Positions 1-42,008 of a stretch of DNA of 42,008 bases are shown piece after piece. The notes under the pieces were generated by a model, which saw only the letters and a list, made by a program, of their open reading frames with translations, did not search any database and was not told the DNA's origin. The translations under genes and the position numbers were made by a program. The stretch is from a virus, in the IMG/VR virus record IMGVR_UViG_3300045257_000064, positions 1-42,008 of that record, one strand, 5' to 3'. How positions within the stretch are numbered: the first letter of the stretch is position 1; each line of letters opens with the position of its first letter.

Positions 1-158
1 GCGAGCCAATCGTCCCCAGATCAGTCGTGGTGGCCGATGCAAGGCTGGTCAGCGCCCCAACCAGCGCCTCTGGATTGGTGACGATCCACGCCCCGGCGCC
101 AGATGCCGCAGTGGTCGAATATTCGAGGGAGTAGCGTTCGGCAATCAGCAGGTTGCCA
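1..158. repeat. Left copy of 158-bp terminal direct repeat
   Basis: Bases 1-158 are the same as 41851-42008 except for one base (g at 127, t at 41977). On the minus strand the difference turns a Leu codon (CTC) into an Ile codon (ATC) in the fibre gene. The fibre reading frame passes cleanly through the join, so the contig is a circular or terminally redundant genome of about 41,850 bp. The repeat may be a real terminal redundancy or an assembly overlap; the sequence alone cannot decide. Confidence 0.9.
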
Positions 159-571
159 GCGACGATATCGATATCCGTCCCGGCAGAGATGATGCGGAGA
201 GCCTTGGCACCCGTAGACGAGACATTCATCGTCGCCGTGCCGGTGGGCGCGGTTGTGATGATGATGTTGTACGAAACGCCGTTGGTGAGCGTAAGGAGCT
301 GATCAGTAGGTGTCAGCGTCTGCGCATTGGCCGTGCCACCCGTCGCCAGATAGTTGACCTGGCTGACGGAGGTAATGCCCAGATTGGCCTGCGCGCCTGC
401 TTTGGTCCCTGAACCCGTCCCGCCATAGGTAATCGGCTGGATGGTGTTGAAGGTCGCCGCTACGTCATTGGTGAAGTTGTTGTGCTGATCGACGGTGATC
501 GTCGTATTCGGAACAGCCGTCGTGCCAGCCGGTACCGCGTAGGTGAAAGGCGATGTTGGCGACCGTGGCAT
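1..571 (-). CDS. Tail fibre / appendage protein, N-terminal part (gene split by contig ends)
   Basis: The minus-strand frame starts at ATG 571 and is open to base 1. It continues in the same frame at 41850 and stops at 40868, giving a 517-residue protein once the repeat is collapsed. Near residue 45 is an ITYGGTG-type segment, a motif seen in many phage tail-fibre repeats, followed by a low-complexity Thr/Ala/Asn-rich beta-type sequence. The start lies one base after the TAG stop of the SleB-type hydrolase gene (TAGTATG), so the two are co-transcribed. A receptor-binding or appendage role is inferred from the motif, the composition and the position after the internal virion genes. The partner fragment is listed at 40868-42008. 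Confidence 0.75.
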   Translation of the reverse strand, partial: MPRSPTSPFTYAVPAGTTAVPNTTITVDQHNNFTNDVAATFNTIQPITYGGTGSGTKAGAQANLGITSVSQVNYLATGGTANAQTLTPTDQLLTLTNGVSYNIIITTAPTGTATMNVSSTGAKALRIISAGTDIDIVAGNLLIAERYSLEYSTTAASGAGAWIVTNPEALVGALTSLASATTTDLGTIGS

Positions 572-572
572 A

Positions 573-1424
573 CTAGACTCCGTTCACCAGCGAGGAGAGA
601 CCAAGGCCGTTCGCCACGTCTCCGTATGTGTTTCGAGGCTGACCATTCATGGCCAATAGCGGTACCATAATACCACCTGCACCGGTATAGGCTTTCGGCG
701 ACAATCCCGCCAAACCGGTAGGTGTAGCCTGCCCACCAAGGGCCTTGAGCGCCCCGCCAAGCCCAGCCGAGAGCGCTTGACCGAAATTCGGCGGGGCTGG
801 CTGCTGTGCTACAGCGGTGGGCTGCAACTGGTTGAACTCGCCAGATATCATCCGGTCTGCCGCTTGTGGATTGAATCCGGGAGGTGCCGATGGAGCAGAT
901 AGAGCGGCCAAGCCCTGCGGAGGCGATGCGGCGTTTATAGCGGCCTGTGGCGGGGTTTGTGGCTGCTGTGGCTGTGGAGCATAGGCCAAGCCTATCCCCA
1001 TTCCAGGCCCTGTGGCCTGTCCTTGCGGCGCGTAGAAGGTATGGGCGCCGATCTGCGCCGTCGGCGTCATCGATCGATCCCACGAGGGATGCACCGCTCC
1101 GGTGTGATAGTAGAGCGCCCCGTTGGTCGGGTCGGTGATCTGGCCGTTGAACACCGCGTTAACCACGGCAGCAGCATCCTGGTAAGAACGGCTGGACGGA
1201 TCAGCGTTTCGCCCTACATTATTGCCACCGTGATTAGCTGAGTTCCACGCCGAGAACTGCCACGGCTGGAGAGCTACTTGCGTCGGATCAGAAGGGAATT
1301 TGCCGCTCATGGCCCGGTTCTTGATCACGCTAGCCACGCCAGCCATGCCGGGAATGCCCTGATCGGCCGCTTCGCCAAGAACGGTACGGGTCAGAACGTC
1401 TAGCTGTTGCGGGGTGAGGGCCAT
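573..1424 (-). CDS. Cell-wall hydrolase, SleB-like (Hydrolase_2) domain
   Basis: 283 aa. Residues about 10-135 match the SleB/CwlJ-type cell-wall hydrolase pattern: VLGEA with a likely catalytic Glu at about 18, then GMAGVASVIKNR, QPWQFSAWN, and a late HTFY block. These enzymes cleave peptidoglycan. The C-terminal half is a Pro/Gln/Ala-rich linker ending in a Gly/Leu-rich tail, like the neighbouring internal virion proteins. The gene sits between those proteins and the tail fibre, and a separate GH19 endolysin exists in the lysis cluster. I therefore infer a virion-associated lysin that opens the wall at entry. The fold call is strong; the virion location is inference. Confidence 0.8.
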   Translation of the reverse strand: MALTPQQLDVLTRTVLGEAADQGIPGMAGVASVIKNRAMSGKFPSDPTQVALQPWQFSAWNSANHGGNNVGRNADPSSRSYQDAAAVVNAVFNGQITDPTNGALYYHTGAVHPSWDRSMTPTAQIGAHTFYAPQGQATGPGMGIGLAYAPQPQQPQTPPQAAINAASPPQGLAALSAPSAPPGFNPQAADRMISGEFNQLQPTAVAQQPAPPNFGQALSAGLGGALKALGGQATPTGLAGLSPKAYTGAGGIMVPLLAMNGQPRNTYGDVANGLGLSSLVNGV

Positions 1425-1461
1425 GGGATTATATCAAGCGCTGGTCATGAAGGAGTTTCAC

Positions 1462-1641
1462 GTGAAGCATGAAGCTAATCTGGCGATCTGGGCATCCGTA
1501 GGCGCCATTATCGGCGCGGCCATCGGTCTCACCGCAACACTCAGCGGCCATCCCTTGCCGCAGACACCCATGGAATCCGGCGCTGGTGGGTTCATGGTCG
1601 GCATGTTCTGCGCCATGGCCAAGAACAAGCTCGCTCATTGA
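1462..1641 (+). CDS. Small plus-strand membrane protein opposing the late operon
   Basis: 59 aa from GTG 1462, chosen because AAGGAG lies six bases upstream (1450-1455). A longer frame from 1414 has no such site. The protein has a charged N-terminus (VKHEAN), a hydrophobic Gly/Ala/Ile helix at about residues 8-29, a Pro-rich turn and a second short hydrophobic stretch at about 41-53. This looks like a two-helix membrane protein. It fills the only gap between the hydrolase and the 563-aa protein, on the opposite strand, and its stop overlaps the 3' end of that gene. Function is unknown; a holin-like or superinfection-exclusion role is possible. Confidence 0.55.
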   Translation: MKHEANLAIWASVGAIIGAAIGLTATLSGHPLPQTPMESGAGGFMVGMFCAMAKNKLAH

Positions 1642-3326
1642 GGTTGTGCCTGATTCATCAGCGCGGCGCTTAGCGGACCCAGCATGCCGTTCTGAATGGG
1701 CGCGCGATTGCCGAGCAACTGATTGGCCAAATATGCCTGTCCGGGACCCGACATGATCGCCTTGCCTGCCACCATCGGCAGAGCACCACCCGCAGCAGCC
1801 CCAGCCATCCCGCTCAGGATATCGCCGCCCGCATGCTGGCCGAGCAGGGCCCCACCAATCGCCATCGGACCCGCAAACAGGTTCCTGACCGCCGTGCGCG
1901 GCGCCGTCCCACTCTGGGGCAATGGCGTCATGGTCGCATTACCTGCGCGCGCCAAATCGGACAAATCGCCCTTACCGCGCACATAGGCACGCGCGTTCTG
2001 GCTCACCGCAGCCTGACGAAGCTTGGCAGGCGTGATGAGACCCATCGCCGATGCTTCGCCCGGCCCGTTCGCCGCATTCGAGAGTGCAATCAGGTTTTTA
2101 TAATCAGCTCTAGTTTGTTGCCAATCACCGAGCATCTGCGGGTTGTTTTGAGCTATCGAGCGCTCCATGCTTGAATCTAGCGCGCCCTGGACGCCCATAA
2201 GCGCCGTCTTAAGCTCGCCATCTGTCGTTTGAGACGCGACCCTACCGAGGCGTGATCGCAAATCCTGATACTGCTCGCCGGTCAATTGGCCACTTCGAGC
2301 ATATCCAATAATGTCATTGATCGTGTTATCGACAATCGGCGCCTGATTGGATGGTGAGACAGTATTCTTGTAGGTGTTGACAGCCGACTGTAGATCGCTG
2401 CCCAGTTGCCTATCCGGGATAAGCGTATTCCCAGCCGCCAGTGTACCGAACTGGTTGCCCAGATCAGTAAATGCCTTGTCGATCACCTCTGGCGTTGCCC
2501 TATCAGCACTGATTCCGGCGCGGGAGAGTGCCGCTGACGTGAACTGCTGGCGCTGCTGTTCGGTCATATTCTGCGCAGCACCACCGCCCAACTCGCTTTC
2601 GGCGTACTTTAGGGTATTTGAACCCGTCTTCTGCCCTGCGGTCAAATCCACGCCGTTGGCAGCCATTGTGGCGTTCATGGCCTGTCGATCGGCATTGATC
2701 GGGAACGGCGTGATGAGACGGCTGCCGAGCCTTGCGGCGCCACCTCCGGCCACGTCTCCAAGAAGCTCGCCGGCCAGATCGGCGTATTTATTATTCGGCG
2801 CTATCTGGTTGGCCGTAGCTGCGCCACCACCGCCGATCAGGCTTGTGCCGAGATTCATGGCCGCAGTGGCAAGAGGACGGTCAGCAGCGGCGGCTGCGCC
2901 TAATCCAGGCACGAGAGCCCCACCAACGTCCTGACCCACCCTGCGGGCGAATTGTCCCGGGCCTTGATCGGTCGTTGGCGTGATGGCTTGCCCCATCAAA
3001 TCCTTGAACGTCTGCGAGCCGCCAAAGGCGTTCTCCGGCAATTCGATGTCTGGACCACCCAAGGCCTTGAGACCGGCAGCGCCAGCGCGCAAAATGCCGT
3101 TGGTCGCATCAACGGGAAAGCCGAGCGTGCCTGCGATACCCTCATTAACCCCTGAAAGCCCCTGAGGCACGATCCCGCTATTCGGATCAGCTTGCGGCTG
3201 CGGTGCAGGCGTTTGAGCAGAAGCCGTCATCGGAAACTTCTGCTGGATAGCCTTGGTCATCACGTCATTGGGCGTGCCGTCAGGAAACTGCGCTGTCGAT
3301 CCGTCGGGAAGCTTTACCGCGATCAT
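1635..3326 (-). CDS. Large internal virion / DNA-ejection-type protein
   Basis: 563 aa, Ala/Gly/Gln-rich. The first 30 residues (VKLPDGSTAQFPDGTP) form a short domain that opens many phage internal or lytic proteins. After a Pro/Gln linker come long Ala/Gly helices that look membrane-active (about residues 140-190) and a helical, coiled-coil-like middle (about 240-440). The composition, size and place among tail and injection genes resemble ejection proteins of podoviruses. No enzyme motif was recognised. Its ATG overlaps the stop of the 425-aa gene upstream (ATGA). Confidence 0.55.
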   Translation of the reverse strand: MIAVKLPDGSTAQFPDGTPNDVMTKAIQQKFPMTASAQTPAPQPQADPNSGIVPQGLSGVNEGIAGTLGFPVDATNGILRAGAAGLKALGGPDIELPENAFGGSQTFKDLMGQAITPTTDQGPGQFARRVGQDVGGALVPGLGAAAAADRPLATAAMNLGTSLIGGGGAATANQIAPNNKYADLAGELLGDVAGGGAARLGSRLITPFPINADRQAMNATMAANGVDLTAGQKTGSNTLKYAESELGGGAAQNMTEQQRQQFTSAALSRAGISADRATPEVIDKAFTDLGNQFGTLAAGNTLIPDRQLGSDLQSAVNTYKNTVSPSNQAPIVDNTINDIIGYARSGQLTGEQYQDLRSRLGRVASQTTDGELKTALMGVQGALDSSMERSIAQNNPQMLGDWQQTRADYKNLIALSNAANGPGEASAMGLITPAKLRQAAVSQNARAYVRGKGDLSDLARAGNATMTPLPQSGTAPRTAVRNLFAGPMAIGGALLGQHAGGDILSGMAGAAAGGALPMVAGKAIMSGPGQAYLANQLLGNRAPIQNGMLGPLSAALMNQAQPQ

Positions 3327-4600
3327 TCAAGCTGTCCCGTTGCGGGGTTATAGGTGAACGTCTTGCCGCCAGCACCCGGTCCCGGCGTGGGAGCCGGAAC
3401 GTTCTGCACAACTGCTGGCAATGGCGTATTGCTGCCAAGGGCTGGGGCTGCTGGCGGGGCTTTCGAGCCACGAGCATAATCCTGTTGATAATTCTGGTGA
3501 GCCTGATCGCTAAGCTGGTCGAGCGTCTTCTGCAGGTTTTGCAGGTTGCCGACGAACTGCTGTGGCGACTGGCCGGGATCGAATGATCCCTGCACGGCGG
3601 AAAGCAAGCGCTCCTCGAAATCGGAAATCTGCCCTAAGCCGCCACCCGTCTTGGATGCATTGCGAATGGCTTGCAGCGTCTGAAAGCCGACGATGGCCTG
3701 CAATGTCGTAAGCTTCTGTTTCAGGTCATAGGCAGGCGTGCCGGGAACCGAGTTAAGGACGCTGCCGAGCGTGCCAGTGGTGAAGCCACTTGCAGAGTTC
3801 AGCGCATCCTTGATGGCCGACGAAGCGATCTGGTGCTGGTTGTCGAGCGTTTGCACGCCCTGCTGTTCGGCCTGCAGGTTGATTGGCGCGTTGGCAGCCT
3901 GAGTACCAGATGCCGTGCCAAATGCCTCGTCCGACTTGGCCTGCGCATTGTTGATCGGAATTTGCGGAGGAAGCGGCGCAAGCGGCACTGGAGCGCCGCC
4001 AGCCGGAGATGCTCCATCCGCAGGGGTTGCCCCGCCCGGCGCAGCGCCCGGCAATGCCACGCCAGCCCGATTTGGCACGGCCTGAAAACCTGTCCCGGTA
4101 TTGAGGAACGTCTGTTGCGGTGCAGGCGTATTGCCGCCAAAGTTCATCTCCCGCGTGTCGCCTAGCGAACCGGGTTGGTAGAGATGCTGATTACCCTGCG
4201 CATCCGTGGTGATGATCGGCGTGCCGTAGTAGGTCTCGCCAATGCCGAGTTTGCGCTTGAAGAGGTCACCAACGAGGCCTGACTGCGTATCGTTCATGAA
4301 ACCATTGCCGGCGGCACCAATCATCGCGCCAGGATCAGGCGTCGTGCCGGGAGCGAGCAATTGCGCGATTTGTGCGTTCGAGGCATTGCGGCCTGCCGTC
4401 TGCTCCTCAGCAGCCTGCGAATTGAGGCTTGCCGACCCCGCTCCGGCCAACGCATCGGCAATGACGCCAAGGGGGTTCTGCGCCTGAATCTGATTTCCAA
4501 GAAGCGTCTTTGCCAACGCCGCACGACGATTTACATCCTCAGGCGTTGGCGTCTGATCGGCAGTCCATCCTTTGAAATAATCAAACGCCACGACGCCCAC
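3323..4600 (-). CDS. Internal virion / injection-associated protein
   Basis: 425 aa. The N-terminus (VAFDYFKGW) is followed by helical Ala/Gln-rich sequence, a long Pro/Ala/Gly linker at about residues 165-215, a helical stretch with many Gln and Ser residues to about 375, and a Pro-rich tail. It resembles the 563-aa protein that it overlaps by four bases, and the S74-tailed protein upstream, so the three probably form one injection or internal-core module. No catalytic motif is visible, and the function is inferred from context only. Confidence 0.5.
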   Translation of the reverse strand: MGVVAFDYFKGWTADQTPTPEDVNRRAALAKTLLGNQIQAQNPLGVIADALAGAGSASLNSQAAEEQTAGRNASNAQIAQLLAPGTTPDPGAMIGAAGNGFMNDTQSGLVGDLFKRKLGIGETYYGTPIITTDAQGNQHLYQPGSLGDTREMNFGGNTPAPQQTFLNTGTGFQAVPNRAGVALPGAAPGGATPADGASPAGGAPVPLAPLPPQIPINNAQAKSDEAFGTASGTQAANAPINLQAEQQGVQTLDNQHQIASSAIKDALNSASGFTTGTLGSVLNSVPGTPAYDLKQKLTTLQAIVGFQTLQAIRNASKTGGGLGQISDFEERLLSAVQGSFDPGQSPQQFVGNLQNLQKTLDQLSDQAHQNYQQDYARGSKAPPAAPALGSNTPLPAVVQNVPAPTPGPGAGGKTFTYNPATGQLE

Positions 4601-5588
4601 CCATAGCCATCATCGGACTGACCTTGGAGTAATCGACCTGCTTCATGCCGCCCGGAGTGGTGCGGACCGCATCGGGGCGCTTCTTTTCCGCTTCTTGGGC
4701 GATTACGCCCATCTGCAAGAGCGGCGAGCCCTTCATGCGGAAGGTTTTGACCGGAATATCGTCCTTGGTCTTCATACCGGTATCGTGGATATCGGTCTTG
4801 AGCCGTTCATCGGAAAACGCCCACCCGCCAAGCGTTGAGGCAATCGAGCCCAACGCCTGCATCTGGCCGTTATACTGGCCAAGCTGGTTCTGATAACCCT
4901 GCTGGGTAATGCCAGCCACATCGGTGGGCGCAACGCCCACAGTCGGCGTATTGGTAGTTCCGACATTGGTCGTAGCAGCCTGACCGCTCTGCAGGCTTCC
5001 CAATTGCTGATAGGGCATATTGGCATTCTGAGCAGCTACGCCCTGTGCGGTCGTATAGCCATTTAGGTAAAGCTGATTGCGAGCATCATTGGCGCTCTGA
5101 CTGTTGAGCGTCATAGCGTTGTTATAGGCTTCGGTGCCCGGCTGGACGCCCTGATTGGCCAATTGCTGCTGGAGCGAGGCCTGCTGCTTGGCCAACTGTG
5201 GGTCAAGGCGATCCGAAGCCAGCGTATCAAGCTGATCCTCAGTCGCCTTATCCAGACTGAACGGCGTCGAACTGGAGGACTGGATTTGGTTGAGCAGGTT
5301 CTGCTCGGCGCCCTGACCGGTGGTCAAAAGCTGCTGCTGCGGCTGGGAAAGCGCCGTGGTGGCGGTATATTTCGGCGTGCCGTCTGGATTCGTGCCTGTC
5401 TGCGTATAGGTCAGGGAGCCGGTTGGCGTCACTTGGTTGATCTGGTTCATGCCCTGCTGGGCAGTTGCCGTGGCAATGTTGGATTTGGTCTGCGACTGCG
5501 CGACCTGATTGGGATCAGGAGCGGTGGGAGCACTCAGGCAATTGCAGCGTTCCGGCATGGAGAGACGGAAGAAAGCGAAATCATGCAT
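4581..5588 (-). CDS. Virion protein with C-terminal endosialidase-chaperone (S74)-like segment
   Basis: 335 aa. ATG 5588 is preceded by GGAG seven bases upstream. Residues 1-255 are low-complexity Gln/Asn/Thr/Ala sequence with many helices. The C-terminus holds FSDERLKTDI, then VKTFRMKG and MGVIAQEAEKKRPDAV. This is the pattern of the intramolecular chaperone of endosialidase (Peptidase_S74), a domain that normally trimerises and self-cleaves tail spikes and fibres. Here it ends a protein that otherwise looks internal or structural. The gene overlaps GNAT by 8 bases and the 425-aa gene by 20 bases. Confidence 0.65.
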   Translation of the reverse strand: MHDFAFFRLSMPERCNCLSAPTAPDPNQVAQSQTKSNIATATAQQGMNQINQVTPTGSLTYTQTGTNPDGTPKYTATTALSQPQQQLLTTGQGAEQNLLNQIQSSSSTPFSLDKATEDQLDTLASDRLDPQLAKQQASLQQQLANQGVQPGTEAYNNAMTLNSQSANDARNQLYLNGYTTAQGVAAQNANMPYQQLGSLQSGQAATTNVGTTNTPTVGVAPTDVAGITQQGYQNQLGQYNGQMQALGSIASTLGGWAFSDERLKTDIHDTGMKTKDDIPVKTFRMKGSPLLQMGVIAQEAEKKRPDAVRTTPGGMKQVDYSKVSPMMAMGGRRGV

Positions 5589-6009
5589 GTTTCATCTCCA
5601 GCCAGCGCGCGGCCTTTTCCTTGTATAGCACAAAAAACAAGGCGCTATCCCCGCGCTTTGGGCCAAAATAGCGTTTCTGCGAGGTCTCAAAGGTGAACCC
5701 AAGTTTGGGCAGCATGCGGCGGGTCACTAGGTTGCGGAACGCCGTCTTGCATGTCATCCGCGTGGCACCGAGTTGACGGAAGGCAAAATCCATCACCTCA
5801 ACGATAACGCCCTTGGTCATCGAGTGCGGGCCGATATAGGTCACTTCTACATTGCCGCCGTGGTAGAAGTCGTTGAAGATCACCGCGCCGCGCACCGTTC
5901 CCGCCGTATCAACCACACCAAATGCCGCTAGCGGCTGGGTAAATTTCACACCCGCCTGCTGACTTGCCCACTCGGCTATTTCCGCGTCGTGGCCTCGAAT
6001 GAGCTTCAT
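5581..6009 (-). CDS. GNAT-family N-acetyltransferase
   Basis: 142 aa from ATG 6009, which overlaps the stop of the gp10-like gene (ATGA); longer frames run into that gene. The order of elements fits a GNAT fold: FGVVD..GTVRGAVIFNDF (beta 2-3), a VTYIGPHSM strand, a helix with GVIVEVMDFAFRQLG, then MTCKTAFRNLVTRRMLPKLGF, with the late helix and strand typical of GNATs. GNAT genes of this type occur in virion modules of several short-tailed phages; the acceptor is unknown. It might modify a host or virion protein. Confidence 0.75.
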   Translation of the reverse strand: MKLIRGHDAEIAEWASQQAGVKFTQPLAAFGVVDTAGTVRGAVIFNDFYHGGNVEVTYIGPHSMTKGVIVEVMDFAFRQLGATRMTCKTAFRNLVTRRMLPKLGFTFETSQKRYFGPKRGDSALFFVLYKEKAARWLEMKHA

Positions 6010-7622
6010 CAGATAAAAGCCCCGTCGTAATAGAGGGTATCGAATGTGTTGATCTGCAACTGCGAAGGCGTGATCAAACTTGGGTCCCAGGGGATATCCA
6101 CCGTCATGCGGATCGACGCGCAATAGCCCAATCCGGGCAATGCAGCCCAATTGGTCGCACTGGTGACGCCGGGCCAGACGTCCTGATTCCACAGTGCCTG
6201 ATTCCACAAGGGCAGCGTGGCACCCGTGCCGAAGGTGATCGGATCAAGCTCGCCATCCGTGCCAAAATCGATATTGAGCCCGATATTGGGCTGCGTCGGG
6301 AACGTCACGTCGATGGTGATGTTGGGCCGGATAGTGGTCCAGTTCTTTAGCTGCCCGCGCGTGCCATAGTAATTGAAGGCGCACTGCATATCGGCGCTCA
6401 GCGTCTGGTTCTCATCGCCACCCGATTCATCGGCCAGCCTGACAACCCCGTCATTGCCGCCGAAATAGGGATCGTCCAGGAACACCTCCCAGCAATTGGC
6501 ATTCTGGCCGGTGAACCGTCCCCAAGCCCCAGTGATGGTGTTCATCACGTATTGTTCCTGCTGCTCATTCTCCGATATCGGTACATTGAGAATGGCCATG
6601 GTGTTGCGGGCGTAGGAGGTCAGTTCCCAGCCAAACAGGTCTTTGCCGGCGCGTGTAGCGGCCACCACGGCCTGCCTGATGTTCTTGGTGATGGATTGCC
6701 CAATAAGCGCGGCCTTGTCATAGGTGAGCGTCTTTGAGAGGGGTAGAACGCCATCAAGGCTGATCACCGCCAGGTCAGCGCCAACCTTGCTCACGCAACG
6801 GCGCCCGATCGGCTGGCCAACCTCTGACCGGCCAATGAAGGAAATCCCACTGGCCTGCGTCGGATCGGTGATGAGATAGGTCGCCACATCACCTTGGCTG
6901 GAAATGAAGGCGATGAACTCGTTTGGCCCATTGACCGTATCGGTGGACCACGCCCCGATCGCTTCGAGATAGCCGCCATTGACGAAGTTCTGCCCTACGT
7001 CAAACACAAACCCATCGCCCTGGATGGAGTTCGTGTTGAGATAGACCGCCTTGGTGGAGTTCTTGATCACCGTCCAGATACGCTGCCGATACACGCAGCA
7101 GTGAATCATGTCGGAGGGCAGGAATGAGCTACTCCCGGCCCCTACCGTAATGACTGCGGCAGCGAGCGCCGTGCCGTTCCAAATCTGCGGGGTATCGAAG
7201 CCGTTGCACATCCATAGGAATGAGCCGGTGATGCCGCCGAAATTGACGAATTGCCACCGGTCGCTGGTAAACCCGGTTCCCACAGTTGCAGGCGTGTTGC
7301 CCGTCACATCGAAGATCGAACCTGCCGATGCGGCAAACAGGTTATTGGTCGCCACGCCCTGCCCCATATAGCCCATCATGCTTTCGATAGGCAGGCCGGT
7401 TCCGGTATCGCACCAGATCAGGTGCCCTCGCCTTAGCTCGACATAGCCGGGCTGCGGAAAGAAGTTGATGAGCTGCACGGCATGGTCGGCAGGCATTTGG
7501 GAGAGCGGGGAAATCGCATCCCAACCGCCCGTAGGCGCAGGAACGCTAGAGCCTTTCGCGACATTTGACGCGGGCATTCCGGGATAGATGGATTTGTTCC
7601 GCGCTAAGGCTGTCGCTCGCAT
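6009..7622 (-). CDS. Tail stabilisation / gp10-like head-tail protein
   Basis: 537 aa. The N-terminus from about residue 16 (MPASNVAKGSSVPAPTGGW, then AVQLINFFPQPGYVELRRG) is a pattern I recognise from a conserved family of podovirus structural proteins. The rest is repeated beta-strand blades with WNGT, FVNFGG, WGRFTG and similar motifs, consistent with a beta-propeller such as P22 gp10, which plugs the portal-adaptor channel. The assignment to gp10 rests on fold type and gene order (adaptor, this gene, injection proteins). Start is uncertain: ATG 7622 directly follows the HNH stop, while the conserved part begins at MPAS about 45 bases later. Confidence 0.6.
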   Translation of the reverse strand: MRATALARNKSIYPGMPASNVAKGSSVPAPTGGWDAISPLSQMPADHAVQLINFFPQPGYVELRRGHLIWCDTGTGLPIESMMGYMGQGVATNNLFAASAGSIFDVTGNTPATVGTGFTSDRWQFVNFGGITGSFLWMCNGFDTPQIWNGTALAAAVITVGAGSSSFLPSDMIHCCVYRQRIWTVIKNSTKAVYLNTNSIQGDGFVFDVGQNFVNGGYLEAIGAWSTDTVNGPNEFIAFISSQGDVATYLITDPTQASGISFIGRSEVGQPIGRRCVSKVGADLAVISLDGVLPLSKTLTYDKAALIGQSITKNIRQAVVAATRAGKDLFGWELTSYARNTMAILNVPISENEQQEQYVMNTITGAWGRFTGQNANCWEVFLDDPYFGGNDGVVRLADESGGDENQTLSADMQCAFNYYGTRGQLKNWTTIRPNITIDVTFPTQPNIGLNIDFGTDGELDPITFGTGATLPLWNQALWNQDVWPGVTSATNWAALPGLGYCASIRMTVDIPWDPSLITPSQLQINTFDTLYYDGAFI

Positions 7623-8141
7623 CTATGCCACATGCTTCCAAGTTAGTCGTTTGATCGCATGCCTAGCGCATTCTTCGGTGACAGCAGCGCGCTTCGCCAA
7701 CTGCAGGACGGTCACGCCGCCCGCTGCATATTCCTCGCGCATGCGTTTGACTGCATCTTCATTGAGTTTCGAGCCAACCCTTGCAGACCCTTGCTGATAA
7801 CAAGGGTTGCCCGGAACCTGATGGCGCCCTTTGCGCATAGCGTCATGAACGTTGTCAGCGTCAGAACCGAGAAATAGATGATCCGGGTTAACGCAAATAG
7901 GATTATCGCACTTGTGACAGACGACAGTTCGGGAGTCAGCAATCGGCCCATTATGGATGATCCAAGAGGCCCGATGCGCAGTCGTTACCCACTGCTTGCC
8001 GCCGAATTTGCTGCTGAATAGACCGTAGCCGTGATTGAACATGGGGCCGATCCAAAGCCAACAGCCTGACATAGGCTCTGGAATGTACCTTGCCTCAAGC
8101 GCCTCAATGTGAGAGCTTGCCCTAACGCCGTTGTCGCCCAT
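7623..8141 (-). CDS. HNH homing endonuclease with C-terminal helix-turn-helix
   Basis: 172 aa from ATG 8141, with AAGGAG five bases upstream. The motif series CWLWIG, HRASWIIHNG, VCHKCDNPICVNPDHLFLG is the standard phage HNH (HNH_3) nuclease core, with Cys pairs for zinc. Residues about 125-170 (GSKLNEDAVKRMREEYAAGG...LAKRAAVTEE) are the DNA-binding helix-turn-helix common to such free-standing homing enzymes. It is inserted between the adaptor gene and the gp10-like gene without disrupting either. It most likely promotes its own spread into related phages. Confidence 0.9.
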   Translation of the reverse strand: MGDNGVRASSHIEALEARYIPEPMSGCWLWIGPMFNHGYGLFSSKFGGKQWVTTAHRASWIIHNGPIADSRTVVCHKCDNPICVNPDHLFLGSDADNVHDAMRKGRHQVPGNPCYQQGSARVGSKLNEDAVKRMREEYAAGGVTVLQLAKRAAVTEECARHAIKRLTWKHVA

Positions 8142-8150
8142 AGTAACTCC

Positions 8151-9101
8151 TTATGATGCAGGAAAATTACCATCTGGAGCGGACCATGGTGTTAATAGAT
8201 AATCCTCAGGTGTCAACCGGCGTCCAAGGGTCAGGTCGGCAGACCCTCCGTCCCTCGCGGACAATCTTGCTATGTAATCCAGCGCTTCTGCTTGCATAGC
8301 CCCGTATTCAAACCCGCGAATTTGCCATAGCCTCCACTTAATACTTAAGACGATGGCCTGACTGTCCACGATTGGGGTATCGCCATCGGCCTGGAATGAG
8401 GCTTTCCGGGTCAGTCCATCCGCCCCAAGCACCCAGAATGCGCTCTCATACTCGAATACCAGCGTTGAGGGATAGTCTGTGGTGGCCGTAGGAGGGGGCC
8501 AGATGCGCCAGCAGGTATTGGGTAGCCCAACCTGCCGCCAGCGCTTCCTTGGCCCTACAGTGACGATGCCAGAGCGCTGCCATTCATCGACCTGCGGAGA
8601 GATTGGTCCGATCAGTTCCCAATGGTTGGTCCGATCCCACATGGTGCGGTTCAGGAACCACTTGAAATCGGCAGGGATATCGAATGTATCTCGGGCGAAG
8701 ATCATCGGCGACTGCAACTGCGTAATCGGCGCTGGCTCATCCATGACGATGGTATGCTGATCGACAACCGTCACGACGCGGGCAGCCGTCGGAATTTCAA
8801 TGCCCGTGACCGCAAAGGCGTTGGCTACGATGCCCGTCGTATCGGCGATGTTTGAAATCGTGGTTAAGCCGGCTACCAAGTCCCCGGCCGTCGTGACCGG
8901 AGTGCCGATATTGATGACGTTGAGGTTCTGGCTCGCCGTCCATTGGTGGGTTTGGTAAAGTTCGTCACCGGCCCGGTTGGCCAGAGCAAGGATTTGCCGC
9001 GCAGTCGTGGTCATATTGCCGATAACGGAAGTGATCGCGGGCAAGCCTAGCTCGTCCACGACTGCCTGCGATATTTGAAGCAGAGTCTGCTGCGCTGCCA
9101 T
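8151..9101 (-). CDS. Head-tail adaptor / head-completion protein
   Basis: 316 aa. The N-terminal helices (LLQISQAVVDELGLP, then ARQILALANRAGDELYQ) followed by a Trp-rich beta region (FKWFLNRTMWDRTNHWELIGP, WRIWPPP) fit a family of podovirus connector proteins that bind the portal; P22 gp4 and T7 gp11 play this role. I recognise the general pattern but not a specific named member. It lies between the decoration-like gene and the HNH/gp10-like pair, as expected for a connector component. ATG 9101 sits three bases after the upstream stop. Confidence 0.6.
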   Translation of the reverse strand: MAAQQTLLQISQAVVDELGLPAITSVIGNMTTTARQILALANRAGDELYQTHQWTASQNLNVINIGTPVTTAGDLVAGLTTISNIADTTGIVANAFAVTGIEIPTAARVVTVVDQHTIVMDEPAPITQLQSPMIFARDTFDIPADFKWFLNRTMWDRTNHWELIGPISPQVDEWQRSGIVTVGPRKRWRQVGLPNTCWRIWPPPTATTDYPSTLVFEYESAFWVLGADGLTRKASFQADGDTPIVDSQAIVLSIKWRLWQIRGFEYGAMQAEALDYIARLSARDGGSADLTLGRRLTPEDYLLTPWSAPDGNFPAS

Positions 9102-9104
9102 TCA

Positions 9105-9989
9105 TCAGTACAGGGAGGCGATAGGCGCCAGATTGGTCGTGAACGTGGTCGGCGGCGCCACGGCGGTAAAGCCCGTCGCATAGACCTGACCCGTCTGCTT
9201 GGCTGCACCGAACGAGCCCAGCGGCGGCGAGTTGTAGCGCGCCGTGCCATTGTCATAGAAAGTCAGGATATAGTACGTGCCCGGCAGCAGGTTGACCGTC
9301 GCCGTGAACGGGATGCGCTGATAAGCGTCGGTGCCCACCATGGGCGTGCTGGCGCTCGTGGCGACGATGGCACCATTCGAGTCAGCCAAACCAACCTTGA
9401 GGTTGCCTGAGGCCACGGAGCCGCTGAAATTGGCAACACCCGTCACCGTGACGTTGATCGGCACCAGCACCTCGCCGATATAGACTTCCGTCGCTACTGG
9501 CGTGGCATCGGTGAAATCGGTCGAGACAGCCGGGACTAGGCCACCGATCGCGATGGTGCGCGCAGACGCTGTCTGGCCCGGCGCAGCAGGAACGCCCTGA
9601 CCGGAGGTTGATGTCGAATAAGCAACCCAGACCGAAGATGCCCCCTGCGTCTGCGGGACAACAAGAGCCGACTGACCGATAGCGACGATCAACGGGGCAT
9701 TCGCAGCCCCGCCATTAATACTGCCACCGGTTGGCGGATAAATGTTCAAAGACGCCGTGGACGCGGACGAATTGCGGACGAAGAAAAACCGCGTAAGAGA
9801 CGCCGAGCCGGATAGAATACCGCCATTCGCGCCAGCAGCAGAAGTGAATACGGTCTGCGAGGCAGTGATCGGCGTTGCGGTGCCTTGCGTTGTGCCAGCA
9901 GCCGTCACCGAGGTAAGGACGCTCTGGCCCAGCAGGGTTGCCTGCTCGCCCGGCATGCCTACGCCCATAAGGTCTTGAGCCAGAGCCAT
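9105..9989 (-). CDS. Virion structural protein, beta-rich
   Basis: 294 aa. A good start site is present (GAGG eight bases before ATG 9989). The first 25 residues are helical; the rest is Thr/Ser/Ala/Val-rich beta sequence with two likely jelly-roll or Ig-like halves (about 70-150 and 165-290), including RFFFVRNSSAS and GTYYILTFYDNGTARY. No enzyme motif is seen. Position between head genes and the adaptor suggests a head-decoration, head-fibre or collar protein. Function is inferred from context. Confidence 0.5.
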   Translation of the reverse strand: MALAQDLMGVGMPGEQATLLGQSVLTSVTAAGTTQGTATPITASQTVFTSAAGANGGILSGSASLTRFFFVRNSSASTASLNIYPPTGGSINGGAANAPLIVAIGQSALVVPQTQGASSVWVAYSTSTSGQGVPAAPGQTASARTIAIGGLVPAVSTDFTDATPVATEVYIGEVLVPINVTVTGVANFSGSVASGNLKVGLADSNGAIVATSASTPMVGTDAYQRIPFTATVNLLPGTYYILTFYDNGTARYNSPPLGSFGAAKQTGQVYATGFTAVAPPTTFTTNLAPIASLY

Positions 9990-9992
9990 GAT

Positions 9993-10706
9993 TTAGTCCT
10001 CTTTCTTGGGACGGCCGGGGCCGCGTTTTTCGGGGAGAGCGGCGGCAATCTGCGCCGCGATCATTTCATTTAACTGCTCAGGCGTGAAGGCAAGTGGCGA
10101 GACAGAGACGTTATTGCCCGGATCGCTCGCGCGCTGAGCGGCAAGGGTGGCCATCTGCTGGCGCATCTCCTGCATCTGCATTTCCAGAGATTGGGTTTTC
10201 TCTCGCTCACGATCAAGCTGGGCTTCGAGTTTGTTGAAGCTCTCAGAGCCCTTAACGGCCCCCAGGTACTTCTTGGCGCGAAGTTTCAGGTCCATGCCGA
10301 ATGGAAGGTTGCCCAGCGACGAGTCCGGCGTTTCGGCCAACTGCTCAATGGTATGGATGCCAACCGATTCCAGGTTCTTCGGGGCCGAGGGCTGGCCAGG
10401 AAACATGATGGCGATCGGCGTGCCTTCATGCGTCGGCTTGCGCCCTGCCTGATAGGCAGACCATGCGTTGGGATAGCGCTGTTCGTCACCCTTGCGGTAT
10501 TCACGGGTAACGGCGTGCATATCGCCATTCTGCTGGACGTGGAGATAATCGCGCTCCTCGTAGACATCTCGCCCTGCCGATTCCGACTGAGCGACCATCA
10601 GCTTTGGCTCACGGGTAAACCATGCAAACGACTGATTGTCGCTGGCCTGAATAACCCCGTTGGGACCGATCCTCGATCCGCTCATGTCTCCGGCAATGCT
10701 GTCCAT
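9993..10706 (-). CDS. Conserved head-region protein with coiled coil and C-terminal AT-hook
   Basis: 237 aa. Residues 15-150 are mixed alpha/beta (FAWFTREPKLMV..., a GDEQRYPNAWSAYQ segment, and a helix-hairpin-like piece at about 110-150). Residues about 155-195 form a charged coiled coil (LDREREKTQSLEMQMQEMRQQ). The last residues, KRGPGRPKKED, carry the GRP core of an AT-hook that binds the minor groove of AT-rich DNA. Family members appear in structural modules of phages without a firmly known role. An internal head protein touching packaged DNA is a reasonable guess. Confidence 0.5.
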   Translation of the reverse strand: MDSIAGDMSGSRIGPNGVIQASDNQSFAWFTREPKLMVAQSESAGRDVYEERDYLHVQQNGDMHAVTREYRKGDEQRYPNAWSAYQAGRKPTHEGTPIAIMFPGQPSAPKNLESVGIHTIEQLAETPDSSLGNLPFGMDLKLRAKKYLGAVKGSESFNKLEAQLDREREKTQSLEMQMQEMRQQMATLAAQRASDPGNNVSVSPLAFTPEQLNEMIAAQIAAALPEKRGPGRPKKED

Positions 10707-10727
10707 CTACTTCTCCAATGAAGGAGG

Positions 10728-10747
10728 GGCGGAGACTTATCCCCGCC
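10728..10747 (-). other. Intergenic RNA hairpin
   Basis: In the 53-bp gap between two structural genes the minus-strand RNA can form an 8-bp stem with a TAAG loop. One pair is a G-U wobble in the minus-strand RNA but an A-C mismatch on the plus strand, which fits a role in the minus-strand transcript. No T-run follows, so it is more likely an mRNA-processing or stability hairpin than a terminator. Confidence 0.35.
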
Positions 10748-10759
10748 CGCTCTCAGGTT

Positions 10760-11299
10760 TTAGTTGACGACCGTCACAACCGGCCAGTTCAGTTCGCCCG
10801 GCGCCGTACCAGCAGTACCGCCACGAGCCGTGGTGAGTACAATGCCAGAAATCGATCGGGTGCCCGTGCCGGTTGCGGTAGCGAGCTGCCCAGCAGTGGC
10901 CGAGGAAGCTAGCGCCACGTTGGCACCGACCGAAGCCGCCACTTGGATGGCGTCGACCTGACCGTAAAGCTGAATCCAGCCATAGTCGCCGGCCGATGCT
11001 ACATACGGGCAAACGCCAACCTTGTCGCCGACCGCACCAACTGCCGTCGAAGTCATGACCGCGGTCTGCAGCGGAGCGTTGGTGATCACCATCGTGTAGC
11101 CAAGACCGGTGCAGCCACCGGTGCCGAAGAGGACGTAAATCCACTGCGACCCGTCTTTGGCCATGGCCATCGTGCCGACGCCGAACGGCGGCGAATATGC
11201 CCCGCTGGTGCCGTAGAGCGAACCCGTCGAACTGACCGGCGTAAAGCTCTGCGTGAAGTCCACGCCGGCCGTGTTTGAAGTCGAATAGGGAAGTGCCAT
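10760..11299 (-). CDS. Head decoration-like virion protein
   Basis: 179 aa, Gly/Thr/Ala/Val-rich and almost wholly beta. It runs from a Ser/Thr-rich N-terminus through KDGSQWIYVLFGTGG and GAVGDKVGVCPYVASAGDYG to an ANVALASSATAGQLATA segment typical of small beta-barrel capsid decoration or stabilisation proteins, in which an early 'uncertainty tag' is removed from a surface value. It is one homing-endonuclease gene downstream of the major capsid gene. Role is inferred from composition and position. Confidence 0.5.
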   Translation of the reverse strand: MALPYSTSNTAGVDFTQSFTPVSSTGSLYGTSGAYSPPFGVGTMAMAKDGSQWIYVLFGTGGCTGLGYTMVITNAPLQTAVMTSTAVGAVGDKVGVCPYVASAGDYGWIQLYGQVDAIQVAASVGANVALASSATAGQLATATGTGTRSISGIVLTTARGGTAGTAPGELNWPVVTVVN

Positions 11300-11899
11300 T
11301 TATTGCATCCTGTGAGCAATGGGCGCAGTCATCGCCCGTTCAAGTGGCCAGCCGCGACCAAGCCTGTTAAACAGGGTGCGCTGGTTGATGCCAAGTCGTT
11401 CTGCCCATTGTGAGACGGTCAGAGTTTCGCCCTGCCACTCGATCTTGTGAGAGGTGCGCTTGTTGTTGAGATTGGCTTTGGCAGTTACCCAACGACAATT
11501 TTCTGGAGAGTATCCCAGATCGTTGTCAATGCGATCGATTTGATGCTTCGCTGGCCTCAACCCCATATCGGCGATGAAGTTAGCGAACTTTTCCCATCTC
11601 TCACATACATCAATGCCGCGACCGCCGTAGTTGGCATAAGCCGCATCATTTGGGTTTCTGCATCGAGCCCTCATTGAGACCCAAATGCGGTAAGTGCTGG
11701 TATTGGCCATGCCATGCTTAAGGACAACTTCGCTATGCAGACATCCGCACGACTTAGTATTTCCTCTCGTGAGATTGGTTGTAATGGCGCGGATGCGCTT
11801 CCCACAATCACATTGGCACAGCCATTTACCATCACCGTCGTATCGCAACGCTATGAGACGACCAAACCGATCACCAGCAATATCAGCAGTTTTATACAT
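11300..11899 (-). CDS. AP2/HNH-type homing endonuclease
   Basis: 199 aa from ATG 11899, chosen because GGAG lies eight bases upstream; the frame extends to 11974 without a good site. The N-terminus has the zinc-binding series WLCQCDCGK and TKSCGCLHSE. It is followed by YRIWVSMRARCRNP, YGGRGIDVCERW, HQIDRIDNDLGYSPENCRW and a C-terminal helix-turn-helix (SQWAERLGINQRTLFNRL). This is a widespread free-standing phage homing nuclease. It sits between the major capsid gene and the decoration-like gene, each of which looks complete. Confidence 0.85.
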   Translation of the reverse strand: MYKTADIAGDRFGRLIALRYDGDGKWLCQCDCGKRIRAITTNLTRGNTKSCGCLHSEVVLKHGMANTSTYRIWVSMRARCRNPNDAAYANYGGRGIDVCERWEKFANFIADMGLRPAKHQIDRIDNDLGYSPENCRWVTAKANLNNKRTSHKIEWQGETLTVSQWAERLGINQRTLFNRLGRGWPLERAMTAPIAHRMQ

Positions 11900-11983
11900 G
11901 ACGGATTCTCCGGTTAAATCACCGGTTAAACCTATCATATCTGAATTGCCGCTGTAATCAAAAAAGTCGCTCATATCATTGTC

Positions 11984-12985
11984 TTACGTTGGGTAAATCA
12001 CCGCTTGCAGCCTTCTGTTGCTAACTGTCAAGTTCCCGGCCCAGGCCATCAGCTTCACGACAGCGTCTTGGTTGATCGAGTACCGGTCAGGATTGAGCGG
12101 TACAAAGTTGCGGTCGGCGTGCGGGCGATACTGTAGGTAGCTCGTATTGAGCATGTACATGTAGCCGCTCGGGGCGCCCCCAATCGGCACCGGATCGCCG
12201 GTATTGCCCTGGAAGCCACCATCGAGCACCACCGGGATGTTATCCATGTAGGTGATGGTGGAGAAACCGGCATTGGCCATGTCGGCATTGGCGATGCGCT
12301 GGATCGGCTGCAGAGATTCGTTGAACAGCCGCCACATCGTATTGTCGCCAACGATCAGGTCGGGCTTGTCGGTACCACGCACCAACTGCACATAGACCGA
12401 GTCCATGTAGCGGCGGATGTTGGCCGAGGTCGCCGCTGCGCCACCGTTGGTGACAGCGCCGTAAGCGATGTTCTGCCAGAACGGCCAGACGTTCGCGTCG
12501 ATACCGCCAACGCTCGATGCGGGAGTGGCGTTGACGAGATACTGCAGGCCACCGATCGCCTTGGGGGTTGTGCCGTCAGAATAGAGGCCCTGAGCGATAA
12601 GCGCCGAGAGCGTCGATTCGGCGTTCTTCACACGGCCGGCGATGAGGTCGATCATCTGTTCCGGGCCAGAGTTCTGCAACTCTTCGAGACCGGAGATGGA
12701 GACCGCCACAGCCGCCTGACGGATCGGGAACGTTGCCGCCGTGAAGATGTTGGACGGTGAGACGTTCAGCACTTCATAGCCGGAATACCAGCCGATCGTG
12801 TTGTTCTGGGCGTATTCGATTTCCTGCCAGATTTCACGGCCACCAGAGAAAGGACGCGCGGTCCCTTTCTTTTCGAGCCGGTTCAGCAGGGCATTGTTAC
12901 GGGTAACGTTGTCAGCCGCCTTTTTGGAGCGATTCTCCAGCGTGGTGGCGACAATATCCCCGATGTTAGGATTGGGATATGCCAC
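11984..12985 (-). CDS. Major capsid protein
   Basis: 333 aa from GTG 12985, with AAGGA eight bases upstream. Features typical of the HK97-fold major capsid family include an N-terminal helix, a GREIWQEIEYAQN loop (E-loop region), FPIRQAAVAVSISGLEELQNSG, the long spine helix with NAESTLSALIAQGLYSDGT, and a late PDLIVGDNTMWRLFNESLQPIQR segment leading to the P-domain and A-domain strands. It follows the scaffold gene directly, the usual order in phages. The protein forms the capsid shell. Confidence 0.85.
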   Translation of the reverse strand: MAYPNPNIGDIVATTLENRSKKAADNVTRNNALLNRLEKKGTARPFSGGREIWQEIEYAQNNTIGWYSGYEVLNVSPSNIFTAATFPIRQAAVAVSISGLEELQNSGPEQMIDLIAGRVKNAESTLSALIAQGLYSDGTTPKAIGGLQYLVNATPASSVGGIDANVWPFWQNIAYGAVTNGGAAATSANIRRYMDSVYVQLVRGTDKPDLIVGDNTMWRLFNESLQPIQRIANADMANAGFSTITYMDNIPVVLDGGFQGNTGDPVPIGGAPSGYMYMLNTSYLQYRPHADRNFVPLNPDRYSINQDAVVKLMAWAGNLTVSNRRLQAVIYPT

Positions 12986-13007
12986 GTGCGGATTCCTTGT
13001 TCATGCC

Positions 13008-14090
13008 TCAGCTTACCGCCGCATTCCAAGCTGCCCGAACATCATCCGCGACTGTGTTTCCATTGGCCTGCCGCAGATTGCTCGCCGAAGCGCCCCCGGT
13101 GGGTGCCCCATTGATTGATACCGCGGCTTTGCGCGCCTTCGCCGTACGCTGCCTTTCCGCGTCCATGGGCGAGGCGCTTGAATGCACCTTGATCATGGCT
13201 TCACGGGTAGCTGGCGTGGCCCATACTGCCTTGTCATAGGCATCCTGCATGGAATCGGCCTGACCGCTGTTGAGCAAATGGCCCATTAGCGATTTGACGG
13301 TATCGAAATGCGGGTGAGCTGGCTGGCCGGTCTGATCCTTCTCACCAGCAAACGTGCTAATGATCGAGTTCGTCTCGGCTTCCTGAGTGCGCTTCTGGTC
13401 AGCTTCCTGGAGTCTTTGCTCCAGGCGCTGGTCTAGCTGCTGGAAGAGTCGGTTTGGATCGAGGGCTTGGCTTGCAGCGGACTGAGGCTGTTGAGAGCCA
13501 TTGACCAGTGCAGCAAGATTGACGCCATAAGCCTGGGCAAGTTCTAGAATAACCTGCGGCGCTTCGGGAGAAGCCAGACGACGCTCAACCGTTACAAGAC
13601 GCTGGACGGCATCAGCCACCGGCATCTGATATTGGTCTGCAATCTGCTGGGCCGGCCCTAATGCCTGCTCATAGCCTCGTTTTTGCTCGGACCACTGCCG
13701 CCCGCCCTCATTGATGTCAGATTCCCGCTTGAGCACTTCCGCTTGAATGGAAGGGGGTATCTTCGACCACTCGGTCTTAGCGCCAGCCGACCAACTCGTT
13801 GGAGGTCCATTCGCCGTTGAGGGCTGGATGGCTTGCTCTTCGCGTCGATCCGCGTCGGTAATTTGCGTTGCGGGAGCAGCGACCTGCTCAACCGATTTGT
13901 CTTTGGCCACGAACTGGCCGCGCTCGTCACGAAGACGCTCGGCCTTGGCCGCGGCGGTTTCATCTGTGGTGGAATTGGCTAGTTTTTCGGCAACGGCTTC
14001 GGAATGCTGCTTGAACGCATCGCGCACGTCATCGGCCACTGTTTCCCGTGTGGTGACTTCCGGTAATAGTTCTTCCGGTTCATCAGCCAT
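13008..14090 (-). CDS. Capsid scaffolding protein
   Basis: 360 aa, highly charged and Gln/Ala/Glu-rich, with long predicted helices (coiled coil at about 210-260, rich in LDQRLEQRLQEADQ). There is a helical block PSIQAEVLKRESDINEGGRQ, a pattern frequent in podovirus scaffolds. It lies immediately upstream of the major capsid gene. It guides shell assembly and leaves before DNA packaging. A short motif, TVADDVR followed by an aromatic, occurs near both ends (about residues 17-26 and 345-355). No protease domain was seen. Confidence 0.75.
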   Translation of the reverse strand: MADEPEELLPEVTTRETVADDVRDAFKQHSEAVAEKLANSTTDETAAAKAERLRDERGQFVAKDKSVEQVAAPATQITDADRREEQAIQPSTANGPPTSWSAGAKTEWSKIPPSIQAEVLKRESDINEGGRQWSEQKRGYEQALGPAQQIADQYQMPVADAVQRLVTVERRLASPEAPQVILELAQAYGVNLAALVNGSQQPQSAASQALDPNRLFQQLDQRLEQRLQEADQKRTQEAETNSIISTFAGEKDQTGQPAHPHFDTVKSLMGHLLNSGQADSMQDAYDKAVWATPATREAMIKVHSSASPMDAERQRTAKARKAAVSINGAPTGGASASNLRQANGNTVADDVRAAWNAAVS

Positions 14091-14433
14091 CGATCAACGG
14101 GTCCAAATCTGCGACATGCGGCTTATAGCCCTGCTCGACCTTGTGATATGCATCGGCGACCTCCGAAGCATCGACGGTAGCATAATACCGTTTGTCCTCT
14201 TGAATGTCATTACCGATTTCAATTCCACCGAATTTCTCGGTGGTTTTGCGAAAAGCGGCTTTCGAGTCGTATATCTGTCCATCGCTTGGATGCAGCAAAT
14301 CGTCTAATTGGTCCCTGACCAGCATCGGCATCGGCAAATCGCTGCGCTGCCGTTCTGAGCGCTTCATGCACGCTCGCGGCCATGCCGTCATCTCGTGCCA
14401 ATCGCCGCAGACCTTGCAATAGCGCTGCCTCAT
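14083..14433 (-). CDS. Small zinc-ribbon-like conserved phage protein
   Basis: 116 aa from ATG 14433, which overlaps the upstream stop (ATGA) and has GAAGG five bases before it. The first residues, MRQRYCKVCGDWH, hold a CxxC-GxxH pair, followed by a Trp-Pro-x-x-C segment: probably a small zinc-binding head. The rest is polar with SDGQIYDSKAAFRKTTEKFGGIEIGND, a pattern common in putative phage DUF proteins that precede scaffold genes. It overlaps the scaffold start by eight bases. Function unknown. Confidence 0.65.
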   Translation of the reverse strand: MRQRYCKVCGDWHEMTAWPRACMKRSERQRSDLPMPMLVRDQLDDLLHPSDGQIYDSKAAFRKTTEKFGGIEIGNDIQEDKRYYATVDASEVADAYHKVEQGYKPHVADLDPLIDG

Positions 14434-14633
14434 TTTACCTTCTCGTAGAGTTGGGCCAGCAGCCACGCCGAGACTTCACCCAGCACCTTGTCGGTATCCG
14501 GCACTTCTGGTCCGAACTCGATTGCACACGCCTCTGCCATGCCGTCAGCCCTGAGCCACGTCTGCCGATCGATGACGCCATGATCGTAGCGGGAGAACAT
14601 CATTTCGCGGATTGCCTGGCGTGTATCTCTCAT
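14430..14633 (-). CDS. Small hypothetical protein
   Basis: 67 aa, acidic and helical, with a RYDHGVIDRQTWLRADGMAE segment and a C-terminal helix (SAWLLAQLYEKVK). It is held in the operon by ATGA overlaps with both neighbours, which is the main evidence that it is translated. No motif of known function is seen. Confidence 0.6.
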   Translation of the reverse strand: MRDTRQAIREMMFSRYDHGVIDRQTWLRADGMAEACAIEFGPEVPDTDKVLGEVSAWLLAQLYEKVK

Positions 14634-15049
14634 AGCGACAACAGCAGCAGCGTCATGGCCTCATCCTGCCTCTGTTTGAGCGCAGGCCTGCCCAGCAATT
14701 CCTCGGCCACGCTGGTAAAATCCAATCGAGGAGGCTGGATGATGTTTTGCACGTCGGCGGGCATCTCAGCGGCCAGCGCATCAAGTAGTTTCGGTTCCTC
14801 AATGGCATCATCGAGCGGTTCTCCCTTGAATGCACGCGTAACCAGCGTCTTGCGGGATTCATCGTCCCTGCGTTTACGCCGGTCAATCTCTTCCTGACGC
14901 TTCTGGAAGGCATGGATGGCGCTCGGGTCATAGGCATTGACGCCACCCGATCCGGTATCCTGGTCCGGAATGATGATCGGACCAATGGCGCCAAATTGGA
15001 ATGCATTCGCTTGGAAAGCCCCAACCTGAAAAGCTGTTTGGCCGGCCAT
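14630..15049 (-). CDS. Hypothetical protein downstream of tailspike
   Basis: 139 aa. The N-terminus is a Phe/Gly/Ala repeat (FQVGAFQANAFQFGAIGP), typical of short phage virion proteins that begin with a phage-tail-like beta segment. The remainder is charged and helical with FQKRQEEIDRRKRRDDESRK. It starts one base after the tailspike stop codon (ATG 15049) and overlaps the next gene by four bases. Function unknown; a chaperone or minor structural role for the tailspike is possible. Confidence 0.6.
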   Translation of the reverse strand: MAGQTAFQVGAFQANAFQFGAIGPIIIPDQDTGSGGVNAYDPSAIHAFQKRQEEIDRRKRRDDESRKTLVTRAFKGEPLDDAIEEPKLLDALAAEMPADVQNIIQPPRLDFTSVAEELLGRPALKQRQDEAMTLLLLSL

Positions 15050-17656
15050 TTATGTCCACGCGCCTACGCTGGTCACCGTGTTTGAGCCCACCGGCCAGCA
15101 GCGGAAGAACGAACCGATTTTCACCACAGGGGCAGCACCTGGCGCGGCTGAGTATTGAAACTGCGGAATGACCGTCCCTGCAGCGTTGATTCTCATCGTG
15201 CCACGTAGCTTTATCTGCCGCTGGGTTGCAGCCGCAACAGCCGCCGTCACCGCTGACGCCGTAGCGACGTTTATATTACGCATCGAAGCGGTGGCAGGCG
15301 TGGTTGATGCCGTGCCATTGGTTGAGATTGAGTAGTAGGAAATCGCCGTGAACGTGGCAGTGCCGCCGAATAGCGTCTGCAAGGTGTTGCTCGTCGCGCC
15401 CGTGGTGTCGATTTCGTAGAAAGCCTCAAACTCGTAGGTCGTGGCACCCTGAACCGTGAGCGTGCCCTGCCCTGTCGGAAAGACGTTCTGAGCCGTGTTC
15501 ACATTCGTCGGCGCGGTATTGTCAGCCGAGAGGATAGTTACCTGCTCGGGGCCCAGCACGCCGGGGGTCTGACCGACGAGCGTTACCGATGCCGTCGAAA
15601 GGATGCTATCCGCAGCAAATGTGCCGTTTTTAACGTTGGGGCCGACCACTCCATTCGTTGCAGCACTACCCGTCGTTATTGCGACCGTGGCAGTGTTGTT
15701 ATTGTTCCAAATGACGTTGCCGCAGATAGAAAAGCCGGTCGTTGAGGCGACTACGATCTCTGTCGGAGAGCCGGTCGAGAGCGCTATTAGCTCGTTGTCG
15801 TTGATGACAAGATTTTCAAGCCATGCGCCATTGGCATCGACTGGAACGGTAATACCGTTCAGGAAACCGCCAATCTGATTGCCCTGAATCAGGAGCGAAT
15901 GAAGCGTGCCCGTTGCGCCCAATCTGAAGACGTTGATCGCCGTCCCAACGCTGGGGAACCCATACGCTTCGATGCTATTGTTGTTTATAAGGATGTCGCC
16001 AGTAGCAGCGCCGCTCCCGAGTTGGACCTGGATGCCGGTCTGAAAGAAATTGATCTTATTGTTCTCGACACGGAGCCCCCCGCCTGTGCGCCAGATGATG
16101 CCGATGGCAGTTCCAGACACGAACGGATTGAAGATAGAGCAGTTGACGATCGTGCCGTCGCCGCTATCGGCGTTATTCTGGTTCTCGATAAAAACAGCTG
16201 TCTGGCCGCTATCGTTAATGGCGCAGCCATCGACAACCCACCACGATGCCTTGATGAAGTGGATGCCGTTAAAGGCCTGATTAATATGTAGGTTTTTGTA
16301 ATATGAGCCGTTGACCTCGAAGGAGGCAGACGTTGCAGTGATGGCTCCATCCGAGCCAGCTAATGCCTGAGCCGGGTAACTGATGCCAAAATCTTCTAGC
16401 GTCGGGCCGTAATATTTCGGGCTGTTGTTGATCGCAATGGCGATGCCAGACACCGATGGAATTGGCGTAATCACGCTCTCGTAGGGGCCGTCACCATAAA
16501 TCTTGATCGCTGCGGTGACCGACAGCGCGGTCGTGATCGTATACTGGCCGCGCGGGATATAGACCGCCGCTCCGCTCGCCACCGCAGCCGTGATGGCGGC
16601 CTGAATCGCGGTTGTGTCGTTTGTGCCATAGGCAACCGTCTGCGTTGAAGCAGTGAGTGTGGTTCCGGCATTGGCGTTGAGCGTAACTTGCGTCCCGCTG
16701 GTAAATGACAGAATCGAGGTGACGAGGGCTGCGCCCGCCGCGCCTGCTCCGGTCACAATTATTGACTTACCCACGTCCGCCGACGTGAAACTGGCTCCCG
16801 CAACAGTAAGTGCCGCGGTGCCACTGGTGATCGACGCGGCGGCGGATTGAATGATGGTGTTGCCGGTCGCGCCGAAGTCCAAAACGCTTAGAACATCGGT
16901 TCCTTTAGCGTTCCAAGTGCGCGTGACCGCACTCGCGCCCGGTTGCAAAAACCCCTGATAGGTCGGTGCTCCGGCCCCGTTCCCGATTAGAGAATATCCG
17001 AGAGTCGATGGTGCAAACGCTGTTGCGTTGCCAACGGAGGTGACAGGGCCGGTTAGGTTGGCGTTCGTGGTGACGTGACCGGCGGTGAGCCCTGCGGCAG
17101 TTCCCGTCAGATTGGTCGCTACACCAGCGGATGGCGTGCCAATGTCACCACCTTGAAAATAGGCCAGCCCCGTACCCGTCTCATCGGTAAGCAGCGCTCT
17201 GAGATTGGCGCTAGATGGCGTTGCTGTCCACGTATCGAATCCAGACGCACGAGTTATAGCAGCCCATGACGTGAGATTGGCGCTTGCAGGCTGATAATCG
17301 GCTCCCGGCGTCGCCGCACTGATCGACGTACCGTCGCCCTTAAGCAGCCCTGTAACCGTCGTGCTGAGGGTAATGGCCGGGGACGTGGTTGGATTGGCTA
17401 CCGTGCCCGCAAGGCCATTCGCTGAGACAATGGAAACGGTCGTGACGGTCCCGCTGCCACCCGGTGCATAGTTTGGAATGTTGAGGGTCGTGCCGTCAAA
17501 GGTAGATGCCCCGCTCGTGCCGGTCGTGGTGAGGGCGATCGTACCTTGAACGCCAACCAACGCATGATCGGCATTCCAGGCGTTCGGCCCAACAATGGTC
17601 GGATCGCCGCCATCTGGAATCGGCGAAACGAAGGTGTGCTTTACGCTAGGCGCCAT
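15050..17656 (-). CDS. Tailspike/fibre with pectate-lyase-like beta-helix
   Basis: 868 aa. Residues 1-250 form a Gly/Thr-rich fibre-like head with G(T/S)GT motifs. At about residue 260 comes VLSVLDFGATGN followed by DTTAIQAAITAAVASGAAVYIPRGQY. This is the entry to the pectate-lyase superfamily beta-helix (Pectate_lyase_3) found in tailspike depolymerases. Asn/Ile-rich helix rungs follow to about 690, then a beta C-terminus of about 150 residues. It likely binds or degrades surface polysaccharide. It shares a base with the portal stop (TGATG), an unusual place for a spike. Confidence 0.8.
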   Translation of the reverse strand: MAPSVKHTFVSPIPDGGDPTIVGPNAWNADHALVGVQGTIALTTTGTSGASTFDGTTLNIPNYAPGGSGTVTTVSIVSANGLAGTVANPTTSPAITLSTTVTGLLKGDGTSISAATPGADYQPASANLTSWAAITRASGFDTWTATPSSANLRALLTDETGTGLAYFQGGDIGTPSAGVATNLTGTAAGLTAGHVTTNANLTGPVTSVGNATAFAPSTLGYSLIGNGAGAPTYQGFLQPGASAVTRTWNAKGTDVLSVLDFGATGNTIIQSAAASITSGTAALTVAGASFTSADVGKSIIVTGAGAAGAALVTSILSFTSGTQVTLNANAGTTLTASTQTVAYGTNDTTAIQAAITAAVASGAAVYIPRGQYTITTALSVTAAIKIYGDGPYESVITPIPSVSGIAIAINNSPKYYGPTLEDFGISYPAQALAGSDGAITATSASFEVNGSYYKNLHINQAFNGIHFIKASWWVVDGCAINDSGQTAVFIENQNNADSGDGTIVNCSIFNPFVSGTAIGIIWRTGGGLRVENNKINFFQTGIQVQLGSGAATGDILINNNSIEAYGFPSVGTAINVFRLGATGTLHSLLIQGNQIGGFLNGITVPVDANGAWLENLVINDNELIALSTGSPTEIVVASTTGFSICGNVIWNNNNTATVAITTGSAATNGVVGPNVKNGTFAADSILSTASVTLVGQTPGVLGPEQVTILSADNTAPTNVNTAQNVFPTGQGTLTVQGATTYEFEAFYEIDTTGATSNTLQTLFGGTATFTAISYYSISTNGTASTTPATASMRNINVATASAVTAAVAAATQRQIKLRGTMRINAAGTVIPQFQYSAAPGAAPVVKIGSFFRCWPVGSNTVTSVGAWT

Positions 17657-20265
17657 CAGTTAACCGTCTCGACGCCGACCGGACGGCCATTGGCATCATG
17701 CACGACGCGCTTGGGAGCGGAATGCGCCTTGGCGAGCTGCTGCAGCCCCACACCGACCTGCCCAATGGCGTTTGCGACCTGCTCGTGGTTCTTGCTCATG
17801 TTGTCCATCAGCTCTTTATGGCGCATGGCATCGAGCGAGGAAGGCGGCGAAGCACGAGGCTTAGGAGCGGGTGTGTTGCCTTCGCCGTCTGGCTGATTAG
17901 CCGCGTCTGTCTCGGCCTGCTGAGCATCAGCGGTCTGCTGGTTGGCCTGCATTTCCTTCTCGTGGTCCATCTGGCCAAAGCCGAGTAGGACTTGCAGCTT
18001 AGCATCGATTTCGGATGCATTATTGGCCTGTCCCGCAGCGATCTGCGCGACGAGAATGGCCTGCCAGAACGCCATCTCAGCCTTCTTGAGATCGGTGTTA
18101 TTGGCCGCTGCCGCCTTCATGCTGTCGATCTGGATGGTGAGCGTCTCAACCTGCTGCTGGAGCTTCGCCGCTTCCTGCTCGCCTTGCAACTTGGCCTGGG
18201 CGATCTGAATATCGGCCTGTGAGCGTGCCGTCTCCGCCTGGGCGCTTGCATTAGCCTCGCCTGCCTTGGCCTGCGCCACCTGCAATTGCGCCTGTGCGGT
18301 GATCATCTCGGCACTTGGCGGCTGTGGCTGTCCCTTCTGCGCCTCGATACGAGCATCGATCTGGTCCAGCGCGTCCTCAAGGCTGGCTTCCAGGGTTCGT
18401 CCAACCCGATATTTGCGATAGGCCCACATCAGCATGCCACCGAGTGGCTTGACCATCTCTGGCGCCGACTGGCCGATCTGTTCAGCCCCCTCCAGCATTT
18501 TCATCACGCCGGTAATCAGTTCGACGGCTGCAGCCTTGTCATTCTGCATATCATCGGCAATGGTGGAATCGGTCTCGATATCGACGCGGAAACCACGAAG
18601 TTTATCCGAACGCAGGATTTCGAGAGCCTGCTTGAATTGCTGGTCAAGTTCGGCTTGTTTGGCCTGGGCGGCCTGCTGCTGGACCTGCTGGACCGCCTGT
18701 TGCCATTGCGCCATCTGCTGCTGCATGACCTGCGGCGGCAACGGCGGCTGGCCTTGCGGCTCTTGTGCGCCGGGCTTGGGAGGCAATGGCGCGTCCTTGA
18801 CGGCGTTGCGCACAGCCTCCTTGTTCATCTGGTCAATGCCAGACATTTGCATCAGCGATTCAGGCGAGAATGTCTCGGCAATGATTTCGCCGGCAATCCG
18901 CACCACCTTGGCGCAGAACTCGGCTACCTGCTCCTGTCTTGAGCCCAATCGACCCGTGGCATAGTTGGCCTTAATCTTCTGGGCGCTGGCCGTCTCATTG
19001 GGATCAGTCGCACCGCGCAGGATGTCGCTCATCCCCGTGATTTCATAGAGGTCCTGCTTGACGTGGTCGCGAGCGTTGTAAAGCTCCATCAGGACTTTGA
19101 TGATCACGTCCATAGGCACAAGGCTCAACGCGCCGGGCATGCCGCCTTTTTCAGCGAATGCTGCCCAATCATCTACCGGGATAAGCTTGTTGTCGTAGCC
19201 ATCCTGGAGCAATCGAGCCAAAGCGGGATAGGTGCTGTTGTACACACCATTGGCCCGAATGGCCGTGGTGATCATCGAAATGCGATGGGTTAGCTCGTCC
19301 AGTTCTGCGGCCTGGTCCTGATACTCGATATAATCTGGAACCGGCACCAATGTGTCATTGGTCTGGGTGGCGAACAGCGGCTCAGGGCACGGCCAGAAAC
19401 CTTCGAGCTTCAACGGGTCTTCCGCCGTCTTGAGCATCAAGCCAGGCGTATCAGGGGCGATGAAATAGACGCATCGCTCTGGCTTGCACCAGATTTCCCA
19501 AACCTCGGCCTTCTTGGACTTGCCGAGTTGGATAGGCTCATTGCTCGTCATGCCCACATTGTCTTTGTTCTTGGGATCGCCGAACGTCATCTGATCGGCA
19601 ATCTCCTTGCCGAACTGCTCGGTGGACTCGGACTTGTCCAGCCATGACCGCTTGGCCACCCATGGCACCTCTGCCCAGCAACGGGCTGGCGACCACAGGA
19701 AATCCCGGCAGTATACGTAATCGAAGCAGATGCGTTCGAATGTCAGCTTGTCGTAAGTTGAGCCTTCCCCCTCATCATCCTGCTCGCCGGCCGGTTCGGA
19801 TGATTCCTCGCTATCGACCTCATCATTCTCCTGCGCGATCTGCTGCGCTTCGAACTCAGGCAGGTAGCGAACCCATGCCACGCCCATGCCGGGAAGCAGA
19901 TAATCCAGCACGACCTTATTGGTCGCCTCGTGGAATCCACCGATTTCCATCTGGAATGCCAGGGTTCGCTCCAGAATGAGGCTGGCGAGCCGGGCTGCTG
20001 GATCACGATCGAGGAAGCGGCGCTCCGCAATCGGCTTGGGCATCTTGCCATAAATGGCAGGCCCAAGCGTCTGAACGTTTGACCACAGGATGTTGTAGCG
20101 GCGCTTGCCGAACTCAGCCGTCGAGTTTTTGCGCTCATCGCGATAGCGGCGGACAATCTTCTCAGATTGGTCTAGCCACTTGCGGTATTTGTCGTCTTTC
20201 TGCGCGTAGCTGATTTCTGCGAGCCACTTGGAGAACTCAGTGGATTGCTCGGCAATATCGACCAT
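17656..20265 (-). CDS. Portal protein (P22-like, long form)
   Basis: 869 aa. The N-terminal half has the P22-type portal pattern: KWLDQSEKIVRRYRDER, RRYNILWSNVQTLGPAIYGK, RTLAFQMEIGGFHEATNKVV, then GMSDILRGATDPNETASAQK. The C-terminal 350 residues are Gln/Ala-rich helix and coiled coil, the barrel region of such portals. The dodecamer forms the DNA entry vertex. I chose ATG 20265 because the 56-aa gene upstream stops on it (TGATG); an in-frame ATG at 20301 would overlap that gene and has no clear ribosome-binding site. Confidence 0.85.
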   Translation of the reverse strand: MVDIAEQSTEFSKWLAEISYAQKDDKYRKWLDQSEKIVRRYRDERKNSTAEFGKRRYNILWSNVQTLGPAIYGKMPKPIAERRFLDRDPAARLASLILERTLAFQMEIGGFHEATNKVVLDYLLPGMGVAWVRYLPEFEAQQIAQENDEVDSEESSEPAGEQDDEGEGSTYDKLTFERICFDYVYCRDFLWSPARCWAEVPWVAKRSWLDKSESTEQFGKEIADQMTFGDPKNKDNVGMTSNEPIQLGKSKKAEVWEIWCKPERCVYFIAPDTPGLMLKTAEDPLKLEGFWPCPEPLFATQTNDTLVPVPDYIEYQDQAAELDELTHRISMITTAIRANGVYNSTYPALARLLQDGYDNKLIPVDDWAAFAEKGGMPGALSLVPMDVIIKVLMELYNARDHVKQDLYEITGMSDILRGATDPNETASAQKIKANYATGRLGSRQEQVAEFCAKVVRIAGEIIAETFSPESLMQMSGIDQMNKEAVRNAVKDAPLPPKPGAQEPQGQPPLPPQVMQQQMAQWQQAVQQVQQQAAQAKQAELDQQFKQALEILRSDKLRGFRVDIETDSTIADDMQNDKAAAVELITGVMKMLEGAEQIGQSAPEMVKPLGGMLMWAYRKYRVGRTLEASLEDALDQIDARIEAQKGQPQPPSAEMITAQAQLQVAQAKAGEANASAQAETARSQADIQIAQAKLQGEQEAAKLQQQVETLTIQIDSMKAAAANNTDLKKAEMAFWQAILVAQIAAGQANNASEIDAKLQVLLGFGQMDHEKEMQANQQTADAQQAETDAANQPDGEGNTPAPKPRASPPSSLDAMRHKELMDNMSKNHEQVANAIGQVGVGLQQLAKAHSAPKRVVHDANGRPVGVETVN

Positions 20266-20435
20266 CAGTAGGCCATGCTCCGTCCTGCCGACGCCAACCA
20301 TGACAGACGCAGCGTTTCAGTCGCGCGCCTCTTTGGCCACGAATAGCCCAGCATGACGAATGCTAACCGAAGGAAAAAAACGACGCGAGGCTCTACAGCG
20401 CCACGCCTAACCTGTTTCCATTCATGATCGTACAT
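20265..20435 (-). CDS. Small membrane-type protein (56 aa) before the portal
   Basis: A 57-codon frame fills the gap between the 109-aa virion protein and portal. It starts with ATG 20435, one base after the upstream TAA, and ends with TGA overlapping the portal ATG. The sequence is basic at the start (EWKQVRR), has a hydrophobic helix at about residues 17-31 (VVFFLRLAFVMLGYSW) and a basic tail. Tight packing on both sides and translational coupling support it; homology is unknown. Confidence 0.55.
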   Translation of the reverse strand: MYDHEWKQVRRGAVEPRVVFFLRLAFVMLGYSWPKRRATETLRLSWLASAGRSMAY

Positions 20436-20436
20436 T

Positions 20437-20766
20437 TTACCTGAACACCGTCAGCCGATAGGTGAGCGAACCAAGCGTCACGCCCAATGCAACAGCCGTG
20501 GTAAACACGACTTGGAGCGTATCAGCCGCACTCACATAAGCGTTGGCAATCGTCGCGCCCGCCACCATCGAGCCTGTGCACTGAATCATCACTGTATCTG
20601 TCGTGAGCAGGCCGGTGACCGTCTGTTGCGAGGTAACGCCGGTCAAGGCTGTGATTAGGCCGGCGGTGAACGTGATGTCCTTGCGGAAGACGTTCTGGAC
20701 CTGCGTAAAGCCCGATGGCGGCACGCTGCCTATGGTCGCAGCAGGATTGGAGAATCCTTTGAGCAT
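20437..20766 (-). CDS. Small beta-rich structural protein
   Basis: 109 aa from ATG 20766, one base after the stop of its neighbour; longer frames would run into that gene. The sequence is Thr/Val/Ala/Gly-rich with FRKDITFTAGLITAL and a C-terminal ADTLQVVFTTAVALGVTLGSLTYRLTVF, reminiscent of phage repeat proteins that form trimeric fibres or decoration caps. It forms a pair with the 104-aa gene. Virion role inferred from composition and from its place between the terminase and portal genes. Confidence 0.6.
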   Translation of the reverse strand: MLKGFSNPAATIGSVPPSGFTQVQNVFRKDITFTAGLITALTGVTSQQTVTGLLTTDTVMIQCTGSMVAGATIANAYVSAADTLQVVFTTAVALGVTLGSLTYRLTVFR

Positions 20767-20767
20767 T

Positions 20768-21082
20768 TCAGGCGCCGTCGCCGCAGGTGAAGTAAAGCGT
20801 GTTGGCGGCTGTGCCGATAACCGCAACACTGGTGGTGCCAGGGGGAACTGTGAATGTTTCAATAGTGCCTGGCAGGACTGGAATGCCATTAGCAGATGTA
20901 CCGGTCGGAATAACGACCGTAGTAGTCGAGATACCGAAGGCAATGAACGAGATAGCGTTAGCCGCCAGGCTCGATACCCTGACCTGATCGCCGTGCGTTG
21001 TGGGGAGCGTGGTAACAGCGCTTGTCGCGCTAACCGTTACGGCAACCGAGTTGCCCGGAGTAAATGGCGCAAGTGCTGGCAT
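20768..21082 (-). CDS. Small beta-rich structural protein
   Basis: 104 aa from ATG 21082 (a TTG four codons earlier is possible). Nearly all beta: PGNSVAVTVSATSAV, GISTTTVVIPTG and TSVAVIGTAANTLYFTCGDG. It resembles small phage proteins that present an Ig-like or beta-sandwich fold. It lies one base from the 109-aa partner and may form a complex with it. Function unknown. Confidence 0.55.
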   Translation of the reverse strand: MPALAPFTPGNSVAVTVSATSAVTTLPTTHGDQVRVSSLAANAISFIAFGISTTTVVIPTGTSANGIPVLPGTIETFTVPPGTTSVAVIGTAANTLYFTCGDGA

Positions 21083-21134
21083 CTGGAGCCCCAATCAGTG
21101 ACGGTAGGATAGTACCGCAAGATTTGGGCGAGCG

Positions 21135-21242
21135 CTAGTCAGCGTCTATCTTGCTCACAATCCATGACGTGACGATAATGGCCGCAAGGCAGAGCAGAAC
21201 AATGCAGCCGATGATGATGCCCCAAGTGATCAGCGTAGCCAC
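21135..21242 (-). CDS. 35-residue single-span membrane protein
   Basis: GTG 21242 has GGAGG five bases upstream, a strong site, and lies inside the end of the 73-aa gene (13-base overlap). The product is mostly one hydrophobic helix (LITWGIIIGCIVLLCLAAIIVTSWIV split by a Gly-Cys) with a short charged tail, SKIDAD. Length, start signal and operon position support expression; function is unknown. Confidence 0.6.
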   Translation of the reverse strand: MATLITWGIIIGCIVLLCLAAIIVTSWIVSKIDAD

Positions 21243-21451
21243 GCTCGCCTCCGCATCTCGCAGGTGAGGCAGTCCCAGCCCTCAATGTGCTTACCACCGC
21301 AAGGCCCTACGTATGAGTTTGGGCCGTAGCCTATGGGCTTGTCCAGTTCTGATGACTTAGTGATGCGGCGCCTCCGCACCTGAATCTCACAGGCCAGCCA
21401 GAGCACAATGTCTAAGGCAAGGATGGCGATAGGGATGTACCAGTGGTTCAT
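21230..21451 (-). CDS. Small membrane protein with Cys pair
   Basis: 73 aa. An N-terminal helix (IPIAILALDIVLWLACEI) spans the membrane, followed by a basic patch (QVRRRRITK) and a C-terminal segment with CGG and CLTCEMRRRAW that could bind metal. It overlaps the upstream gene by four bases. No named family recognised. Confidence 0.6.
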   Translation of the reverse strand: MNHWYIPIAILALDIVLWLACEIQVRRRRITKSSELDKPIGYGPNSYVGPCGGKHIEGWDCLTCEMRRRAWLR

Positions 21452-21672
21452 TCGTTGCTCTCCACTCCAAGGCTAGACAATTCATCCACGACTTTTGCAC
21501 TTGCTGCTCGGACGTGAGTTAGCGCCGACTGGTTGTCGATATTGATGTAGTTCCCATCAATAACCAAGTTCGCATCGAACGCCGGGTATCTGCAAAGCGC
21601 ATTTTCCATCGCGTTGATTTCCCTCAGACGCTTTCGAAGCGGCCCGATCTTTTCTAGGTCTGACAGCTTCAT
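21448..21672 (-). CDS. Small hypothetical protein
   Basis: 74 aa with helices at each end (LSDLEKIGPLRKRLREINAMEN) and a short beta segment (NLVIDGNYINIDNQ). It is the middle member of a chain of four minus-strand genes joined by four-base overlaps. Function unknown. Confidence 0.6.
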   Translation of the reverse strand: MKLSDLEKIGPLRKRLREINAMENALCRYPAFDANLVIDGNYINIDNQSALTHVRAASAKVVDELSSLGVESNE

Positions 21673-22007
21673 TTCCCCTCCTTCATCGCAGAACGACGCT
21701 TGCGCATGTAGTCTCGGTTGTAGGCAGCTTTGTCGAAGCCGTTACGAGGACGGCCAAGTTTTGATACCGAGATTTTGCCAGCCGCGCTCTCGGCAAGCGG
21801 TTTGTCTGAAACTGTTATAGGATGCTGGCGCTCATCCTTGGATTGAAGTTGCCGGCGATATCGCTTTAAATCAGATGAAGAGCGCGCAACGTTCGCATTT
21901 CCGCCTCCATAGCTAGTTGGTGAACTTTTGAATGGCATCCAGCCCGAAGGCTTCTTGGGACAATCCCACCCGACGTGAATGGCTGAACCGCAGAACTGGC
22001 ATGTCAT
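21669..22007 (-). CDS. Small zinc-ribbon/basic protein
   Basis: 112 aa. Begins MTCQFCGSAIHVGWDCP, with CxxC plus a later Cys: a probable zinc-binding head. Then come a basic linker and a C-terminal RNGFDKAAYNRDYMRKRRSA segment that resembles DNA-contacting tails in other phage proteins. It has no Shine-Dalgarno before ATG 22007, and its predicted promoter places the transcript start at the ATG. It may be a DNA-binding regulator, but that is inference. Confidence 0.55.
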   Translation of the reverse strand: MTCQFCGSAIHVGWDCPKKPSGWMPFKSSPTSYGGGNANVARSSSDLKRYRRQLQSKDERQHPITVSDKPLAESAAGKISVSKLGRPRNGFDKAAYNRDYMRKRRSAMKEGK

Positions 22008-22010
22008 AGA

Positions 22011-22041
22011 CGTAGTTTAAACTACGGTAGTTTTTAGTCAA
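22011..22041 (-). promoter_or_regulatory. Operator-like alternating 7-mers with overlapping promoter
   Basis: The 7-mer GTAGTTT appears at 22012-22018, inverted at 22019-22025 and again at 22027-22033; the first two make a perfect 16-base palindrome (22011-22026). On the minus strand a TTGACT box (22041-22036) lies just past the terL stop, and a TAAACT box follows 16 bases later (22019-22014), overlapping the repeats. A repressor bound here would block this promoter. The 7-mer series was not seen elsewhere in the window. Confidence 0.55.
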
Positions 22042-22044
22042 GCG

Positions 22045-23394
22045 TTAGATGCGGCTGCTCGCCGATCTTTGCGTTGACCATGCGTCGTTGAGTGTCAACC
22101 GATTGCCCGGCCCAACCTCAAGGTGCCGTTCCTGCTGCTCTTGAGGAGCGGGTGCTGACAAGCCCTGCATGACCTGCGCGCCATAGGCAAAGCCATCGCC
22201 GGGATGGCTGGCCCAATTGTGCAGCGGCTCGCGGCTGAACTCCTGCGTATCCTCGTTGAACTCGAACTCCCATGCCTCCAGGCCATCAATACCGTCAGAG
22301 CACTGATCCTCGCTGATTTCGCATGAGTTGATCACCAACCTGGCTGCGCTGATTTGATCACTCTTCCGGCTCATCGGCACAATGCCAACCTTGGCCATTG
22401 TGTAGTGGTGAATGAAGCGCTCGACGGTGCTATGCTTGCTTTGAAAGGTCTTGGCCCTGGCGTCATGTGGCAACCACACCTTGCCCAGTTTATCCCGCGG
22501 AACCCCTAGGGTTTCCATATACGCATCAAGCTCTATGCACCAGTCGTCTGCGTCGAGCCCGCTGGCGCCTTTGTAGCCAACGATAGAGTAACCACCCACC
22601 TTCCTCTGCCAGAACCACCAGCAGGCGGTGTCGTGAAAACCAATGTCGCTGCTGATCTCCAGCGGCGCACCGAATAAGTCGAAGGGCACGCCAGTATGGA
22701 TGCGTTCTTCCCTCCTTGCCTTGTTGACCCACTTGCCGAGGATAGAGCCCTTGGTGAAGCCGTACGCACCCTCCCATACGTGCTCTGCCTTGTCTTGGTC
22801 CTCGCGGAAGTCATCCTCCATTTCCCTTAGCAACTCCTTGGGAAACCATGGATTGTCGCGCCAGTTCACCTCTACACATATGGCGTTGTCGCGCTTCTGC
22901 CGGCGGAAGAACACGTCCACCGGATCAGTCTTGAACCTTGGGTTCCAGCTGAACCATATCTCGCTGCCTTCCTTACGGATCGTGGGACGGAGCAGATCAA
23001 GGCTATGCTGGCTCAAGCTCTGCGCTTCCTCGACCCAGGCGATGTCAACACCCTCAAGCGACTTGATGTTGTCGGCGTTGTAGCTCTGCATACCCTTGAA
23101 GATAATGAGCGAGCCGTTCTTGCCGCGTATCTCGTTATCGAGTGGGTCGAACTCACTGCTGAGACCGAACTTGTCGATCTTGTCTACGAGCAGCTGCCGT
23201 ACAGAATCCCTGATACTGTTCTGGACCTCTCGGATGCACACCACCCGAGTTGGTTCGCGAAAGCATCGGATGATGATCTGCTCGGCAAAGAAATGTGACT
23301 TGGCACCACCTCGCCCACCGTGTGCGCCCTTGAAGCGCATGGGGCCTAGGAGTGGCTTGAACTTGCGAGGGACCTCAACCCTTAAGGTAGCCAC
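22045..23394 (-). CDS. terL: Terminase large subunit (PBSX-type)
   Basis: 449 aa from GTG 23394 (a TTG two codons earlier is also open). Motifs are clear: the P-loop variant GGRGGAKS at residues 26-33, Walker B and catalytic Glu in VDIAWVEEA at about 116-124, and a coupling motif WFSWNP. In the C-terminal nuclease half, SSDIGFHDTACWW and LPHDARAKTF provide acidic residues. TerL packages DNA through the portal using ATP and cuts concatemers. Its start overlaps the end of the HNH gene by 13 bases. Confidence 0.9.
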   Translation of the reverse strand: MATLRVEVPRKFKPLLGPMRFKGAHGGRGGAKSHFFAEQIIIRCFREPTRVVCIREVQNSIRDSVRQLLVDKIDKFGLSSEFDPLDNEIRGKNGSLIIFKGMQSYNADNIKSLEGVDIAWVEEAQSLSQHSLDLLRPTIRKEGSEIWFSWNPRFKTDPVDVFFRRQKRDNAICVEVNWRDNPWFPKELLREMEDDFREDQDKAEHVWEGAYGFTKGSILGKWVNKARREERIHTGVPFDLFGAPLEISSDIGFHDTACWWFWQRKVGGYSIVGYKGASGLDADDWCIELDAYMETLGVPRDKLGKVWLPHDARAKTFQSKHSTVERFIHHYTMAKVGIVPMSRKSDQISAARLVINSCEISEDQCSDGIDGLEAWEFEFNEDTQEFSREPLHNWASHPGDGFAYGAQVMQGLSAPAPQEQQERHLEVGPGNRLTLNDAWSTQRSASSRI

Positions 23395-23855
23395 GCCCAA
23401 CTCTTCCGCGTTCTAACATTGGCTATTGCCTGCGAACTTACGTGGAAACTCCTTGCGAGTTCTGCATTCGAAAGAATTGAGGCCCTAATGGCCGCCACTT
23501 CGTAGTCCTTCAATACGGACGCTGGATTAAGATTGCCGCGCCGAATCGTACCGTGTCGTATCTTGTCTCTCTGGTTTTCTACAGGCAAAGCCCAACGAAT
23601 GTGTTTTTTAGCCACGCATTTCCTGTTTCCGCAGGAATGTGCGGCATCTGTATGCGCTGCGGTGGGAGGGCGCCCATTAACAGCTTCACATATGAATGTG
23701 TGGGCGTGCATTGTAACCTCGCCAACCCTAAGCGAGCCGTATCCACTCGATGTAACCCCGAATGGCCATTCGACGCACGCATCAGTGTCTGGAGCAGACA
23801 GGTGCTGCAGAAGCCACGCGAGCGCTTCACCTCTTTTAGCTCTTCGGGTCGACAA
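23382..23855 (-). CDS. HNH endonuclease between terS and terL
   Basis: About 157 aa if TTG 23855 is used; the open frame extends back to 23957 inside terS, so the start is uncertain. Motifs: ACVEWPFG, GYGSLRVGEVTMHAHTFIC, then AHSCGNRKCVAKKHIRWAL, a zinc-assisted HNH core, and a C-terminal helix-turn-helix (LSNAELARSFHVSSQAIANV). This is the layout of the 7623-8141 enzyme, so the two may share an origin. It overlaps both terminase genes at its ends. Confidence 0.8.
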   Translation of the reverse strand: MSTRRAKRGEALAWLLQHLSAPDTDACVEWPFGVTSSGYGSLRVGEVTMHAHTFICEAVNGRPPTAAHTDAAHSCGNRKCVAKKHIRWALPVENQRDKIRHGTIRRGNLNPASVLKDYEVAAIRASILSNAELARSFHVSSQAIANVRTRKSWAWLP

Positions 23856-24087
23856 TGATCTGCTCGACGCGATGAATGAGCGGATTGTCGGGATCGCCTG
23901 AAATGGTTGTCGATGCCAAATCAGGCATGATCTTACGTAGCAATCCCAAGCCTGCACTGACCTGTGTGCCGCTCATCTCACGCTTACCCTCCGCATGTTC
24001 TATTAGTGCGTTGAGGATATTGCTGTTTTGGATTTTAACCCGGTGCTCTGCTGACATCGAGAACTTGGGGCCGGTCTTGGCTGCCAT
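23836..24087 (-). CDS. terS: Terminase small subunit
   Basis: 83 aa. Basic N-terminus (AAKTGPKF), then a helix-rich core (ILNALIEHAEGKREMSGTQVSAGLGLLRKI split across two helices) and a C-terminal VEQIIVDP tail. I recognise this from small-terminase-like proteins of alphaproteobacterial phages, in which the core helices bind packaging-site DNA and the tail contacts TerL. The ATG overlaps the upstream stop by one base. Its end overlaps the HNH gene. Confidence 0.7.
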   Translation of the reverse strand: MAAKTGPKFSMSAEHRVKIQNSNILNALIEHAEGKREMSGTQVSAGLGLLRKIMPDLASTTISGDPDNPLIHRVEQIIVDPKS

Positions 24088-24305
24088 TAGGCCACTTCAT
24101 CCGTCTCGCTATAGTGACGGTTTGCCCAAGCATTGAAGGCCATCTCAAAATCGATCTTGGTTCTGATGACGCGCTGAACGGCTATAAGTTCCTCTGCGTC
24201 AGATGGGTTGGCAACATCGAGCGGGCGACCGATAGATTTTAGCTTCTCTTTTGCAGCAATGTGTTCAGCGGCGCGCGTTTGCATCATAAGCTTATAGGTC
24301 TGCAT
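24087..24305 (-). CDS. Small helical phage protein
   Basis: 72 aa, helical and charged: MMQTRAAEHIAAKEKLKSIG, then SDAEELIAVQRVIRTKIDFE. It shares a base with terS downstream and with the 66-aa gene upstream (TAATG-type junctions), so it belongs to the packaging operon. Function unknown. Confidence 0.6.
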   Translation of the reverse strand: MQTYKLMMQTRAAEHIAAKEKLKSIGRPLDVANPSDAEELIAVQRVIRTKIDFEMAFNAWANRHYSETDEVA

Positions 24306-24505
24306 TACTTGCCCAGCTTTGCATTGGCTTTTGAATCAATGAGCTTCTTTGCGACGAGGCTTAGCTTGCCTTTGTCGTACATTTGGGTGGCGCGCGCCTT
24401 CGCATTGACAGCATGGCTGGCGTCTGGAATTGGGTAACTGCGCCCAGGCCCAGCGTACGCCGAATCCGGTAGTGCATCTCGATCTTTGGTCGTCAGCACA
24501 GCCAT
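24305..24505 (-). CDS. Conserved small phage protein (DALPDSAYAGPGRSYPI type)
   Basis: 66 aa. TKDRDALPDSAYAGPGRSYP followed by IPDASHAVNAKARA is a recurrent signature of small phage proteins of unknown role found next to packaging and head genes. The tail is basic (GKLSLVAKKLIDSKANAKLGK). ATG 24505 has AGGAA six bases upstream and is the first gene after a good minus-strand promoter. Confidence 0.75.
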   Translation of the reverse strand: MAVLTTKDRDALPDSAYAGPGRSYPIPDASHAVNAKARATQMYDKGKLSLVAKKLIDSKANAKLGK

Positions 24506-24529
24506 GGCAATTCCTCATGCTTCGTCAGC

Positions 24530-24558
24530 ATATTACTGCGATTTGTAGATTGTGGCAA
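24530..24558 (-). promoter_or_regulatory. Predicted late promoter
   Basis: On the minus strand TTGCCA (24558-24553) and TAATAT (24535-24530) are separated by exactly 17 bases, with a transcript start expected near 24523, about 18 bases before the first late gene. The boxes match sigma-70 consensus at five and four of six positions. Location at the boundary between early genes and packaging genes supports a late-operon promoter. The 24559-24658 stretch holds nothing else recognised. Confidence 0.6.
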
Positions 24559-24658
24559 CTTCACCATGGCGTTGGCATCCCGAAAACAGCATGCGCAAGA
24601 CAGATCGATCCAACTACTGCTGGAACAGCGATGAGGCCGAAGAGGGAGAGGGGAGGGA

Positions 24659-24940
24659 TCACTTGGGGAGAGCCTCGATCATGGCGCGCCATATAGCTGC
24701 AGCAGACGGGCCGTTTTCGTCGTAAGCCTGTATCCCGGAAGTTCTCATTTCCTCCGTGGGCTCTTTTGGAACTACCACATAGCCGGCAGCGTCAAGCGCC
24801 GCGATGACAGTCTTGGCGCGAGAGTGCATAGCGGCGCGAGCCATTGGGGAAAGTGCATTGAACTCTTGCGCTACTCGCGCAGGGAATCCGCGTTCAATGT
24901 CGGCAGCAATCGCCAGTGCGATAATCTCCTCTACCGTCAT
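24659..24940 (-). CDS. Hypothetical phage early protein
   Basis: 93 aa. N-terminal helix MTVEEIIALAIAADIERGF and central SRAKTVIAALDAAGYVVVPKEPTEEM, a segment frequent in phage proteins of unknown function; the C-terminus has AIWRAMIEALP. It is the last gene of the early/middle block before the late promoter and overlaps the upstream gene by four bases. Function unknown. Confidence 0.65.
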   Translation of the reverse strand: MTVEEIIALAIAADIERGFPARVAQEFNALSPMARAAMHSRAKTVIAALDAAGYVVVPKEPTEEMRTSGIQAYDENGPSAAAIWRAMIEALPK

Positions 24941-25254
24941 TCATCCCCTCCAGGTGAAGAGAGCTTGGCGCGGCCGAGATCGGTTATGCTGAACAATCCG
25001 CCGTCTCGCTTGAGAAGTCCGAGCCGCTCCAAACTAAGGACTCGCCAACGTATCCCACCAAGGCCATGTCCCGACAAATTGACCGGGCCTTGCGCAGACG
25101 TGCGTAGGACCGCGGCGGTTCCTTCGGATAGTTTTATCCGTAGTACGCATCGATCCCTCGCCAGCAATTCCTCGCCAGCAATTCCTCTAGGTCGGATCGG
25201 GTCATCTCTCCACCTTATCGGCAAGAGCACGGGCGGCGCGGCGGAAGTCGCCAA
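24937..25254 (-). CDS. Small winged-helix-like protein with start disrupted by a 14-bp duplication
   Basis: The open frame runs to 25254, but that start lies 53 bases inside the upstream gene. The usual ATGA junction is at ATG 25205. From that ATG the frame reads MTRSDLEELLAR and then shifts, because a 14-bp unit is duplicated at 25157-25184, ending at a stop soon after. Removing one unit restores an 84-aa protein with VLSLERLGLLKRDGGLFSITD, which resembles a winged-helix end. The gene is either newly broken, starts at a poor internal codon, or carries an assembly error. Confidence 0.5.
   Translation of the reverse strand: MATSAAPPVLLPIRWRDDPIRPRGIAGEELLARDRCVLRIKLSEGTAAVLRTSAQGPVNLSGHGLGGIRWRVLSLERLGLLKRDGGLFSITDLGRAKLSSPGGDE
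25157..25184. repeat. Tandem duplication of 14 bp
   Basis: The unit ctcgccagcaattc occurs twice in a row (25157-25170 and 25171-25184). A 14-bp insertion changes the frame of the minus-strand gene it lies in, just behind its expected start codon. Confidence 0.9.
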
Positions 25255-25576
25255 CTGTCAGGTGTTCGGCAAGCACGCTGCTCCATGTGTCGCCGTTGCC
25301 CAGCCTAGCGTCGTCAAGCAGCGCTTGGATGGCCGCAAACGGTCTCAGCGCCTCCCGCAGTTCATCACATCGGGCCTCGGCAGATTCAGCGCGAGCAAGA
25401 AGGGCGGATAGAGCCTCAGCGGCCTCATCGATTGCCTCAACGGCAGATGCTGCATCCTCAAAATCGAGGTGCCAATCGTCGGGTTCTTCGGCGTAGAGGC
25501 GCAGTCGGTCCACCCCCGAAAGCGGCTTGTCCTGATTGCCCCGCAGCCGCTCGATTACCTCACCCACCTCAGCCAT
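25202..25576 (-). CDS. Coiled-coil phage protein
   Basis: 124 aa from ATG 25576, with GGAG seven bases upstream and an eight-base overlap with the preceding gene. Helical throughout: VGEVIERLRGNQ, then ASAVEAIDEAAEALSALLARAES with a leucine/alanine heptad, and a C-terminal AEHLTVGDFRRAARALADK. Similar helical proteins are common in phage early regions; function unknown. Confidence 0.6.
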   Translation of the reverse strand: MAEVGEVIERLRGNQDKPLSGVDRLRLYAEEPDDWHLDFEDAASAVEAIDEAAEALSALLARAESAEARCDELREALRPFAAIQALLDDARLGNGDTWSSVLAEHLTVGDFRRAARALADKVER

Positions 25577-25958
25577 GAGATTGCTCCGCGAGTTGGGCTG
25601 GTGCCCAGGCAATAATCTGCGCGCTTCCTTGGTCGCCCCACAGGAAGGCGTCGGCGCGGTTCGGTCCCTCCACGCCGCCATCTGGATACAGCGTAAAGCA
25701 AAGCGCATCGTCTTCTATCGGCGGCTCTCCGTCGCCAGCGTAAGGCGTCCAGTCATTGTCGCCCGGAGCCGCCTGGAATTCGATATCCGGTTGTTCGAAC
25801 TGGCCGGTTCTGGCAAACTCGTCATGGGCCGACAAAAGCTCTATAAATTCGTCCGCCGGCAAGCCGTCTATCCAGGAGCCAAACTGCGGTTTGGTCATTG
25901 CCGAGAAGTCTTTCGATCCGGCATTAGCGATCAATTTCGCAAGTGCGAGCTTGTTCAT
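25569..25958 (-). CDS. Hypothetical early protein
   Basis: 129 aa. N-terminal helix (NKLALAKLIANAGSKDFSAM) and an acidic middle; the C-terminal ADAFLWGDQGSAQIIAWAPA resembles the short domain (W...DIIAYR type) found at the ends of many phage early proteins. Overlaps both neighbours by four to eight bases. Function unknown. Confidence 0.6.
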   Translation of the reverse strand: MNKLALAKLIANAGSKDFSAMTKPQFGSWIDGLPADEFIELLSAHDEFARTGQFEQPDIEFQAAPGDNDWTPYAGDGEPPIEDDALCFTLYPDGGVEGPNRADAFLWGDQGSAQIIAWAPAQLAEQSHG

Positions 25959-26857
25959 TCACCGACCTCATTGGTTGGAGAGAGGGAGCGGATGGCGCGC
26001 TCCGCGTCGTAAAGCGCCTGGGCGACGTGGGCGGAAGTTTCTGGCGATCCGCGCGCGACCGATATGGTGGCTATCGCGTCAGCCGCTCTTTCCAGTCCTC
26101 GGGCTTCTGCGGTGGAAAGGGCGTGCTCGGCAGCTTCGGCTCGAGCTTCGATTATCTTGATGCGCGACAAAAAATCCGAGAAGATATCGCCTAGGCCGCT
26201 CTCGCTCATTTGGCGCGCGTCGGCGGAGATTGACGGTCCGATTTTGTCGAAGAACATCTTCGCCATCTTGCCAGCATCATCGAGTTCTAGCCCGTTCATC
26301 AACCTCCAAAGCTGGGTTGATTCGGTTAGAACATGGCGCGCCTCGTCCCGCTCCCCCTCCAACTCAGCGATGCGCGCTTCCAGTTCCACAATACGTGGGG
26401 AGGGGGTGGACTCAGCAGCGAGAGCGCGGCGCTCAAACTCTTTGCCGGCTTCATGACTGCGGTTTATAGAGGCTGTCCCATCGGCAACCGCTTGCTCCAA
26501 TTTGGCTATTCGCGCTATGGCGTCGTCAATGCCGGTCACCTCGGGATCGCCGGAACCTTCAACGCTGCGTCCGACGAAGCCATAGTCGTTGAGGACGGCG
26601 CGCGCCTTATTCAACCGCTCTACCAGTTCCTGGCTATCTTGGAGCGGGGAACGAAGGGCGAGGAGACCCGCGTGCGCCAAGAAACGGTAATGCGCCCGGC
26701 GTTCGTTCGTGGCGTGTGCGTAGGCGTCCGAGCCGTTCTCTGCCTCAAACATGGCCTGCGCGACGATCAGCACCTCTCGACCCATGCCGGGAAATTCGCG
26801 GTCGATCTCCTCTTTCAGCCGTCCTGTTGCTACTGCCGTAGGCGATTGAGGGGTCAT
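25955..26857 (-). CDS. Long coiled-coil early protein
   Basis: 300 aa from ATG 26857, which overlaps the upstream stop (ATGA). After a globular N-terminus (residues 1-80) come several coiled-coil stretches, notably PRIVELEARIAELEGERDEA and ARAEAAEHALSTAEARGLER. The final RAADAIATISVARGS...VAQALYDAERAIRS segment looks like a phage DUF tail. Probably a cytoplasmic phage-encoded helper of unknown function. Confidence 0.6.
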   Translation of the reverse strand: MTPQSPTAVATGRLKEEIDREFPGMGREVLIVAQAMFEAENGSDAYAHATNERRAHYRFLAHAGLLALRSPLQDSQELVERLNKARAVLNDYGFVGRSVEGSGDPEVTGIDDAIARIAKLEQAVADGTASINRSHEAGKEFERRALAAESTPSPRIVELEARIAELEGERDEARHVLTESTQLWRLMNGLELDDAGKMAKMFFDKIGPSISADARQMSESGLGDIFSDFLSRIKIIEARAEAAEHALSTAEARGLERAADAIATISVARGSPETSAHVAQALYDAERAIRSLSPTNEVGE

Positions 26858-27369
26858 GCTGCGGCCATCGGGATTTGCAGGACGGTGCGCGGCAGGGCCG
26901 GAGCGGGCCCGGGCATGTCCCGTGGCAGGATTTGAAAGGTCGGCAGGCCCGCCTTCGTCTTGCCGACGTAATGGAAGCCCGCCTTGACCCAGATATAGCC
27001 CCACGAGGGCACGCCACGGATCAGCACCGGCGTGACGTGGCGCGGGTCGATGAAGGTGATCAGGCCAAGTTCCGGGGGCTCGCCGAGATAATATCGGCTG
27101 GCCGCTAATGCTTGTCGCACGAGTTCAACAGATTCGCCGGCGTCCTCACTGCGAAAAGCGGAGCACGACCAAGCGCCAGCCCATTCGTGCTTCACGTATT
27201 CTGCCATCGGTGCTGAAGTGACCCAAAACGCCTTCTGCTCGCGCTCCAAGAGAACACAGCAACTGCCGGGCGGCACGAATTGCTTCGATCCAACGCTCTG
27301 GCGGTTATAATGCCTGTCAGCTATGACGCGGGCCAGCGGATCGGCGCGATTTGATACGACCCACCTCAT
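26854..27369 (-). CDS. Conserved phage protein, possible GNAT/Mom-like fold
   Basis: 171 aa. The pattern DPLARVIADRHYNRQSVGSK, QFVPPGS, VTSAPMAEYVKHEWAGAW, LGLITFIDPRHV and AGFHYVGKTKAGLPTFQI is one I recall from a family common in phages of Actinobacteria and Proteobacteria. The order of strands and helices, and the late KAGF..VGKTK segment, suggest a GNAT-like acyltransferase fold, which would include the DNA-modifying Mom group. That link is a guess from pattern. ATG start after a one-gene gap; overlaps its neighbours. Confidence 0.5.
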   Translation of the reverse strand: MRWVVSNRADPLARVIADRHYNRQSVGSKQFVPPGSCCVLLEREQKAFWVTSAPMAEYVKHEWAGAWSCSAFRSEDAGESVELVRQALAASRYYLGEPPELGLITFIDPRHVTPVLIRGVPSWGYIWVKAGFHYVGKTKAGLPTFQILPRDMPGPAPALPRTVLQIPMAAA

Positions 27370-28436
27370 TTCCAGGCTCCCCTCTGTGGGGAAAGAGCGG
27401 CGCGGGCACGACGGAGGTCAGACACCAGCACCATCCGACAAGGGCCCGCTACAAATTCGCTACCAAGCGGATACCCGTTCTCTGCCAACCATGCTCGCCA
27501 CTCGTGCGACGCCGCCGCCATAAGGGCCCCAAACCCGATGCGCTTTCCGATCTCCTTTACCTCATCCCCATAAGCCGGGTCTTTAGGCGGAACGTGTTCG
27601 ACGGAAGCGAGGCTGTCCACCAATTCCTCAAGCGCCTCGATCAGCCCTGCACCCTGTAGGGTGGGAGCGGGGTGAAGGTAGAGGGGCTCGGCTTCCGGAT
27701 GGCGGGCCTTCCAACTCTCATCATACGGGTAGCTCAAGGGAACCGGCGTGACCTGCCAACTATCGTCGTAAGCAGACCTGAAGCGCCACGCCACCACCTC
27801 ACCTTCGGGTTGGGGTTGCGAGACGAGGGCGGCATCGAGCGCAAGCATTGCCGCGTCGAATACGTCTATTTCGTGCTTCCAGTAGCTTCGATCGTCAGTG
27901 TCCTCGTTAGCAGGGCGAGAACTGCTCAAGGCCAAGAGAAGACCGTCGCGCCACGCCTCCCTATGCGTCGTAAAATCATGCAGATCGACTGCATCCTTCC
28001 CCGGTAGGGCGGCTGAGGGTTGGGAAGGGAGAAGGGCGGTCGCCTCGGCAGCATCAAAACTAGCCAGCGCGTTAGCGCGGATGGCATCGAGTAGTGGTCG
28101 CGCCTCCGGCAGTTCCATCAACGCTTTTAGCGCTTGGCCGCTCTTCACGCGCCAGAACGTAGCCGCTGGCGGCACATCGCCGTCGCCCCAGCCGGTGAAC
28201 TCGGTTTCGTTGACGTTCGTATAGTCATCGAGCGCGAGCACCGTAGCGATTGCATCCCGCGTCAATGCCCTGAAATCTCGCGATCTCGGCCTTACCTCCA
28301 CTGTCCCCGCTGGTGCGGATAGGGAGAATGCAGCGGTGAGGGCGAGTTCTAGTGCGCGCGGTTTGGACAGGCCATCCGCTATGGCCTCGTCAAAAGCCAC
28401 GAGCGCCGCCTCTACCTGTTCATCTGTCGGGGTCAT
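27366..28436 (-). CDS. Hypothetical early protein with VVAW...EPLY module
   Basis: 356 aa. Several phage early modules appear joined: an N-terminal helix (DEQVEAALVAFDEAIADG), a middle FHDFTTHREAW-like region with DGLLLAL, a segment GEVVAWRFR...AEPLYLHP (the VVAWR/EPLY module widespread in phage early proteins), and a C-terminal helical part. Likely a multi-domain cytoplasmic protein; function unknown. Confidence 0.6.
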   Translation of the reverse strand: MTPTDEQVEAALVAFDEAIADGLSKPRALELALTAAFSLSAPAGTVEVRPRSRDFRALTRDAIATVLALDDYTNVNETEFTGWGDGDVPPAATFWRVKSGQALKALMELPEARPLLDAIRANALASFDAAEATALLPSQPSAALPGKDAVDLHDFTTHREAWRDGLLLALSSSRPANEDTDDRSYWKHEIDVFDAAMLALDAALVSQPQPEGEVVAWRFRSAYDDSWQVTPVPLSYPYDESWKARHPEAEPLYLHPAPTLQGAGLIEALEELVDSLASVEHVPPKDPAYGDEVKEIGKRIGFGALMAAASHEWRAWLAENGYPLGSEFVAGPCRMVLVSDLRRARAALSPQRGAWK

Positions 28437-28798
28437 GCTGAGGCTCCAAGGGGCTGTGGCGCAAGAGGACGGCCAAGATTGTCGAGCGACGCGGGGTTGA
28501 GAAGCTTCGCCAGCTTCCTCGCACGCGCGTCTTCGACTGCGGCCTTATCGATGAAACCGTGCGCTGCAGCGAAGTCGATGGCGGCAAGGAAATCGCCAAG
28601 CTCGGGCGGCATCAGTGTGCGCGGCGTCTCGCCAGTCACATTTCCCGCTGCGTCTTTCCGGCCCGGCGTGTCGAAACCAAAGCGCAGCGATTTGCCTGCC
28701 CACTGCAAGACCTCGCCAGCTTCTTCGGCCAGCAAGCCGAGAATATAGCGCTCCACCGAAATATCCGGCTTCCGCCCCTCTACCATAGCAGGGGTCAT
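28433..28798 (-). CDS. MazG-like nucleotide pyrophosphohydrolase
   Basis: 121 aa, one all-alpha domain. It has the MazG motif pair: EExxE at residues 25-29 (LAEEAGEVLQW) and ExxD at 66-69 (PPELGDFLAAIDF), which hold magnesium for hydrolysis of nucleoside triphosphates. Phage MazG proteins adjust nucleotide pools or alarmone levels. Spacing between the motifs is longer than in short MazGs because of a Gly/Asp-rich loop. Overlaps both neighbours by four bases. Confidence 0.7.
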   Translation of the reverse strand: MTPAMVEGRKPDISVERYILGLLAEEAGEVLQWAGKSLRFGFDTPGRKDAAGNVTGETPRTLMPPELGDFLAAIDFAAAHGFIDKAAVEDARARKLAKLLNPASLDNLGRPLAPQPLGASA

Positions 28799-29013
28799 GG
28801 TGTGGCTCCGGTTTTGGGGTTAGGCGGTGCAGATGGTTGCGGCACGCAAAGTCCGACGTAACGAAGATTCCATGGAATCTTGTTGTCCTCGTTCACCTCG
28901 TGCGCCGCGGATTCGCAGTCTGCCTGCGTGAGGTAAGGGACAGGAATCGTGGTCAAGCCGCCGCCGCTTGAAATTGGCGCGATGACAAGCCAAAAAACTA
29001 ATGCCGCGCTCAC
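28795..29013 (-). CDS. Small exported or membrane-anchored protein
   Basis: 72 aa. The N-terminus (SAALVFWLVIAPISSGGG) is hydrophobic, a signal peptide or single anchor. The mature part has two Cys residues (DCESAAHEVN and GLCVPQP) that could form a disulfide, and a Pro-rich end. Similar small exported proteins are common in phage early operons. Function unknown. Confidence 0.55.
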   Translation of the reverse strand: MSAALVFWLVIAPISSGGGLTTIPVPYLTQADCESAAHEVNEDNKIPWNLRYVGLCVPQPSAPPNPKTGATP

Positions 29014-29420
29014 TGTGTTTCCTCTTCGAACTGGCCAACACGCTTTGTCGGCGGCGTTGTTGCTGTTTTGCGGGGCTTTGCCGGCGGAAAGCCGCGGCTC
29101 TGGAATGACGAGCGACGATCGGTCGTGACGTAGCCGCGAGCCTTTGCGCGGACGCTGCGTTCCTTGCCGCGCCTGGTAGCCTCATCGGCGGTCTTGGTCG
29201 CGTGCGTCTCAATCGTGATGAGCTGGAGATTGTTTTCGCGATTAGCCCCGCCGTCGATCAGCGGCAGGATGTGGTCCCGAACGACCTTGTCATTTGCCGC
29301 GAATGGAATGCCGGTGATGGCGTCTTTGCCACCCTGCTTTTCCCATAGGCGGTCAAAGACGGTGCGCGGCGGCATGGCGTTATCGTTGCGACCGACCCAT
29401 TCTGTGACATCACGGGGCAA
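29010..29420 (-). CDS. HNH nuclease, housekeeping type
   Basis: 136 aa from TTG 29420, supported because WVGRNDNAMPPRTVFDRLW belongs to the family N-terminus; the next in-frame ATG is at about 29375. The HNH core reads VRDHILPLIDGGANRENNLQ with a later HATKTADEA. This family occurs in alphaproteobacterial phages and prophages as a non-homing HNH, maybe aiding recombination or packaging. It overlaps the SLOG gene by 11 bases. The C-terminal tail is basic and disordered. Confidence 0.7.
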   Translation of the reverse strand: MPRDVTEWVGRNDNAMPPRTVFDRLWEKQGGKDAITGIPFAANDKVVRDHILPLIDGGANRENNLQLITIETHATKTADEATRRGKERSVRAKARGYVTTDRRSSFQSRGFPPAKPRKTATTPPTKRVGQFEEETQ

Positions 29421-29766
29421 TTTCGATCACCTCGACGCCCGCTCGCCGCGCCTTCTTGACCATATCGGCGGTGCCGCGACCTCCCGGAAAAGCAACGACT
29501 ACATCCGGCCTGCCTTCCGCCAGCATCCGCGCGTTGCGCATCGGTCCTGCGAAGCTGCCATGGTTCTCCCAATCAGCCTCGAACGTCTCAACGTCTGGAC
29601 CGCCCTTGGCGACCATCCTTGACCATTCGCGGGCAAGCCGATCGGCCCCCGGCGCACCACCTTCTATCACCACCTCGACGCCAGCTTCGTCATTGAGCTT
29701 ATCGAGGACAGCGCAGACGCGGGCGAAGTCCATATAGTTTCTTCCGCCGCAGACGAGCACCCTCAC
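29410..29766 (-). CDS. SLOG-domain protein (YspA/DUF2493-like)
   Basis: 118 aa. Rossmann-like with MRVLVCGGRNYMD at the start, VVIEGGAPGADRLAREWS in the middle and VVAFPGGRGTADMVKKARR near the end: the pattern of the SLOG/DUF2493 family, predicted to bind nucleotide-derived ligands. In phages these genes are common but their role is unproven. It lies among recombination genes. Confidence 0.8.
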   Translation of the reverse strand: MRVLVCGGRNYMDFARVCAVLDKLNDEAGVEVVIEGGAPGADRLAREWSRMVAKGGPDVETFEADWENHGSFAGPMRNARMLAEGRPDVVVAFPGGRGTADMVKKARRAGVEVIEIAP

Positions 29767-30086
29767 AGCCGCATCTCCGCTCGCCGATTAGCGTTCTCTG
29801 ACTGCCACTCACTGAATTTCATGCGCAGATATTCCATCTGCACTTTCTTGAGGTTGGCCTGGGTCCGGGCATCCACCATCGTCTTGATGAAGTCCTGCCA
29901 CTCGGGAGCGGCCTTGACTGTCCGTTCGGCATGGGAAACTGGCATGTCACCCAGCGCGTTCATGCGCTGCGACAGGACAGCCGACTTGGTTTCCTCAAGC
30001 ATGGTCGCGGCGCGGTCGAGTTCGACCCATTGTTTCGCCGTGACGCGAAACTGCTCGCTGACCGGAATGTTGGTGTGGTCGGTCAT
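29763..30086 (-). CDS. Small protein next to Rad52-type gene
   Basis: 107 aa, mostly helical, with FRVTAKQWVELDRAATMLEE and MVDARTQANLKKVQMEYLRM. It often occurs beside single-strand annealing proteins in phages, so a helper role is plausible. ATGA overlaps on both sides put it in the same operon as the annealing protein. Confidence 0.6.
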   Translation of the reverse strand: MTDHTNIPVSEQFRVTAKQWVELDRAATMLEETKSAVLSQRMNALGDMPVSHAERTVKAAPEWQDFIKTMVDARTQANLKKVQMEYLRMKFSEWQSENANRRAEMRL

Positions 30087-30880
30087 GGCGTATTGACCAG
30101 AAACACGGACTTGAGCGAATCCTTGAGGTCGCGCAGTTCCATTTCCTGTTTTTCAGGCAGGCGTTTGATATCGGGCTGGTTGGCCTTCCACTCCTCGCCT
30201 AGAGCCGTAAGGCTGACCTTTGCAGCGGCCTTTAGCTGGTCCTGCAGGCGAACGTACAAACGTCCTGAAACATCCTCAGTGAGGCGTGGCTTTGGACCAG
30301 CAGTGGCGTCGAGGAAGTCCTTATCAATCGCATGTTCGGAATCCGGAGGCGGCGTCTCACGAGCCTCTTTGACGGCAGCGATCACGCCATCGGCTTTGGG
30401 CGCTGGAGCCGGCGGCGCATACTCGCCACCGAACTTAGCCACGAGCTGTCGCTCAAGCTTCGCGTACTCGCTGGCTGCGATCTTATAGGACTTGCCCACT
30501 GGCTCAATTGTGACCCAGGTATTGCCGAGCAGATATAGATAGCGGCCAATTCCCCATTTGACGGCGGCCCGCTTCAAGGCATCGCTGATCGCGCCCTTCT
30601 CGGCCTCAACGTCGCTGTCGCCAGCACCATCAGCTTTGGTGACCCATTCGTCACCGATCAGGATGGATAGGTAGCAAACCGTCCTGGCGCCGTGGAACTC
30701 GTAACGATCCTGCCAGCGGGCGGGACCGCACACATCATCCAGCCGGTCCATGACGTGGCGGGCGGTCAGATAGGCAAGCGCCAAGCCACTCTTCTTGTCA
30801 GCCGTGGTCGATCCGACGCGCCACTCGATTTCCTGAGCGGGGAACGGTGCCTGCAACGCCTTGAGGTCAATCTCGGTCAT
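30083..30880 (-). CDS. Rad52-family single-strand annealing protein
   Basis: 265 aa. Residues about 5-150 match the Rad52/Rad22 fold: APFPAQEIEWRV, LAYLTARHVMDRLDDVCGP, WQDRYEF, then GDSDVEAEKGAISDALKRAA and VKWGIGRYLYLL. The C-terminal 110 residues are a linker and a helical tail. Such proteins anneal single strands in phage recombination and concatemer formation. No partner exonuclease of the usual type was seen; the VRR-NUC nuclease upstream could be the partner. Confidence 0.8.
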   Translation of the reverse strand: MTEIDLKALQAPFPAQEIEWRVGSTTADKKSGLALAYLTARHVMDRLDDVCGPARWQDRYEFHGARTVCYLSILIGDEWVTKADGAGDSDVEAEKGAISDALKRAAVKWGIGRYLYLLGNTWVTIEPVGKSYKIAASEYAKLERQLVAKFGGEYAPPAPAPKADGVIAAVKEARETPPPDSEHAIDKDFLDATAGPKPRLTEDVSGRLYVRLQDQLKAAAKVSLTALGEEWKANQPDIKRLPEKQEMELRDLKDSLKSVFLVNTP

Positions 30881-31071
30881 TTCGGCAGGTTCCTCATCAG
30901 GAAGGTTTTGAGCGCTTGTGTCGTGACGCCGATGAGAAACAGTTCTTCGTCGGTCCAGCGATGATCGGGATCGTCAACGATTTCCGCAGCGACGGATTGA
31001 AGGTCTCGAGCCACGCTGTCCTTGCGTTCGCGTTCCAAGTTCGACAGCGGGAATTGGGCAATAGCGTTCAT
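30877..31071 (-). CDS. Small helical early protein
   Basis: 64 aa, charged: NLERERKDSVARDLQSVAAE, then DEELFLIGVTTQALKTFL. Overlaps both neighbours by four bases. No function recognised. Confidence 0.6.
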   Translation of the reverse strand: MNAIAQFPLSNLERERKDSVARDLQSVAAEIVDDPDHRWTDEELFLIGVTTQALKTFLMRNLPK

Positions 31072-31319
31072 CTGGAACGCTCGCGGTCGAATTGGCGCCC
31101 GGCCTCGGTGGCAATGCGCATGGCTGTTTCGGGATCGCGCTCGTGCAGTTCTGCGATGCCGAGAAGGTCCAATGGGGTAGGTGAGAACACCGCTTCCATC
31201 GCCTCTTTCGTCAGCATCTCATCGATCTTGTCGAGCAGCGCCCGCTGGGAATAATCGAGCCGCACATAGTCCCGTAGCGTATGAAGATCGCGGGTTCTGT
31301 CAGTGGTTTGGGCGTTCAT
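31068..31319 (-). CDS. Small early protein
   Basis: 83 aa from ATG 31319, which overlaps the upstream stop; the longer frame would overlap the upstream gene. Acidic and helical with RDYVRLDYSQRALLDKIDEM and a C-terminal MRIATEAGRQFDRERSR. No function recognised. Confidence 0.6.
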   Translation of the reverse strand: MNAQTTDRTRDLHTLRDYVRLDYSQRALLDKIDEMLTKEAMEAVFSPTPLDLLGIAELHERDPETAMRIATEAGRQFDRERSR

Positions 31320-31558
31320 GCTGCCCTCTGTTTCTGCATTGTATCGGGAAGGGTGGAAGAGGTTTTGGAAGCGAGGTCGAATTCGCTCTCGTATCCGTCC
31401 AGCCAATCGATCGCTGCATCGCACTGGAAGGCACGGGCTAACCCGCCTTCCCACCAAGGATTGTCGGTGTCGCCCTTGTGGAAATCGACGCGGCCACGAT
31501 TGAAGGCAGAGCCATCTACCTCGTATTCAGCCTTTAGGATGGAGAGACGGGTGCTCAT
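31316..31558 (-). CDS. Small early protein
   Basis: 80 aa, mixed, with RLSILKAEYEVDGSAFNRGR and WWEGGLARAFQCDAAIDWL. Four-base overlaps with both neighbours. No function recognised. Confidence 0.55.
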   Translation of the reverse strand: MSTRLSILKAEYEVDGSAFNRGRVDFHKGDTDNPWWEGGLARAFQCDAAIDWLDGYESEFDLASKTSSTLPDTMQKQRAA

Positions 31559-31854
31559 TTCAGCGCCTCATCGATCATCCGGTCCCACGCTTCGTGAAGC
31601 GCGCTATCCGGTCCGATATCCATCAGGCCGCAGGACGTTTTGTCGTAGAAATGCTGACCCATATCGAGCATTCTACCGGTCGGTTGACGCATGGCCTCGA
31701 TGGCGGCTATGGCCATGGGCTTGTGATGGGTTTCGAACAGCGCGTACGCCATGGCGTGGACTTCGCCCCGGTCGTTATCGGGATAGTCAGCCAAGCTGGA
31801 TTCAACGTCAGCCCGCAAAATTGCCAGTGCTACGCGGTCAACAATCTCGCTCAT
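31555..31854 (-). CDS. Small early protein
   Basis: 99 aa from ATG 31854, which overlaps the stop of the small membrane gene upstream; the longer frame would overlap that gene. Helical: DRVALAILRADVESSLADYP and HKPMAIAAIEAMRQPTGRM. Similar proteins are frequent in phage early regions. Function unknown. Confidence 0.6.
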   Translation of the reverse strand: MSEIVDRVALAILRADVESSLADYPDNDRGEVHAMAYALFETHHKPMAIAAIEAMRQPTGRMLDMGQHFYDKTSCGLMDIGPDSALHEAWDRMIDEALK

Positions 31855-31967
31855 CCGACCAATCCCCCACCCAATGCAGGCAACACGCTGCAGCACACCG
31901 CGAGAACGGCAATAAACCGAGACACAACAGCCCAATCAGAGCCGGTGAAGAAGGCGTTGAGGGTCAT
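31851..31967 (-). CDS. 38-residue membrane peptide
   Basis: A 39-codon frame fills the space between the 203-aa and 99-aa genes and is joined to both by ATGA overlaps. The product has a polar N-terminus (TLNAFFTGSDW) and a hydrophobic helix (VVSRFIAVLAVCCSVLPALG). Coupling on both sides is good evidence of translation. No family known. Confidence 0.6.
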   Translation of the reverse strand: MTLNAFFTGSDWAVVSRFIAVLAVCCSVLPALGGGLVG

Positions 31968-32575
31968 GCTGTCTCCGTCACCGGAAGGTCGAGAAGCGCG
32001 TTAAGTTTCTTGGTCGGTAGGACCGGAAGCGGAACGGGCGCGGGATCGAACTTGATCGCGAAGGGCGCGACCTCGGGCCAAATCTCGATGAGCCGGTTGA
32101 CCGTTGACGCGCTGTTGATGGCGGCGATTGTCTGGCGCTCAGCGTCGTCAATCTGTTTGGTTAGGTCTGCCGACCGTTCCTTGAGAGCGCGATAGGTGAC
32201 GGATAGATGGTCGGTGACTTCGTAAACCTTGGCGCATCCTCGCGAATGCGAGTGGATTACCCGACGCGATAAGCCCTCAATCGACTTGGCCAGCATCTTT
32301 GCTTGAGAGCCGTATTCTGCGCCTGAAAACGACAAGGCGTGGTAGGATCGTCCGTCGCCAAACTGGACGCCGATGGTCTCCACTTCGGGCAGCCAGCCCT
32401 TCGGGAGGTTCGCCATCTTACGACGGTCGCCGAGTTGGTAAATGTCCTCGTAGACAGCTTTAGCGAACGCGGCGCGCTCAGCGACTAAAGCGGCGACCGC
32501 TTCGGCAAAGCGATGCTGAAGCACGGCCCGTACGATTTTCTCTCGCGAGTAATTTGTAAGCTTCCCCATCTTCAT
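31964..32575 (-). CDS. Early protein, possibly Nmad5-like
   Basis: 203 aa, start among several near ATGs (32575 used; 32569 has a GGGGA site and is also possible). The N-terminus KLTNYSREKIVRAVLQHRF and later MANLPKGWLPEVETIGVQFG recall the Nmad5 family, predicted to be associated with nucleotide modification in phages. That assignment is tentative. The C-terminal half is helical. It is the first gene after the minus-strand promoter at 32.62 kb. Confidence 0.45.
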   Translation of the reverse strand: MKMGKLTNYSREKIVRAVLQHRFAEAVAALVAERAAFAKAVYEDIYQLGDRRKMANLPKGWLPEVETIGVQFGDGRSYHALSFSGAEYGSQAKMLAKSIEGLSRRVIHSHSRGCAKVYEVTDHLSVTYRALKERSADLTKQIDDAERQTIAAINSASTVNRLIEIWPEVAPFAIKFDPAPVPLPVLPTKKLNALLDLPVTETA

Positions 32576-32614
32576 CCCCACGTTTGCCCGGCTATGCCTT
32601 GGCGGTATTGCTGA

Positions 32615-32643
32615 TATCTAAACCCGTCAGGTTCATTCGTCAA
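32615..32643 (-). promoter_or_regulatory. Predicted leftward promoter
   Basis: Minus strand: TTGACG (32643-32638) and TAGATA (32620-32615) with 17 bases between, start expected near 32608. The first box matches well, the second only partly. It would serve the block of small genes and the annealing protein. Its -35 box lies eight bases from that of the rightward promoter. Confidence 0.4.
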
Positions 32644-32651
32644 GAGCCATA

Positions 32652-32680
32652 TTGACCTAAATCGGTTGATGATTTATTAC
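32652..32680 (+). promoter_or_regulatory. Predicted rightward promoter for the HTH gene
   Basis: TTGACC (32652-32657), 17 bases, TATTAC (32675-32680). The predicted start, about seven bases on, falls at 32687-32688, on the ATG of the HTH gene, which has no ribosome-binding site. The mRNA is probably leaderless. The two promoters lie back to back, so a regulator binding between them could act on both. Confidence 0.5.
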
Positions 32681-32687
32681 CAGCACC

Positions 32688-32885
32688 ATGACAGCAGAAG
32701 ACGCTCTCCGACAAATCCGCACGCACATTTATAGCAACGGCAACATGTCCACCTACGCGGCTAAGCACAAGCTATCGGTGGCGTTCGTTAGCGCTGTCAT
32801 GACGAAAAGGAAGCCGATCCCGAAATGGATGCTTGACGACATAGGGCTGGAACTGTCGCCCCAGGTTTATCGACGCAAGGCCTAG
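32688..32885 (+). CDS. Small HTH-type regulator
   Basis: 65 aa. DALRQIRTHIYSNGNMSTYA, AAKHKLSVAFVSAVMTKRKP and IPKWMLDDIGLELSP follow the helix order of short phage Cro/YdaS-type regulators, in which the SVAFVSAVM helix reads DNA. It is the only plus-strand gene in this part of the early region. Its stop shares the bases CTAG with the stop of the opposing gene. It may set the balance of the two promoters beside it. Confidence 0.65.
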   Translation: MTAEDALRQIRTHIYSNGNMSTYAAKHKLSVAFVSAVMTKRKPIPKWMLDDIGLELSPQVYRRKA

Positions 32886-33397
32886 CTCTCGCCAGAATCA
32901 TCATCACCAGCGCTAAGCAGTCGCTTGAACCTGGGCCTGGGAGCATCTGATGGCAGTGCATCCACCACGTACCCTTTTGCCGCCATGATGGCTTCTTTCT
33001 CGGCATAGGGCTTGCCCCTCAGATCGATCGGACCGTGCCCATAATCGACGCTAAGCGGTCCTAGCGGCTCTGCAGTGGATGGCGGCAATGCGCCAATAGG
33101 GTAGCTTACGAGCTGCTCTCGCTTGTTCATCCCAGCCATGACCTCCAGCGCCCTAACCCACATTCTGACATTGCTGGCGAATGTCCCTGCATCCGGAGCG
33201 AACGGGCCTTTATGCTCCTCTACACGTCCAGAGCCATATTGCTCGATGGAGCGCAGGATGGCTTCCTCACTGCAATCCAGGGTTGCTTCGACGTAAGCGT
33301 CAATGACGCCAGACGATACGTTCTGCAGGGAGGCGGGGAAAGAGTTCATCAGCCGCCAGATCAAAACCTCGCGCTGCGTTCTGCTCATGCTGTTCAT
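32882..33397 (-). CDS. Replication-region protein
   Basis: 171 aa from ATG 33397 (AAGGA six bases upstream). Helical N-terminus (TQREVLIWRLMNSFPASLQN), YVEATLDCSEEAILRSIEQY and SGRVEEHKGPFAPDAGTFAS, a pattern I have seen beside phage replication-initiator genes; the C-terminus is disordered. The overlap of 98 bases with the upstream gene is unusually long. Possibly a helicase-loader-like or replisome-recruiting protein, by context only. Confidence 0.55.
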   Translation of the reverse strand: MNSMSRTQREVLIWRLMNSFPASLQNVSSGVIDAYVEATLDCSEEAILRSIEQYGSGRVEEHKGPFAPDAGTFASNVRMWVRALEVMAGMNKREQLVSYPIGALPPSTAEPLGPLSVDYGHGPIDLRGKPYAEKEAIMAAKGYVVDALPSDAPRPRFKRLLSAGDDDSGES

Positions 33398-33680
33398 TGA
33401 GTATCCTTTGCCGAAGTTCTTCCTGCATATGCTCTGCGCGGGTTAACGTTCGAACCGCGTTGCCGGTTTTCTGGACCCATTCGCTTTTGAACCCGACCCA
33501 TCCACGGAGCACCTGCTCCTCTACCGCTAAATTTGCGTCACCAAAGCGTTTGTATTCCTTGATGAGCATTTGTGCAGCGAAGAGGGTTAAGGGCTTCCTG
33601 AGTGATTTACGGTGAGCCACTAGTCCGTCTGCGTGCTCCTGGTCCATTACGGTGAGTAGAGCGGCGAGGATGTTGCTCAC
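33300..33680 (-). CDS. Replication-associated protein (HRKSLRKPLT type)
   Basis: 126 aa from GTG 33680, which overlaps the stop upstream (GTGA). HRKSLRKPLTLFAAQMLIKE and LAVEEQVLRGWVGFKSEWV form a module found at the end of many phage replication or DnaT-like proteins. It would take part in loading replication factors. Recognition of the module is moderate; the role is inference. Confidence 0.55.
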   Translation of the reverse strand: MSNILAALLTVMDQEHADGLVAHRKSLRKPLTLFAAQMLIKEYKRFGDANLAVEEQVLRGWVGFKSEWVQKTGNAVRTLTRAEHMQEELRQRILNEQHEQNAARGFDLAADELFPRLPAERIVWRH

Positions 33681-33961
33681 GCCGCCACCCAATTGGGAAT
33701 CGCTACCTTAATCTCACCCTCTTCTGGATTTCCCATATCGATCAAAACACCGCGCCGGACTAACCGTCGACCGATTCTGAGGTCATCGGGGTGCCACAGT
33801 TCGATGACACCACCGTTTTCCTTTATGTCTACGTAGAGACTATACTCCTCCGGCGACAGAGCTTTGGATTTCTTGGGGAACCTTCCTTCCCTGATATCGC
33901 GAGCTATATGCTCAGATTCAGGCTCATGTATCGCTTGATCTTCTGACGACAGCGAGGTCAT
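33677..33961 (-). CDS. Small winged-helix-like early protein
   Basis: 94 aa. EYSLYVDIKENGGVIELWHP, DDLRIGRRLVRRGVLIDMG and EGEIKVAIP are spaced like a small winged helix with a beta hairpin; the first 30 residues are acidic. Overlaps neighbours by four bases. Possible DNA-binding accessory protein. Confidence 0.5.
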   Translation of the reverse strand: MTSLSSEDQAIHEPESEHIARDIREGRFPKKSKALSPEEYSLYVDIKENGGVIELWHPDDLRIGRRLVRRGVLIDMGNPEEGEIKVAIPNWVAA

Positions 33962-34152
33962 TTGGATAGTGCCTTTTCAGCGTCGAGAACCATGCTCCAA
34001 AGCTGATCGATCACATTCGCAGTGTTAGCGTAGAGTTGCGCCACGTGAGGATCGTCGGTCGTCTTGGCCATAAACGTGTAATCCTGGATCATCAATTTCA
34101 CTCGCTTTTGCAGCGGCAAATGATCTGACGGCTCAAACGATGGTAGTCCCAC
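33958..34152 (-). CDS. Small helical early protein
   Basis: 64 aa from GTG 34152, with GGAGG five bases upstream, a strong site. Helices LQKRVKLMIQDYTFMAKTT and TANVIDQLWSMVLDAEKALS suggest a helical bundle. It is the first gene after the gene-poor region. Function unknown. Confidence 0.6.
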   Translation of the reverse strand: MGLPSFEPSDHLPLQKRVKLMIQDYTFMAKTTDDPHVAQLYANTANVIDQLWSMVLDAEKALSK

Positions 34153-34436
34153 TTCAACCTCCAGTGCGCCTAGCGCGGTTAATGGTTAGTCAGTTGGCAC
34201 GGTAGTTGCTACGCGTGCGCAGCCTTAGTTCACAAGACGTAGTAGTCCCTTGCGCTCCCCTGATACCTACGAAAGCCGCAGGAACCACGCGCAACCCAAG
34301 GGCACATAATCTCATCACCGTATACCTGCGAGTGCCGATTAAGTCGGCCAGGCTCATTCGCTCAGTAGAGCTCGCAGTTGCGACCATAGCCATGTGGAGC
34401 ATTTGGTCGGGCCAAGGGTCTCTGAACCTCAGAGCG

Positions 34437-34466
34437 AAAAAACCCCGGTGATACCTGCCATAGGGG
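34437..34466 (-). terminator. Possible leftward intrinsic terminator
   Basis: In the minus-strand RNA CCCC (34466-34463) pairs with GGGG (34446-34443), followed by six U (34442-34437). The loop is long (16 bases) and the stem short, so this is weak. It would end transcription from the VRR-NUC block. Confidence 0.35.
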
Positions 34467-34650
34467 ATGCAGGAGGGTCCCTTTCGTCCGGTCCTCCGGC
34501 CATGGGCGCCGATAACGCCGATCACTGCCGAAATTCCTTATTCGGTCTGGCGGGGAAGAAGTTTTTGAAGGGTTGCAACTTTAGGCTCGGTGGCCTATTT
34601 TGCTCCTTGCCACTCGCAAATCCCGCCAGGAACTTGTTATCGAGTGGTGC

Positions 34651-34683
34651 GCCGCTGATTTGAGGCCGAGGTCTCTCAGCGGC
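34651..34683. other. Strong hairpin, 8-bp perfect stem
   Basis: GCCGCTGA (34651-34658) and its exact complement TCAGCGGC (34676-34683) flank a 17-base loop that has its own GAG/CTC pairing. A T-rich stretch (gtttctattt) follows on the plus strand, so it could act as a rightward terminator or be part of a structured RNA. Confidence 0.5.
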
Positions 34684-34715
34684 GTTTCTATTTATGCGTC
34701 AATACCGCTTTCTCG

Positions 34716-34823
34716 TCAACGGCCCGTAACCACGATCACCGCAAAGACGATACCTGACCCGAACAGCGCGCCAAAAAAGCAGCCGACGAACGCCAGCAAT
34801 GCCATATAGATTGTATGGTCCAT
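34716..34823 (-). CDS. 35-residue membrane peptide
   Basis: ATG 34823 overlaps the VRR-NUC stop by one base (TGATG). Product: short polar start (DHTIY), then hydrophobic helix MALLAFVGCFFGALFGSG and VFAVIVV, ending TGR. Coupled translation supports it. Function unknown; Gly-rich packing suggests oligomers. Confidence 0.6.
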   Translation of the reverse strand: MDHTIYMALLAFVGCFFGALFGSGIVFAVIVVTGR

Positions 34824-35215
34824 CACTTCCCCCACTGGTTAGGCAGTACACTCCATACCCTCAGCACGGCTAGAGCTGCATCGATACCGTACACACAGGC
34901 GTATTCCACGCCCATCAGCTCACACTTGCGCTGGAAGGCTTTCTGCTCGGGAGATAGCCGGCCACCCGGCGCCTTGATTTCGAGATAGGCCGAGTGCCCA
35001 TCTGCCAACGTAAAACATAGGTCCGGCACACCCGGCACAACCCCCATTGCCTTCAATCTGGCGCCCGTACGCTTGGATCGAACCTCACCGTTGGCTGGAT
35101 GGTAAGCGATGATGTCCTTGGCCCCGTAGAGCAGGATATGCTGCCAGATGGCCTTATGTAGGGTTTCTTCCTCGGAACGCCTGTGAGGAGGGTCGGGAAA
35201 CCATTGTTCGGTCAT
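34823..35215 (-). CDS. VRR-NUC domain nuclease
   Basis: 130 aa. VRR-NUC (PD-(D/E)xK superfamily) pattern: a helix with Glu (EETLHKAIWQHIL), HPANGEVRSKRTGARLKAMG, GVPDLCF with PD at 64-65 and YLEIKAPGG with ExK at 79-81. Such phage nucleases cut branched or flap DNA during replication and recombination. It would work with the Rad52-type protein. Overlaps upstream gene by four bases. Confidence 0.85.
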   Translation of the reverse strand: MTEQWFPDPPHRRSEEETLHKAIWQHILLYGAKDIIAYHPANGEVRSKRTGARLKAMGVVPGVPDLCFTLADGHSAYLEIKAPGGRLSPEQKAFQRKCELMGVEYACVYGIDAALAVLRVWSVLPNQWGK

Positions 35216-35409
35216 TCCACCAACTCCTTGACGAGCACCACTCGATGCCCCGGCTCAAGCATTCCCATCCATTGCAGGTTTGATTCTGCCTCGTGAATGG
35301 TGAGGAGGGATTTACCCGTGGCTTCGAGTTCCTCGATTTGTGTGAACTGAGGCTTAAGCGAGTAAGGCTTAAGCTGTTGGTCGTTGGCGGTTTTGATGAG
35401 GAACCTCAT
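35212..35409 (-). CDS. Small early protein
   Basis: 65 aa. LIKTANDQQLKPYSLKPQFT, then LLTIHEAESNLQWMGMLEPG and HRVVLVKELVE. Overlaps both neighbours by four bases. No function recognised. Confidence 0.55.
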   Translation of the reverse strand: MRFLIKTANDQQLKPYSLKPQFTQIEELEATGKSLLTIHEAESNLQWMGMLEPGHRVVLVKELVE

Positions 35410-35561
35410 TTCGTCACCTTGGCGGCTCGCTTCAGACCGGCGTCGATCTGCTCACGAATCCAGTCGGATGGCGTCATGCGCGGCTGCTTGGCCGCTTCCT
35501 TGCGGATTTTGGCCTCCGTTCTTTCATCCACCCGAACGCTAATCTTAGTATCCAGCGCCAT
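35406..35561 (-). CDS. Ribbon-helix-helix regulator (51 aa)
   Basis: A 52-codon frame, ATG 35561, with AAGGA ten bases upstream. The sequence TKISVRVDERTEAKIRKEA then MTPSDWIREQIDAGLKR is a textbook ribbon-helix-helix: a short strand with alternating polar residues that enters the DNA groove, and two helices. Dimers bind inverted or direct repeats. It is the first gene of the leftward operon and likely controls the divergent promoters beside it or the operator at 22.0 kb. Confidence 0.8.
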   Translation of the reverse strand: MALDTKISVRVDERTEAKIRKEAAKQPRMTPSDWIREQIDAGLKRAAKVTK

Positions 35562-35626
35562 GTCAAATTAGTCCTTGCGTTGTCCGTCAATGCATGGCAT
35601 CGTACGTCATCAGCGGATGAAACGCA
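35562..35626. promoter_or_regulatory. Divergent promoter region
   Basis: The 65 bp between the leftward RHH gene and the rightward operon must hold both promoters. Leftward, TTGCGT and TACGAT are 17 bases apart; rightward, TTGTCC and TACGTC are 17 apart. Boxes are only fair matches. The centre has cgtacg, a small palindrome that could serve as an operator. Confidence 0.4.
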
Positions 35627-36208
35627 ATGGCCTTTGCCGAGATCACGTGTGCCCATTGTGGCAAAAAAGCCCTGAGGAGATCAGGGGATGTAACCCGGTC
35701 ACGAAAACTAGGGTGGCCGATCTACTGCGACAAGGCATGCGCTGGTCTGGCGCGCCGCTTAGCTGCCCCGAAAACAGACGAACAGAAGAAGGCGGAAAAG
35801 GCAGCCTATGATGAGGAATATAGAGCTAAAAACAAGGCGATACTCAAGGCCAAAAAGGCATCCTACTACGCTCGAAACCACGACCGAGAGAAGGAGCGGG
35901 AAGCTCGAAAACGTAGAATGCCTCAACACGTCGAATACTGCCGCACTCCCGAGTACAGAGCTTGGAAACGCGAGTACGACAAAGAGCATCGAGCCAAGAA
36001 GCAGTTTGGCGAGTTTTGGGAGTGCTTCCTGCTCTCTCAAGACATCCATGAAGCCGCTGTGAGTAAAGCTGGCGGATGGTACGAACTAGCCCTGATGAAG
36101 GGCACTCTCAACAAAGCAATCCAAAGGAGACGTGACTATGAACGACTTGACCGCGAAGAACCTGAAGACGGCGCTCTGGGAAACCTTGAACGCGGTGAAA
36201 GATGGTAA
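35627..36208 (+). CDS. Zinc-ribbon phage protein
   Basis: 193 aa. CAHCGKKALRRSGDV and YCDKACAGLARR make a four-Cys zinc ribbon; then a long basic, helical stretch of Lys/Glu repeats (EYRAKNKAILKAKKASYYAR) and HVEYCRTPEYRAWKREYDKEH. This is a widespread phage family of unknown but probably nucleic-acid-binding function. The end overlaps the next gene by 71 bases in another frame. Confidence 0.75.
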   Translation: MAFAEITCAHCGKKALRRSGDVTRSRKLGWPIYCDKACAGLARRLAAPKTDEQKKAEKAAYDEEYRAKNKAILKAKKASYYARNHDREKEREARKRRMPQHVEYCRTPEYRAWKREYDKEHRAKKQFGEFWECFLLSQDIHEAAVSKAGGWYELALMKGTLNKAIQRRRDYERLDREEPEDGALGNLERGERW

Positions 36209-36344
36209 AATGGAGCCCGGGCAGGGCGATGCTATTGCGTCCCAAGCGCGCGAAATCCTGCGCACCACCAACATTCAGCTTCGCATTTCTCAGCAGGCTA
36301 AGCGTCCCGTGCATGCTGACGTGATCTCGTTCAGCGAGACGTGA
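36138..36344 (+). CDS. Conserved small phage protein
   Basis: 68 aa. ATG 36138 is preceded by AAGGAG, eight bases away. LKTALWETLNAVKDGKMEPG then AIASQAREILRTTNIQLRIS is a pattern common in phage early operons. Overlaps both neighbours. Function unknown. Confidence 0.7.
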   Translation: MNDLTAKNLKTALWETLNAVKDGKMEPGQGDAIASQAREILRTTNIQLRISQQAKRPVHADVISFSET

Positions 36345-36517
36345 TGCCCACCATCCACGACCGCAACAAACTCTACATCCCCGATGGCAAGCGCAAGCCT
36401 GATGCCTCAGCAAAGGCCAGACAACTCGCCTCCATGGATGCAAGGGAGCGGCAGAAGAGAGTTCGCATGCCCATCGTGAGTTTCCAGATGCGGCGGTTTT
36501 GGTGGGAGTTGAAGTGA
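36344..36517 (+). CDS. Small basic protein (57 aa)
   Basis: ATG 36344 overlaps the previous stop by one base (TGATG). Basic: RNKLYIPDGKRKPDAS, ARERQKRVRMP, ending MRRFWWELK. Probably nucleic-acid or protein binding; no family recognised. Confidence 0.6.
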   Translation: MPTIHDRNKLYIPDGKRKPDASAKARQLASMDARERQKRVRMPIVSFQMRRFWWELK

Positions 36518-36551
36518 CACCCCCTAACCACTCCGGCCATATAGGTGGAAG

Positions 36552-36749
36552 ATGAACGAGGCTGACGAAATCAACAAAATATGCAGGCTGCTCGACTACG
36601 AGCCGTCAATCGTTACCTCTCCTCGCGCCGAGCAGATTTTCCATCGCGCGTGGTCAGAAGCCAAGTCGTTATCTCCAGACCCTCGCCGCCAGAAACACGA
36701 ATACGACCGCATCCTCACCAAGCAATTCATCCAAATGAGCAGTAGGTAG
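36552..36749 (+). CDS. Small early protein
   Basis: 65 aa. GGTGGAAG precedes ATG 36552. Helical and charged: ADEINKICRLLDYEPSIV, RAEQIFHRAWSEAKSL. No function recognised. Confidence 0.55.
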   Translation: MNEADEINKICRLLDYEPSIVTSPRAEQIFHRAWSEAKSLSPDPRRQKHEYDRILTKQFIQMSSR

Positions 36750-36813
36750 CCTAGCCCCTACCCTACCAGCACGAGCTTAGATGAACGACAACCCAGAACA
36801 GGAGAATACCGAT

Positions 36814-37143
36814 ATGCCACGCCTTGCCATAGATAACGAACGCCTGACTTCCGCCATTGAGCGCACCGATGCGCAGATGGATGTGAAGCGCGGTCAAATC
36901 CTCACCGCCTCGCAAATGCGCCTCGAATACGACTTCTCCCGCAAGACTGAACTACAGTCCATTGTGGCTGAGCAGAGCGGCCAGAACGCCAGCCTGCGCA
37001 AGCAGATCGAAAGTCTCAAGGCGCTCCTAGAAAAAGGCGAAGCAGCCGTCAAGGACGCGCAGATCGAACTCAAAGGCGTTCTGGTATCGATCAACGCCAT
37101 GGAACTTGAAGGTGTTACGCTGCCTGCACCCGTGCAGGAATGA
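36814..37143 (+). CDS. Coiled-coil protein
   Basis: 109 aa from ATG 36814 with AGGAG nine bases upstream; an earlier in-frame ATG at 36781 is less likely. Nearly continuous coiled coil (ERLTSAIERTDAQMDVKRG; SLRKQIESLKALLEKGEAAV). Could be a structural or scaffold-like accessory. Overlaps the next gene (ATGA). Confidence 0.55.
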   Translation: MPRLAIDNERLTSAIERTDAQMDVKRGQILTASQMRLEYDFSRKTELQSIVAEQSGQNASLRKQIESLKALLEKGEAAVKDAQIELKGVLVSINAMELEGVTLPAPVQE

Positions 37144-37307
37144 AGGCGCCATACGCTGGCATGGTCATCAACGCCGGTCGATACAACGACCCCAAGCCGT
37201 CGCCACGAACCATCCTCCGCAGAGAAAAGCTGGCCCGTGAACAATATCGGGCCAAGAAGCTGGAACGGCTCGCCTCCCATCCCGTTGTAGCAACGCCTTC
37301 CCCGTGA
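37140..37307 (+). CDS. Small basic protein (55 aa)
   Basis: A 56-codon frame coupled to the previous gene (ATGA at 37140-37143). Basic: PKPSPRTILRREKLAREQYR then AKKLERLASHPVVATPSP. No known motif. Confidence 0.55.
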   Translation: MKAPYAGMVINAGRYNDPKPSPRTILRREKLAREQYRAKKLERLASHPVVATPSP

Positions 37308-37322
37308 TAGGCTGTTTCTCGC

Positions 37323-37895
37323 ATGAACCCCTTCTACGAAGACCACGATAGTCGCAGGATTCTGCGTATAGAGATCGCTGTAAGTTCGATCCTAGAGAAA
37401 CTGCGCCTCATCATGGGAGGGGAATCCATCATCATCAACCAGGAGCTACGTTCCGTGGCCACTCTCGCAGACGTAAAGACCAAACTGGACGCCCAGACGG
37501 CGCTCCTTTCCGACCTTGCCGCTCGCATCATCGCCAATCAGGATGACCCGGCAGCCCTCCAGGCCATCGCCGATGAGATCGATCAGCACAATGACACCAT
37601 TGGCAAGCTCGATACCTCGACGCCGATCGTCGTTCCGCCCACGACTGCGCCGGTCGTTACCTCGATCGCTCCGAACAATGGACCGATTGCCGGCGGCATC
37701 ATGGTCACCCTCACCGGTACTGGCTTCACTGGCGCAACTGGTGTTACCTTCGGCGGTGTTGCTGCAACCACGTTCAGCGTCACCAATGACACCACGATCA
37801 GCGCCGAGACGCCGGCTACTGCGGCCAGCGATGTTCCTGTGGTCGTCACCACGCCGAACGGCGCAAGTTCTCCGGTGACATTCACGTTCGACTAA
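37323..37895 (+). CDS. IPT/TIG-domain protein
   Basis: 190 aa. Residues 1-100 are coiled coil (VKTKLDAQTALLSDLAARI, DDPAALQAIADEIDQHND). Residues 108-190 are an IPT/TIG Ig-like domain: VVTSIAPNNGPIAGGIMVTL, TGTGFTGATGVTFGG and VVVTTPNGASSPVTFTF. Such domains often decorate phage capsids or tails and bind carbohydrates or cells. It is the last gene of the rightward operon. A head-fibre or decoration role is inference. Confidence 0.7.
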   Translation: MNPFYEDHDSRRILRIEIAVSSILEKLRLIMGGESIIINQELRSVATLADVKTKLDAQTALLSDLAARIIANQDDPAALQAIADEIDQHNDTIGKLDTSTPIVVPPTTAPVVTSIAPNNGPIAGGIMVTLTGTGFTGATGVTFGGVAATTFSVTNDTTISAETPATAASDVPVVVTTPNGASSPVTFTFD

Positions 37896-38013
37896 CAACG
37901 AATCTGAGCGCGGATCGGTTGGGCCAAAGGGGACGTTTGGCCATGCGAAGAGCTTCCGATACGAGCAGAATCCCCACGGCGCTCAGACCCACAAATAAAG
38001 CGCGGTAAACCAT
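37882..38013 (-). CDS. Possible small membrane protein
   Basis: 43 aa from ATG 38013: a hydrophobic helix (RALFVGLSAVGILLVSEALR) then a basic tail. A longer start at 38088 adds 25 residues. It fills part of the 37896-38140 gap and overlaps the end of the IPT/TIG gene by 14 bases, antisense. Weak; no strong start site. Confidence 0.35.
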   Translation of the reverse strand: MVYRALFVGLSAVGILLVSEALRMAKRPLWPNRSALRFVVSRT

Positions 38014-38108
38014 CGCCGCTCTATTGCTAATCCAAAGCACTAGCTTAGGCTCTGCCCGTCCGCAGACCTCTCCCTCCAAGGACAGCATGACGAAGCCTCC
38101 CCCGCACT

Positions 38109-38142
38109 AGCCGCTTGGCGAAAAATCGTCAGGCGGCTTTTT
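38109..38142 (+). terminator. Rightward intrinsic terminator
   Basis: AGCCGCTTG (38109-38117) pairs with CAGGCGGCT (38130-38138), nine pairs with one G-U, loop of 12, followed by TTTTT (38138-38142). It ends the plus-strand operon right at the 3' end of the converging minus-strand lysis operon. Confidence 0.7.
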
Positions 38143-38623
38143 AATGCCTCGTGATGACGATGAAGGCCACGCCAGCTATGCTCACCAGCACTGTCGTAAC
38201 GGTAATGAAGATAGCCCAGCCGGCCGACAGACCGGACGACTTGCCGCTCGACTCGTAGCGGAACTGCTCAAGCTCGCGAAGCCGCTCATTGAACGTGCTC
38301 TGGATTTGCACAAGCTGCGCCGATACCAGCGGCGAATTGGTTTCTGTAGCGCTGCTTAGCATATCGGCAATGCGTGCCTCGTACCGATCCCTGAGAGCGG
38401 CAAGCTGGTCCAGGCGCTGGCTCTCAGCGGCCCGCATTTGATCTTGCAGTCGGTTCTCTAGCTGCTTGAGCCTATGGGTGGACTTGTGACGGAAAAGCAT
38501 AAGCTTCTCCATCCCATTGCGCATTCCGGTTTCGAAGCGTTGGTCGGCCTCGCGCCCGGCCTTCACAAGGTCCAAAACGTTGCGGGTAGGGTCGATTACC
38601 GGCGTCTTTGGACGCTTGGCCAT
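38141..38623 (-). CDS. Coiled-coil protein with C-terminal membrane anchor
   Basis: 160 aa from ATG 38623, just after the holin-like stop. Coiled coil over residues about 30-130 (THRLKQLENRLQDQMRAAES, FNERLRELEQFRYES), then one C-terminal helix GWAIFITVTTVLVSIAGVAF. Tail-anchored coiled coil next to holin genes could act as a spanin-like or holin-regulating protein; this is inference. Confidence 0.6.
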   Translation of the reverse strand: MAKRPKTPVIDPTRNVLDLVKAGREADQRFETGMRNGMEKLMLFRHKSTHRLKQLENRLQDQMRAAESQRLDQLAALRDRYEARIADMLSSATETNSPLVSAQLVQIQSTFNERLRELEQFRYESSGKSSGLSAGWAIFITVTTVLVSIAGVAFIVITRH

Positions 38624-38624
38624 C

Positions 38625-38951
38625 TCACTCGTCGCGCTCGCCACGCCATATGCGCATCAGCAGTCCCGGATCACGCGATAGCTTTGAGATGGTGATGATC
38701 ATATTGCGGCCACCGATCCCCAAGGCGCCGGCAACCGCATTATGCCAGGTATCGGCGAGGTGGAAGTAATCGGAGATCGGATCGGTTAGAATGATAGCCA
38801 CGGCCATGCCGGCTGTTATCGCCAAGGCGGCCATAGGCCAACTGTGCTTCCGGGAATCCAGCATAAAGCCTAGTCCTGCCATGATCGCCGCTGCAACAAT
38901 GGTGGAAGCCTTCACGCTCACGAAAGCTAACGCGGCGGTAACGGCCTCCAT
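38625..38951 (-). CDS. Holin-like membrane protein
   Basis: 108 aa with three likely membrane helices: VSVKASTIVAAAIMAGLGF, MAALAITAGMAVAIILTDPI and a weaker AVAGALGIGGRNMIITI; the C-terminus is charged (MRIWRGERDE). Size, charge pattern and location in the lysis cluster fit a holin, as in a family common in Rhizobiales phages. Confidence 0.6.
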   Translation of the reverse strand: MEAVTAALAFVSVKASTIVAAAIMAGLGFMLDSRKHSWPMAALAITAGMAVAIILTDPISDYFHLADTWHNAVAGALGIGGRNMIITISKLSRDPGLLMRIWRGERDE

Positions 38952-38988
38952 GTTTTCCCCAAAAAACTTTAGTCGGTGGTTAAGTGGA

Positions 38989-39183
38989 CTACAGACCCGC
39001 TACGCCGAGAAGCGGCAATGCCCGCACTACGATAATCAGAACAGCCACCAGCACACAGAGAACCTTGGCAATCTGCTTGAATTGCGCATCCATGGGCAAC
39101 ATGTCGAGCAGCAGGGTAACGATGTAGAGGACGATCCCGACAACGATAATGGCAATGATCAGGCCGATGAGAGCTGCGGTCAT
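38989..39183 (-). CDS. Two-helix membrane protein
   Basis: 64 aa: helix 1 ALIGLIIAIIVVGIVLYIV, short loop LPMDAQFKQIA, helix 2 VLCVLVAVLIIVVRAL. It resembles a common short family of phage and bacterial membrane proteins (Thivi_2564 type). AAGGA nine bases upstream of ATG. Holin or antiholin possible. Confidence 0.6.
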   Translation of the reverse strand: MTAALIGLIIAIIVVGIVLYIVTLLLDMLPMDAQFKQIAKVLCVLVAVLIIVVRALPLLGVAGL

Positions 39184-39235
39184 GTGGAATAATCCTTCCG
39201 TTGTTACGAGCTACAACGCGCTGCTCGCCTTCTGG

Positions 39236-39592
39236 TTACTGGAGATGCGCCTGAGCGCCGACACCGCCGTCCATATTGCCCATCGCCATGTCAGCGGCAG
39301 AGGGCGCGATGGTCACGATAGGCTTGCCGGTGCTGGTCTGATCAGCCGGGATAATGCTCAGACTAGGATGGTCGTTGACGGCCTGTACAACGGCTTTAGC
39401 CTGCGAGGCAGTGCGGTTGGCAATGGCGGAGAACACAATGCCCAGGATCACCAGAACGGCCCCTACAACGTCGTTTAGCGACCCCTGCGTGATAACGCCC
39501 TGCGTAACCTCGATCGAGCCAGCAGCCATCAGGAGGTTGCGGAGCAGGCCGAGCCCGACCGAGGAGTTGAGGAAAGAAAGGATGTTGCCCAT
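39236..39592 (-). CDS. Putative phage holin (Pam3-gp28-like)
   Basis: 118 aa from ATG 39592, after the upstream stop. Residues about 10-60 hold amphipathic and hydrophobic helices (GLGLLRNLLMAAGSIEVTQG, VVGAVLVILGIVFSAIANR). This fits the Pam3-gp28-type holin; the C-terminal 60 residues are polar. One of several candidate holins here. Confidence 0.5.
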   Translation of the reverse strand: MGNILSFLNSSVGLGLLRNLLMAAGSIEVTQGVITQGSLNDVVGAVLVILGIVFSAIANRTASQAKAVVQAVNDHPSLSIIPADQTSTGKPIVTIAPSAADMAMGNMDGGVGAQAHLQ

Positions 39593-39593
39593 C

Positions 39594-39815
39594 TCAAGCC
39601 CCCGCATCTGGCGCATTGGCAGCCGCCTGTAGCGCTGCACTAGCCGCATCTTCAGCAGCATCGATAGCCGCCCAATCGGCATCAGTCGGCTCTTGGCCGG
39701 CCAACACCTTCTGCAGCGCTGCTACATAGGGCGCTTCGTTGATGACGCCCTGCACGACCGCAGGAGCGACCGCTAGGGCCTGTTCTGCGATCTGGATAAT
39801 CAAAGCCCAATTCAT
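39594..39815 (-). CDS. Small Ala-rich protein of the lysis cluster
   Basis: 73 aa. Helical, Ala-rich: ALIIQIAEQALAVAPAVVQG, VAALQKVLAGQEPTDADWAA, ending AANAPDAGA. Similar small proteins sit near endolysins in many phages. It may be a membrane-associated or chaperone-like accessory. Overlaps the lipoprotein gene by four bases. Confidence 0.6.
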   Translation of the reverse strand: MNWALIIQIAEQALAVAPAVVQGVINEAPYVAALQKVLAGQEPTDADWAAIDAAEDAASAALQAAANAPDAGA

Positions 39816-40198
39816 GAGGAAACTCCCGTGGTAGCGACGATCTGGGAAAAGGCCGTCCTTGCGTCGTTAAAGGCCGCCAGGAGCCCTGCGTAGGTCAGTC
39901 CGGGATAGTTGGCCGGATTGCGCACAAAGGCCTCCAGCGCCCGTCTAGCGATCTGTGCCTTGGCATCGGCGTTGGCGATCTGCACCTTGACCGAATGTTC
40001 GGAGCATGGATTGGTCGCCGAGAAGTGTGTACCGGCTGCGCAGGTCGGTAGCCGGTCGTAGGTTAAAGCAGCCTGCTGGGCAGCGCCATAAGCGGCGACG
40101 ACGCCATAAGCGGCGGTCTTGGAGATTGGATTGGGAATGGTCGCGCAGCCGCCTAGAGCAAGCATGCTCGTCAGACTGATGGCATAGAACAGCTTCAT
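39812..40198 (-). CDS. Lipoprotein
   Basis: 128 aa. Signal peptide with lipobox: KLFYAISLTSMLALGGC, Cys 18 the lipidation site. The mature part is helical with two more Cys residues (TCAAGTHFSATNPC), a possible disulfide. Position between endolysin and holin-like genes suggests a lysis role such as an outer-membrane spanin subunit, but the sequence is longer than most of those. Confidence 0.7.
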   Translation of the reverse strand: MKLFYAISLTSMLALGGCATIPNPISKTAAYGVVAAYGAAQQAALTYDRLPTCAAGTHFSATNPCSEHSVKVQIANADAKAQIARRALEAFVRNPANYPGLTYAGLLAAFNDARTAFSQIVATTGVSS

Positions 40199-40743
40199 GT
40201 GGTGGCTCCCTTCAGAGCGGCGAGGAATTTGATGGCATATCCGGCGATCAGTGTCGCTCGGTCAGTTCCATTGATGATACCGCGAGCCCCGACGAAATCG
40301 CATTTTGTCGGGCTAAAGAAGTCAGCCAGCTTGTCGCCGGTAAACCATCCCTCCCGCATGCCACGGACAAGCACTCGGGCCGCAATATCGGGCTCCAACG
40401 CCTTATCAGGATCGGCCACCAGTTCATTGCCGAGACCAAGCTTCTCATCCGCCTTGGCGTAATTTGACTGCCAGGTAAGCTGGACGTAGCCGCGCCCGAT
40501 ATACGGCCAGTAGGGCTTGGCCTTGAGATAGCTTGCCGAACCATATTCGGTGATCGGCTGCATGGTCTTGGCGCACTCGTGATAGACCGTCGCCAACACG
40601 TAAGCATACTGCTGGTTGTCGGCTGAGCCTTCCTTGGTCCACTCAGCGTCGATGACATTAAAACCATCGACCTGCGACTGGCTCAGAGAGCCGCTGAACA
40701 ACGATTTGCGAACCGATGTGAAAAATCCTGCGCTGAGTGTCAT
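40195..40743 (-). CDS. GH19-type endolysin
   Basis: 182 aa. GH19 chitinase/lysozyme fold: YVLATVYHECAKTMQPITEY with catalytic Glu at 56 and a second at 66, then IGRGYVQLTWQSNYAKA, the canonical GH19 substrate loop, and a late FVGARGIINGTDRA. It cuts peptidoglycan glycan strands at the end of infection. No signal peptide, so export needs a holin. ATG overlaps the small membrane gene (ATGA). Confidence 0.85.
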   Translation of the reverse strand: MTLSAGFFTSVRKSLFSGSLSQSQVDGFNVIDAEWTKEGSADNQQYAYVLATVYHECAKTMQPITEYGSASYLKAKPYWPYIGRGYVQLTWQSNYAKADEKLGLGNELVADPDKALEPDIAARVLVRGMREGWFTGDKLADFFSPTKCDFVGARGIINGTDRATLIAGYAIKFLAALKGATT

Positions 40744-40871
40744 GGCTCGAACCTGATCCTGCGTTTACGGGCACCATGGAGGATGTGCCATGCCATCTGC
40801 GGCCAGATGCGCACCGCGAACATGACGGCAAGAGCAGTATCGAAGATGAGTCGGAGCCAGAAGACGCTCAT
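40740..40871 (-). CDS. 43-residue membrane-type protein
   Basis: A 44-codon frame joined to the fibre gene and to the endolysin by ATGA on both sides. SVFWLRLIFDTALAVMFAVR is one hydrophobic helix, followed by Trp/His and a basic tail (HGARKRRIRFEP). Could be a pinholin-like or endolysin-release aid; function unproven. Confidence 0.6.
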   Translation of the reverse strand: MSVFWLRLIFDTALAVMFAVRIWPQMAWHILHGARKRRIRFEP

Positions 40872-42008
40872 AGGTTATCTATCCATCCGTTCATCGCCAG
40901 TGAGGCATTTGCAGCGCCTGACGCAGCGTAATAGATGTTAGTGGATTCCAGCAGGAACATATCCGCCTGAGAACCACCGGTTGAGCCGCCAGTAGCAAAG
41001 ACAATCGGAGCCGGATTCGTTGGGCTTTGAGCTGCTCCGTATGAGTTGTTAGGAGCAGCCATCGCGCTGTTAGCACTTCCGCCAAGATTCAGAATGACGT
41101 GAATTTCGCTAGCCGTCGTAGGGACAAAATTAGCCACCGCGACCGCTGTCCATGTCGGGACGCTGGTGCTACCGCTTGAGCCAGAAATCATCACGGGAGT
41201 GATCGATGGATTTGTCCCAAGCGCAATCGTTGTGCGCCGTCCATACTGGATAGTCCGCCAATAGCCGCCGCTCGCGGCATTGCGCCACCAGCCAACCCGG
41301 AGCTTGAACGTATAGCCGCTGGGCATGGTCGGGGCCGTAGCGCTCAGCGAAATCAGGGATGCAACCGTGTTGGTCAGTGCGTTGTAGATGATGAAGACGG
41401 CGTACCACGTGCTAGTTGCGAGCGCGCCCGTATCGAGGCCGTTGGCGCCTGAACCGGAATTGGTGTTGGTCAGACCAACGCTCGATGCATAGAAGGCATT
41501 CCCGTTGGCGTCGAACAGGGTTGCCCCATCCGCCGTGATGGTACCCGTGGTGTTGCCGGTGACGGTCAGGACGAGGTTGCGGAAACCACCAGAAATGCCC
41601 GTGGCGGAGAAGATCGGCACGCTCTTGCGAATGTAGTTGATCACCTGCCAGTTGCCGGAGCCAAGATAGATGGCTTGGCACGTATCGCCAGCCTGGGTGA
41701 AATAATCGATCGCACCCGGCGTAATGAGCGACGTTGCGTTGTAGGTCAGGTGCAGCACGCCGGCGAAGGTCAGGTTATAGATCGGCTGCCCAATCGCGGC
41801 AGACGAGCCGAACCCGGTGATCGTCGTCGTACCGGTGATGTTGACGTTGTGCGAGCCAATCGTCCCCAGATCAGTCGTGGTGGCCGATGCAAGGCTGGTC
41901 AGCGCCCCAACCAGCGCCTCTGGATTGGTGACGATCCACGCCCCGGCGCCAGATGCCGCAGTGGTCGAATATTCGATGGAGTAGCGTTCGGCAATCAGCA
42001 GGTTGCCA
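40868..42008 (-). CDS. Tail fibre / appendage protein, C-terminal part (gene split by contig ends)
   Basis: The minus-strand frame runs from 42008 to the stop at 40868; bases 41851-42008 repeat 1-158, so the unique part is 40868-41850. With 1-571 it makes a 517-aa protein. This half is beta-rich with Gly/Asn/Thr/Ser, including SGGYWRTIQYGRRTTIALG, and ends SLAMNGWIDNL, as in fibre tips. The V at 41758 read as a start is internal. Confidence 0.75.
   Translation of the reverse strand, partial: GNLLIAERYSIEYSTTAASGAGAWIVTNPEALVGALTSLASATTTDLGTIGSHNVNITGTTTITGFGSSAAIGQPIYNLTFAGVLHLTYNATSLITPGAIDYFTQAGDTCQAIYLGSGNWQVINYIRKSVPIFSATGISGGFRNLVLTVTGNTTGTITADGATLFDANGNAFYASSVGLTNTNSGSGANGLDTGALATSTWYAVFIIYNALTNTVASLISLSATAPTMPSGYTFKLRVGWWRNAASGGYWRTIQYGRRTTIALGTNPSITPVMISGSSGSTSVPTWTAVAVANFVPTTASEIHVILNLGGSANSAMAAPNNSYGAAQSPTNPAPIVFATGGSTGGSQADMFLLESTNIYYAASGAANASLAMNGWIDNL
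41851..42008. repeat. Right copy of 158-bp terminal direct repeat
   Basis: Same as 1-158 with t at 41977 in place of g at 127. See left copy. Confidence 0.9.

Follow-up and report, generated by a model that had tools for sequence, protein, structure and literature searches.

Genes between terL and the head gene

The window, meaning the whole stretch of DNA analysed here, is the 42,008-base linear virus record IMGVR_UViG_3300045257_000064. On its minus strand the large terminase subunit gene, terL, ends at 22045 and the next gene begins with an ATG at 22007, which confirms the position between these two genes that a sequence-only reading had given to the site. The 37-nt gap is followed by four small genes and a head gene:

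22045-23400, minus strand: terL, large terminase subunit (Pfam Terminase_3, 2.8e-36; PHROG terminase large subunit, 1.4e-56); its stop bounds the element upstream
21083-22044, minus strand: 962-nt extra stretch, missing between terL and the head gene in three relatives (L003, L015 and L021)
21669-22007, minus strand: cassette gene 1, 112 aa, with an N-terminal CCHC zinc knuckle (C3-C6-H11-C16) and a predicted basic C-terminal helix
21448-21672, minus strand: cassette gene 2, 74 aa, with a strong Shine-Dalgarno (SD) sequence and a start overlapping the previous stop
21230-21451, minus strand: cassette gene 3, 73 aa, with a start overlapping the previous stop and a hydrophobic N-terminus 81% identical to a protein of the contig L082 discussed below
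21135-21242, minus strand: cassette gene 4, 35 aa, with a GTG start, one hydrophobic segment and a homologue in L082
20774-21082, minus strand: head gene of about 102 aa, with a homologue directly after terL in L003, L015 and L021 (37-46% identity)

The cassette genes overlap by at least 4 nt, as within one operon. G+C is about 50-53% in the cassette's first half and 55-60% on the terL side, a small difference. The four genes are a moron-like accessory cassette with a promoter-like sequence at its head. Moron (accessory) genes commonly carry a promoter and a terminator of their own (PMC2147016; PMC7067206). Like such morons, the cassette adds genes at a junction of two conserved phage genes, is absent between the same neighbors in relatives, and has a promoter-like sequence of its own. 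Unlike them, it comprises four genes and is followed by no terminator-like site before the head gene. Thus, it is not a textbook moron with both promoter and terminator. No integrase was recognized among the genes scanned. An HNH endonuclease gene (23382-23957, minus strand) lies directly upstream of terL, in a stretch of lower G+C, and overlaps the called terL start.

The 112-aa product of the first gene had been described as a zinc ribbon, a label that we correct, by its CX2CX4HX4C spacing (C3, C6, H11, C16), to a CCHC zinc knuckle. Its best matches in the PDB are mostly zinc knuckles and are weak (E-value of 0.03 or more). A Pfam search with the HMMER filters on returned zero matches up to an E-value of 10, and thus the knuckle label is one of residue spacing only. 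The spacing is of the retroviral nucleocapsid type, here in a small phage protein; a search of papers for zinc knuckles in phages found nothing. Single-sequence structure prediction gave, at low confidence, the basic C-terminal helix with the remainder mostly disordered. No convincing relatives were found in IMG/VR for the 112-aa or the 74-aa protein, nor for the 112-aa protein in GTDB genomes, phage records or plasmids.

Repeat array and promoter-like boxes in the gap

Read on the minus strand, the gap is CGC TTGACT AAAAACTACCGTAGTT TAAACT ACGTCT, followed by the ATG at 22007. It contains the following features:

22012-22018, plus strand: 7-mer copy 1, GTAGTTT, exact
22019-22025, minus strand: 7-mer copy 2, inverted (AAACTAC on the plus strand), exact
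22027-22033, plus strand: 7-mer copy 3, GTAGTTT, exact, within the promoter spacer
22011-22026, no strand: perfect palindrome of 16 nt, CGTAGTTTAAACTACG, overlying the -10 box and formed by copies 1 and 2
22036-22041, minus strand: -35-like box TTGACT, a 5/6 promoter-motif match
22014-22019, minus strand: -10-like box TAAACT, a 4/6 promoter-motif match, after a spacer of 16 nt
22007, minus strand: predicted leaderless transcription start at the A of the ATG, from the -10 spacing and the weakest anti-SD pairing

The three alternating copies of GTAGTTT/AAACTAC reported from the first reading are thus present and exact. The array, GTAGTTT-AAACTAC-G-GTAGTTT, overlies the spacer and the -10 box, with copies 1 and 2 directly abutting (0 bp) and a gap of 1 bp before copy 3. 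Elsewhere in the 42 kb there is one further exact 7-mer, at 14785. One such triple occurs in the window, while dinucleotide shuffles of the window produced 2 triples per 100. Palindromes of the 16-nt size arise about once per dinucleotide-shuffled window, and the palindrome by itself is unremarkable for 42 kb. When the 37-nt gap itself was shuffled, the rate was 5e-6 for the triple and 5e-4 for a palindrome whose arms reach at least 8. The significance of the array comes from the third copy and the location, not from the palindrome alone.

The two boxes together match at 9 of 12 positions. Across 21000-23500, chance would give about 1.5 promoter-like matches; TTGACT-N16-TAAACT is the sole one there, and the score alone is no better than chance over this 2.5-kb region. 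At related loci, 0.9% of random 80-nt stretches in the sense orientation contained a strict promoter match; after terL, such a match was found at 2/159 terL loci, which is about the background rate. We therefore rejected a common terL-linked promoter across the family; the putative promoter goes with the cassette, not with terL.

Six bases separate the -10 box from the A of the ATG, so that the expected transcript start falls on the ATG. The pairing of the sequence upstream of this ATG with the anti-Shine-Dalgarno tail of 16S rRNA (-1.0 kcal/mol) is the weakest among 40 genes checked, and a leaderless start would fit at 22007. Leaderless transcripts are defined as those that begin about 0-9 nt from the start codon, and in Alphaproteobacteria such mRNAs are fairly common, making up 7% in Methylorubrum (PMC9320726). 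The prophage relatives of terL are mostly from Alpha- and Betaproteobacteria; thus, the host probably belongs to one of these two classes. Of the earlier proposal of an internal promoter with a leaderless start under the repeats, the overlap of the boxes by the array, the lack of a Shine-Dalgarno sequence and an expected start on or next to the ATG stand, while promoter activity and the start site itself are predictions.

Conservation of the repeats was not seen in the records searched. No exact copy of the operator was found in IMG/VR, and none within two mismatches in 13 related records. The check suggested earlier, a search of relatives for the palindrome, thus gave no match, but none of the relatives searched for the 7-mers carries the window's version of the cassette. 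A literature search for the literal sequence AGTTTAAACT as a known operator gave no relevant match. Operators of the 434 type are 14-bp 4-6-4 dyads, e.g., ACAA-N6-TTGT. GTAG-N6-CTAC in the window is likewise a 14-bp 4-6-4 dyad, here overlying promoter-like boxes, but it differs in sequence, consists of one dyad and a lone half-site, and has no cognate helix-turn-helix repressor identified.

A second cassette on contig L082

A search with the 73-aa protein found a single contig, L082 (IMG/VR 3300014969_000005), and further copies of the 35-73-aa membrane protein were found on that contig only. The terL of L082 is of a different kind (Terminase_6N), and its portal is of the SU10 type. Between them are genes for 67-aa, 80-aa, 65-aa and 35-aa proteins and small membrane proteins. 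Its 35-aa protein is 81% identical over 27 residues to the 73-aa protein of the window, and the small membrane proteins are 56% identical to the window's 35-aa protein. Relative to its L082 homologue, the 73-aa protein (21230-21451, minus strand) is longer by about 40 residues, which include an HxxGWDC-like motif similar to the knuckle gene, and TGCGGAGGCG direct repeats flank this extra DNA.

In L082 a TTGACA lies 11-12 nt after the terL stop and is followed by an AT-rich -10 region, the spacing being ambiguous (15, 17 or 19 nt). Between this promoter-like sequence and the ATG is an inverted repeat, ATTGCGC-N15-GCGCAAT (L082:3339-3367), that spans the leader and the ATG. Its predicted hairpin (-12.6 kcal/mol) has the start codon in a stem. 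The first gene encodes a small, possibly helix-turn-helix protein; this assignment is weak, and the single-sequence structure is of low confidence.

The cassettes of the window and L082 share position, gene set and a promoter-like head, and differ in their first gene and in the sequence of the repeat. A rule cannot be established from two cases.

A candidate regulated promoter and its alternatives

The reading that we favor, at about an even chance, is that the site serves as promoter and operator for an inserted moron-like cassette, the promoter being repressible, probably leaderless, and covered by a regulator-bound array. We infer promoter activity, start site, binding, repression and the kind of binder as follows. 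Transcription from a sigma-70-type promoter would begin on the ATG at 22007 or no more than a base or two away, leaving the first gene leaderless. A dimeric or oligomeric DNA-binding protein, from host or phage, would occupy the alternating 7-mers and cover the spacer and the -10 box, holding the promoter off until release. With the GTAG-N6-CTAC dyad over the -10 box and the third copy in the spacer, the bound protein would block polymerase. Read-through from terL may still supply the cassette late. On the best reading, the promoter would allow the accessory cassette to be expressed independently of the late operon, and its position at the head of a 962-bp cassette absent from terL relatives would explain why an internal promoter exists here at all. 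The coincidence of the rare triple (5e-6) and a promoter match in the same 37-nt gap, linked to the cassette, counts for this reading, as do the direct succession of terL and head gene in L003, L015 and L021, the L082 cassette behind its own promoter-like head, the weakest anti-SD pairing and the operon-like gene overlaps. Counting against it are the promoter score, which alone does not exceed chance over 2.5 kb, the lack of the repeats in the relatives found, the lack of a terminator, and the L082 repeat, which differs in kind and in place (over the ATG). The elements themselves, i.e., a palindromic operator, a sigma-70 promoter and a leaderless start, are ordinary. If the reading is right, 37 bp are enough for an accessory cassette inserted in a late operon to retain a regulated, leaderless promoter of its own, and the terL/portal interval is marked as a slot in which to look for such cassettes.

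The gap may also be a chance product, an AT-rich insertion junction with a palindrome and promoter-like boxes, in which case the cassette would be expressed by read-through from terL only. We consider this unlikely, but it has a real claim: a 42-kb window should contain about one perfect 16-nt palindrome by chance, the promoter match over 2.5 kb is at the chance level, and the repeats are not conserved. Chance would, however, have to place the triple repeat and the boxes in one 37-nt gap, leave the ATG at 22007 with no Shine-Dalgarno sequence for translation of a read-through transcript, and also give the L082 cassette its promoter-like head.

A more specific version of repression has the 51-aa ribbon-helix-helix (RHH) protein encoded at 35406-35561, which the sequence-only reading had named as a possible regulator, binding each 7-mer as a dimer, in the manner of omega/ParB of pSM19035, to repress the cassette. 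The RHH identity is plausible (Pfam NikA-like, 0.01; PHROG repressor, 0.0022). Omega, itself an RHH protein, has operators made of 7-bp heptads in direct and inverted order, and its dimers bind these repeats in either orientation (PMC9499535). The window likewise has 7-bp units in both orders, but its heptad differs, there are only three copies, and one extra base separates copies 2 and 3. Furthermore, the 7-mer is absent upstream of the RHH gene, no second exact cluster was found, and the RHH protein and the cassette were not found together elsewhere. Control by this protein is therefore unsupported, and we regard it as improbable.

The array might instead act as RNA. The central 7-mer could pair with either neighbor, so that alternative hairpins in a read-through transcript would control translation, or the plus-strand copy could be a weak terminator. 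A hairpin CGUAGU-UUAA-ACUACG is predicted at -5.8 kcal/mol, a terminator-like call was made on the plus strand, and L082 has its hairpin over the ATG. The stability of the window's hairpin is not beyond that of shuffled sequences (z of -1.4 alone and -0.4 in context), no U-tract directly follows the stem, and no plus-strand genes are evident there. We give an RNA device only a slim chance. The terminator reading of the palindrome was rejected, the stem being weak and lacking a U-tract.

A broader scheme would have unrelated phages share an exchangeable terL/portal cassette slot, in which the first gene and the operator change together and each version has its own regulator and a leaderless or hairpin-controlled start, the regulator here being the CCHC knuckle protein. 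We rate this a long shot. About as improbable is autoregulation by the 112-aa protein, as the sequence-only reading had proposed: its gene heads the cassette, it may end in a basic helix (a low-confidence prediction), and the first gene of L082 may encode a helix-turn-helix protein, but CCHC knuckles usually bind single-stranded nucleic acid, which makes a repressor of a duplex operator less likely, the rest of the protein is predicted at low confidence to be mostly disordered, and the L082 assignment is itself weak.

Two other genes were noted in the window. A protein with an Nmad5 domain (Pfam, 6.8e-27), from a nucleotide-modification-associated family, is encoded at 31964-32581 on the minus strand. 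An ORF with an IPT/TIG domain (Pfam, 9.8e-15) at 37323-37895 is on the plus strand of a mostly minus-strand genome.
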